Shown: positions 1 through 41,230 of the stretch, one piece after another
Position numbering within the stretch: the stretch's first letter is position 1
How the letters are laid out: the number at the start of each line of letters is the position of its first letter
Assembly (NCBI GenBank): GCA_029098045.1
Contig: JAQXNO010000011.1
Location: forward strand, 1-41,230
Direction: 5' to 3'
Origin: Bacillota bacterium
GTDB lineage: Bacteria > Bacillota > Clostridia > Oscillospirales > Oscillospiraceae
DNA length: 41,230 bases
Translations under genes and position numbers: made by a program
Notes under the pieces: generated by a model
Told to the model about the DNA's origin: nothing
Seen by the model: the letters and a program-made list of their open reading frames with translations, nothing else
The model's database searches: none

Positions 1-149
1 GCAACGGCACCAAAAATCCGTATGGATATTTGACATATACAGCCGCCAAAAAAGTGAGTGAAATAGTTGAAAAATTATACTTATTCTTCAGTAATATTGA
101 ACATATTGGAAGCAAATATTTTGCATGGGATAATTCTTGCAAAGTTTAG
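1..149 (+). CDS. C-terminal fragment of an unknown protein (cut by window edge)
   Basis: An open frame enters from the left edge (first full codon at 3) and stops at TAG 147-149. The 48 visible residues begin NGTKNPYGYLTYTAAKKVSE and end in WDNSCKV. The segment is lysine- and tyrosine-rich and visibly AT-richer than the core genes further right. I do not recognise a family. It could be the end of an accessory-gene protein, but with no start and no motif the function is open. Confidence 0.5.
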   Translation, partial: NGTKNPYGYLTYTAAKKVSEIVEKLYLFFSNIEHIGSKYFAWDNSCKV

Positions 150-162
150 GCTATAAAAAAAA

Positions 163-190
163 TCGTGCCGGAGATTCCACTCCGACACGA
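163..190. terminator. Hairpin terminator, strongest on the minus strand
   Basis: An 11-bp stem with one mismatch and a short loop. Read on the minus strand it is followed by eight consecutive U (155-162), so it is a good intrinsic terminator for leftward transcription from the lipoprotein gene. On the plus strand it follows the partial gene, but its 3' side is less U-rich. Confidence 0.7.
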
Positions 191-246
191 CTTGCAATTA
201 TTTGTGTTTTGTCTCTACCCCAACTATTGACATAGAACCAAAAGAG

Positions 247-270
247 AACCGGGAGCCGTGGCTCCCGGTT
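247..270. terminator. Palindromic hairpin, probable bidirectional terminator
   Basis: A perfect 11-bp stem (AACCGGGAGCC and its complement) with a 2-base centre. It is followed by TTTTAATTT on the plus strand and CTCTTTT on the minus strand. It lies 20 bp past the stop of the lipoprotein gene. Confidence 0.65.
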
Positions 271-290
271 TTAATTTGCTGTTCTATCAA

Positions 291-812
291 TTATGATTCT
301 GCTTCTGGTTCTGCTTCATACAGCGTAAGAGTGCCTTCAATACGATTGATTACAGGGTTCTCAAAAACCATGATATACTGAATATCTCCGTTAGAAGCTG
401 GAGCCAGTTCGCAGTTCGTCATAAGATGCGGAGAAATGAAATCTTTTGTCGCAATGGTTATGATTTCGTTATACGGTTCTATCTTTCTATCTTCAACAAT
501 AACAAATGTCTGGGTTTGATAATCAATGTTTGCACCCTTTACTGCCCCATCACAACTGAAATCCACAATAATTTTGCCATCTTGCTCCTCAACAAATCTC
601 TCCGTATATTCACTTTTTAGAGAGAAAACTAAATCAACTTTCAAAGTATCATATTCGTCAAAAGCATTTTTTGTCCAAGTCTCTACCTGTTCAACCGTGA
701 AATATTCATCCCAATTTTCTGTCGTGATTTCAATAGTTTCCTTTTTCTTTCCACAAGCACACAAGGACAGACATAAAGCAAGTGCCAAGAGTATAGAGAT
801 TGTCTTTTTCAT
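291..812 (-). CDS. Small lipoprotein of unknown function
   Basis: A 173-residue protein with an N-terminal lipoprotein signal: MKKT, a hydrophobic stretch and a lipobox LCAC with Cys about residue 20, then a lysine-rich GKKK. The mature part is acidic (many E and D, ending EPEAES) with alternating short hydrophobic strands, so it is probably an extracellular membrane-anchored beta-rich domain. The frame is open further upstream, but the start chosen has AAGGAA seven bases ahead and begins the signal peptide directly. The 5' leader contains a terminator-like hairpin (842-865), so expression may depend on a promoter close to the gene or on read-through. No family was recognised. Confidence 0.75.
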   Translation of the reverse strand: MKKTISILLALALCLSLCACGKKKETIEITTENWDEYFTVEQVETWTKNAFDEYDTLKVDLVFSLKSEYTERFVEEQDGKIIVDFSCDGAVKGANIDYQTQTFVIVEDRKIEPYNEIITIATKDFISPHLMTNCELAPASNGDIQYIMVFENPVINRIEGTLTLYEAEPEAES

Positions 813-841
813 TTGCGTTCCTTCTTTCTGTAATATAAAAA

Positions 842-865
842 AGTGCGTAACCGAAGCTACGCACT
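842..865 (-). terminator. Terminator-like hairpin in the lipoprotein leader
   Basis: An 8-bp perfect stem (AGTGCGTA/TACGCACT) with an 8-base loop, followed on the minus strand by TTTTTTATATT. It ends about 25 bases upstream of the lipoprotein start codon. It is either an attenuator for that gene or the terminator of an upstream leftward transcript. Confidence 0.6.
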
Positions 866-888
866 GAAAAACGCATAGCTCCAGTGCC

Positions 889-993
889 GCGACGCAATTC
901 TTCGGAACCCACAGGGAACGCAAAGCGGAGAATGCGTTTTTGCCAAAGCAAAAAACACATTCCCTGCGGATTTCCAATATTGAATTGCGTCGC
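889..993. repeat. Palindromic element with 12-bp inverted ends
   Basis: GCGACGCAATTC at 889-900 is repeated inverted at 982-993. Between the ends are nested inverted repeats: GGGAA/TTCCC, and a T-rich/A-rich stem around 935-955. The whole 105 bp can fold into one long irregular hairpin, like a non-coding miniature repeat element. No coding capacity was seen. Confidence 0.5.
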
Positions 994-1069
994 AAGATTA
1001 TGTTATCACACCTGTCCAGAAAAATCAAGGTAAATAGGCAATCTCATTCTTTTCTCGCTGCTTCTGGTA

Positions 1070-1078
1070 TGCTATACT
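1070..1078 (+). promoter_or_regulatory. Extended -10 promoter candidate
   Basis: TGCTATACT matches an extended -10 element (TGnTATACT) 31 bp before a ribosome-site/ATG pair and 237 bp before the RAYT gene. The -35 region is weak. Confidence 0.35.
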
Positions 1079-1108
1079 AACACAAAACCCACCACGGGAG
1101 GGATACCG

Positions 1109-1249
1109 ATGGCGAATTACGAAAAGTGTTATTTTGCCGTCCGTCTCCTGCTTCTGATACAGAAACCGAACGGTCACAAAACGGGCTGTCCGGGAGGCCA
1201 GCCCCTACGGGATACTCTGTCTTTCTGCATCTTTCCTCAGAAAACGTAG
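1109..1249 (+). CDS. Possible 46-residue small ORF truncated by REP sequence
   Basis: ATG at 1109 follows GGGAGG with good spacing. It reads MANYEKCYFAVRLLLLIQKP and then runs into the REP palindrome at 1183-1208 (read as GCPGGQPL) before stopping inside the second REP at 1247. The good start signal and the REP-derived tail suggest the 5' end of a small gene interrupted by repeat insertion. Translation is uncertain. Confidence 0.25.
   Translation: MANYEKCYFAVRLLLLIQKPNGHKTGCPGGQPLRDTLSFCIFPQKT
1183..1208 (-). repeat. REP-like palindrome, copy 1
   Basis: Read on the minus strand it starts with GTAGGGG and then has a GGGCTG/CAGCCC stem enclosing GCCTCCCGGA. A GTAG tetranucleotide ahead of an imperfect palindrome is the classic layout of REP sequences mobilised by RAYT transposases. 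Confidence 0.75.
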
Positions 1250-1270
1250 GGGGCGGCCTCCCGGACGCCC
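1246..1270 (+). repeat. REP-like palindrome, copy 2 (inverted)
   Basis: On the plus strand it is GTAG followed by a GGGCG/CGCCC stem around the same GCCTCCCGGA core. It faces copy 1, so 1183-1270 forms a REP pair (BIME-like) just upstream of the RAYT gene. Confidence 0.75.
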
Positions 1271-1315
1271 CGCGATAAACAAGACAAATGCCATACCACC
1301 ACCGGAGGTGACAAT

Positions 1316-1831
1316 ATGCGTCTGCCCCAGCGAAAACAGTCCCGCCTTGGCTGTTTCAATTACAGCGAATCCGGTTCCTATTTTATCACGATCTGCACAG
1401 AAGGTCGCAGAAAGATCCTTTCGGAGATATCCGCAGGAGCAGGCTTCCCGGACAGCCCGGAGGTAACCATTCATCTATTGAACAGTGGAAAAATAACGGA
1501 AAAATGGATACAGGAGATGAACCGCCATTATGACGACATTTCTGTTGACTGTTATGTCATCATGCCCGATCACGTGCATCTGCTTCTGTCCCTGACAGAG
1601 AAAAGCGGGCTGTCCGGGAGGCCAGCCCCTACTGCGGAATCTCGTTGCAATGCCGCTGTTTCCCGGTTTGTAGGGACATTGAAACGATTTACGAACCGGG
1701 AAATTGGTGAATCAATCTGGCAGCGGTCTTTTTATGACCACGTGATCCGAAATCAACAGGATTATGCGCAAATATGGAACTATATCGAAGATAATCCTCG
1801 AAAATGGATTTACGCACACGACCGTCTGTAA
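1316..1831 (+). CDS. REP-associated tyrosine transposase (RAYT, IS200-like Y1 family)
   Basis: A 171-residue single-strand DNA transposase of the HUH/Y1 type. The metal-binding HUH signature is MPDHVHLLL (H86, H88). The C-terminal part, FYDHVIRNQQDY, WNYIEDNPRKW, is typical of RAYTs; the catalytic tyrosine is probably Y156, possibly Y150. CGGAGG lies nine bases ahead of the ATG. RAYTs are thought to move REP palindromes headed by GTAG, and such palindromes lie upstream (1183-1270), downstream (1912-1934) and inside this gene (1607-1632, in frame; a degenerate one at 1442-1458). The frame is intact. No flanking direct repeats were seen, consistent with a domesticated single-copy RAYT rather than an insertion sequence. 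Confidence 0.88.
   Translation: MRLPQRKQSRLGCFNYSESGSYFITICTEGRRKILSEISAGAGFPDSPEVTIHLLNSGKITEKWIQEMNRHYDDISVDCYVIMPDHVHLLLSLTEKSGLSGRPAPTAESRCNAAVSRFVGTLKRFTNREIGESIWQRSFYDHVIRNQQDYAQIWNYIEDNPRKWIYAHDRL
1442..1458 (+). repeat. Degenerate REP core inside the RAYT gene
   Basis: GGCTTCCCGGACAGCCC is the REP core with one change and without the GTAG head. It encodes GFPDSP within the RAYT protein. Confidence 0.45.
1607..1632 (-). repeat. REP-like palindrome, copy 3, inside the RAYT coding sequence
   Basis: All 26 bases match copy 1 (1183-1208), including the GTAG head read on the minus strand. It is translated in frame as GLSGRPAPT, just after the HUH motif of the transposase. Confidence 0.8.
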
Positions 1832-1849
1832 GACTGATCCTCAAAAAAC

Positions 1850-1893
1850 AGGAAGCACATCTTCACTGATTTCTCAGAAAGGATGTGCTTCCT
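1850..1893 (+). terminator. Intrinsic terminator of the RAYT gene
   Basis: A 12-bp perfect stem (AGGAAGCACATC and complement) with a 20-base loop, followed by TTGCTTTTTGCTT, 19 bp after the RAYT stop codon. Confidence 0.75.
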
Positions 1894-1911
1894 TGCTTTT
1901 TGCTTGGATAA

Positions 1912-1934
1912 GGGACGGGAAACCCGTCCCCTAC
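1912..1934 (-). repeat. REP-like palindrome, divergent copy
   Basis: On the minus strand, GTAG followed by a perfect GGGACGGG/CCCGTCCC stem with a 3-base loop. The head and layout are as in the other copies, but the stem sequence differs. Confidence 0.6.
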
Positions 1935-1966
1935 ATTTGGTGTTCAAAAGTGGGCTGTTTACCCGC

Positions 1967-2024
1967 TTACTTTAGGCTTTCCTCAACAGCAACGGCCAGG
2001 TCGACGGTCATACCGACCATGGGT
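1967..2024 (-). pseudogene. Detached duplicate of the GGGtGRT gene 3' end
   Basis: The minus strand encodes MVGMTVDLAVAVEESLK and stop, against MVGMTVSVAVAVEESQK at the end of the intact gene (stop at 2117). The two 58-bp segments are 150 bp apart and closely similar in DNA. Only the tail is present, so this is either the remnant of a tandem paralogue or the original 3' end, displaced when sequence was inserted. Confidence 0.6.
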
Positions 2025-2093
2025 GAGCAATGCAAAGCATTGCGAGTAGAAATAGCCGCAACCTGCCGGTGGCAGGTTGCCACCTTACCCATG
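2018..2093. repeat. Miniature palindromic element between the duplicated gene ends
   Basis: CATGGGTGAG at 2018-2027 is repeated inverted, with one mismatch, at 2084-2093. Inside are two perfect hairpins: GCAATGC/GCATTGC at 2027-2043 and GCAACCTGCC/GGCAGGTTGC at 2058-2080. It has no coding capacity and sits between the two copies of the GGGtGRT 3' end. Confidence 0.5.
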
Positions 2094-2116
2094 GGAGCAG
2101 AAGTATTCCGCTTTGA

Positions 2117-3115
2117 TTACTTCTGGGACTCCTCAACAGCAACAGCCACGGAGACGGTCATACCGACCATGGGATTGTTGCCTGCGCCCAGAAAGCCCAT
2201 CATTTCCACGTGGGCGGGGACGGAGGAGGAGCCTGCGAACTGGGCATCGCTGTGCATACGGCCCATGGTGTCGGTCATGCCGTAGGAAGCGGGGCCGGCA
2301 GCCATGTTATCGGGGTGCAGGGTACGGCCGGTGCCGCCGCCGGAAGCTACGGAGAAGTACTTCTTGCCCTGCTCGATGCACTCCTTCTTGTAGGTGCCTG
2401 CAACGGGGTGCTGGAAGCGGGTGGGGTTGGTGGAGTTGCCGGTGATGGAAACGTCAACACCCTCGTGATGCATGATGGCAACACCCTCGCGGACGTCGTC
2501 ACAGCCGTAGCAGTTGACAGCAGCGCGCTCGCCGTCGGAGTAGGGGATCTTCTTGACAATCTTCAGCTCGCCGGTGTAGTAATCAAACTGGGTCTGCACG
2601 TAGGTGAAGCCGTTGATACGGGAGATGATCTGCGCAGCGTCCTTGCCCAGACCGTTCAGGATAACCCGCAGGGGCTCCTTACGAGCCTTGTTGGCGGAGC
2701 GGGCAATGCCGATGGCACCTTCAGCGGCAGCGAAGGACTCGTGACCGGCCAGGAAAGCGAAGCACTTGGTCTCTTCACGCAGCAGCATGGCACCCAGATT
2801 GCCGTGACCCAGGCCGACCTTGCGGTCTTCCGCCACGGAGCCGGGGATGCAGAATGCCTGCAGGCCGATGCCGATGGCCTCAGCAGCGTCGGCAGCCTTG
2901 GTAGCACCCTTCTTCAGAGCGATGGCAGCGCCAACGCAGTATGCCCATGCCACGTCCTCGAACGCGATGGGCTGAATGCCCTTGACGATCTCGTAGGGGT
3001 CGAAGCCCTTTGCGACGCAGATCTCGCGGCACTCTTCAACGGAGTTCAGGCCGTACTGAGCGAGGACACCGTTGATTTTGTCGATTTTTCTTTCGTAACC
3101 TTCAAACAGAGCCAT
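2117..3115 (-). CDS. GGGtGRT family protein
   Basis: A 332-residue soluble protein with the signature GGGTGRT at residues 259-265, which names the family. The fold is not obvious from sequence; it is Gly/Ala-rich with conserved histidines (GLGHGNLG, AGHESF, IMHHEGVDV) and a CYGC pair at 202-205 that could bind metal or a cofactor. No signal peptide or membrane segment was seen. It follows the NifU-like gene by 15 bp with a GAGGAGG ribosome site, so the two are co-transcribed from the promoter at 3912-3940. The pairing is known in Clostridia, but as far as I know the biochemical role is not established; the context suggests a metal- or redox-linked partner of the scaffold protein. Confidence 0.85.
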   Translation of the reverse strand: MALFEGYERKIDKINGVLAQYGLNSVEECREICVAKGFDPYEIVKGIQPIAFEDVAWAYCVGAAIALKKGATKAADAAEAIGIGLQAFCIPGSVAEDRKVGLGHGNLGAMLLREETKCFAFLAGHESFAAAEGAIGIARSANKARKEPLRVILNGLGKDAAQIISRINGFTYVQTQFDYYTGELKIVKKIPYSDGERAAVNCYGCDDVREGVAIMHHEGVDVSITGNSTNPTRFQHPVAGTYKKECIEQGKKYFSVASGGGTGRTLHPDNMAAGPASYGMTDTMGRMHSDAQFAGSSSVPAHVEMMGFLGAGNNPMVGMTVSVAVAVEESQK

Positions 3116-3130
3116 TGCAGCATCCTCCTC

Positions 3131-3823
3131 TTATTCGTGACGGGGGTCGATGTACTTGGCGGCACCTGCGAAACGGCCATAGGAACCCTTAGCCTTCTTC
3201 AGCGCCTCGTTGGCATCGTCGCCCTTCTTGATGAAGTCCATCATCTTGCCCAGATTGATGAACTCGTAACCGATGATCAGGTCGTCCTCGTCCAGAGCGA
3301 CGCGGGTGACGTAACCCTCAGCCATCTCCAGGTAGCGGGGGCCCTTTGCCTTGGTGGCGAACATGGTGCCGACCTGGCTGCGCAGACCCTTGCCCAGATC
3401 CTCCAGAGAAGCGCCGACGGCCAGACCGTCTTCGGAGAATGCGGACTGGGTACGGCCATAGACGATCTGCAGGAACAGTTCGCGCATTGCGGTGTTGATG
3501 GCGTCACAGACAAGGTCCGTGTTCAGAGCTTCCAGAATGGTCTTGCCGATCAGGATCTCGGAAGCCATAGCGGCGGAGTGGGTCATGCCGGAGCAGCCCA
3601 GAGTCTCAACCAGAGCTTCTTCAATGATACCTTCCTTGACGTTCAGGGTCAGCTTGCAGCAACCCTGCTGGGGAGCACACCAGCCGATACCGTGGGTAAA
3701 ACCGCTGATGTCAGAGATCTGCTTGGCCTGAACCCACTTGCCCTCTTCGGGGATGGGAGCGGGACCGTGATAGGCACCCTTGGCCACGGAGCACATATGC
3801 TGTACTTCTGCACTATAAATCAT
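3131..3823 (-). CDS. NifU/IscU-like iron-sulfur cluster scaffold protein
   Basis: A 230-residue protein with a NifU N-domain-like core. Cysteines at 49, 55, 56, 77 (in ETLGCSGMTHSA) and 106 can supply cluster ligands; LGCSGMTHSA resembles the Cys-Ala-ligand region of scaffold proteins. It is longer than IscU (about 130 residues), with a C-terminal extension ending in YIDPRHE. It is first in a two-gene operon with the GGGtGRT gene and is preceded by AGAAAGGAA. No cysteine desulfurase is nearby, so it is probably not the general assembly scaffold but a dedicated version for the GGGtGRT partner. That role is inference. Confidence 0.8.
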   Translation of the reverse strand: MIYSAEVQHMCSVAKGAYHGPAPIPEEGKWVQAKQISDISGFTHGIGWCAPQQGCCKLTLNVKEGIIEEALVETLGCSGMTHSAAMASEILIGKTILEALNTDLVCDAINTAMRELFLQIVYGRTQSAFSEDGLAVGASLEDLGKGLRSQVGTMFATKAKGPRYLEMAEGYVTRVALDEDDLIIGYEFINLGKMMDFIKKGDDANEALKKAKGSYGRFAGAAKYIDPRHE

Positions 3824-3911
3824 GGCAAATTTCCTTTCTTTCTAAAGGCGGTTCAAGCGCCTTTGGATTTACTGATACGGATAATCCGAAAGCCGGATTT
3901 TTTCCAGTAAC

Positions 3912-3940
3912 ATTATAATCAAGGATGCTTCAAAAGTCAA
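3912..3940 (-). promoter_or_regulatory. Strong sigma-A promoter of the scaffold/GGGtGRT operon
   Basis: On the minus strand TTGACT, a 17-bp spacer and TATAAT: five of six and six of six consensus bases. An inverted repeat AAAGGCG/CGCCTTT at 3844-3864 lies in the untranslated leader just ahead of the gene and may be regulatory. Confidence 0.85.
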
Positions 3941-3992
3941 ATCTTTTGTAGCCATATGGGCAGGTTTCTTCTGCGCCGCGAAGCGTAAAAAA

Positions 3993-4012
3993 CGGAGGCA
4001 TTTCTGCCTCCG
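3993..4012 (-). terminator. Terminator of the rpe-GH3 unit
   Basis: Minus-strand stem CGGAGGCA with its complement and a 4-base loop, followed by TTTTTTA, 11 bp past the GH3 stop. Confidence 0.8.
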
Positions 4013-4023
4013 ATACGATTCGT

Positions 4024-5310
4024 CTAGCCCACACCCAGCAGGCCATATTGCGCCTTGAAGCGCAGAATGCGCTCCACGATGGCGTCCAGCCGGGCTTCGC
4101 TGAGGCCGCCCGTTTCCACGGCTTCCACCACCGCGTCAAAGGACCGGATAAAATCAATGGGCATCAGCAGAAGATCACAGCCCGCGCGCAGCGCTTCCAG
4201 CGGGGCACGGTCGGAGCCATACAGATCGGTAATGGCATCCATCTCCAGAGAATCGGTGATCACAAGCCCTTGAAAGCCCAATTGGGTTTTCAAAATGCCG
4301 GTGACGACCTGCTCCGACATGGTGGCCGGGGTGTTGCTGCCTGTCACGTTGGGCAGTGAAATGTGACCCGTCATCACCCAATCGCCGCTTCCGGCGGCTT
4401 CAAAGGGAAGCCATTCGCAGGCGGACAGCTCCACCATTGTCTTGTAGCTGACAGCAAGACCGTCGTGGCTGTCCTCTTTGGTATCGCCGTGGCCGGGAAA
4501 ATGCTTGAATACCGGGATGATCCCGGATTCACGAAGCCCCTGTGCCATGGCAGAAGCCATCTGGGCGGCAATCTCAGGATCGGAGGAAAAAGCCCGATCC
4601 CCGATGACGGTGTTTTTCGGGTTGGTATTCACATCAGCAATCGGCGCGAAATCCGTGTTGAAGCCGTAGGAAGCCAGATATGTACCGATGCTGCGACCCA
4701 TTTCCAGCGCATTTTTCGGATCGCCGGTTTTGCCGACGGCTGCCGCGCTTTTGTATTTGGGAAGCCGGAAGGCACTGTGATTGGCAAGCCTTGCAATGGA
4801 GCCGCCCTCCTCATCCACGCAGATGAACAAGGGAATCTCCACAGCCGCCTGCAGCGAAGCGTTGAAGGCGGTGATCTGCGCGGGGGATTCGATGTTCTTG
4901 CTGAACATGACGATACCGCCCACGGGGTATTCCTTCAGCGCGTCTTTCATGGCATCCGTAAGCTGGGTGTAGCCCCCGGTTTTGGAATTGCCGGCCTCGC
5001 CTGTCAGATTCAAAGACTCCGGGCGGATGACAAACAACTGTCCGACCTTTTCCCGCAGGGTCATTTCACGAAGCAGTGTGCGGATGTAGTCCGGCGCTTC
5101 CGTAGTTTCCGGCACTGCGGCTTCCGTTTCCTGTGTGGGAGGCGGCAGCTCTTCCTGCGTGGGAGAAGGCACCCCCTCCTGCGGCGTGGTGGCAGGCACA
5201 GATGCCATGACGGAGGTGTCCTCCCCGGACGGCTGCGGCAAAACAGCCGCAATCAGGCAGACCAGAAGGACAAGGCATAACAGAAGCAGGATGATTTTAG
5301 CTCTGTCCAT
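4024..5310 (-). CDS. nagZ: Membrane-anchored GH3 beta-N-acetylhexosaminidase (NagZ-like)
   Basis: A 428-residue glycoside hydrolase family 3 enzyme. Residues 5-24 form a membrane anchor or signal, followed by a Pro/Glu/Thr linker to about 73 and then the TIM barrel. The family motif KHFPGHGDTKEDSHDGLA starts at 269; the H/D acid-base pair on the mobile loop is D280/H282, and the nucleophile is D353 in ITDSLEMDA. These are NagZ-type features, so it should cleave GlcNAc-MurNAc or related beta-GlcNAc links outside the membrane for cell-wall recycling. It lacks the second GH3 domain of beta-glucosidases. The ATG overlaps the end of rpe by 14 bp, with AAGGAG nine bases upstream. No peptidoglycan-recycling genes are adjacent. 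Confidence 0.88.
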   Translation of the reverse strand: MDRAKIILLLLCLVLLVCLIAAVLPQPSGEDTSVMASVPATTPQEGVPSPTQEELPPPTQETEAAVPETTEAPDYIRTLLREMTLREKVGQLFVIRPESLNLTGEAGNSKTGGYTQLTDAMKDALKEYPVGGIVMFSKNIESPAQITAFNASLQAAVEIPLFICVDEEGGSIARLANHSAFRLPKYKSAAAVGKTGDPKNALEMGRSIGTYLASYGFNTDFAPIADVNTNPKNTVIGDRAFSSDPEIAAQMASAMAQGLRESGIIPVFKHFPGHGDTKEDSHDGLAVSYKTMVELSACEWLPFEAAGSGDWVMTGHISLPNVTGSNTPATMSEQVVTGILKTQLGFQGLVITDSLEMDAITDLYGSDRAPLEALRAGCDLLLMPIDFIRSFDAVVEAVETGGLSEARLDAIVERILRFKAQYGLLGVG

Positions 5311-5968
5311 GGGGGAAATCTCCTTGTATCAGTTTCACAAAGGCGGCTTTGTCGGCTGCGCCAAAGTATGCAGAACCGGCCACCAGAACATCCGCGCCGT
5401 TTTCCTTGCAAAGGATGTGGGTATTGGCATCGACGCCCCCATCCACTTCAATGTGGCAGGCGGGGTTGATCCCATCCATCCATGCCCGGAGCTGCCTGAC
5501 TTTGGGCATCATATCCTGCATGAATTTCTGACCACCGAAGCCCGGTTCTACGGTCATGATAAGGATCATGTCACACTTCTCGAGGTAGGGGATCGCGGCC
5601 TCGGCGGGCGTCCGGGGCTTGAGCACAATACCTGCCTTGCAGCCGAGGGCATGAATCCTGTCCAGCGCTTCCAGGGTATTCTGGGGCTGATCAGCCTCAA
5701 TGTGAATGGTCACGAAGTCTGCACCGGCACGGACAAACTCCTCCACATAACGGATGGGCTTGTCGATCATCAGATGCACATCCAGCGGCAGATCGGTGAC
5801 GCGCCGAAGGGCTTTCACCACAGGCATTCCAAAGGTGATGTTGGGAACAAAGTGACCGTCCATCACGTCCACATGAACAAAGTCGGCACCGCTACCCTCC
5901 AGGGCGCGTATATCCCGCTCCAGATTCATAAAGTCAGCGGATAAAATTGAAGGGGCAATCTTAGCCAT
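5297..5968 (-). CDS. rpe: Ribulose-phosphate 3-epimerase
   Basis: A 223-residue TIM-barrel enzyme interconverting ribulose-5-phosphate and xylulose-5-phosphate in the pentose phosphate pathway. Diagnostic segments are IAPSILSADF at the N-terminus, VDVMDGHFVPN (metal-binding Asp and neighbours), LDVHLMI, TVEPGFGGQKF and VDGGV near the phosphate site. It has full family length. It is first in a two-gene unit with the GH3 gene and has its own promoter at 6005-6033; the ribosome site is GGGAG. The usual neighbours in Firmicutes (rsgA, a thiamine pyrophosphokinase) are absent. Confidence 0.95.
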   Translation of the reverse strand: MAKIAPSILSADFMNLERDIRALEGSGADFVHVDVMDGHFVPNITFGMPVVKALRRVTDLPLDVHLMIDKPIRYVEEFVRAGADFVTIHIEADQPQNTLEALDRIHALGCKAGIVLKPRTPAEAAIPYLEKCDMILIMTVEPGFGGQKFMQDMMPKVRQLRAWMDGINPACHIEVDGGVDANTHILCKENGADVLVAGSAYFGAADKAAFVKLIQGDFPHGQS

Positions 5969-6004
5969 AACAAAACTCCCATCATGAAAGAATTGATCGC
6001 CGCC

Positions 6005-6033
6005 ATCATATCATGTTCGCGGGAAAAATGCAA
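6005..6033 (-). promoter_or_regulatory. rpe: Sigma-A promoter of rpe
   Basis: Minus strand TTGCAT, 17-bp spacer, TATGAT, ending 37 bp upstream of the rpe start. Confidence 0.65.
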
Positions 6034-6112
6034 CAAAAGGGAAAAATTGCCATGTTTTTTTCCGAAGCCGTCAGCCATACTAAGTCTGAATCCAAAAGAA
6101 GGAGGAAGGAAT

Positions 6113-6277
6113 ATGAATTGTCACGCAAACAAGTGCATTGAATGCACCGTTCAGCAGTGCGCATACCATTGCGACAGCGAGAACTACTGCTCTCTGGATC
6201 GCATCCTGGTAGGTACCCACGAGGAAAACCCCACCCAGGATCAGTGTACCGACTGCAAGTCTTTCCGTAAGAGATAA
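6113..6277 (+). CDS. DUF1540 small cysteine-rich protein
   Basis: A 54-residue protein with eight cysteines in the pattern C-x4-C-x2-C-x4-C-x3-C-x5-C. The part CTVQQCAYHCDSENYCSLDR with a following ILVG matches the DUF1540 zinc-binding-like domain common in Clostridia; the end has a further C-x2-C (QCTDCKS). The start was chosen because GGAGGAAGGA lies just upstream and the first Cys follows at once. It is a single-gene unit with its own terminator. The function of DUF1540 is unknown; metal binding is inference from the cysteines. Confidence 0.8.
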   Translation: MNCHANKCIECTVQQCAYHCDSENYCSLDRILVGTHEENPTQDQCTDCKSFRKR

Positions 6278-6286
6278 TCGTGCAAC

Positions 6287-6314
6287 AAATGCGGCGGCGG
6301 CAGCTGCCGCATTT
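6287..6314 (+). terminator. Terminator after the DUF1540 gene
   Basis: Nine-bp stem AAATGCGGC/GCCGCATTT with a GC-rich loop, followed by TTCACTTCCTTT; it starts 10 bp past the stop codon. Confidence 0.6.
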
Positions 6315-6328
6315 TCACTTCCTTTCAC

Positions 6329-6357
6329 TTGACGAAGGAAGATAAAAGCAGTATGAT
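6329..6357 (+). promoter_or_regulatory. Sigma-A promoter of the HtrA gene
   Basis: TTGACG, 17-bp spacer, TATGAT. This leaves a leader of about 120 bases before the GTG start at 6487. Confidence 0.7.
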
Positions 6358-6486
6358 ATGTTCGATATGCGCGTAAAACCGAAGCGGGTTTCCGCATTTG
6401 CGTTCAAAAAAGGTTTTGCCAATATACATACATTTTTCATATATGCTGTTTATGATGAAAGAAAAAAGCCGAAGGAGGCAATCGAC

Positions 6487-8013
6487 GTGGACAATTACGA
6501 AAATGAACAGCCCCGGGAACCCGTGCAGGAGGATCCTGCCGCTGCCCAGGAGCAGCCTGAATATCAGCCCAACCCCGATCAGCAGCTCTATCACGGAGCC
6601 GGTATGGGAAGGAAGGAATCGCCCTTTGCCGACTCACCCTATGTGATGAACCGCGAAGCGCCAAAGGCGGAGCCCTATACCGCTCAGAATGCATACGTAC
6701 CGCCTGTTCCGCCCGAGAAACCGCCCCGCAAGCCGAAGAACGGGCACGGAAGCGGGAAGGTCTGGATGCGCGTTCTGTGTGCCGTCCTCGCGCTTGCGGT
6801 GCTGGCAGGCAGCTGCGGCCTGACGGCCTATTTTGTCAATGCGCGGTGGGAAAACGAAACGGGCGCAATGATCGAATCCTTTGAGCAGCGCTTCAATGAC
6901 CTGCAGGCACAGATTACCGGCGCGACAGCCAATCAGAACCAGATTGTCGGATACCCGGAGGTGTCTTATGTGACAGCGCCCGGCGCGATCTATCAGAACA
7001 ACGTGGCGTCCGTGGTGCTGATCACGGCGCGGGTGACATCCAGCATCTATGGACAGACCACCACCGGAACCTCCAGCGGCTCCGGCTTTGTGATCACGGA
7101 AGACGGCTATGTGGTAACCAACCACCACGTGATCGAAAATGCCACCAGTGTGAAGGTTACCCTGTATGACGGCACCGAGTATGACGCAAAGGTGATCGGC
7201 TCTGATTCTACCAACGATGTGGCCGTGCTGAAGATCACGGAAGAAGTCAAACTGAAGGCAGTCACAATTGGCTCCAGCACGGCTCTGAGCGTGGGCGATC
7301 AGGTGGTCGCCATTGGCAATCCGCTGGGCGAACTGACTTCCACCCTGACTGTTGGCTATGTCAGTGCCAAGGAGCGCAACGTGACCACAGAGGGCACCAC
7401 CATCAACATGATTCAGACCGATGCGGCCATCAATTCCGGTAACTCCGGCGGCCCCCTGTTTAACGCACAGGGCGAAGTGGTGGGTATTACCACAGCCAAG
7501 TATTCCGGATCTTCTTCCTCCGGCGCAACCATCGAGGGCATTGGCTTTGCAATTCCCATTGATGATGTGATGCCTCTGGTGGATGATCTGATGAACTATG
7601 GCTATATCAACACCGCCTACCTGGGTGTTATGGTCAGCGTGATGGATGCCGACACAGCATCCCGCTACGGCCTGCCGGTGGGCGCCTATGTGGAGGAAGT
7701 AACCTCAGGCTACAGTGCCCACAGGGCGGGCGTGAAGGCAAAGGACATCATTGTCGCCCTTGGCGATTATGAGGTTGAAAATGTCAGCGATCTGACAAAA
7801 GCCCTGCGCAAGTTCAGAGCAGGTGATACCACCACCATCACGGTCTATCGGGGCGGCCAGGAGCTGGTTCTGCCCATTACGCTGGATGAAAAGCCCCGGG
7901 ATACCGACACGGAAGTGCCCTCTGATTACGGCAGCAGCCAGATGCCTGCGGAAGGCGATTACGACGAATGGTTTGACTACTTTGCCCCCTTCTTTGGCGG
8001 CGGTAAGGGTTAA
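6487..8013 (+). CDS. HtrA/DegP-type membrane serine protease with PDZ domain
   Basis: A 508-residue trypsin-like protease. Residues 1-90 are a Pro/Gln-rich cytoplasmic tail, 93-117 a single membrane helix, and about 170-370 the protease domain with the triad H214 (TNHHVIENA), D244 (STNDVAVLKI) and S320 (INSGNSGGPLFN). The C-terminal third is a PDZ domain (AYLGVMVSVMDADTA onward) ending in an acidic, Asp/Tyr/Phe-rich tail. GTG at 6487 is the likely start, with GAAGGAGG eight bases ahead; the frame is open 43 codons further upstream but without a ribosome site. The active site lies outside the membrane, so the role is protein quality control or envelope stress. It lies just upstream of spo0A, where sporulating Firmicutes usually have spoIVB, another PDZ serine protease. 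Confidence 0.9.
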   Translation: MDNYENEQPREPVQEDPAAAQEQPEYQPNPDQQLYHGAGMGRKESPFADSPYVMNREAPKAEPYTAQNAYVPPVPPEKPPRKPKNGHGSGKVWMRVLCAVLALAVLAGSCGLTAYFVNARWENETGAMIESFEQRFNDLQAQITGATANQNQIVGYPEVSYVTAPGAIYQNNVASVVLITARVTSSIYGQTTTGTSSGSGFVITEDGYVVTNHHVIENATSVKVTLYDGTEYDAKVIGSDSTNDVAVLKITEEVKLKAVTIGSSTALSVGDQVVAIGNPLGELTSTLTVGYVSAKERNVTTEGTTINMIQTDAAINSGNSGGPLFNAQGEVVGITTAKYSGSSSSGATIEGIGFAIPIDDVMPLVDDLMNYGYINTAYLGVMVSVMDADTASRYGLPVGAYVEEVTSGYSAHRAGVKAKDIIVALGDYEVENVSDLTKALRKFRAGDTTTITVYRGGQELVLPITLDEKPRDTDTEVPSDYGSSQMPAEGDYDEWFDYFAPFFGGGKG

Positions 8014-8037
8014 ACGGGAACATCCAATGAAATCTAT

Positions 8038-8069
8038 CCCCCCCAATACCGGGCTTCCGGTATGGGGGG
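8038..8069 (+). terminator. Terminator of the HtrA gene
   Basis: A long stem (CCCCCC, AATACCGG and complement) with a 4-base loop, followed by ATTTTTA. It starts 25 bp past the stop. Confidence 0.85.
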
Positions 8070-8079
8070 ATTTTTACGA

Positions 8080-8095
8080 TGTCGAAAAAGTCGAA
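8080..8095 (+). promoter_or_regulatory. Tandem 0A boxes upstream of spo0A
   Basis: TGTCGAA (8080-8086) is the Spo0A-binding core, followed by AGTCGAA (8089-8095) one DNA turn on. They lie about 20 bp upstream of a putative -35 (TTGCAA, 8116) that has a 17-bp spacer to TATTTT (8139). A 15-bp palindrome GTTGCAAATTGCAAC (8115-8129) overlaps that -35. The layout suggests autoregulation plus a second repressor site. Confidence 0.55.
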
Positions 8096-8175
8096 AACAA
8101 TATGTAGATAAAATGTTGCAAATTGCAACAAGATATGGTATTTTATTGGTGAAATCACATACGGGGTGATGAACG

Positions 8176-8928
8176 ATGGAGAAGAGGAAACTGCTCATCG
8201 CGGATGCGTCGGAGGAATTTTGTGATGCGCTGGAGGAATGCCTGAAAGACGGATATTGCGTCCAGGTGTGCCGGGAAGGAAATGAGGCGCTGCGGATGCT
8301 GGAGGCGTTCCGGCCGGACGTGGTGATCCTGGATTTGCTGCTTCCCGGTATGGATGGAGTGACCCTGCTGCAGCGTGCTGCGGAGCGGGGCCTGCAGGCA
8401 CCGGTGCTGGCGACTACACGGTTTTTGAGTGACTTTATGCTCCATGCCATGGAGCGGCTGGGCATTGGCTATGTGATGGTCAAACCCTGTGAGGTTTCCG
8501 CGGTTGCCGCAAGACTTCAGGAGCTGCTGCAAATGCAGACATGGGATGCGGCGCAGCGGGACGTCAGCGCATCGGTGGATACCGCACTGCGGCAGTTGGG
8601 TGTGCAGACCCATCCACGGGGCTATGCCTGCCTGCGTCATGCGCTGATGGAGGCAATCCGGGAACCTGGCCAGCAGGTGACCAAAACACTCTACCCCACT
8701 GTGGGAAAGCTCTGCGGCGGCAATGCAAAGCAGGTTGAACGGGCCATCCGCCTTCTGATCAGGCAGGCATGGCTGTATCGGGACCCGGAGGTCTGGAACG
8801 CACACTTTTCCATGAATCCGGAACAGATACAAAAGTGTCCATCCAACAAACTGTTTATCTGCACCATCGCCAGAAATATTATGGAGAAGCATATGGACAC
8901 CGGCGCGCAATTTCGAAAGGTTGTGTGA
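8176..8928 (+). CDS. spo0A: Sporulation master regulator Spo0A
   Basis: A 250-residue response regulator. The receiver domain (1-120) has phospho-acceptor D53 (VVILDLLLPGMDG), T80 and K103 (VMVKP). The Spo0A C-terminal DNA-binding domain (about 140-245) shows LGVQTHPRGYACLRHAL, TKTLYPTVGKLCGG and the recognition region AKQVERAIRLLIRQAW, very close to the B. subtilis protein; the end, CPSNKLFICTIARNI, also matches. The Mg-binding acidic pair is reduced: IADAS has D10 but Ala where a second Asp is usual. Length is slightly below the usual 265. The ATG follows GGGGTGAT. It is controlled by possible 0A boxes upstream. Confidence 0.92.
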   Translation: MEKRKLLIADASEEFCDALEECLKDGYCVQVCREGNEALRMLEAFRPDVVILDLLLPGMDGVTLLQRAAERGLQAPVLATTRFLSDFMLHAMERLGIGYVMVKPCEVSAVAARLQELLQMQTWDAAQRDVSASVDTALRQLGVQTHPRGYACLRHALMEAIREPGQQVTKTLYPTVGKLCGGNAKQVERAIRLLIRQAWLYRDPEVWNAHFSMNPEQIQKCPSNKLFICTIARNIMEKHMDTGAQFRKVV

Positions 8929-8963
8929 TTTTACAGTAGTATTTTCTCCAAAAATAGGCATAC

Positions 8964-9056
8964 TAGGGAAGCTTTGATGAAACCGGAAAGAGCTGGCGGC
9001 AAAGAATCTGCCATTTCAGCCGAAGACGGTTTGCTCAGAGCTTCCCTATCTTTTTT
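8964..9056 (+). ncRNA. Structured RNA with terminator, between spo0A and the LCP gene
   Basis: A 10-bp outer stem (TAGGGAAGCT with its complement at 9039-9048) encloses a second helix AAACCG/CGGTTT, a purine-rich internal loop (GAAAGA opposite CGAAGA), then GCTG/CAGC and GGCA/TGCC capped by a 7-base loop. TTTTTT follows at 9051-9056. The U run ends six bases before the GGGAGG ribosome site of the LCP gene. It can be the spo0A terminator, or an attenuator/riboswitch-like leader of the LCP gene (a CATACT -10 candidate lies at 8958). It matched no riboswitch consensus I know. Confidence 0.6.
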
Positions 9057-9073
9057 CGCCGGGAGGAAATGCG

Positions 9074-10033
9074 ATGAATGGAAGATATTCCAGAGCCGGA
9101 GCAATATGGCGGGTGATGATTGCGGAGCTGGCCGTGGTTCTGGTCATGCTGCTGGCGGTGAATATCGTGGAGGCTGTAAATGCCAAACAGGAGTTCACGC
9201 AGCAGGCCGCGCAGCCGGTCGAAGCCACTGTGCAAATCGAGGGGGCGGAAGCATCTATTGATGCAGGCCCCCAGACGGAGCCCAGGCAGGAGATCCTGAA
9301 CATCCTGCTCATCGGGCAGGATACGGAGGCAAAAAGCGGCGCAAGAGCGGATGCCATCATTCTTTGCACCCTGAACAGGGAAAAGAGAACCGTGACACTG
9401 ACATCATTTTTGCGTGATCTGTATGTGACCATACCCGGCCATGGAAAAAACCGCCTCAATGCGGCACACAGCTTTGGCGGCATCGAGCTGCTGGATGATA
9501 CTCTGTACGAGAATTTTGGCGTGGAAGTCCATGGCAATGTGCGGGTGGACTTTCGCCACTTTGAAAAGATCATCAATCTACTGGGCGGAGTTACGGTAGA
9601 ACTGACCCGGGCGGAAGCCCGGTTTATCCGCAGGCATGTTCCCGAAAGCAGGGTGACGGAGGGCATACAGCATCTGCGCGGTGCAGAGGCGTTGGCATAC
9701 GCGCGGAATCGAAATGATGTGGACGGGGATTTCAGCCGGACAAATCGGCAGCGCAACCTGCTGCAGGCGCTGGTCAATCAGTGCAAAAGCCTGAGAATGC
9801 GCCAGATACTTCCCTTGCTCCGGGATATTCTGCCACTGGTCACCACGGATATGTCCAAAACACAGCTGCTCCGCTATGCGGCAGCCATGCTCCCCGTGCT
9901 TGCAAAGCCGCAGATCAAAATGCTGACCATTCCGGTTGCAGGCGGATTTCGCTATGAGAGAATTTCCGGGATGTCCGTACTGGTGCCGGATCTGGAAAAG
10001 AACAGACAGGCTTTGATGGATGCACTGAGTTAA
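9074..10033 (+). CDS. LytR-CpsA-Psr (LCP) family cell-wall ligase
   Basis: A 319-residue protein with a short cytoplasmic N-terminus, a membrane helix at about 13-34 and an extracellular LCP domain. Family segments are ILNILLIGQD, RADAIILCTLN, LTSFLRDLYVTIPGHGKNRL (arginines and acidic residues that bind the pyrophosphate of lipid-linked polymers), HFEKIINLLGGVTV, EALAYARNR and SRTNRQRNLLQAL. Members transfer teichoic acid, capsule or other glycopolymers from undecaprenyl pyrophosphate to peptidoglycan. The start has GGGAGGAAATGCG ahead. It is a single-gene unit between the RNA element at 8964-9056 and the hairpin at 10040. Which polymer it handles cannot be told from this window. Confidence 0.92.
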   Translation: MNGRYSRAGAIWRVMIAELAVVLVMLLAVNIVEAVNAKQEFTQQAAQPVEATVQIEGAEASIDAGPQTEPRQEILNILLIGQDTEAKSGARADAIILCTLNREKRTVTLTSFLRDLYVTIPGHGKNRLNAAHSFGGIELLDDTLYENFGVEVHGNVRVDFRHFEKIINLLGGVTVELTRAEARFIRRHVPESRVTEGIQHLRGAEALAYARNRNDVDGDFSRTNRQRNLLQALVNQCKSLRMRQILPLLRDILPLVTTDMSKTQLLRYAAAMLPVLAKPQIKMLTIPVAGGFRYERISGMSVLVPDLEKNRQALMDALS

Positions 10034-10039
10034 ACAAAC

Positions 10040-10072
10040 AGCCGGTATCTGTGATTGTACAGATACCGGCTG
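10040..10072. terminator. Shared bidirectional terminator
   Basis: A perfect stem CAGCCGGTATCTGT with its complement and a short loop, between two convergent genes (stops at 10033 and 10077). Minus-strand side: TTTGTTTAA. Confidence 0.8.
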
Positions 10073-10076
10073 CGGG

Positions 10077-11969
10077 TTATGCCTGACCAGGCTGCTCTTT
10101 CAGGTATTGCTCCCAGAGAAAGGACTGACCGGCTTCCGGGGAACCGAAGGCCTGCCGGATACCCGTGCAGAGGGTGCGCAGCTTGCGCTGCATGGCTTCT
10201 GTCTGAAAGATATCCTCATTTCCGGGCATCATGGCAAATTCCATGATGCGCGCCCGGTCTTCCTTTGGATAACTCATGGAATAGGTATCAACAAATGCCC
10301 GCTGGCTGCCCGCGGTCCATTGTTCGTCCTTCCGGGTCAGATTGGTCACATAGTCATTGTCATACTGAAAACCATCGGGGTTCAGGGCGTTCCAATCGTC
10401 ATAGGCCTTGCAGACCGTCATGACACGGGTTTCGATGATGTGGAACATCTCGTGACAGGCATTCTGAACCAGCCCGTCCCGCGCGGAAGGGAGGCATATG
10501 TAGGCGTTTGCGCCATCGTCCCAGTACTGAAGCCCCGCAGCCTCGTCCACCGACCCGGACGCGGGGGCTTTGCCGAAAATGCTGCGCACCAGACAAATCT
10601 GGATGCGGCCGCAGCCGGTCCTTTCGGCGGCGCGTAGAAAGAAGCCTTCCGGATAGAGGGAGAGAAACCGTTCCAGCTCCACAAGGTTTTGCCGGATCAC
10701 AGGAACCTGATATTCCGGAACCAGACGATAGTCCCAGGGCTCAAAGGCAGTGGCATCGGTCCAGAGCAGAATCTGCACCCCGTATGTTTCACAGAGCCGA
10801 TCCGCTGTGGCACGGCAGGCGGCGAGCCCCTGATAATCGGGCTTTTCGGCTGTGTAGCGGGCAGACAGGCAGGAGACGCTGTCCGGGATGGGCGCGGCAG
10901 TCAGATCCCAGCGGTACAGTGCATCACATTCGCAGGCCGCGTCGAAGGCCAGAAACCAAAGGGCATTCCCTGTTTCATCCGCCCGAAAGCTGTAGGGAAG
11001 GCTGCAATCAGGCAGGGTAAGACGGTTGGTGCGCCTGCCGCTGAGCAAATCATAGTAGTCCAGCTGCACCGCCGTACATTGCGTATCCAAAGAGGCAAGG
11101 ACGGTGCCGCCAATCTCCAAAACCGGATGCACATCAGAACCATATGTATGAGGGGTCAGCAGGGTGGGACCCTGTTCGGAATCGCCTGTCAGAAGCTCCG
11201 TATAGACGCCGTCCCGGACAATGGCAAAGTAGGAAGCATCTTTTGTCCAGAGCCTGACATCCCCCATGGTTTCCCGGAGCAGCTGCCCGGTCTGCGTGCT
11301 GATGTAAAGCTCCCGCCCATTGCCGTCAGCATCCAGCACGGAGCAGGCAAGCACCGAATCACCGCAGTGCAGTTTGGTGGCAGTCTGGACGGGATAAGCC
11401 ATCTCTTTCACAAGCCGGTCAAGGCCGCTGCTTAATTCCAGACAGCGAAGCGCGTCGGATGTACAGTAATAGAGCGCCTCCAGATCTTCGCTGAGGGCAG
11501 GCGTGCCGCAGAGACCTTCCGGCAGCTCCAGACGGCGCAGCTCTTCCAGCTGCGCGTCCAGAAAGACGAGACAACGGCGCGCATCATCATAATAAGTCAT
11601 TCCGTTTTCGCTGATGCGAACGGCAGCATCGTCGGGGGAAATACGGCAGCTCAGGTTTGCGGATGCCGATGGATAGAGACACGCGCCGCTGTACTTTGTC
11701 AGCGTGGTTGCATCCGTCCCGGAGAACAGCACAATACTGTCACCCATGGTGGCAATGGCACGGCTGTCGGTGCGCTGCAGCGGATAGACACGGACGGCGC
11801 CGTCTGTGACCGCTTCCAGTGCACTGTCCGGTGCATAGAGCCCCGGAGGCTGTACGGTGGGGGTGGGGACGGTGACGGGAGGGTCTGCGGGTGCGGCGAC
11901 CGATGCCGTCCGCGGCGTACAGCCGCACAGTGCCAACAGCAGCAATACCAGCGGGAGGATGCGTTTCAT
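10077..11969 (-). CDS. Lipoprotein with propeller-like region and HExxH metallopeptidase domain
   Basis: A 630-residue secreted lipoprotein: the lipobox LCGC puts the lipid Cys at about residue 17, followed by a Pro/Thr-rich linker to about 45. Residues 50-370 show repeated strand-turn units of beta-propeller character (for example LDAQLEELRRLELPEGL, STQTGQLLRETMGDV, YDLLSGRRTNRLTLPD), as in WD40/PQQ-like repeats. The C-terminal 250 residues carry HEMFH at 506-510, a zincin motif; the third ligand may be E570 in YPKEDRARIME. The domain resembles bacterial putative zinc metallopeptidases. It is last in a leftward operon of small housekeeping genes, with AAGGAG nine bases before the ATG. It probably cleaves an extracellular protein or peptide; the substrate is unknown. 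Confidence 0.75.
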   Translation of the reverse strand: MKRILPLVLLLLALCGCTPRTASVAAPADPPVTVPTPTVQPPGLYAPDSALEAVTDGAVRVYPLQRTDSRAIATMGDSIVLFSGTDATTLTKYSGACLYPSASANLSCRISPDDAAVRISENGMTYYDDARRCLVFLDAQLEELRRLELPEGLCGTPALSEDLEALYYCTSDALRCLELSSGLDRLVKEMAYPVQTATKLHCGDSVLACSVLDADGNGRELYISTQTGQLLRETMGDVRLWTKDASYFAIVRDGVYTELLTGDSEQGPTLLTPHTYGSDVHPVLEIGGTVLASLDTQCTAVQLDYYDLLSGRRTNRLTLPDCSLPYSFRADETGNALWFLAFDAACECDALYRWDLTAAPIPDSVSCLSARYTAEKPDYQGLAACRATADRLCETYGVQILLWTDATAFEPWDYRLVPEYQVPVIRQNLVELERFLSLYPEGFFLRAAERTGCGRIQICLVRSIFGKAPASGSVDEAAGLQYWDDGANAYICLPSARDGLVQNACHEMFHIIETRVMTVCKAYDDWNALNPDGFQYDNDYVTNLTRKDEQWTAGSQRAFVDTYSMSYPKEDRARIMEFAMMPGNEDIFQTEAMQRKLRTLCTGIRQAFGSPEAGQSFLWEQYLKEQPGQA

Positions 11970-11971
11970 GA

Positions 11972-12148
11972 TTACTGTCTCCTTGCTAACGTATAGTCAT
12001 CTCCCTGACGGTAGTAAGGACAGCGGGATTTGGGTGTTGCAAAGAATCGGTAGACCTCATCTTCATCCAGATCCATCATGCAGAAGTATTCGTCATACTC
12101 TTCGTCGTAGTCATAGTACCAGCAGGTTTCGCATTCGCTGGCATTCAT
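11972..12148 (-). CDS. Small acidic cysteine protein (DUF6472-like)
   Basis: A 58-residue protein: CETCWYYDYDEEYDEYFC then MYRF-like VYRFF and CPYYRQGDDY. Four cysteines (C-x2-C, C, C) and a Tyr/Asp/Glu-rich core fit small proteins seen in Clostridia, probably the DUF6472 family. Its ATG overlaps the stop of the phosphodiesterase gene by four bases (ATGA), and GGAGG lies seven bases upstream. The function is unknown; the cysteines suggest a metal site. Confidence 0.75.
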   Translation of the reverse strand: MNASECETCWYYDYDEEYDEYFCMMDLDEDEVYRFFATPKSRCPYYRQGDDYTLARRQ

Positions 12149-12666
12149 AGGCTTTCCTCCAGAATACAGAACCGAAACGTGCCATTTTCGAAGATCAGAC
12201 AGCTGTGGCTGCCATCCTTGGGAATGGACACGCTGCCGGGATTCAGGCAGCGGATGCCTGCGCGGGTTTCGTCCAGCTTCACATGGGTGTGACCGCTGAG
12301 GAAAACCGTACCCGGCTGCAAGGGCGGCAGCTGATCGGGACTGTGCAGATGACCGTGGGTCAGATAGAGGGTCAGCCCCTCCGTCTCCACCATGGCGTAG
12401 TCTGCCATGCAGGGAAAGGGCAGCACCATCTGATCTACTTCCGCTTCGCAGTTTCCGCGAACGGCCAGAATCCGATCCTTCCATGCGCTCAGCATGGGGA
12501 TCACATCCTTGGGCGCGTAACCCTTTGGCAGGTCGTTGCGGGGGCCGTGGTAAAGCAGATCGCCCAGCAGAATGATTCTGTCCGGCTGCTCGGTTTCAAT
12601 TGTATTCATAAGTTGTCTGCACCAGTAGGCAGAGCCGTGAATGTCAGATGCGATGAGTAATTTCAT
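12145..12666 (-). CDS. yfcE: YfcE/MJ0936-type metallophosphodiesterase
   Basis: A 173-residue calcineurin-like phosphoesterase with every metal motif present: SDIHG (9-12), GDLLYHGPRN, GNCE, LTHGH and GHTH, in the usual order for the YfcE branch. These enzymes hydrolyse phosphodiesters in vitro with Mn; the cellular substrate is not settled. The final ALEESL tail is short, so the protein is complete. It overlaps the DUF1643 gene upstream and the small Cys protein downstream by four bases each, which means tight translational coupling. Confidence 0.93.
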   Translation of the reverse strand: MKLLIASDIHGSAYWCRQLMNTIETEQPDRIILLGDLLYHGPRNDLPKGYAPKDVIPMLSAWKDRILAVRGNCEAEVDQMVLPFPCMADYAMVETEGLTLYLTHGHLHSPDQLPPLQPGTVFLSGHTHVKLDETRAGIRCLNPGSVSIPKDGSHSCLIFENGTFRFCILEESL

Positions 12667-13289
12667 AATATCTCCTGAAGCCTGTCTAAGTACGTCGAAA
12701 CGTCGAAGGGTTTGATTTTTTCATCTTTTCTCAGGTAAAGGGGGTGATGGGGATGCCCCTTTTTGGTTATGGCGCCGGCGCAGTACCAGGCTGCGCCGTA
12801 TTCCGCCCCCACGGCAAGCATATCCCGCACACAGGCAGACAGATACGCGCGCTTCTCAATGATGGCACCCCAGGCTGCCCAGACCGCGGGATGATCGGAA
12901 ATGGACAGCACGTAGCGGAACGCTTCTAGGTTTTCTCTGTGAAGCGCCATGTTGCAGGTGCGTTCCATGGCATCGGGATTGGTTGCCCGCTGGGCATAGA
13001 CATTGAACATGATGAAGGAATCAAAGCCATTGCCCAGCGCGATGCGCTCCACGGACTTGAGGGTGTTGTCCAGATTGTCCGGCTGCGCGGTGGAGGGATT
13101 GATGCCGATGCAGATCAGGGGATTTTTGCCCCGGGTACCCAGAATGTAACGGTATTCGGAGTAAAAAGGAGGGGCATAGAGCCACTTTTCAATGTCATAG
13201 TCGGGATTGGGTCTGTCCGCAGCGGCGCGTGCCTGCTCGAAGGTCACAAGCTCCAGCTGCGCCGTATTACCCTTGGGAATATGTGCCAT
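12663..13289 (-). CDS. DUF1643 family protein
   Basis: A 208-residue protein. The central part LICIGINPSTAQPDNLDNTLKSVERIA with FIMFNVYAQRATNPD and the end HPLYLRKDEKIKPFDV are typical of DUF1643, whose members are sometimes linked to nucleic-acid or restriction functions but are uncharacterised. I chose ATG at 13289 over the longer frame because GGGAGG lies eight bases before it. That start overlaps the stop of the upstream membrane-protein gene by one base. There are no membrane segments. Confidence 0.85.
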   Translation of the reverse strand: MAHIPKGNTAQLELVTFEQARAAADRPNPDYDIEKWLYAPPFYSEYRYILGTRGKNPLICIGINPSTAQPDNLDNTLKSVERIALGNGFDSFIMFNVYAQRATNPDAMERTCNMALHRENLEAFRYVLSISDHPAVWAAWGAIIEKRAYLSACVRDMLAVGAEYGAAWYCAGAITKKGHPHHPLYLRKDEKIKPFDVSTYLDRLQEIL

Positions 13290-13864
13290 TATGTATCCTC
13301 CCCGGTGGGAAACCACAGATGATTTTCCGGATCATGGAACGGACAGCCTGCGGGATCAATACCCTTCTGACGGCACCAGCCGTGGAAGGCGGTATCCAAA
13401 AAGGGATACACGCCGTTCATGGTGCTCTGGAGGCTGACGGTATTCCCATCTTCCAGATGCAGCTCCACCACAAGACTGCCGCCGGTAATCACATACAGCT
13501 TTTGACAGCGGATGTCCTCGTACCGATAGGTCAGATCCTTTTTGCCAAAACGGGTGAAGAGGAAGGTGTCCCGGTCATAAAAAACACCGAAGCTCAAATG
13601 ATAAACACACAGACCGATGCCCAGCACCAGCACCACGATCCCGCCATACAGCAGCGCGCCCCTTTCGGCAGCGCCGGAAAGAAGCGAGCAGATCCCCAAA
13701 AAGGTCAGAACAACACCGGCGATGCTGTACATCTTATTCAGCCGCACGGAAAGACCGCTGCGGTGCTGGCGCTTGCCGCGGAAAAGCTTTTGAAAGCCCT
13801 TGTCCAGCAGATAGCAAAGGCCGAAGGTGGCGGCAGCCAACACGAGAATGAGCGCAATATACAT
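13289..13864 (-). CDS. Membrane protein with PH-like cytoplasmic domain, unknown
   Basis: A 191-residue protein with a membrane helix at 3-20, a basic loop (RGKRQHRSG), two more helices at about 47-65 and 72-92, then a soluble beta-rich domain (FYDRDTFLFTRFGKKDLTYRYEDIRCQKLYV) of bacterial PH-like character. No catalytic motif was seen. It lies between 5-formyl-THF cyclo-ligase (12-bp gap) and DUF1643 (1-bp overlap) in the same operon. No named family is recognised with confidence. Confidence 0.7.
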   Translation of the reverse strand: MYIALILVLAAATFGLCYLLDKGFQKLFRGKRQHRSGLSVRLNKMYSIAGVVLTFLGICSLLSGAAERGALLYGGIVVLVLGIGLCVYHLSFGVFYDRDTFLFTRFGKKDLTYRYEDIRCQKLYVITGGSLVVELHLEDGNTVSLQSTMNGVYPFLDTAFHGWCRQKGIDPAGCPFHDPENHLWFPTGEDT

Positions 13865-13876
13865 AGAATCTCCTCA

Positions 13877-14410
13877 TTATGCCCACAGAACGCAGTCTAC
13901 GGGAATGTCAAAACTGTCTGTTTCCAGATGGGGGAGCAGCTGGAAATCGTAGCACAGGGCAAGGGTCGGATGCTCCGGCTGGGCAGCCAGAAATCTGTCA
14001 TAGAAGCCGCCGCCGTAACCGATGCGATGCCCCTGGGGGTCAAAAGCAAGACCCGGCATCAGCACCAGTGCATGGGGATCATCCGCAACGGGGCCGTTTG
14101 CAATCGGCTCCGGAATTCCGGCATACCCTTTCTCTACGGCATTCAGATCATCCAGATAGATGAAAATCATTTCCTCTCCCACAACCTTGGGAACGGCCAC
14201 ACGCTTTCCGTCCCTCAGGGCACGTTCCAGCATGGGAACAGTTCGAACCTCCTGATTGTAGGGAAGATAGCCATAAATGGTTTTCGCCTGCCGGTAGAGG
14301 GAGGAGGCGGCAAACAGCTGCCCCAGCCGCTCGCTCTTTTGCGCGATCTCCGCTTCACTCATGGCACGCTTTTGCGCCCGGATGCGGCTGCGCAGCTCTT
14401 TCTTATCCAT
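13877..14410 (-). CDS. 5-formyltetrahydrofolate cyclo-ligase
   Basis: Converts 5-formyl-THF to 5,10-methenyl-THF with ATP. The 177-residue protein starts MDKKELRSRIRAQKR, a typical start, and has the folate/ATP motifs (YLPYNQEVRT, MPGLAFDPQGHRIGYGGGFYDRFL) at full length. ATG at 14410 is preferred; an in-frame ATG four codons earlier has its purine run directly against the codon, though the difference is small. It overlaps the end of the XRE-membrane gene by 8 bp, so both belong to the leftward operon. Confidence 0.93.
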   Translation of the reverse strand: MDKKELRSRIRAQKRAMSEAEIAQKSERLGQLFAASSLYRQAKTIYGYLPYNQEVRTVPMLERALRDGKRVAVPKVVGEEMIFIYLDDLNAVEKGYAGIPEPIANGPVADDPHALVLMPGLAFDPQGHRIGYGGGFYDRFLAAQPEHPTLALCYDFQLLPHLETDSFDIPVDCVLWA

Positions 14411-15071
14411 GATCCGCTTCATCCTTTCCGGCAGTTTCCTTCATGGGACGGAACATCCGAAACCAGAGGAAAATGGCAAGCTGCCCCAGCACACCCAGCA
14501 GAAAAATCTTCCACAGGTTGATTTTCCAGAAGGAGGCCGTGACATAAATGCTCAGAAGACTGCCCCAGACAATGCCGGAGATCAGCAGCTTGTTCCAACG
14601 GAAATCATGCCATGCGCTTCTAAGACTCAGCAGCACAATGCAGTTGACGGGGATTGCATAGAAGAAAAACACCCAGTTCCAGCCGGTACCGATGTCAAAG
14701 CTGGACAGCAGCACATACAGCAGCAGTGCCACAAACCACACCAGAATGGAGGAAAGCTTCAGAATAATGCGCTTGTCCGCCTTGCGCTTCAGGGCTTTTT
14801 CGGAAACCTGCGTCATGGCCTTTTCCAGTGTGCCGGGATTTCCGGGCAGCTCATTGGGATCGACCACCAGATCATTGACTGTGATGTCGAACTGCTCTGC
14901 CAGCTGTACCAGTGTGGTCACATCGGGCATGGATTCGCCCCGTTCCCATTTGGAAACAGCCTTGTCGGAATAATTGATTCTTTCGGCAAGACCTGCCTGG
15001 GTCAGACCGGCACGCTTGCGGTAAGACGCGATGTTACTGCCGATTTGCAGCTTCAGCTTTTCGCTGTCCAT
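14403..15071 (-). CDS. XRE-family regulator with C-terminal membrane domain
   Basis: A 222-residue protein. Residues 8-68 are a helix-turn-helix (IASYRKRAGLTQAGLAERIN, SDKAVSKWERGESMPD); after a short charged linker, four or five hydrophobic helices fill 103-215 (for example LSSILVWFVALLLYVLL, YAIPVNCIVLLSL, IFLLGVLGQLAIFLWF). It is a membrane-tethered DNA-binding protein of the type common in Clostridia. It heads the operon that runs down to 10077. Its promoter (15102-15130) has a palindrome over the -10, consistent with autorepression. The signal it senses is unknown. Confidence 0.9.
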   Translation of the reverse strand: MDSEKLKLQIGSNIASYRKRAGLTQAGLAERINYSDKAVSKWERGESMPDVTTLVQLAEQFDITVNDLVVDPNELPGNPGTLEKAMTQVSEKALKRKADKRIILKLSSILVWFVALLLYVLLSSFDIGTGWNWVFFFYAIPVNCIVLLSLRSAWHDFRWNKLLISGIVWGSLLSIYVTASFWKINLWKIFLLGVLGQLAIFLWFRMFRPMKETAGKDEADHG

Positions 15072-15089
15072 AGTTTTCCTCCAGAAATG

Positions 15090-15130
15090 ATACTATCTCA
15101 TAGTATAACAAAATATTGACCTCTTTGCAA
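15090..15130 (-). promoter_or_regulatory. Promoter and operator of the XRE-membrane operon
   Basis: Minus strand TTGCAA (15125-15130), 17-bp spacer, TATACT (15102-15107). The palindrome ATACTAT-GAG-ATAGTAT (15090-15106) covers the -10, as expected for an autoregulatory operator. Confidence 0.65.
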
Positions 15131-15159
15131 CCGCTGTATCGCCGCGGTGCCGAAAAAAC

Positions 15160-15184
15160 GTCCCGACACAAATCGTGTCGGGAC
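15160..15184 (-). terminator. Terminator after ftsH
   Basis: Minus-strand stem GTCCCGACAC with its complement around a short loop, followed by GTTTTTTC. It starts 7 bp past the ftsH stop and ends the gdpP-to-ftsH block. Confidence 0.85.
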
Positions 15185-15190
15185 TGCGCT

Positions 15191-17107
15191 TTATGCTTCA
15201 TTTTCCGGCTCCGGGGGAAGCTCTGTCTGCGTTTCCTCCCCGCCGAAGCCATCGAAGAGGGAAGTGGTGGAAGTTCCGGCAATCTCGCGTCCTTCCATGC
15301 AGGCTTCAAACTGCTCGCCGGTCATGGACTCGTTGGCAAGCAGGAAATCCACAACGGCCTGAAGCTTGTCGGAATGCGCCTGCAGCAGTTGCCTGCAGTG
15401 ATCGTAAGCATTGTTGATGAGCAGCTTTACCTCCTCGTCGATGGTTGCTGCCACCGCTTCGGAATAGCTCTTTGTGGTCTGGTAGTCACGGCCGATGAAT
15501 ACCTCCCCACCGTCCAGATAACTGACGGTGCCCAGCTTTTCACACATACCGTAACGGGCTACCATATCCTTGGCAAGCTTGGTGGCACGGTCAATGTCGT
15601 TGGAGGCACCGACGGAGATATCGCCGATAAACAGCGCCTCTGCCACACGGCCGCCCAGCAGGGACACGATTTCCTCAAACATTTCGTTGCGGGTCATATT
15701 GGAGGAATCGTCCATGGGCAGGCTCCAGGTGGAGCCAAGGGACTGCCCGCGGGGAATGATGGTGATGTGCCGCACCGGGTCCTGAGTCTTCAGGAAATAG
15801 GTGGCAACGGCATGTCCGGCCTCGTGGATTGCGGTGGTCTTCAGATCCCGGCGCTGGGCAACGCGGCTGCGCTTGGCAGGACCGGCAATGATTTTCATCA
15901 TGGCCTCGTTCAGATCGTTCATACTCAGGACGGGGCGGTTTTCACGGGCAGCCATAATGGCGGCCTCGTTCAGAAGATTGCTCAAATCAGCGCCCGTAAA
16001 GCCGGCGGTTGCCCGGGCGATGGTCTTCAGACTGACGGAATCATCCAGACGCTTGCCTTTGGCATGGACTTTCAGAATCTCTTCACGACCCTTCACGTCG
16101 GGACGCCCCACATGGATCTGCCGGTCAAACCGACCGGGACGAAGCAGTGCAGGATCGAGAATGTCGGGACGGTTGGTGGCTGCCAGAACGATGACACCCT
16201 CATTTTTGCTGAAGCCGTCCATCTCCACCAGCAGCTGGTTCAGAGTTTGTTCCTTTTCGTCGTGACCGCCGCCGAGACCGCTGCCGCGCTTGCGGCCAAC
16301 GGCATCGATTTCATCAATGAAAATGATGGCGGGGGCGACCTTCTTTGCCTGATCGAACAGGTCACGGACGCGGCTGGCACCCACACCGACGTACATCTCC
16401 ACAAAATCGGAGCCGGAAATGCTGAGGAACTGGACACCCGCCTCACCGGCGACAGCCCGTGCCAGCAGGGTCTTACCGGTGCCGGGAGGACCCACCAGCA
16501 GCATTCCGTGGGGAATTCTGGCGCCGATCTGGGTGAATTTTTCAGGATCACGGAGAAAATCCACCACTTCCCGCAGCTCTTCCTTTTCCTCATCGGCACC
16601 GGCCACGTCGTCGAAGGTGACCTTTTTGCCATCGGGAACACCCAGCACGGTGCGCGCCTTGCCGAAATTCTGCAGCGGGTTGCCGGCGCTGTTCATCCGG
16701 CTCATCATGAAGGCCCACACAAACAGCAGCACCACGCCGGCAAGGATGATGGGCAGCACGATATCAAAGGGTGAGTCCTCTTTTACGGCTACAAAGTCAT
16801 AGCGAAGCAGAATGCCACTTTCGGTCTGCGCAAGGAAGGTATCGTGCATCTCGGCACGGAAACCGTCCGGGTCGGACAGCGTTGTGGTGATTTTGGATTC
16901 TCCGTTGTAGGGGGTATACAGCTGCATGGTGAGCTGATCGCCCTGCACCTGAAACTCCCTGACCTGTTCCTGCCGGAACAGGGAGACCACCTCAGAGTAG
17001 GGGATGGTGTTGCTTTTGCTGCCGAACAGATTTGTCAGCCAGCCGAAAGCCACGGACAGCACCAGCAGGTAGACAATCAGAGGAACAAACTTATTGCCTT
17101 TTTTCAA
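15191..17107 (-). CDS. ftsH: ATP-dependent zinc metalloprotease FtsH
   Basis: A 638-residue membrane AAA protease that degrades unassembled or regulatory membrane proteins. Membrane helices lie at about 9-26 and 115-135, with an extracytoplasmic loop between. The AAA domain has Walker A GPPGTGKT (206-213), Walker B IIFIDEID (261-268) and the second region of homology ([19 protein letters not shown]). The zinc site is HEAGH (428-432). The C-terminus is acidic ([10 protein letters not shown]). The best start is TTG with AAGGAG ten bases ahead; no ATG or GTG fits. It is last in the tilS-hpt-ftsH arrangement typical of Firmicutes. Confidence 0.97.
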
Positions 17108-17121
17108 AATTGAGTTTCTCC

Positions 17122-17664
17122 TTATTTTTCATATGCTTCAGGACTGAGAACACCCACAAAGGGAAGGTTGCGGTATTGCTCATTAAAGTCCAGACCGTAA
17201 CCGACCACAAATTCATTGGGAATCACAAAGCCCGTATAATCTGCCTTGACGGTGATGCCCGGCACGCGGCGCTCCGGCTTATCCAGCAGGGTACAGATCT
17301 TCAAAGAGGCAGGCTCCTTTGCCAGCAAATGATTGTAGGTGAACTGCAGGGAATTTCCGGTATCAAAAATATCCTCCAGAATCACCACATGGCGGCCCCG
17401 GATATCCTGGGAAACGTCCTGCTTCACAATCGCCTTGCCGGTGGAAACGGTGCCTGCGTAGGAGGAAATCCACATGAAGTCCATCTGACAATGCTCCGTA
17501 AAATACTTGAGAAAGTCGGCGTAGAACATCACGACACCCTTCAGGACACCTACAAAAATGGGGTTCTTTCCTGCGTATTCCGCGCTGAGCTGCGCAGCCA
17601 GCTCTTTCACGCGCGTCTGAATCTGCTCTTCCGTGAGCAGCACTCTGCTGATGTTTTCCAGCAT
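17122..17664 (-). CDS. hpt: Hypoxanthine phosphoribosyltransferase
   Basis: A 180-residue purine salvage enzyme converting hypoxanthine or guanine with PRPP to IMP or GMP. The PRPP-binding loop is VVILEDIFDTGNSL (E97, D98, D101, T102), the dipeptide region is VLKGVVMFYADF, and GFVIPNEFVVGYGLDFNEQYRNLP closes the active site. It lies between tilS (17-bp gap) and ftsH (14-bp gap), the conserved Firmicutes order. Confidence 0.95.
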   Translation of the reverse strand: MLENISRVLLTEEQIQTRVKELAAQLSAEYAGKNPIFVGVLKGVVMFYADFLKYFTEHCQMDFMWISSYAGTVSTGKAIVKQDVSQDIRGRHVVILEDIFDTGNSLQFTYNHLLAKEPASLKICTLLDKPERRVPGITVKADYTGFVIPNEFVVGYGLDFNEQYRNLPFVGVLSPEAYEK

Positions 17665-17681
17665 AACGAAACCTCTTTTCT

Positions 17682-18923
17682 TTATTCACAGCCGTAGCTG
17701 CTATTGCCGGTTTGACAGAACCGGATTTGTACTGCGGGAAGTGAGGTGGCGGCCCGGTCCAGATTCACCCCGATGCCGAAAACGCCCAGAATGCCCGCAT
17801 CATCGCAGATCACAGGGATGGTGCCGCGGAGCGGGGCAGGGACTTTTCGGTCGATAAAGAGCTTTTTCAGGGATTTGGTACCGCCGGGCATACGTATGGC
17901 ATCGCCGCTCTGACGGCAGCGAATGCGAACCGTGCCCACAGGGTGGACGGTAAAAATTTCTGTGGTATTGATGATCTCCCGGGCATCGCTGCAGTGCAGC
18001 CGCAGATTGCTCCGGGGCTGCGCAGCCAGAACCTGCAGGGTATCATAATTGCGGGTGATGACCACGCCGCCGGGAAAATCACCCCGGGCGGAGGGATTGT
18101 CGGAAAATACAAGGGATTCGGCCAGCTCCAAATGCAGGGCTTCCGGCTCCCGGACGCCGCTATCCTTCAAAAAACGCTCCAGAACCCGCATACGGACGGC
18201 GGGCATGGTCTGACGCAGCGCGGTGACGCTGATGGGATGCGCTTCTGCCAGCTGTGCCAGTGCTTCCTCATCCTGCCGCAGCCGTAATGCCATGGCAGAC
18301 AGATTCTGGGACAGTCTGGGATTTTCCGCCCGAAGCAGCGGCATGACATGGTGGCGCAGCCGGTTGCGCAGAAATGCGTCGGTGTCGTTGGAGCTGTCCG
18401 TGATATGCTCCACATGGTACTCCGCAAGGAAGGCCTCCACCTCCTGACGGGTGATATTCAGCAAAGGACGAATGACATTGCCGCTGACCGGCGCAATGGC
18501 ACCCAGACCCTTCAGCCCGGTGCCCCGCACCAGATGCAGCAGAACCGTCTCCGCGTTGTCGTCGGCGGTGTGGGCGGTGGCGATTTTTCCGGGCAGACTC
18601 CGCAGGAATGCATATCTGGCATCCCGTGCGGCAGCCTCCAGCCCCTTTTTGCCGGGGATCACGTTGCCGGCGCCCACGTGAAGTGGGATGCCGTAGCCGT
18701 TACAGAAGGCGCGGACAAACTGCTCGTCCCGCAGGGACTCCTCACCGCGCAAACCGTGATTGAAATGGGCGGCCTGAAGGCTGATGCCCAGCTTGTCCTT
18801 CAAAAGATACATGGCCCAAAGCAGCGCCATGGAATCCGCGCCGCCGGAGACGGCACATATGACCGTTTCCCCGGGATTTACCATGGAATAGGACCGCAGG
18901 AAACCTTCCAGCTTATTCAGCAT
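17682..18923 (-). CDS. tilS: tRNA(Ile)-lysidine synthase
   Basis: A 413-residue N-type ATP pyrophosphatase that puts lysine on C34 of tRNA-Ile(CAU). The P-loop is SGGADSMALL at about residue 26; family motifs HFNHGLRGEES, ATAHTADDNAETVLLHLVRGTGLKGL and DSSNDTDAFLRNRLRHHVMPLL follow, with a C-terminal substrate domain (PGGTKSLKKLFIDRKVPAPLR). The start at 18923 lies inside the end of dnaB (11-bp overlap) with GGGAG ahead; an upstream in-frame start would run deeper into dnaB and lacks a ribosome site. The gene is essential in most bacteria. Confidence 0.95.
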   Translation of the reverse strand: MLNKLEGFLRSYSMVNPGETVICAVSGGADSMALLWAMYLLKDKLGISLQAAHFNHGLRGEESLRDEQFVRAFCNGYGIPLHVGAGNVIPGKKGLEAAARDARYAFLRSLPGKIATAHTADDNAETVLLHLVRGTGLKGLGAIAPVSGNVIRPLLNITRQEVEAFLAEYHVEHITDSSNDTDAFLRNRLRHHVMPLLRAENPRLSQNLSAMALRLRQDEEALAQLAEAHPISVTALRQTMPAVRMRVLERFLKDSGVREPEALHLELAESLVFSDNPSARGDFPGGVVITRNYDTLQVLAAQPRSNLRLHCSDAREIINTTEIFTVHPVGTVRIRCRQSGDAIRMPGGTKSLKKLFIDRKVPAPLRGTIPVICDDAGILGVFGIGVNLDRAATSLPAVQIRFCQTGNSSYGCE

Positions 18924-20250
18924 GCTTCCACTCCCGATCAGAGAAGGTCTGGTAGGGGCCAAACCACTGCAGCTTCACCGTGCCGGTTTCGCCATGGCGG
19001 TTCTTGGCCACAATGCATTCCGCAAGACCCTTGTCCTCGGTGTCGGCGTGATAGTATTCGTCCCGGTACAGGAACATGACGGAGTCCGCGTCCTGCTCGA
19101 TGGCGCCGGATTCGCGCAAATCCGACAGGATGGGGCGCTTGTCCGTACGGCTTTCCACCGCGCGGGACAGCTGGCTCAGACAGATCACGGGGATATTCAG
19201 CTCCTTGGCCAGGATCTTCAGACTTCTGGAGATTTCACCGACCACGGTCACCCGGTTGTCACTGTTTTTGCCATAGCCGGAGCCCTGCATCAGCTGCAGG
19301 TAGTCGATGACCACAAGTCCCAGATTGTCCAGCCGGCGGCACTTGGCGTTGATGTCCGCAACGGTAACGGAGGGATTGTCGTCGATACGAATGTCGGTCT
19401 GGCTGAGGGCGGCAGAGGCCATGCAAAGCTTGCCCCATTCGTCCTCGTTGAGCTTGCCGGTAACCAGCTTCTGCATATCAATGAAGCTTTCACTGGCCAG
19501 CAGACGCAGGGCGAGCTGCTCCCGGCTCATTTCCAGATTGAAAACGGCCACGGTTTTTTTGTACTTTTTCGCCACATTCACGGCGATGTTCAAAGCAAAG
19601 GCGGATTTGCCCATGGCGGGACGGGCGGCGACCAGCAGAAGGTCGGATTTGTTCAGACCGTTGATCTTCGAATCCAGATCCCGCAGACCGGTGGACAGTC
19701 CGGGAATCAGGGAGTCGGACTGGCTCAGCTCGGTCAGACGGTCAAACACCTTGTGCAGAACCGTGCCGATGTGCTCCAGAGAATCATTCCGCTCGCCCTT
19801 TCGCAGCGCATAGATCTTCTTCTCGGCGCTTTCAAGCATTTCCGCGGCAGTACCCACCTCGGAATAAACGGTTTCCGAAATATCCGTTGCAGCCCGGGCA
19901 AGACCACGCAGCATGGCCTTTTCCCGGACGATGCTTGCATACCGGGCGGCATTGGCGGCGGTGGGCGTGATTTCCATCAGCTGAAGGACGTAATCCCGGG
20001 AATTGTCCTGATAGACACCCAGCTCCTTCATCTTGTTGAGCACCGTCACCGGATCGATGGTCTGGGAGAAATTGAACATGGTGTAGATGGTCTCAAAAAT
20101 CTCCCGGTTTTGCTTCAGGTAGAAGTCCTCCGGGGAGAGGATGCCCACGATGTCTGCCAAGCAGCGGCTGTCAATGAGAATGGAACCCAGCACGGCCTGC
20201 TCCGCTTCCAACGATTGGGGCGGCTGTCTGGTCAAGAGTTCTTCATCCAT
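18913..20250 (-). CDS. dnaB: Replicative DNA helicase DnaB
   Basis: A 445-residue hexameric helicase. The N-terminal primase-interacting domain (LEAEQAVLGSILIDSRCLADIVGIL) and linker run to about 170; the RecA-like domain has Walker A RPAMGKSAFALN, Walker B LGLVVIDYLQLM and the later motifs SQLSRAVESRTDKRPILSDLRESGAIEQDAD. It unwinds DNA at the replication fork. The start at 20250 follows AAAGGAG; the frame is open 18 codons further up without a ribosome site. It lies between rplI and tilS, in the same direction. Confidence 0.97.
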   Translation of the reverse strand: MDEELLTRQPPQSLEAEQAVLGSILIDSRCLADIVGILSPEDFYLKQNREIFETIYTMFNFSQTIDPVTVLNKMKELGVYQDNSRDYVLQLMEITPTAANAARYASIVREKAMLRGLARAATDISETVYSEVGTAAEMLESAEKKIYALRKGERNDSLEHIGTVLHKVFDRLTELSQSDSLIPGLSTGLRDLDSKINGLNKSDLLLVAARPAMGKSAFALNIAVNVAKKYKKTVAVFNLEMSREQLALRLLASESFIDMQKLVTGKLNEDEWGKLCMASAALSQTDIRIDDNPSVTVADINAKCRRLDNLGLVVIDYLQLMQGSGYGKNSDNRVTVVGEISRSLKILAKELNIPVICLSQLSRAVESRTDKRPILSDLRESGAIEQDADSVMFLYRDEYYHADTEDKGLAECIVAKNRHGETGTVKLQWFGPYQTFSDREWKHAE

Positions 20251-20309
20251 GCGGTGCTCCTTTCTGCCTGAAAATGACGGCATTTTTACCCCGTGCGAAA
20301 GCACGGCAA

Positions 20310-20756
20310 TTACTGCTCTTCGATTTTGACGGTCAGGGGGGCGTTGATTTCATAGCCAAGCTTGCAGGTGACGGTGTAGGTGCCCACACTCTTGATGGGG
20401 TCGGCAATGACGATCTTGCGCTTGTCCAGTTTGATGCCGGAGCTCCTTGCCAGTGCGTCTGCAATCTCCTGATTGGTGACGGAGCCGAACAGACGACCTG
20501 CGCCGCCGCCCTTGGCGGTGACGGTCAGGGTCATGGCACGCAGCTTCTTGGAGGTTTCCAGAGCCTCGGCCTTCTCACGGGCAATGCGCTCCTGAGTGGC
20601 CTTATCGTTCATACGCATGGTATTGATGGCATCGGCAGTTGCTTCCTGCGCCAGCTTTTTGGGCAGCATGAAGTTACGGGCATAGCCGTCGGAAACTTCG
20701 ATCATCTGACCCTTCTTGCCCTTGCCTTTTACGTCCTGCAGCAGAATAACTTTCAT
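20310..20756 (-). CDS. rplI: 50S ribosomal protein L9
   Basis: A 148-residue protein. The N-domain [34 protein letters not shown] binds 23S rRNA, followed by the long helix and the C-domain [20 protein letters not shown]. It has standard length. It is 12 bp downstream of gdpP. The 59 bp between rplI and dnaB contain a small hairpin (20291-20306) without a U run, which may mark an mRNA processing or attenuation point. Confidence 0.97.
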
Positions 20757-20768
20757 GGTGATTTCTCC

Positions 20769-22745
20769 TTACATTTTGTAGAAACTGTCAATGGATGCCA
20801 CCAGCTTGTCCAGCACATCCTTGACGGTGGAATTTTTGATCTGTGCACCTGCGGTGGCCGCGTTGCCGCCGCCGCCCAGCGCTTCCAGAATGACCTGCAC
20901 ATTGGCAGCGCCAATGCTGCGGGCGGAAACGATGACGGTGTCACCGTCGGGATACAGCACGAAGGATGCGGTGATGCCGGAGATGTTCAGCAGCTCATCG
21001 GCTGCCTGTGCTGCCAGAATACGGGAGGTGGCAGTGCTGAGCGCGGCGATGGCAATCTCCTGACGGTAAAGCCGGGCGGACCGGATGATCTGGTACTTTA
21101 CCATGGTATCCTGAAAATCGTTCTGCAGCAGCAGCTTGACTTCGGTGGGATCCGCACCCAGACGGCGCAGCGCGGCGGCAGCTTCAAAGGTGCGCTCACC
21201 GGAGCGGACATTGAAGAACTTGGTGTCCAGACAGATGCCTGCCATCAGACTCTTGGCTTCAATCGGAAGCACATCGTCCTTCTCCACGGCATACTGCAGC
21301 AGCTCCGTGACCAGCTCCGAGGCGGAGGATGCATAGGTTTCATGGAGATTCACAACCACGGGATTGATATAATCGGCGGCGCGGCGGTGATGATCCACCA
21401 CGCAGACCTTGGAGATGGCCTCCAGCAGAGGCGCAAATTCCACCTGCTCCGGGCGGTTGGTATCGACGATGATCAGAATGCTGGAATTGTCACAGGTCAG
21501 CAGCGCATCCTGACCGGAAATGAAAACATCCCGATATTCCGGAACCTGCCGGATTTCATCGATCAGACGGGCGCAGGCATTGTTTTCCAAATCAATGACG
21601 ATGCTTGCCTGTTTGCATCTTTTCCGGCACAGACAGCTGATGCCCATGGCCGCACCGAGAGAATCCAGATCGGCGTTCTTGTGCCCCATGACAAACACGT
21701 GACTTGCCTGCCCAATCAGCTCCATCAGGGAGTTGGCGGTGACACGGGTACGCACCTTGCTGCCATATTGAGCCTCGGTGCTGCGGCCGCCGTAGAAGGA
21801 GAAATTGAAGCGGTCTTTGATGACGGCCTGATCACCGCCGCGGCTGAGGGCCATTTCAATGCCCAGAGCTGCGAAATTGTAAGCCTCCTCAAAGTTCTCC
21901 GCGTCAATCCCCATTCCCATGGACACGGAGGCGGACAGACCTGCGGGGTTGGCAATCTCGTGAATGTTCTCCAGCAGGGAGAACTTGTCCTCGATGGCAC
22001 GGTTCAGATCCTGTTTTTCAAAGATAAACAGGAAACGGTTTCGCTCCAGCCGGCGCAGCAGACCGTGATAATTGTCCGTCCATTGAGTGATGGCATCGCC
22101 GAGCTTTGCGTTTAAGGTGGAGATTCTGTTTTCGGTCAGATTCTTTGTCAGCTCCTCATAGTTGTCCACAAGAATAATGGCGACCACAGGCCGGGAGCGT
22201 ACATATTCGTCACGGATTTGATAGAGATTGGTCAGATCCGCAAAATAAAGTGCACCCAACAGGGTTCCGGCGGGATCGTCGGCACGGACACAGGAACCAT
22301 AGACACGGTAGCGGCGGCCGTCCATTGTGACATCATAGGGCGCCTCGGTCTTGCGATTGGTCAGCCAGTCCAGCCTGAAGCCGGGGAGTATATCGGAAAG
22401 ATACTGCTCCGTCATTGCATCACGAAAACCGGTGATGCCGGCAAACTGATCGTTGCACCAGACGACACCGCTGTCATCCAGCCGGATCACCGCGGCGGGA
22501 AACGGTGCCTCGCCGCGACTGACGGACTCGACGGTGTCCGGCACGCTCTGAATATAGCGCAGCAGCTGACGGTGCCGGGACTTGCGCGCGATTGTATAGG
22601 ACATGAACAGCAGCAGCACAACCGCGCCTTCAGCGGCGGCAAGCAGATACTGATTCAGCAGCAGCGCGGCCAGGCAGAAGCCCAGCATGACCCAGAAATA
22701 CAGACCGAATCCGGGGCTGATCAGTCGTCCGAGCTTTTTGTTCAC
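20769..22745 (-). CDS. gdpP: Cyclic-di-AMP phosphodiesterase GdpP
   Basis: A 658-residue membrane protein that hydrolyses c-di-AMP to pApA. Two membrane helices lie at about 12-31 and 35-53, a PAS-like region at 70-175, a degenerate GGDEF at 185-320 (SRGGDQAVIKD), a DHH domain with MGHKNADLDSLG (353-364) and VDHHRRAADY, and a C-terminal DHHA1 domain with GGGGNAATAGAQI. The order is exactly that of YybT/GdpP. GTG at 22745 with AGGAGGAGAG ahead is the likely start; a longer frame begins 12 codons upstream without a ribosome site. It heads the housekeeping operon. Confidence 0.95.
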   Translation of the reverse strand: MNKKLGRLISPGFGLYFWVMLGFCLAALLLNQYLLAAAEGAVVLLLFMSYTIARKSRHRQLLRYIQSVPDTVESVSRGEAPFPAAVIRLDDSGVVWCNDQFAGITGFRDAMTEQYLSDILPGFRLDWLTNRKTEAPYDVTMDGRRYRVYGSCVRADDPAGTLLGALYFADLTNLYQIRDEYVRSRPVVAIILVDNYEELTKNLTENRISTLNAKLGDAITQWTDNYHGLLRRLERNRFLFIFEKQDLNRAIEDKFSLLENIHEIANPAGLSASVSMGMGIDAENFEEAYNFAALGIEMALSRGGDQAVIKDRFNFSFYGGRSTEAQYGSKVRTRVTANSLMELIGQASHVFVMGHKNADLDSLGAAMGISCLCRKRCKQASIVIDLENNACARLIDEIRQVPEYRDVFISGQDALLTCDNSSILIIVDTNRPEQVEFAPLLEAISKVCVVDHHRRAADYINPVVVNLHETYASSASELVTELLQYAVEKDDVLPIEAKSLMAGICLDTKFFNVRSGERTFEAAAALRRLGADPTEVKLLLQNDFQDTMVKYQIIRSARLYRQEIAIAALSTATSRILAAQAADELLNISGITASFVLYPDGDTVIVSARSIGAANVQVILEALGGGGNAATAGAQIKNSTVKDVLDKLVASIDSFYKM

Positions 22746-22801
22746 GGTTCTCTCCTCCTGTAGTTTGGCACAATCGCCCAAAATGGCTATATTATTTTGT
22801 C

Positions 22802-22830
22802 ATTATAGCAAATTCAAATCGGATGTGCAA
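22802..22830 (-). promoter_or_regulatory. Sigma-A promoter of the gdpP-rplI-dnaB block
   Basis: Minus strand TTGCAC, 17-bp spacer, TATAAT, ending 57 bp before the GTG of gdpP. Confidence 0.75.
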
Positions 22831-22921
22831 CCAGATTTTCTTTGAAATCCGAAGAAAGATCATATCCAAAGGATTACTCGGCAAATTACAAAAAATAGTT
22901 GTATACTTTTTGTGCAAAATG

Positions 22922-22930
22922 TGTTATACT
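22922..22930 (+). promoter_or_regulatory. rnjA: Extended -10 promoter of rnjA
   Basis: TGTTATACT is an extended -10; a second TATACT lies 23 bp upstream at 22902. It is divergent from the gdpP promoter. Confidence 0.5.
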
Positions 22931-23091
22931 ACTTTTGCAGGCGCCGGGTGGGCAGACCCGGGCAATATCACGCAACCGAATCATGATGCAGGCATTTTCC
23001 GGAAGGAACGGCGATACGGGGCCGGGAATTCGGAAGATGGTTGCCTGCGTTTGTGCGCGTTTTTGCGAAATTTGAAAGGAGTTTATATCAA
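22931..23091 (+). promoter_or_regulatory. rnjA: Structured 5' leader of rnjA
   Basis: About 155 untranslated bases. Visible pairings are CCGGGT/ACCCGG near 22945-22966, a TTCC-GGAA-GGAA hairpin near 22995, and GCAGGCA (about 22988) with TGCCTGC (23042). The last would close most of the leader into one domain ahead of the AAAGGAG ribosome site. RNase J control of its own mRNA through this structure is a guess. Confidence 0.4.
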
Positions 23092-24747
23092 TTGGCAGAA
23101 AAACTGAAAATTATCCCTCTGGGCGGACTGGATGAGATCGGCAAGAACATCACGGTGCTGGAGTATGGCAAGGACATGATCGTGGTGGACTGCGGTGTGG
23201 GCTTTCCCGAAGAGGATATGTACGGCGTGGATCTGGTAATTCCCGACTTTTCCTATCTGGTGGCAAACCAGAAGAAGCTGCGGGGTATGTTCATCACCCA
23301 CGGACACGAAGACCACATCGGCTCCATACCCTATGCCATGCAGCAGGTGAACTGTCCCATCCATGGTACCGCCATGACCAATGGGCTCATCAAGCTGAAG
23401 CTGGAAGAGCACCGGCTGGCGGATACCGTCAAGCTCATTACCCACAAGCCCGGTGATGTGGTCAAGGCCGGCTGCTTCCAGGTGGAGTTTATCCATGTGA
23501 ATCATTCCATTGCGGATGCGGTGGCTTTTGCCGTCAAGACCCCCGTGGGTACGGTGGTGTTCACCGGCGATTTCAAGATTGATCCCACCTCCCGGGAGGG
23601 CATGATCGATCTGGCACGGCTGGGTCAGCTGGGCAATGAGGGCGTGCTGGCGCTGATGGCCGATTCCACCAATGTGGAGCGCGCGGGCTATACGCCCAGC
23701 GAAAATACGGTGGCCGAAGGTCTGGACCGCCAGTTTAAGAGCTGCGACCAGCGGATCATTGTCACCACCTTTGCATCCAATATGCACCGGATTCAGGCAA
23801 TCCTTGCCACGGCGCAGCGCTATGGCCGCAAGGTGGCGGTCACAGGCCGCAGCATGGAAAATATGCTGAAGGTGGCGCAGGAGCTGGGCTATCTGAAGGT
23901 AAAGCCCGGTACCATTGTGGAGCTGGGCGCGCTGAAGAATGTTCCCAAGAACAAGCAGGTGATCGTATCCACCGGCTCTCAGGGCGAGAATATGTCCGCC
24001 CTTTACCGCATGGCCTTCAATACCCACAAGCAGGTGGAGATTGTGGCGGGGGATCGGGTCATCATCTCCGCTTCCGCCATCCCCGGCAACGAAAAGGCCG
24101 TTTCCAGAATCATCAATGAGCTGTACCGCAAGGGCGCGGATGTGGTCTATGAAAAGAGTGAGGGCCTGCACGTTTCCGGCCACGCCTGCCAGGAAGAGCT
24201 GAAGATCATACACGCGCTGGTCAAGCCCAGATTCTTCATTCCCCTCCACGGCGAGCAGCGGATGCTGCAGATTCACAGCAAGCTGGCGCAGATGATGGGC
24301 ATGAATCCCAAGAACATCTTTATCGGCCAGATTGGCACCTGCTTTGAGCTGACGGGCAAGACCTGCAAGGTGGGCGCGTCGGTCACTGCCGGCAAGGTAT
24401 TTGTGGACGGTACCGGTGTGGGCGACGTGGGCAGCGTGGTGCTGCGTGACCGCAAGCATCTGGCACAGGACGGCATGCTGGTGGTCTGCGTCAATCTGAA
24501 TGCGGAGGACGGCAGCGTTCTGTCCGGCCCCGATATTATCACCCGCGGATTCATCTACGTCAAGGAGTCCGAGGATCTGATGGAGGAGCTGCGGGAGGTT
24601 GCTCTGGAAGCCATCGAGCGCTGCCAGCGCAAGCATGTGCGGGACTGGTCTGCCATCAAGTCCGCCATCAAGAACGATCTGAGCGGTTACCTCTATAAGA
24701 CTACCAAACGTAATCCCATGATTCTGCCCGTGATCATGGAAATCTGA
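23092..24747 (+). CDS. rnjA: Ribonuclease J
   Basis: A 551-residue metallo-beta-lactamase/beta-CASP nuclease with 5'-exo and endonuclease activity, for mRNA decay and rRNA maturation. The zinc motif is HGHEDHIG from residue 70; further motifs are HVNHSIADA, FTGDFKIDPT, DSTNVERAGYT, ASNMHRIQ, STGSQGE and HVSGHACQEEL, with the C-terminal region reaching full family length. The best start is TTG at 23092 with AAAGGAG ahead; the frame continues upstream but has no start with a ribosome site. It is divergent from gdpP and preceded by a structured leader. Confidence 0.96.
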   Translation: MAEKLKIIPLGGLDEIGKNITVLEYGKDMIVVDCGVGFPEEDMYGVDLVIPDFSYLVANQKKLRGMFITHGHEDHIGSIPYAMQQVNCPIHGTAMTNGLIKLKLEEHRLADTVKLITHKPGDVVKAGCFQVEFIHVNHSIADAVAFAVKTPVGTVVFTGDFKIDPTSREGMIDLARLGQLGNEGVLALMADSTNVERAGYTPSENTVAEGLDRQFKSCDQRIIVTTFASNMHRIQAILATAQRYGRKVAVTGRSMENMLKVAQELGYLKVKPGTIVELGALKNVPKNKQVIVSTGSQGENMSALYRMAFNTHKQVEIVAGDRVIISASAIPGNEKAVSRIINELYRKGADVVYEKSEGLHVSGHACQEELKIIHALVKPRFFIPLHGEQRMLQIHSKLAQMMGMNPKNIFIGQIGTCFELTGKTCKVGASVTAGKVFVDGTGVGDVGSVVLRDRKHLAQDGMLVVCVNLNAEDGSVLSGPDIITRGFIYVKESEDLMEELREVALEAIERCQRKHVRDWSAIKSAIKNDLSGYLYKTTKRNPMILPVIMEI

Positions 24748-24773
24748 CGCGATCGCGATCGCGCGATCGATCG
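24748..24773. repeat. GATC-dense palindromic tract
   Basis: Starting at the base after the rnjA stop, 26 bp contain four GATC sites (24751, 24757, 24765, 24769) within GCGATCGC- and CGATCG-type palindromes. It may be a methylation or protein-binding cluster, or simply a second hairpin ahead of the terminator. Confidence 0.5.
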
Positions 24774-24780
24774 TAAGAAG

Positions 24781-24800
24781 CCGCCCTCCCGTGAGGGCGG
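24781..24800 (+). terminator. Terminator of rnjA
   Basis: Stem CCGCCCTC/GAGGGCGG with a 4-base loop, followed by TTTTT. Confidence 0.9.
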
Positions 24801-24834
24801 TTTTTCAAAACAAAGACAAAACAGGAGCATTTCT

Positions 24835-25776
24835 ATGCGCTATTATTTTGCCCCCATGGAGGGCATCACCGACGCAGTCTACCGACAGGTACACCATCAC
24901 TTCTTCCCGGGGCTTCACAGCTACTATATGCCCTTTCTTTCTCCCACCATGCACCGCACACTGACAAACCGGGAATCCCGGGATCTGCCTCCGGCAAGCA
25001 GCGTACCCTTCCGGGCGGTGCCCCAGATTCTGACAAAAGTGCCGGAGGATTTCCTCTGGGCTGCCCGGCAGTGCGCCCAGCGGGGCTATGACGAAGTGAA
25101 TCTGAATCTGGGCTGTCCTTCGGGCACGGTGGTTTCCAAAGGAAAGGGCGCCGGTATGCTGGCAGACCCTGCAAAACTGGATGAATTTCTGGACGCGGTT
25201 TTTGCCGCGACGCCGCTGCCCATATCGGTGAAAACCAGACTGGGTATGACCGATGGGTCGGAATTTCCGCAGCTTCTGCGGGTGTTCAATCAGTACCCCA
25301 TCAAGGAGCTGACCATCCACCCCCGGGTGCGCAGGCAGTTTTACAATGGCACAGTGGACATGGAAATGTTCCGATATGCGCTGCAAAACAGCCGGAACCA
25401 GCTGTGCTACAATGGCAATCTGCGCACGCTGACGGAGGTTCACGCCTTTGAAGAAGCGTACCCGCAGGTGGGAGCCGTGATGATTGGACGCGGCCTTGTG
25501 GGAACTCCGGATATGTTCCATCCCGGAACCGGCGCGCAGACGCTCCGCGCCTTCCACGATGAATTGCTGGATACGTACATTGAAACCTTTGGCAGTGCGC
25601 GAAATGCCATCTTCCGGATGAAAGAGAACTGGCATTGCATGATCCTGCGCTTTGATGACAGCGAAAGGCTGTGGAAGCGGCTGCGGAAAACCACGGATAT
25701 TGGAGAATACCGCGCCATCACGGCGGAGATTTTCGAAACGCTTCCCCTGCGCGCGGAGCTTCGGGCGGACTGGTAA
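24835..25776 (+). CDS. tRNA-dihydrouridine synthase
   Basis: A 313-residue FMN-dependent TIM-barrel enzyme reducing uridines in tRNA D-loops. The N-terminus YYFAPMEGITD is typical of Dus; the catalytic Cys is C94 in NLNLGCPSGTVVSKGKGAGML; FMN contacts include KTRLGM, IHPRVRRQFYNG and VMIGRGLVGTP. Overall length and features fit the DusB/Dus branch. CAGGAG precedes the ATG by eight bases. It lies just after the rnjA terminator, with no obvious promoter of its own and with its own terminator. Confidence 0.93.
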   Translation: MRYYFAPMEGITDAVYRQVHHHFFPGLHSYYMPFLSPTMHRTLTNRESRDLPPASSVPFRAVPQILTKVPEDFLWAARQCAQRGYDEVNLNLGCPSGTVVSKGKGAGMLADPAKLDEFLDAVFAATPLPISVKTRLGMTDGSEFPQLLRVFNQYPIKELTIHPRVRRQFYNGTVDMEMFRYALQNSRNQLCYNGNLRTLTEVHAFEEAYPQVGAVMIGRGLVGTPDMFHPGTGAQTLRAFHDELLDTYIETFGSARNAIFRMKENWHCMILRFDDSERLWKRLRKTTDIGEYRAITAEIFETLPLRAELRADW

Positions 25777-25792
25777 GACAATCCTGTCACTC

Positions 25793-25822
25793 AAATGGCT
25801 GATGCAGGCGCGTCAGCCATTT
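25793..25822 (+). terminator. Terminator of the dihydrouridine synthase gene
   Basis: Stem AAATGGCTGA with its complement around a 10-base loop, followed by TGTGTTGC; 16 bp past the stop. Confidence 0.7.
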
Positions 25823-25930
25823 TGTGTTGCAGCGGTTATTTCTCCGGCCGACAAGGCAGGAGCAGGACAGGAATGCGTGAAAAACCCGTTCCAAATCGAT
25901 AGTTATGTAAACCAATCAATAGGAAAATGA

Positions 25931-25959
25931 TTGACAAACACCTGCTTGGAGTGTATAGT
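25931..25959 (+). promoter_or_regulatory. Strong sigma-A promoter of the hexapeptide protein-glmM operon
   Basis: TTGACA, 17-bp spacer, TATAGT, 37 bp before the gene start. Confidence 0.85.
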
Positions 25960-25996
25960 TATTTGGGCAAGATTTTTCGTAAGAAAGGAAATGCTT

Positions 25997-26653
25997 ATGA
26001 TCAGAACGATGGATTTATATGACATGAGCCACTCTTTGGCGGGGAAATACCTGCAGGATTTCGAATACCCCTGGCAGGCACTGTCCGGGATCAAGGCGCT
26101 GATTCTGGAATTGGGTCCCAAGCTCGGTGACGATTTTACACAGGCAGCACCGCAGGTCTGGGTGCATAAAACCGCAAAAGTGGCACCGACGGCCTATCTT
26201 GGTAGCCCCTGCATCATTGGCGCGAATACCGAGGTGCGGCACTGTGCCTTTATCCGCGGCAGCGCGCTGGTGGGTGAAAATTGTGTTGTCGGCAATTCTG
26301 TGGAGCTGAAGAATGTGATCCTCTTTGACAATGTGCAGGTTCCCCATTATAACTATGTGGGTGACAGCATTCTGGGCTACAAGTCCCATATGGGCGCGGG
26401 AAGCCTGACCTCCAATGTCAAGTCCGACAAAACGCTGGTGAGCGTCAAATGCGGCGACGAAAGAATCGAGACCGGGCTGAAGAAGTTCGGTGCCATGGTC
26501 GGCGACTTTGTTGAGGTTGGCTGCAACAGTGTGCTCAATCCCGGCACGGTGGTGGGTCGCGGCAGCAATATCTATCCGCTTTCCTGTGTTCGTGGCGTTG
26601 TGCCTGCAAACAGCATCTACAAAACCGGCGGCGTGATTGTTTCAAAAGCTTAA
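25997..26653 (+). CDS. Left-handed beta-helix (hexapeptide) sugar-phosphate acyltransferase-like protein
   Basis: A 218-residue protein. After an N-terminal helical part, residues 55-210 carry hexapeptide turns (VHKTAKVAPTAYLGSPCIIGANTEVRH, IRGSALVGENCVVGNSVELK, VLNPGTVVGRGSNIYPLSCV), the left-handed beta-helix of GlmU C-domains. The phrase NYVGDSILGYKSHMGAGSLTSN is close to the GlmU acetyltransferase site. There is no nucleotidyltransferase domain, so it is not a whole GlmU. With glmM 13 bp downstream it probably acts in UDP-GlcNAc synthesis, perhaps as the acetyltransferase. The ATG at 25997 was chosen for correct spacing from AGAAAGGAA; an ATG six bases earlier sits on the ribosome site. 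Confidence 0.8.
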   Translation: MIRTMDLYDMSHSLAGKYLQDFEYPWQALSGIKALILELGPKLGDDFTQAAPQVWVHKTAKVAPTAYLGSPCIIGANTEVRHCAFIRGSALVGENCVVGNSVELKNVILFDNVQVPHYNYVGDSILGYKSHMGAGSLTSNVKSDKTLVSVKCGDERIETGLKKFGAMVGDFVEVGCNSVLNPGTVVGRGSNIYPLSCVRGVVPANSIYKTGGVIVSKA

Positions 26654-26666
26654 AGGAGGCTTTTAT

Positions 26667-28052
26667 ATGGGCAAATATTTTGGAACCGATGGTTTCCGCG
26701 GCGAAGCCAATGTGAATCTGACTGCAGACCACGCGTTTAAGGTCGGCCGTTTTCTGGGCTGGTATTACACCCAGGTCAGGCGGCGCAGCGGACAGGACGG
26801 CCCTGCCCGAATCGTGATTGGTAAGGACACCCGCCGCTCCAGCTATATGTTTGAGTACAGCCTGGTGGGCGGCCTGGTTGCCAGCGGCGCCGATGCGTAC
26901 CTGCTGCACGTCACGACCACACCCTCTGTGGCCTACGTGGTGCGCACCGACGGCTTTGACTGCGGCATCATGATCTCCGCATCCCACAATCCCTACTATG
27001 ACAACGGCATCAAGCTGATCAACGGCTCCGGCGAGAAGATGGACGAGGGCATCATCAGTCTGGTGGAAGCCTACATCGACGGGGAACTGGTGGCATTCGA
27101 CCGCCGCTGGGAGGAGCTGCCTCTGGCGCACAAGGAAATGATCGGCCGCACGGTGGACTATGTTTCCGGCCGTAACCGCTATATCGGCTACCTGATTTCT
27201 CTGGGCATTCATTCCTTCAAGGGAATCAAGGTGGGTCTTGACTGTGCCAACGGTTCCTCCTGGAACATTGCCAAGAATGTCTTTGACGCGCTGGGCGCCA
27301 AAACCTATGTCATCAACGCGGAGCCCGACGGCTACAACATCAACAGCAATGCAGGTTCCACCCACATCGAGGTGCTGCAGAAATTTGTGGTTGACAACGG
27401 TCTGGATGTGGGCTTTGCCTATGACGGTGATGCGGATCGCTGTATGTGCGTGGATGAAAAGGGCAACATTGTCAGCGGTGACCATATCCTGTATATCTAC
27501 GGCAAGTACATGAAGGAACGGGGAAAGCTTGTGGGCAACACCGTGGTGACCACCGTGATGTCCAACTTCGGCCTGTACAAGGCCTTTGACGAGCTGGGCA
27601 TCGACTATGCCAAAACCGCCGTGGGCGACAAGTACGTCTATGAGTACATGATGAACAACGGCTGCCGCATTGGCGGTGAGCAGTCCGGCCACATCATCTT
27701 CTCCAAGTATGCCTCCACCGGTGACGGCATTCTGACGAGCCTGAAGATGATGGAGGTCATGCTGGCCAAGAAGAAGACCCTGAGCCAGCTGTGCGAGGGT
27801 CTGACCATCTATCCCCAGGTGCTGAAGAACGTGAAGGTTGCCGACAAGGCTGCTGCCCAGTCCGACCCCGATGTGCAGGCTGCTGTGTCGGAGGTTGCCG
27901 CGAAGCTGGGCGATACCGGCCGCATTCTGGTTCGCGAGTCCGGCACCGAGCCGAAGATCCGCGTCATGGTAGAAGCCGAGAGCATGGAAGTCTGCCAGGA
28001 GTATGTGGATCATGTGGTGGAAACCATCAAGCGCAAGGGTCACGCAGTCTAA
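26667..28052 (+). CDS. glmM: Phosphoglucosamine mutase
   Basis: A 461-residue alpha-phosphohexomutase converting glucosamine-6-phosphate to glucosamine-1-phosphate. The N-terminus is YFGTDGFRG; the active-site phosphoserine is S106 in ISASHNP; the metal loop is YDGDADR; the sugar loop is GGEQSGHI; the phosphate-binding loop is RESGTEPKIRVM. These match GlmM rather than phosphomannomutase. It is second in the operon after the hexapeptide protein; AAAGGAGG precedes the ATG. Confidence 0.95.
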   Translation: MGKYFGTDGFRGEANVNLTADHAFKVGRFLGWYYTQVRRRSGQDGPARIVIGKDTRRSSYMFEYSLVGGLVASGADAYLLHVTTTPSVAYVVRTDGFDCGIMISASHNPYYDNGIKLINGSGEKMDEGIISLVEAYIDGELVAFDRRWEELPLAHKEMIGRTVDYVSGRNRYIGYLISLGIHSFKGIKVGLDCANGSSWNIAKNVFDALGAKTYVINAEPDGYNINSNAGSTHIEVLQKFVVDNGLDVGFAYDGDADRCMCVDEKGNIVSGDHILYIYGKYMKERGKLVGNTVVTTVMSNFGLYKAFDELGIDYAKTAVGDKYVYEYMMNNGCRIGGEQSGHIIFSKYASTGDGILTSLKMMEVMLAKKKTLSQLCEGLTIYPQVLKNVKVADKAAAQSDPDVQAAVSEVAAKLGDTGRILVRESGTEPKIRVMVEAESMEVCQEYVDHVVETIKRKGHAV

Positions 28053-28080
28053 AATTTTATAATCGAACCAAAATAACGAT

Positions 28081-28103
28081 AATGCCGCCCAAACGGGCGG
28101 CAT
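28081..28103 (+). terminator. Terminator of glmM
   Basis: Stem AATGCCGCCC with its complement, 3-base loop, followed by TTTTTG; 28 bp past the stop. Confidence 0.9.
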
Positions 28104-28121
28104 TTTTGTTGGGTTTTGCTC

Positions 28122-28150
28122 TTGATGACACCACCTTATCGTGATAGAAT
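28122..28150 (+). promoter_or_regulatory. Promoter of the antiporter gene
   Basis: TTGATG, 17-bp spacer, TAGAAT. A CGGCAG/CTGCCG hairpin (28157-28174) with a following TATTTTT falls at the very 5' end of the predicted transcript and could stabilise or attenuate it. Confidence 0.6.
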
Positions 28151-28204
28151 ACGTGGCGGCAGTTGGGACTGCCGTATTTTTGTGATGAGAAGAAGGTTTC
28201 GAGA

Positions 28205-29494
28205 ATGGAAACTGAATTGATTTGTTTGGCGGTTGCCGCCATCGGGGGACTTTTGATGTCCCGCGTGACGAAACTGCTGAATCTTCCCGCGGTGACTGCC
28301 TATCTGGTGGCAGGACTGCTGCTGGGACCCTACTGTATTGGTGCCCTCGGGATTCCCGGTATGGGCTTCGGCTCTATGGAAATGGTGGAAGCCCAGAGTA
28401 TTCTGACAAAGACCGCCCTTGGTTTTATCGCGTTTTCCATGGGCAATGAATTCCGCCTGTCCCAGCTTAAGAGCATGGGCGGCAAGGCCATTTTTATTGG
28501 CGTCGCCCAGGCGGTGGTGACCACGCTGCTGGTGGATGCGGTGCTGATTTTTGTCCACCTGCTGTTTCCCCGGATACTGACGCTGTCCTCCGCACTGGTG
28601 CTGGGCGCCATCGCCGCCGCAACGGCACCTGCCGCCACCCTGATGGTGGTGCGCCAGTACAAGGCCGACGGCCCCATGACCCGGCTGCTGATGCTGGTGG
28701 TTGCCATTGACGATGCGGTGGGTCTGTTGCTGTTTTCCGTGTCCTTCGGCATCGCGACGGCACTGGAAAGCGGCGCAGTCAGCGTTGCCGGCGTGGTGGT
28801 AGAGCCCATTGTGGAGATCGTGCTGTCTCTGGGACTTGGCGCGCTGATGGGAATTGTGCTGAATCAGGTGGAGCGCCTGTTCCATTCCCGCAGCAGGCGT
28901 ATGACCATCTCCGTGGCATTCGTGCTGCTGACGGTGGGACTGTCCATGCTGGAGTTTACGATTTGCGGCATCCACTGCGGATTTTCGCTTCTGCTGGTCT
29001 GCATGATGACCGGCACCGTCTTCTGCAATATCTGTGACACCTCCCAGGAGCTGATGGAGCGCGTGGAGCGCTGGACGGTGCCCCTGAATGTGCTGTTCTT
29101 TGTGATTTCCGGCGCGGAGCTGGATCTGCAGGTGCTGGCCAATCCCATGACCCTTCTGGTTGGCGTGATCTACATTGCTGCCCGTTCCGCAGGCAAATAC
29201 CTGGGTACATACAGCAGCTGCAAGACCGTCAAGTGCTCCGAGACCATCACAAAGCACCTGGGCATCACCCTGCTTCCCCAGGCAGGTGTGGCACTGGGCA
29301 TGGCACTGACCGCCACAGCCCTTCCGGGCGGCGCGTTGGTGCGCAATGTGGTCCTCTTCAGTGTTCTGGTTTACGAGCTGGTTGGCCCGGCACTGACTAA
29401 GCGCTCTCTGCTGCAGGCCGGTGAAATCCGCCCCGAGGGCAAGACCAGCGCCCGTACCATCAACAAAGAAAAACCCCCTGTGAATATCCACTGA
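28205..29494 (+). CDS. CPA2-family cation/proton antiporter
   Basis: A 429-residue membrane protein with about 12 hydrophobic helices, of the Na/H exchanger domain family (KefB/NapA branch). Typical elements are LPAVTAYLVAGLLLGP near the N-terminus, the unwound-helix region AAATAPAATLMVV, and the ion-binding acidic residues in VVAIDDAVGLLLF. It lacks a cytoplasmic TrkA-N domain, so it is probably not KefB/C itself. ATG at 28205 with AGAAGG ahead is preferred; the frame is open 14 codons upstream from a TTG. It is a single-gene unit. Confidence 0.9.
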   Translation: METELICLAVAAIGGLLMSRVTKLLNLPAVTAYLVAGLLLGPYCIGALGIPGMGFGSMEMVEAQSILTKTALGFIAFSMGNEFRLSQLKSMGGKAIFIGVAQAVVTTLLVDAVLIFVHLLFPRILTLSSALVLGAIAAATAPAATLMVVRQYKADGPMTRLLMLVVAIDDAVGLLLFSVSFGIATALESGAVSVAGVVVEPIVEIVLSLGLGALMGIVLNQVERLFHSRSRRMTISVAFVLLTVGLSMLEFTICGIHCGFSLLLVCMMTGTVFCNICDTSQELMERVERWTVPLNVLFFVISGAELDLQVLANPMTLLVGVIYIAARSAGKYLGTYSSCKTVKCSETITKHLGITLLPQAGVALGMALTATALPGGALVRNVVLFSVLVYELVGPALTKRSLLQAGEIRPEGKTSARTINKEKPPVNIH

Positions 29495-29501
29495 GAACCC
29501 G

Positions 29502-29541
29502 ATACCCCCTGCGGCCGAACCATCCCGGCAGCAGGGGGTAT
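29502..29541 (+). terminator. Terminator of the antiporter gene
   Basis: Stem ATACCCCCTGC with its complement and an 18-base loop, followed by TTTTT. Confidence 0.85.
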
Positions 29542-29566
29542 TTTTATGGGACAAAGATGGATTTCC

Positions 29567-29595
29567 TTGCATTTGAAGGTGGGGTATGATACCAT
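29567..29595 (+). promoter_or_regulatory. Promoter candidate for the transglutaminase-like lipoprotein
   Basis: TTGCAT, 17-bp spacer, TACCAT; the -10 is weak. An alternative -10 (TAATAT) lies just downstream. Confidence 0.4.
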
Positions 29596-29667
29596 AATAT
29601 ATAAGTTACGAAAGCGGCAGGCGGAGGAGTTTTCGCTGCAATTGCCGCGGAAAGCGGAGGAGAGAAA

Positions 29668-31962
29668 ATGAAACGTTGGGTATCGCTGCTTTTGGCAATC
29701 GTCATATGTCTGAGCCTTGCGGCCTGTGGGGGAGAAATGGGAACTGCCCCGGAACAGACGGCCCTCCACAACCTGAACGATATGGTTGTGGAAGGCTCCG
29801 GGGAGTATATCGTGCCGGAAGAATATCCGATGCTGTTTACGGAACGGCTTTTGGACGATGAATCGATCTCCAGACTGCAAAATAAACAGCTGGATGCAGT
29901 GCGCGCAGCGATTTCGACACCTGCTGATTTTGCGGCATGGCTGGATACACAGCAGGCACAGTATTACAGCAATGTGATCTGCAATGACTATGGGCAGCGC
30001 AGATTCGGCACGGAGTATTCCCAAAGCTGCTACGGGGGTATGCTGTTCACCCCTGCAGTTGCCGGCCTTGCTGCATATATCCTTGGGGATGATATTCCCG
30101 GAATGGGGATGGTGGCAGTCAACATGGCTTACGGGGATGGGCTGGTGCTCTGCGGCAATGTGTTTCCTGTGGATGACGGCTACTATGTGTTCTCTCTGGA
30201 CTGCCTGTCCCAGCGGTGGCAGGAGACAGCAAAATCCAATCGGATCATGAAAGAAGTGTTCCCGCTGATTCAAATCACGGGGCTGTCGGATCTGATTCCG
30301 TTCTGCGGCGGAAAGGACGATATTTCTTCCCGTGGCGGAACACCCGCACAAGGGTTTTATTTCCTCGCAGATCAAGAGATTGTAATGGACTTGGATGCCG
30401 GCTACTACATCCCACAGGATCCCAGTCTGGTGATTGAGTTCTACCGTAATGATGCATGCTTTGCTGCATATGGGGCTGAGGGAGCGGAACACATCAAGCC
30501 TGAGAATATCGGCAGCTATTGCCTGTCCGACCTGCTTGGCGGAACGACGCTGACGGCGGAGGAGGCCTATGAGTTGCTGGATATGGAGCCGGAGCAGGTC
30601 AAGGAACGGGTCAAAACCGCAGCCGATGTGCTGATGTATATGCTGGCAGCCAATATCGGTGACTGCGGTGGCTGCTACTGCGATGAAATTGACGGTCAAA
30701 TCTGGCACTCCAATCTGTCTGCCTTTGGCGTCATGGAGCAGCGCCTCAGCAACTGCGGCGCTTCTGCCAACCTTGCAAATTACCTGCTGGAGGGCGACTA
30801 TGAGGAAGTGGGCTTCATCCTCCACGGCTATTACATTGGGCAGGGCGGCGGCCACGTTTACAATTACATTCGCCATGAGGGTAAGTATTACATCGTGGAT
30901 TTCAGCTGGTATATTTTCAACGGATACAGGCCGGAGAATGATTTCCCGGTGATGGTACTGAACCGCCTGGAGGATTTTGGCCCCAGATGCGCGGAGCTGT
31001 ACGGCCCGGTCTCCATGGTCATCGCCCATACTTCCACGGGACAGCATCTGCCCAATGTGTTTGACGATGCAAACCGGATTTATGCGGTGCCCAAGGGGGC
31101 GCAGTATACCATTCTGTATCAGGACAATAGCCCGAGTGCCTATCAGGTGGACGAGTATCCGCTGGATCAGAGCAAGCTGGACTGGACCGTATTTCGAAGC
31201 GAAATCAGTGAACGTCCCTCCCGAAATTATGGAAAGGTGACGGCAGCATTCGACATCAAGCCTGAAAACATCGGTCAGTACCAACTGTCCGATTTGCTTG
31301 GCGGAGCAACGCTGACGGCGGAGGAGGCCTATGATCTGCTGGACATGGAGCCGGAGCAGGTCAGGGAACGGGTCAAAACCGCGGCCGATATGCTGATGTA
31401 TATGCTGGCCGGTAAGATGGGTGACAACGGCGGCTGCTACTGCGATTTGATTGACGGACAGACTTGGCACTCCAATTTCACCGCCTTTAAGGTGATGGAG
31501 CAGCGGCTGGGGAACTGCGGTTCTTTTGCCAACCTTGCAAATTATCTGCTGGAGGGTGACTATGAGGAAGTGGGCTTCATCCTCCACGGCTATTACATTG
31601 GGCAGGGCGGCGGCCACGTTTACAATTACATTCGCCATGAGGGCAAGTACTACATCGTGGATTTCAGCTGGTATATGTTTAACGGATACATGCCGGAGAA
31701 TGATTTCCCGGTGATGGTACTGAACCGCCTGGAGGATTTTGGCCCCAGATGCGCGGAGCTGTACGGCCCGGTCTCCATGGTCATCGCCCATACCTCCACG
31801 GGACAGCATCTGCCCAATGTGTTTGACGATGCAAACCGGATTTATGCGGTGCCCAAGGGGGCGCAGTATACCATTCTGTATCAGGACAATAGCCCGGATG
31901 CCTATCAGGTGGGCGAGTATCCGCTGAACCAGAACAAGCTGGACTGGACAAAATTCGAATAA
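29668..31962 (+). CDS. Lipoprotein with duplicated transglutaminase-like domains
   Basis: A 764-residue lipoprotein: MKRWVSLLLA, lipobox LAAC (Cys about 20), then a unique N-terminal region to about 270. Residues 276-507 and 530-761 are near-identical copies, exactly 254 codons apart. Each has a papain-like transglutaminase triad: C363/C617 (in NCG-[AS]-ANLANYLL), H396/H650 (GGHVYNYIRHEGKYY) and D411/D665 (IVDFSWY). At DNA level the second halves of the two copies are almost identical, the first halves less so. GGAGGAGAG precedes the ATG. Such surface domains can act as cysteine proteases or cross-linkers; the substrate is unknown. Apparently a single-gene unit. Confidence 0.82.
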   Translation: MKRWVSLLLAIVICLSLAACGGEMGTAPEQTALHNLNDMVVEGSGEYIVPEEYPMLFTERLLDDESISRLQNKQLDAVRAAISTPADFAAWLDTQQAQYYSNVICNDYGQRRFGTEYSQSCYGGMLFTPAVAGLAAYILGDDIPGMGMVAVNMAYGDGLVLCGNVFPVDDGYYVFSLDCLSQRWQETAKSNRIMKEVFPLIQITGLSDLIPFCGGKDDISSRGGTPAQGFYFLADQEIVMDLDAGYYIPQDPSLVIEFYRNDACFAAYGAEGAEHIKPENIGSYCLSDLLGGTTLTAEEAYELLDMEPEQVKERVKTAADVLMYMLAANIGDCGGCYCDEIDGQIWHSNLSAFGVMEQRLSNCGASANLANYLLEGDYEEVGFILHGYYIGQGGGHVYNYIRHEGKYYIVDFSWYIFNGYRPENDFPVMVLNRLEDFGPRCAELYGPVSMVIAHTSTGQHLPNVFDDANRIYAVPKGAQYTILYQDNSPSAYQVDEYPLDQSKLDWTVFRSEISERPSRNYGKVTAAFDIKPENIGQYQLSDLLGGATLTAEEAYDLLDMEPEQVRERVKTAADMLMYMLAGKMGDNGGCYCDLIDGQTWHSNFTAFKVMEQRLGNCGSFANLANYLLEGDYEEVGFILHGYYIGQGGGHVYNYIRHEGKYYIVDFSWYMFNGYMPENDFPVMVLNRLEDFGPRCAELYGPVSMVIAHTSTGQHLPNVFDDANRIYAVPKGAQYTILYQDNSPDAYQVGEYPLNQNKLDWTKFE
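30493..31950 (+). repeat. Two-copy tandem repeat of 762 bp within the lipoprotein gene
   Basis: Unit 1 runs from 30493 to about 31188, unit 2 from 31255 to 31950, with a 762-bp offset. A 66-bp unique linker, encoding the end of unit 1 and SEISERPSRN, separates them. The reading frame is kept throughout. Confidence 0.9.
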
Positions 31963-31965
31963 AAA

Positions 31966-32010
31966 GCCCCCGGTAACGTCATGACCAAAAGAACATGACG
32001 TTACCGGGGG
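31966..32010 (+). terminator. Strong terminator after the lipoprotein gene
   Basis: A 17-bp stem (CCCCCGGTAACGTCATG and complement) with a 10-base loop, followed by AATTCTTTTTT. Confidence 0.9.
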
Positions 32011-32030
32011 AATTCTTTTTTATGAGTTCT

Positions 32031-32286
32031 AAATGAGCAACTGCGACTGATCTCTGAATGTCATTGTAAGGCGCGCCGTTACCCTAAGAATAAGAAATGG
32101 TTCCTGAAAAAGTATTCAGAGGCTGAAAAATCCAGAATTGAAGAATTCGATAATGAAGCCGCCACCGAAAAGGTGCAAAGTATGAGTCGGTCATGGCACC
32201 TCTGGTTAAGTCTAATCCGGCAGACAGCGAACTTGCCATCGCTGGTTGATATGAATATCAGGCATAGATTAAGGCCTCCCTTTTGA
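32031..32286 (+). pseudogene. Decayed gene remnant
   Basis: No start or good ribosome site, but one frame from about 32031 reads NEQLRLISECHCKARRYP, then KYSEAEKSRIEEFDNEAA, a charged helical protein-like stretch, before becoming unlike protein. A neighbouring frame then gives VMAPLVKSNPADSELAIAG and stop (about 32190-32250), as if a frameshift had occurred. The family is not recognised. Together with the following terminator (32274-32301) it looks like the broken end of an accessory gene. This covers the gap between the lipoprotein gene and the XRE gene. Confidence 0.35.
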
Positions 32287-32301
32287 TTGAAAAAGGGAGG
32301 C
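32274..32301. terminator. Terminator hairpin at the island's left side
   Basis: Stem GCCTCCCTTTT with its complement and a short loop, followed by TATTTTTGTTTT on the plus strand. It also lies 33 bp past the stop of the leftward XRE gene and may serve both sides. Confidence 0.75.
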
Positions 32302-32333
32302 TATTTTTGTTTTGAATGTGTATTTTCAAAAAA

Positions 32334-32660
32334 TCAAATGGACTGCTCAGATAGCCATGTAAGGAAGCTTTTTGCCAAGTTGAGTTTCTTCGCGCTCATT
32401 CCACGCATCAACTCTGCAACATCCCTCCATTCATCGCTATCATAACGAACGCTTCCTGTCAAAAACGTGTCAGGAGTGGTATCCAGCGCGAGCGCCAATT
32501 TCATTACTACTTCCAGTGAGGGGATGGATGTAGCACGCTCAATGCAGGAAAGATATTTATCGTTAATCCCAGCGCGTTCGCAGACTTCAGCCTGCTTCAA
32601 ACCAAGTTCCTTTCGTCTTTGGGCAATCCGCTTTCCAATTTGAGAGTAATCCAATTCCAT
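32334..32660 (-). CDS. XRE-family transcriptional regulator
   Basis: A 108-residue helix-turn-helix protein: IGKRIAQRRKELGLKQAEVCERAGINDKYLSCIERATSIPSLEVVMKLALALD is a complete Cro/CI-type domain; the C-terminus (MRGMSAKKLNLAKSFLTWLSEQ) is a short helical tail, perhaps for dimers. The start at 32660 follows GGGAGG with eight bases spacing; the open frame is 25 codons longer without a ribosome site. It is divergent from the CFI-box/HEPN-like operon and is its likely repressor. An inverted repeat TTTTACC/GGTAAAA at 32685-32712 lies in its own promoter region. Confidence 0.88.
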   Translation of the reverse strand: MELDYSQIGKRIAQRRKELGLKQAEVCERAGINDKYLSCIERATSIPSLEVVMKLALALDTTPDTFLTGSVRYDSDEWRDVAELMRGMSAKKLNLAKSFLTWLSEQSI

Positions 32661-32735
32661 AAAAAGCGCCTCCCTTTGCACATATTTTACCGAATTGAAA
32701 CGACAGGTAAAACAATCCAAAAGTCGTAATTCCAC

Positions 32736-32764
32736 TTGACATAAGAATAATGCGCAATTATAAT
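32736..32764 (+). promoter_or_regulatory. Perfect consensus promoter of the CFI-box/HEPN-like operon
   Basis: TTGACA, 17-bp spacer, TATAAT: all twelve consensus bases. The spacer contains ATAATGCGCAA (32747-32757), repeated directly at 32785-32795, a likely operator pair for the divergent XRE protein. Confidence 0.88.
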
Positions 32765-32875
32765 TGAATTATCCACTTTTGGACATAATGCGCAAGAGAG
32801 TGGAGCAGACTGTATACTTTTTAGATAATAATGTATGGGACCATATCGTCTGCAATTTGGAAAGGAGAATGCATT

Positions 32876-33418
32876 ATGGCAATCCGTAGAGTAACCGGCG
32901 TTATGAGAATTGTTGCAAATTCTCGTCGCGAACTTCCAATGGAAGTGAACCAATTTATACAGCAAAATGATTCTATTGCTTATCAAGTTCACGCAACAGT
33001 AACTTATAGTTTGAGTCCTGAAGCACCGATTGGCCCTTTAGGAAATTGGTCGCAAACGGTAACGTGGACGGCAGAGGGAGATGATAATGATCCTGTGTTC
33101 AAGCAGTGGTTTGATGCGTATAATGCGCAAAGTAGCCAACCTCAGAGTGCAGGTTGCTATGTAGCTACTGCTGTTTATGGCTCTTACGACTGTCCTCAGG
33201 TATGGACTCTTCGCCGCTTCCGCGATAACACACTGGCTGAAACTTGGTATGGCCGTGCTTTTATTCGTACCTATTACGCAATCTCGCCCACTCTCGTCAA
33301 ATGGTTTGGGAACACGGAGTGGTTTAAGAGAATGTGGAAAGGCAAACTTGACCGTCTGGTTGCTAATCTGAATGCTTCTGGTGTTGCCAATACACCTTAT
33401 GAAGATAAGGTTTGGTGA
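32876..33418 (+). CDS. CFI-box-CTERM domain protein
   Basis: A 180-residue protein. The N-terminal 90 residues are a beta-rich domain (VMRIVANSRRELPMEV, VHATVTYSLSPE, TVTWTAEGDD) not recognised. From C94 the segment CYVATAVYGSYDCPQVWTLR, then RFRDNTLAETWYGRAFIRTYY and SPTLVKWFG, matches the CFI-box C-terminal domain (usually CFIATAVYGS; here CYV). That domain occurs at the end of many unrelated bacterial proteins and its role is unknown. AAAGGAG precedes the ATG. The stop is followed three bases later by the next gene, so the two are an operon. Base composition is AT-richer than the core genes, consistent with transfer. Confidence 0.8.
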   Translation: MAIRRVTGVMRIVANSRRELPMEVNQFIQQNDSIAYQVHATVTYSLSPEAPIGPLGNWSQTVTWTAEGDDNDPVFKQWFDAYNAQSSQPQSAGCYVATAVYGSYDCPQVWTLRRFRDNTLAETWYGRAFIRTYYAISPTLVKWFGNTEWFKRMWKGKLDRLVANLNASGVANTPYEDKVW

Positions 33419-33421
33419 TTT

Positions 33422-33883
33422 ATGAGTGCACCTAAGATTTCTGCACAGGAACAGAAAATTCTGCGCGGCAATGCAAAAGCGGAATTGGAACGAATGGAAG
33501 CATGCCTTGCTGATGAGAATACTGCTCAAATACTTGATGCATTCAAAAACAAGTTTAATATCTGCGAAACAGTATATAAGGTTATCTTCGCAGAGCATCA
33601 GAAACGCAAGCAGAAGAATGTGAGTGGTTATCTAAAGGTGGATATGAAACAGGTGCCGCATGCCCTGAACTTTGCTGGATATTCTTTTGAAAAAACCGAC
33701 TTGAATGAGCTCTTTGGCGCATCAGGTAAAAAAGGTACAACGGTCAAGAAGCTTCGCGATTCAGTTACTCACGGTAATGACCCCAAAGCCGTGAATGAGA
33801 TCGTTGCGCGCAAGGAAGAATTATTTGGTTATATGGATTCTTTCTTATCTGTGATTCGTACATTTGATGATGCTGCTGCGTAA
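33422..33883 (+). CDS. HEPN-like protein (R-x4-H motif), possible ribonuclease
   Basis: A 153-residue mostly helical protein. Near the C-terminus KKLRDSVTHGND contains R112-x4-H117, the R-x4-6-H signature of HEPN RNases, set between helices as in HEPN folds (TVKKLRDSV before, VNEIVARKEELFGYMDSFLSVI after). The N-terminal half (1-65) is a long helical region (NAKAELERMEACLADENTAQ, FNICETVYKVIFAEHQKRKQ). The start codon is three bases after the CFI-box gene stop, with only a weak ribosome site, so translation is probably coupled. HEPN proteins are common toxins and defence effectors; calling this one a nuclease rests on the motif alone. A non-catalytic helical protein is possible. Confidence 0.6.
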   Translation: MSAPKISAQEQKILRGNAKAELERMEACLADENTAQILDAFKNKFNICETVYKVIFAEHQKRKQKNVSGYLKVDMKQVPHALNFAGYSFEKTDLNELFGASGKKGTTVKKLRDSVTHGNDPKAVNEIVARKEELFGYMDSFLSVIRTFDDAAA

Positions 33884-33893
33884 CCCTATACAT

Positions 33894-33918
33894 TTCCCTC
33901 CCCACCATGGGGAGGGAA
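33894..33918 (+). terminator. Terminator of the CFI-box/HEPN-like operon
   Basis: Stem TTCCCTCCCCA with its complement and a 3-base loop, followed by TTTCT; 10 bp past the stop. Confidence 0.75.
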
Positions 33919-33967
33919 TTTCTATGCCCGCAGAGCGAACTGTCCGAAACTTGACAAGGGTCGAAAT

Positions 33968-34125
33968 TTGAGAAAAGTTCGAATTTTTGATATAATATAT
34001 ATAGAAAGTCGAGAAATGAAAAATAATTCTAAAAGGAGATCTGATAAAGGAAGATATTCCTGCAATGCGTGTTTGATTTTCATAAAAATTACCCCTTCTG
34101 TATGTCGCAACAGAAGGGGTTTTGT
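33968..34125 (+). ncRNA. Promoter-to-terminator unit without a convincing ORF (small RNA candidate)
   Basis: TTGAGA (33968-33973), 17-bp spacer and TATAAT (33991-33996) form a strong promoter; a terminator (ACCCCTTCTG with complement, 34091-34120, then TTTTG) follows. The predicted RNA is about 120 bases. It contains AAAAGGAGATCTG (34031-34043), a good ribosome site, but no start codon at the right distance; an ATG at 34016 reads through the terminator and is unlikely. It is either a small RNA or the leader of a deleted gene. This accounts for the gap 33919-34170. Confidence 0.5.
34091..34120 (+). terminator. Terminator of the small-RNA candidate
   Basis: A 10-bp perfect stem, 10-base loop, then TTTTG. 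Confidence 0.8.
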
Positions 34126-34170
34126 ATGTCACAATAAAAGCAAGGTTTGTCGCAACTCAGAAGGTAAAAC

Positions 34171-34185
34171 CGTTGCAGCGCAACG
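34171..34185 (-). terminator. Terminator of yebC
   Basis: Minus-strand stem CGTTGC/GCAACG with a 3-base loop, followed by GTTTTACC; 6 bp past the yebC stop. Confidence 0.6.
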
Positions 34186-34190
34186 TATTA

Positions 34191-34919
34191 TTACTCTTCC
34201 CAGTTGTGCCAGACGTTCTGGACGTCGTCGTCCTCTTCCATGATGTCCAGCAGCTTTTCCATCAGAGCGATGTGCTCCTCGCTCTCCAGCTTCTGATAGT
34301 TCTGGGGAACCATTTCGATCTGCGCGGAAACGAAGGTGTACTTGGAAAGATTCGCAACCACGTCGTTGAAGTCATCGGGCAGGGTGTAGATGGTGAATAC
34401 ATCGCCGTCGGCCTCGAAGTCGTCAGCACCGGCTTCCATGGCATCCATCATGACCTCTTCCTCATCATAGTCCCCATCTTCGTTGTCGATGACGAGAACA
34501 CCTTTCTTGTCGAAGGACCAGGACACACAGCCGGAAGCGCCCAGATTGCCGCCGAACTTGTCGAAGTGGTGGCGCATGGAGCCTGCGGTACGGTTACGGT
34601 TGTCGGTCATGGTCTCCACGATGACAGCAACACCGCCGGGGCCGTAGCCTTCATAGGTGATGGACTCGTAGCTGTCGCCGCCGCCTGCACCGCTGGCCTT
34701 CTCCAGGCAGCGCTTGATGTTGTCGTTGGGCATATTGGCAGCCTTGGCCTTGGTAATGACGGTGGCAAGCCGGGAGTTGTTGGCAGGATCGGTGATGCCG
34801 CCGCCCTCCTTCACAGCCACGATCAGCTCCTTGGCGATCTTGGTAAAGGCGGCAGCGCGCTTGGCGTCCTGTGCGCCCTTGGTTTTCTGGATGTTATGCC
34901 ATTTGGAATGTCCGGACAT
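34191..34919 (-). CDS. yebC: YebC/PmpR family DNA-binding regulator or translation factor
   Basis: A 242-residue protein with the standard N-terminus SGHSKWHNIQKTKGAQDAKRAAAFTKIAKEL and the core YEGYGPGGVAVIVETMTDNRNRTAGSMRHHFDKFGGNLGASGCVSWSF. The acidic C-terminal half is normal for the family. Members have been described as transcription regulators, and more recently as helping ribosomes through proline-rich stretches. It has its own promoter (34962-34990), which overlaps the last codons of the Nif3-like gene. Confidence 0.95.
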   Translation of the reverse strand: MSGHSKWHNIQKTKGAQDAKRAAAFTKIAKELIVAVKEGGGITDPANNSRLATVITKAKAANMPNDNIKRCLEKASGAGGGDSYESITYEGYGPGGVAVIVETMTDNRNRTAGSMRHHFDKFGGNLGASGCVSWSFDKKGVLVIDNEDGDYDEEEVMMDAMEAGADDFEADGDVFTIYTLPDDFNDVVANLSKYTFVSAQIEMVPQNYQKLESEEHIALMEKLLDIMEEDDDVQNVWHNWEE

Positions 34920-34961
34920 ATATGTTTCTTCCCTTCAAGCTATTTTTCAAAATTCCCATAC

Positions 34962-34990
34962 ATTTTAGCACTTGGCCGCGCAAAAATCAA
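34962..34990 (-). promoter_or_regulatory. yebC: Promoter of yebC
   Basis: Minus strand TTGATT, 17-bp spacer, TAAAAT. The -35 is within the end of the upstream gene. Confidence 0.6.
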
Positions 34991-35766
34991 TAGTATTTCA
35001 TGCAGTCTGTGTGGATTTGGGAGATTTTTACCTGCACTTCCGGGAAAGCCCCGGCAATCCGTTCCGCCAGAACCGCAACCACGGGATTTTCCGTGTGAAA
35101 ATGCCCGGCATCGATCAGATTCAGCCCCAGATCGCGGGCGTCCCAGAACTGATTGTACTTGATGTCGGCCGTGACAAAGGTATCGCAGCCGGCCTCCAGC
35201 GCCTCAAGCATTCCGCCGGCACAGCTGCCGCCGCCGACGGCAACTTTTTGGACAGGCTTGCCCCCATCCACATAGCGCAGTCCTTCACAGCCAAGGCACT
35301 CCTTGACTGCGGCAAGGAATGTTGTCAAAGACTGCTGCTGCACAGTACCGCAGCGCAGCAGCCCGTAAGGGGGATCCCCGGTGGGATGGATGATGCGGAT
35401 GTTTTGCAGTCCCAGCCTGGCTGCCAGCACATCGTTGACACCGCCGGGAGCACAGTCCAGATTGGTGTGGGCATTGATGGCGCTGATCCCATGGCGGCAC
35501 AGCCGCATGATACAGCGGCCGAGGGATGTCTCGTCGGTGATGGCCTTCGGTGCATGAAAAATCAGGGGATGGTGGGTGACGATCAACTGGGCACCGATTT
35601 CTTCCGCTTCCCGGCATACATCCTCAAAGGGATCCAGCGCCACCAGAATTCTGGTGACCTGTGTACCTTTCCTGCCGCACAGCAGTCCCACATTGTCCCA
35701 GTCCATGGCCATGGCGCGGGGCGCAAGGGTTTCAAGGAATGCCAGAATATCCGCTACAGTCGTCAT
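34987..35766 (-). CDS. Nif3-like dinuclear metal centre protein
   Basis: A 259-residue Nif3/YqfO family protein. The N-terminal half has WDNVGLLCG and LIVTHHPLIFH (metal-binding His pair), then HGISAINAHTNLD; the C-terminal half has VAVGGGSCAGGM, DIKYNQFWDA and IDAGHFHTENPVV, another metal-binding His. The longer YqfO insertion is absent. Members form toroidal hexamers with two metals; some act as GTP cyclohydrolase 1 type 2, but the role in Firmicutes is uncertain. Its ATG overlaps the trmK stop by four bases, the usual pairing with trmK. Confidence 0.93.
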   Translation of the reverse strand: MTTVADILAFLETLAPRAMAMDWDNVGLLCGRKGTQVTRILVALDPFEDVCREAEEIGAQLIVTHHPLIFHAPKAITDETSLGRCIMRLCRHGISAINAHTNLDCAPGGVNDVLAARLGLQNIRIIHPTGDPPYGLLRCGTVQQQSLTTFLAAVKECLGCEGLRYVDGGKPVQKVAVGGGSCAGGMLEALEAGCDTFVTADIKYNQFWDARDLGLNLIDAGHFHTENPVVAVLAERIAGAFPEVQVKISQIHTDCMKYY

Positions 35767-36455
35767 GGGAGTTCCTCCATAAAAGAAAAGGTTTCATTCT
35801 GCGCCAGCGCCTCCAGTTCTTTGAGTGCCCGGAGCTTCTCTTCGTCGCTCTGATGCGCGGTGGCGATTTTCAGACCGTCTACCACCCATTTGTAGTAAGC
35901 AGCCGCATCGGGGGAGGTTTCTTTCGCAAGGGCGGGGGAAAAGTAGCACTGTCCCACAGTCAGCTTCGGCACACCGGGGCGGTAGCGCACCTTCATGACG
36001 GTGTACAAAAACCGTCCGTCCCGCAAGGCAGTTTCCGCTTCAATCTGCCAGCCGCCCTCGGACAGATACCGGCGCAGCAGGGGTGTCTTGGACTGGCACT
36101 GGAGAACAAGGGTATATTGTTCGCTTTTCAGCCATGGAGCACTTTCCAGAATGTGAATCATGGTGTCCGCACCCATCCCGGCACAGACCATGCATTCAAA
36201 ATCCCGGGGGATGCCGCAGACGCCGTCGGATAAGAAGAATTCCATTTTTCCTGCCACGCCGAATTTGCGCGCGTTGCGCAGGGCGCTGTGCAGGGGGGCT
36301 TCCTTTACATCGGAAGCAATGCAGGAACGGGCGATGCCGGAAGTGAGCAGGTGAATGGACAGATATCCGTGGTCACAGCCAATGTCGGCCACACGGCTGC
36401 CCCGCTCTACAAAGCTTGCACAGACCAGCAGCCGGTCAGAAATGGGGAGTTTCAT
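35763..36455 (-). CDS. trmK: tRNA (adenine(22)-N1)-methyltransferase
   Basis: A 230-residue SAM-dependent methyltransferase of the TrmK/YqfN family. The SAM loop is VADIGCDHGYLSIHLL, followed by CIASDVKEAPLHSALRNA and VCAGMGADTMIHIL; the C-terminal coiled region (DEEKLRALKELEALAQ) is present. It modifies A22 in tRNA. ATG at 36455 with TGGAGG ahead is preferred to a start ten codons upstream. It is coupled to the Nif3-like gene, as in many Firmicutes. Confidence 0.92.
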   Translation of the reverse strand: MKLPISDRLLVCASFVERGSRVADIGCDHGYLSIHLLTSGIARSCIASDVKEAPLHSALRNARKFGVAGKMEFFLSDGVCGIPRDFECMVCAGMGADTMIHILESAPWLKSEQYTLVLQCQSKTPLLRRYLSEGGWQIEAETALRDGRFLYTVMKVRYRPGVPKLTVGQCYFSPALAKETSPDAAAYYKWVVDGLKIATAHQSDEEKLRALKELEALAQNETFSFMEELP

Positions 36456-36480
36456 GGTTTTCCTCCAAAAGGGCAGAAAT

Positions 36481-36506
36481 GCCATCCCGGCGTAATCCGG
36501 GATGGC
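36481..36506 (-). terminator. Terminator between the DUF1858 gene and trmK
   Basis: Minus-strand stem GCCATCCCGG with its complement and a 6-base loop, followed by ATTTCTGCCCTTTT. The poor U run suggests partial read-through into trmK. Confidence 0.65.
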
Positions 36507-36518
36507 ACAGCCGGTATT

Positions 36519-36749
36519 TTACTGCTTTTCGGCTTCGTTGGCTTCGTAGGCTTCCAGGAAGTGGTTCAGCTGAGTCAGGAAGGGATCAACTTCGATGCCG
36601 TGAACCATGCAGGCTTCCGCGACGGTTTCGCCCCGGGAAGAGGGGCAGCCCAGACAGTGCATTCCGATGGCGAAGAACAGGGGGGCAGCCTGCGGCGCAA
36701 CATCCAGAATATCGCCAATGATGGTGCTCTTTTCAATTTTGACAGCCAT
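36519..36749 (-). CDS. DUF1858 redox-disulfide domain protein
   Basis: A 76-residue protein. The N-terminal [21 protein letters not shown] and the motif [25 protein letters not shown]-like region, with C-x2-C, match DUF1858, the domain found beside hybrid cluster proteins and thought to be redox active. The start at 36749 follows AGGAGG. It has its own promoter; no hybrid cluster protein is in the window, so the partner is unknown. Confidence 0.88.
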   Translation of the reverse strand: [76 protein letters not shown]

Positions 36750-36782
36750 AATCAATGACCTCCTATGCAGATAATTCAAGTT

Positions 36783-36811
36783 ATTATAACCTTATTCAAC
36801 ACAAAATACAA
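36783..36811 (-). promoter_or_regulatory. Promoter of the DUF1858 gene
   Basis: Minus strand TTGTAT, 17-bp spacer, TATAAT. Confidence 0.75.
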
Positions 36812-36859
36812 GAGGGTTTTTCGCATTTCTGAATTATCCCGTCCCACACCAAACAACGC

Positions 36860-36888
36860 TTGAATTGTCGAAATACATATGATATCCT
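36860..36888 (+). promoter_or_regulatory. Promoter of the secA operon with 0A box in the spacer
   Basis: TTGAAT (36860-36865), 17-bp spacer, TATCCT (36883-36888). TGTCGAA, the Spo0A-box core, fills 36866-36872 directly after the -35, where a bound protein would block transcription. Confidence 0.5.
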
Positions 36889-36961
36889 AAATTCAGGAAG
36901 AATCAACGCAATTTGATCCGATTGCCTTTGGGCACAGAAAGAGAAATGAGGAGTTGATCCT

Positions 36962-39343
36962 GTGTCATCCGGGAAACAGGAACTGAAAAAACTGCAAAAA
37001 ATTGTGGACAGGGTCGCTGCGTATCGGAAGACCATGACAGCGCTGAGCGATGCTGCGCTGAAAAACAAGACCGATGAATTCCGGCAGCGCCTTCATGAGG
37101 GGGAGACGCTGGATGATCTGCTTCCCGAGGCCTTTGCCGTGGTGCGGGAGACCGGCCGGCGGGTGCTGGGTATGGAGCATTTTCCCACGCAGATGATTGG
37201 CGGCGTTGTGCTGCATCAGGGTCGCATCGCCCAGATGCGCACCGGCGAGGGCAAGACACTGGTGGCGACGCTGCCGGCCTACCTCAACGCACTGACGGGT
37301 CAGGGCGTTCATGTGGTCACGGTCAATGATTATCTGGCAAAACGCGACGCGGATCAGATGGGACAGATCCATCGCTTTTTGGGTCTGACGGTGGGAACGG
37401 TGCTGGGCGGCATGAGCAGTGCCCAGCGCAGAGCTGCCTACAGCTGCGATATTACATATGTGACCAACAGTGAGCTGGGATTTGACTACCTGCGGGACAA
37501 CATGGCAATGCGAAAGGATCAGATGGTTCAGCGGGGCTTCCACTACTGCATCATCGATGAGGTGGACTCCGTACTGATCGACGACGCGAGAACGCCGCTG
37601 ATTATCTCCGGCGGAAGTGTCCGTCCCTCCCGTCTCTATGAAGCCTGTGACACACTGGCACGCCGTATGACCAGAGGAGAGGATCTGAAGGAATTTTCCA
37701 AGCTCGATATGATGTCCGGCGCCCAGCAGGAGGAAACCGGGGACTTTATCGTGATCGAGAAGGAAAAACAGGTTTTCCTGACAGAAGCCGGTGTCCGCAG
37801 AGTGGAAAAGTTCTTCCGTGTGGAGAACATTGCGGATTTGGAGAATATTGAGTTGCAGCACCATATGAATCTGGCGCTGCGGGCCAACTATCTTTTGGCT
37901 CGTGACAGGGACTATGTGGTGAAGGACGGAGAGGTTCTGATTGTGGATGCCCTGACCGGCCGCATCATGCCGGGACGGCGGTATTCGGAGGGACTGCATC
38001 AGGCCATTGAAGCCAAGGAACGGGTCAGGATTCATAAGGAAAACCGGACGGTGGCCTCTGTCACCTATCAAAGCTTTTTCAACAAGTACCGGAAAAAGGC
38101 CGGCATGACCGGCACCGGCCAGACGGAGGAAAAGGAATTCGCAGAGGTCTACGGCATGGATATCGTGCAGATTCCAACCTTCCGCCCGGTGCAGCGGATC
38201 GACCGGGAGGATCTGGTGTTCCGCACAAAAGCCGAAAAGCTGGAAGCAGTCTGCCGGGATGTGTTGGCCAGCAGGGAGCAAAAGCGCCCGGTGCTGGTGG
38301 GTACCGTGAGTGTGAGCGACTCGGAGGAGCTGAGCCGCCTGTTTGCGGAGCGGGGCATCCACCATCATGTGCTCAACGCCAAGTACCACGACAGGGAAGC
38401 CGCCATCGTCGCCGAAGCAGGACGCCGGGGCGCCGTTACCATTGCGACCAATATGGCCGGCCGGGGAACGGACATCAAGCTGGACGATGCGGCAAGGAAA
38501 GCGGGGGGACTGCTGGTCATCGGCACCGAGCGGTATGACTCCCGCCGTGTTGACGATCAGCTGCGCGGCCGCTCCGGCAGACAGGGAGATCCCGGCGAGT
38601 CCCGTTTTTACCTGTCGCTGGAGGACAGTCTGCTGCGCCTGTATGGCGGAAAGAATCCGGCAGCGCTCTTTGACGCGCTGGATGTTCCTGCGGGTGAGGG
38701 ACTGACCCACGGCTCGCTGACGAGGGCGATCAACCGTGCCCAGCAGCGCATTGTCAGCGACCAGTTCGCCCAGAGGCGGAAGCTGATCGGATATGACCGG
38801 GTGATGAACGAGCAGCGGGAGGCGGTCTATGCCCACCGGCTGCGGGTGCTTGAGACGACGGACATACACGCAATGATCACCGCGCTGCTGCGGCTTACAG
38901 TGGAAGATGCGGTAGAGGCGGCATCCGCCGGAAAGAGCGAGCGGGAGCGCAGGAGCCTGACGGTGCAGATGTTTTCCCGGATGCTCACGCCGGGCGCAAT
39001 GGCCGCCTGCGAGACCTGCGGGGATGAGGAATTTCCCGACCGTCTTACCGATGCGCTGATTGACCGATACAATTGCATCGAGAGCGCGTTCGGAGATCCG
39101 ATCCTGATGCGTGAACGCGAACGGGAGCTCCTGCTGAAGACGGTGGACAGACACTGGATGGAGCATATGGACGATCTGGAACACCTGCGGCAGGGGGTCA
39201 GACTGGTGTCCTACGCCCAGCGGGACCCGCTGGAGGCCTATCAGATCGATGCCTTCCGGCTGTTTGAGGAAATGAAACGCAGCATTCGCTATGATACGGC
39301 TCTGGCAATGCTGAGCATCGGGCAGATGAAAGTGAGGCCGTGA
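36962..39343 (+). CDS. secA: Tail-less SecA-type protein translocation ATPase
   Basis: A 793-residue SecA. Motor motifs are MRTGEGKT (Walker A, 92-99), VNDYLAKRDA, DEVDSVLIDDARTPLIISGG (from 199), AGMTGTGQTEEKEF, TNMAGRGTDIKL and RSGRQGDPGESRFYLS; the helical scaffold/wing region (FAQRRKLIGYDRVMNEQREAVY, HWMEHMDDLEHLRQGVRL) is present. It ends at LAMLSIGQMKV and lacks the C-terminal linker and zinc-binding Cys motif of typical 840-900-residue SecA. It is either the sole SecA with a lost tail or an accessory SecA2; the rest of the genome would decide. GTG start with GAGGAG ahead. One base separates it from the BTAD regulator gene, so they are co-transcribed. Confidence 0.9.
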   Translation: MSSGKQELKKLQKIVDRVAAYRKTMTALSDAALKNKTDEFRQRLHEGETLDDLLPEAFAVVRETGRRVLGMEHFPTQMIGGVVLHQGRIAQMRTGEGKTLVATLPAYLNALTGQGVHVVTVNDYLAKRDADQMGQIHRFLGLTVGTVLGGMSSAQRRAAYSCDITYVTNSELGFDYLRDNMAMRKDQMVQRGFHYCIIDEVDSVLIDDARTPLIISGGSVRPSRLYEACDTLARRMTRGEDLKEFSKLDMMSGAQQEETGDFIVIEKEKQVFLTEAGVRRVEKFFRVENIADLENIELQHHMNLALRANYLLARDRDYVVKDGEVLIVDALTGRIMPGRRYSEGLHQAIEAKERVRIHKENRTVASVTYQSFFNKYRKKAGMTGTGQTEEKEFAEVYGMDIVQIPTFRPVQRIDREDLVFRTKAEKLEAVCRDVLASREQKRPVLVGTVSVSDSEELSRLFAERGIHHHVLNAKYHDREAAIVAEAGRRGAVTIATNMAGRGTDIKLDDAARKAGGLLVIGTERYDSRRVDDQLRGRSGRQGDPGESRFYLSLEDSLLRLYGGKNPAALFDALDVPAGEGLTHGSLTRAINRAQQRIVSDQFAQRRKLIGYDRVMNEQREAVYAHRLRVLETTDIHAMITALLRLTVEDAVEAASAGKSERERRSLTVQMFSRMLTPGAMAACETCGDEEFPDRLTDALIDRYNCIESAFGDPILMRERERELLLKTVDRHWMEHMDDLEHLRQGVRLVSYAQRDPLEAYQIDAFRLFEEMKRSIRYDTALAMLSIGQMKVRP

Positions 39344-39344
39344 A

Positions 39345-40559
39345 ATGGACAGTGGCAAAAGACTGATGGTCTATATGCTGGGCGGCTTTGAGATGTATTT
39401 TGACGGCGCGCCCATTCAGCTGAAAAAGAAACTGACGGCAAAGCCGCTGCTCTTGCTTCAGCTGCTTCTGAACAATCGGGAAGCAGGCGTGTCCAGACGC
39501 ACTGTGATAGAAGCACTCTACGGAGAGGAGACACAGATCGATACCGCCAACAGCCTGAATGCCACGGTTTCCCAGCTGCGAAGAATCCTGAAAGAGACCC
39601 GGCTGCCCCAGGAGAATTACATCCATGTGCGAATGGACCGATACTTTTTCGAAAGCTCTTTTCTCACATGGGTGGACACGGAAGCGGTCACGGTGCTGCG
39701 GCAGGAGGCGGATCTGGCCTCCGGCGATCAGCGTCTGGAGCTTCTGTATCAGATCTGCGACCTGTATCATGGGCGGTTTTTGCCGGAACTGGACGGCGAG
39801 ATCTGGGTGGAGATTGCCAGAGCGGACTACCAGCGCCTGTACCGGGACAGTCTCAATGAAATCTGCAATTCCCTGAAAGAGCGTGGAGCCTATGATGAGA
39901 TCCTGCGGTTGACGGGCGTTGCCGCCAAAGTGTTTCCCTTTGATGAATGGCAGGTCTGGCAGCAGGAATGTCTGGTGCATCAGGGGCGCATCAAGGAAGC
40001 ATACGAGCTTTACCGTCAGGTGGAAAAGCTGTATCTGACCGAGTTGGATGCGCCGCCGCCGGAGCGAATGCGTTCCCGGTTCCGCAATCCGGAAAAGGAG
40101 CCGTGGCGGAAGGCTGAGAACATCGGTGCCGTTCGCAGATGGCTGCGGGATTCTGATCTGGATGGACCCTATTGCATTCCATTCCCCAGCTTTCTGTATA
40201 TGTACAGCCTGATCACCAGACTGAACAGCATTACGGATACGCCGTTCTGCCTTCTGCTGTGTACGCTGAGCATATCCGACGGCCGCACAAACCCAACAGC
40301 CAGGGAGTATCACGCCGCGATGGAGCAGCTGGAGGGGGTGCTTGAAAAGTCACTGCGTTGGGAGGATGTCTTTACGCGCTATTCCCGCAGCCAGTTTCTG
40401 GTGACACTGCTGGGCGCTTCGGAGGAAAACAGCGGTGTGGTTGCAAATCGTATCAGGCAGCGGTTTGGTGATCTCATTGGGGAACGAAGGCTCCGTCTGG
40501 ACTGTCAGGTCATGCGGGCGGAAGAGCTGATGACAGAGAAAAAGAAACCGGAAGCATAA
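39345..40559 (+). CDS. BTAD-domain regulator with degenerate GGDEF-like C-terminus
   Basis: A 404-residue protein. Residues 8-100 resemble an OmpR-type winged helix (YMLGGFEMYFDGAPI, SRRTVIEALYGEE, LNATVSQLRRIL); 110-245 is a helical bacterial transcriptional activation domain with TPR-like repeats (LLYQICDLYHGRFLPELDGEIW, ARADYQRLYRDSLNEI, QVWQQECLVHQGRIKEAYELY). The last 120 residues (LEKSLRWEDVFTRYSRSQFLVTLLGASEE) follow the pattern of a GGDEF domain, but the signature reads SRSQF, so it is probably non-catalytic. It starts one base after the secA stop. The targets are unknown; the linkage with secA suggests control of export or of that operon. Confidence 0.78.
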   Translation: MDSGKRLMVYMLGGFEMYFDGAPIQLKKKLTAKPLLLLQLLLNNREAGVSRRTVIEALYGEETQIDTANSLNATVSQLRRILKETRLPQENYIHVRMDRYFFESSFLTWVDTEAVTVLRQEADLASGDQRLELLYQICDLYHGRFLPELDGEIWVEIARADYQRLYRDSLNEICNSLKERGAYDEILRLTGVAAKVFPFDEWQVWQQECLVHQGRIKEAYELYRQVEKLYLTELDAPPPERMRSRFRNPEKEPWRKAENIGAVRRWLRDSDLDGPYCIPFPSFLYMYSLITRLNSITDTPFCLLLCTLSISDGRTNPTAREYHAAMEQLEGVLEKSLRWEDVFTRYSRSQFLVTLLGASEENSGVVANRIRQRFGDLIGERRLRLDCQVMRAEELMTEKKKPEA

Positions 40560-40576
40560 GGCTTCACCTAAATCAT

Positions 40577-40616
40577 AAAAGCGGGCGCTCACTTCAAAAA
40601 GTGGGTGCCTGCTTTT
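40577..40616 (+). terminator. Terminator of the secA-BTAD operon
   Basis: A long imperfect stem (AAAAGCGGGC, CACTT and complements) with a 4-base loop and TTTTTG at the end; 17 bp past the stop. Confidence 0.75.
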
Positions 40617-40662
40617 TGCGCTTTGAAGTCATGACAGGGGGCTGCGGAAGAAGTTCCATTAA

Positions 40663-40823
40663 GGCAACACCGCACAATTGCGTCAGCGGATCTCAGCGGA
40701 TCTTTTGCGCCATTTCTGCAGTTCCAAAAACGGGAAATACATACAGTATTCCCCCGTTTTTGAAACTTTGAACTGGCACAAAATCTCTCGCTGCGCTTCC
40801 TTGCCGAATTATGCGGTGTAGCC
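40663..40823. repeat. MITE-like palindromic element
   Basis: GGCAACACCGCACAATT at the left end and its inverted form (three mismatches) at 40807-40823. Inside is a second inverted repeat, GTTCCAAAAACGGG at 40721-40734 against CCGTTTTTGAAAC near 40754-40766. It is about 161 bp with no ORF. It has the nested-hairpin style of the element at 889-993. Confidence 0.6.
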
Positions 40824-40839
40824 CTAGAACCGTAAAATA

Positions 40840-40925
40840 TTCGGTTCCATGAAAAACTTGTGTGATTTGTGTCTTTCGGATTTTCAGAAAAACGCAAATC
40901 ACACAAGTTTTTTCATGGAACCGGA
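40840..40925. repeat. Long near-perfect hairpin
   Basis: The left arm (40840-40872) and right arm (40890-40925) are inverted copies over about 33 bp with a one-base bulge and two or three mismatches; the loop is 17 bases. The shared core reads CATGAAAAA, then CTTGTGTGATTTG. No ORF. It could be a mobile palindrome or a strong RNA hairpin; it sits directly before the GH13 terminator. Confidence 0.7.
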
Positions 40926-40937
40926 AAACTTAAGAAA

Positions 40938-40954
40938 ACTGCCCTCCGGGCGGT
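40938..40954 (-). terminator. Terminator of the GH13 gene
   Basis: Minus-strand 7-bp stem ACCGCCC/GGGCAGT with one wobble pair and a 3-base loop, then TTTCTTAAGTTTT. The stem touches the stop codon. Confidence 0.55.
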
Positions 40955-41230
40955 TATTTCTTCCACAGGTAGACTCTCAGCTCGTAGGGTTTCAGAACGG
41001 AGGTATCGGCGGCCTCGTAATTGCGCAAAATCAGCTGGGCATCCGCAAGTTCAAAGCCTCTGGGTGCTTTGAAGGGCACTTCCTTTTCCGTAAAGGAGCA
41101 TACCACAAGAAGCTTCTGATGCGCATCCTCTCTGGAATAGGTGTAAAGGGAGGGGGAAAGCCTGCCATACTCCCTGTAATTTCCGTCTTTGACACAGGAC
41201 AGCTCTTTTCGCAGCGCGATTGCCTTGCGG
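40954..41230 (-). CDS. C-terminal part of a GH13 alpha-glucosidase (oligo-1,6-glucosidase/TreC type)
   Basis: 91 residues visible; the gene continues off the right edge. RKAIALRKELSCVKDGNYRE, then SLYTYSREDAHQKLLVVCSF and the end LKPYELRVYLWKK, match the last helix and C-terminal beta domain of GH13 exo-glucosidases such as oligo-1,6-glucosidase, sucrose isomerase or trehalose-6-phosphate hydrolase. The catalytic barrel is outside the window, so the exact substrate is unknown. Confidence 0.8.
   Translation of the reverse strand, partial: RKAIALRKELSCVKDGNYREYGRLSPSLYTYSREDAHQKLLVVCSFTEKEVPFKAPRGFELADAQLILRNYEAADTSVLKPYELRVYLWKK

Follow-up and report, generated by a model that had tools for sequence, protein, structure and literature searches.

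RAYT genes of Oscillospiraceae and other Clostridia appear to carry the recognition hairpin of their own enzyme inside the coding sequence, on both strands, a reading to which we give a probability of about 55%. In the window, i.e. the whole stretch of DNA that was analysed (41,230 nucleotides), the RAYT gene holds an inverted pair of in-frame REPs that flank the codons of the HUH motif, copy 1 before and copy 2 after. In relatives of this gene, the REPs keep a fixed position and orientation and the two copies agree with one another; their DNA is more conserved than the protein requires, and changes in their stems are compensated. Such sequence constraint suggests that the in-gene hairpins may be recognised by the encoded enzyme.

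The window gene (1316..1831, plus strand) encodes a Y1 HUH transposase (RAYT or TnpAREP) of 171 aa, and a likely ribosome-binding site, GGAGGTGA (1303..1310, plus strand), is located ahead of the ATG at 1316. The protein scores 25.3 bits against Pfam PF01797 (Y1_Tnp), above the cut-off of 23, and the best PDB fold match of its predicted model (pLDDT 87) is 4er8, the E. coli TnpAREP bound to a REP hairpin. Against the NCBIfam equivalog NF047646 (REP_Tyr_transpos), which is matched by 50 of 50 relatives at E <= 0.001, it reaches 73.8 bits under a cut-off of 80; the gene lies just outside the equivalog and is therefore named a divergent RAYT. The HUH motif is DHVH (residues 85-88; 1568..1579, plus strand), and the probable catalytic tyrosine is Y156 (1781..1783, plus strand) within YIEDNP, which aligns to YIYINP of 4er8. 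H86, H88, Q136, Y156, N160 and P161 are invariant across 50 relatives and W135 is present in the window protein, which, as far as motifs tell, has the HUH, the WQ and the single tyrosine in Y-I-x-x-N-P of TnpAREP/RAYT enzymes. A second Y1 transposase fragment with internal stops (L004) was found in the same genome (G000:C149:2129-2263). Directly 3' of the RAYT gene there is a 27-nt inverted repeat (78%) with a 4-nt gap (1843-1900), probably a terminator.

In its HUH-Y core, its flanking REPs and the in-frame REP of its beta3-alphaC loop, the gene resembles TnpAREP subclass 2.4 (RAYT group 4) as described in the main text of PMC6006769; its WQ and YIxxNP motifs and the apparent lack of a C-terminal tail would fit as well. 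In a comparison at motif level, the subclass shows NH[IFV]H, WQ and YIxNNP, the relatives show NH[IV]H, WQ and YIxxNP, and the window has DHVH and YIEDNP; subclass 2.4 has no C-terminal tail domain, and the window protein ends shortly after the core. The fold, the catalytic motifs and the flanking REPs are also those of the E. coli TnpAREP (REPtron; 4ER8), in which, however, the loop corresponding to the one that carries copy 2 is about 9 residues shorter and the REPs are outside the gene.

Copy 2 (GTAGGGGCTGGCCTCCCGGACAGCCCG, codons 97-106; 1606..1632, minus strand) is identical over 27 nt to an upstream REP (1182..1208, minus strand), within a direct repeat of 31 nt with one mismatch (1178-1208 and 1602-1632). 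The sequence-only reading had reported identical REP copies at these two sites and the second as read in frame after the HUH motif, and both statements are correct: copy 2 reads SGLSGRPAPT, C-terminal to DHVH in the 171-aa ORF. It had further listed a degenerate core at 1442-1458. This is a real repeat, but not a partial one: a full-length 27-nt REP, copy 1 (GCAGGAGCAGGCTTCCCGGACAGCCCG, codons 40-48; 1433..1459, plus strand), lies there inside the gene, inverted relative to copy 2 and with 4 mismatches to it (23 of 27 identical). An inverted upstream copy had been described as well and is present (GTAGGGGGCGGCCTCCCGGACGCCCCG; 1246..1272, plus strand), while the supposed divergent copy downstream (1912..1934, minus strand) is a REP of a different family, GTAGGGGACGGGTTTCCCGTCCC, which forms inverted pairs on another contig of the same genome (C145). 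Further downstream, a 57-nt direct repeat with 84% identity occurs at 1967-2023 and 2117-2173, 150 nt apart; its second copy overlaps the 3' end of the minus-strand gene 2117-3115 and looks like a partial duplication of that end. Two genes lie side by side on the minus strand at 2117-3823; a GGGTGRT motif occurs in the first of them to be named here, and the other looks like that of an iron-sulphur scaffold protein.

When the 26-bp REP proposed by the sequence-only reading was counted in the genome, its 25-nt core was found exactly only at the two window sites, with diverged relatives on contigs C140, C114 and C108, and it is therefore a low-copy family in a 79%-complete MAG. Cognate GTAG-footed REPs flank the gene in the window, and dispersed relatives are few. 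Folded as single-stranded DNA, the in-gene segment 1425-1640 reaches -46.8 kcal/mol, at a z of -6.5 relative to shuffled sequences. The foot of copy 1 has decayed from GTAG to GCAG, while loop 1 of the relatives carries REPs with an intact GTAG foot. In S. maltophilia, GTAG mutants, with a GCAG-type change among those tested, severely reduce cleavage (PMC8266576), and the E. coli REPtron is said in the same paper to tolerate no GTAG mutant. Judged by its foot, copy 1 is probably decaying, and copy 2, which is intact, is probably the only one of the two that still works.

Of 301 genomes from the same family, 92 contain RAYT relatives, and 148 non-redundant RAYT genes with DNA, nearly all from Clostridia and mostly from MAGs, were compared; these loci are related by descent, and independent pairs were used in the 30-pair test only. 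In loop 1, 109 of the 148 genes have a GTRG-footed hairpin on the plus strand and 1 has it on the minus strand; in loop 2, 124 have it on the minus strand and none on the plus strand. Both loops are occupied in 103 genes and neither in 18. Outside the loops, such hairpins are rare (1 in the N-terminal part, 0 in the middle, 3 in the C-terminal part). Loop 1 lies before helix A, and loop 2, which is predicted with low confidence in the window protein (pLDDT about 51), lies between the HUH strand and the next helix; the window and 124 of 148 relatives thus have the variable beta3-alphaC insertion holding a REP that marks subclass 2.4. From the above, the in-gene REPs are locked in position and orientation in about 150 RAYT genes. 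The sequence-only reading had seen one REP tolerated in a loop of the enzyme. The in-frame loop REP stands, but a second, inverted copy sits in another loop, and this arrangement is the rule in relatives. Its suggestion of self-insertion into a permissive loop, if taken as a single recent event, is not supported, given the lock, the DNA conservation beyond coding and two genomes that have no other copy.

The REP pair is not indispensable, since some RAYTs have one or no recognisable in-gene REP. It also speaks against the preferred reading that a matching REP nearby is absent at most loci (35 of 112 have one). Where REP-less and filled loops were compared as empty and occupied sites, no target duplication could be defined at the loop REPs, and REP-less loop 1 segments are mostly close in length to filled ones, which makes decay of a REP likelier than its absence. 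No RAYT relative was found in the viral contigs searched. Plasmid relatives from Bacteroidota and Chloroflexota have a REP in neither loop, and in two Chloroflexota plasmid genes the REPs flank the gene from outside; the paired arrangement is therefore not universal among RAYT-like genes.

In-frame REPs as such are not new. Quentin et al. 2018 (PMC6006769) reported them for subclass 2.4, where they generally lie in the part of the tnpAREP gene between HuH and Y, and the main text judges them to be of little impact on the protein, so the central observation of the sequence-only reading, an in-frame REP in a RAYT gene, was already covered there. Unlike the subclass as that main text describes it, the genes here have a second REP before the HUH motif, an inverted match between the two copies and conservation at nucleotide level. 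The inverted REP of loop 1, the covariation of the loops and the nucleotide constraint were not found described in the main text, and our literature search found no paper on paired in-gene REPs.

The two loops of one gene match each other as DNA. Loop 2 matches the reverse complement of its own loop 1 with a mean of 20.3, against 9.2 (sd 0.36) for permuted partners in 85 genes, and within-gene against between-gene matching gives a z of about 30. This excess over permuted partners holds across about 29 types of in-gene REP; the two protein loops thus covary as DNA reverse complements. The core tree is poorly resolved due to the short core, and 51 parsimony changes among the 29 types are a rough count only. 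In 26 independent pairs of closely related genes with the same REP type, the two REPs differ at 48 and 43 positions, while 182 are expected for each from neighbouring codons; only pairs in which copy 1 has at most 5 differences enter this set, a choice that biases the counts downward, and within it the REP DNA shows roughly one quarter of the expected differences. For all 30 independent pairs, the differences are 77 and 65, with about 222 expected each. At third codon positions within REP 1, 24 of 234 differ (10%), compared with 45% in the neighbouring core.

The loops might instead be ordinary conserved peptide, with the REPs a coincidence of coding sequence, and their constant positions in the fold would fit this. 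However, the loop peptides change with REP type, and the GTAGGGGCGCACAGTGTGCGCCCG type is read in different frames, as VGAHSVRP (V-G-A-H) in L113 and RRGAQCAP (R-R-G-A) in L077. The sequence-only reading had named an ancient segment conserved equally in protein as the sign of such coincidence, and the segment does not behave in this way. This explanation was rejected on the complementarity of loops within a gene, the conservation of synonymous positions and the reading of one REP type in two frames, and we consider it very improbable. The in-gene REP DNA is conserved beyond coding need.

Differences within the hairpins are ordered too. All copies that differ on both sides of a stem pair keep the pairing (23 of 23 compensatory), while random placement of the differences would hit both sides of 3.2 pairs, at most 10, and mismatches between the copies avoid the foot and are concentrated near the hairpin tip. 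With compensated stems and a spared foot, each copy thus behaves like a constrained REP hairpin. Two other causes of matched copies have to be weighed here. Selection could act on RNA, if the copies pair with each other in the transposase mRNA, giving a long-range stem of about 27 bp, and so limit translation or expose the mRNA to RNase. Such a stem appears in the minimum-energy fold of 113 of 113 paired genes, as their complementarity leads one to expect, and other transposases are limited by mRNA structure (PMC8450116). However, mismatches that keep a G-U pair and those that do not number 45 and 30 (p 0.11), which is no clear preference, and the differences between copies leave each local hairpin able to pair, something that a long-range stem would not call for; we regard this explanation as improbable. 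Slightly less probable still is that the inverted copies are kept identical by template switching of the polymerase from one to the other, with no selection involved. This process is documented for inverted repeats, coding DNA included (PMC8604942), and would account for private variants common to both copies, as in genome G078, but it explains neither the long persistence of the copies as REPs with foot and stem, nor the compensatory differences within each hairpin, nor their resemblance to genomic REPs.

In order to relate the in-gene copies to the genomic REP population, we compared gene and genome. RAYT genes occur in 51 of 60 genomes in which one common REP layout has four or more copies, and in 41 of the other 241 (odds ratio 28, Fisher p 4e-23). 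Six genomes (G006, G046, G135, G171, G185, G290) contain 23-116 REP-layout copies and no RAYT match at E 1e-10, being either orphan REP populations or assemblies with missing contigs. In most genomes searched, the in-gene REP type has further genomic copies, and in REP-rich genomes a REP family common to gene and genome is the rule. This would also be expected if the loops merely tolerate REPs and insertion or gene conversion renews the in-gene copies from the genomic population, with no function. For example, the in-gene copies of G004 equal genomic variants. Chakrabartyella piscis, with 93 genomic copies, has in-gene copies equal to genomic variants as well, but of two different subfamilies, which fits refilling from the pool, so exchange with the genome pool does occur. 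Tandem in-frame REP duplications exist in loop 1 of L132 (gene 8475-9005) and loop 2 of L139 (gene 2970-3476), and these too can be read as replacement.

Several observations do not fit replacement from the pool. No copy within 3 mismatches exists besides the in-gene pair in G207 (one contig, 3.2 Mb) or in G156 (97% complete), so these two genomes have no pool to draw on, although a recent loss of the pool could still account for them. The two in-gene copies of G078 (one contig, 4.3 Mb) share GCTCGCC, where nearly all of about 50 others have GCTTGCC; by the codons, this private tip base is synonymous in both loops. At the 35 loci with a matching external REP nearby, the two in-gene copies are closer to one another (0.91 differences in 24 bases) than to the external copies (2.13). 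The in-gene copies thus do not merely sample the genomic pool as it is now. In addition, their orientation is locked though the reverse orientation is readable. We consider functionless replacement unlikely, though the strongest of the alternatives.

We prefer the reading in which the gene carries recognition hairpins of its own enzyme. TnpAREP and REP co-evolve, the GTAG foot is needed and the inverse REP is not bound (PMC8266576). With the loop 1 REP on the plus strand and the loop 2 REP on the minus strand, the GTAG feet would face outward in a REPIN-like arrangement whose spacer encodes the HUH motif. Since published TnpAREPs use the REP strand but not its complement, the inverted pair would give the enzyme one site to act on in either strand of the gene. 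REPINs and BIMEs likewise have two inverted REPs with GTAG feet at the outer ends. Their spacer is short and non-coding, whereas the pair here encloses about 145-160 nt that code for part of the enzyme. A REPIN further moves as one unit; the pair here is REPIN-like in its inverted order and outward feet. Rickettsia palindromic elements are also palindromic repeats in frame inside proteins, but they occur in many unrelated genes (PMC3733652), whereas the pair here lies in the very gene whose enzyme is presumed to act on the repeat.

The likeliest use of the pair may be control of the gene by its own product, which would bind or nick the single-stranded gene, or its transcript; the other would be to provide seed REPs carried along when the gene is transferred. 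The sequence-only reading had suggested that the gene itself could be a substrate or control site, and the gene does look like one. Tentatively, and at somewhat less than even odds, we propose that selection on nucleotides keeps the recognition sites of the product on both strands within the gene, which would then serve as its own control site or as the seed of a repeat family and carry both on transfer.

These results bear on the question of how a RAYT persists as a single-copy gene beside the REPs it seems to mobilise. The RAYT gene probably keeps the putative binding sites of its enzyme within itself, and by keeping a matched REP pair always in the same two places it links the enzyme and its repeat on a single piece of DNA. 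For about 29 enzyme-REP combinations, the gene alone may thus suffice to read the specificity, and the in-gene REPs offer a direct test of autoregulation, as they can be recoded without changing the protein.
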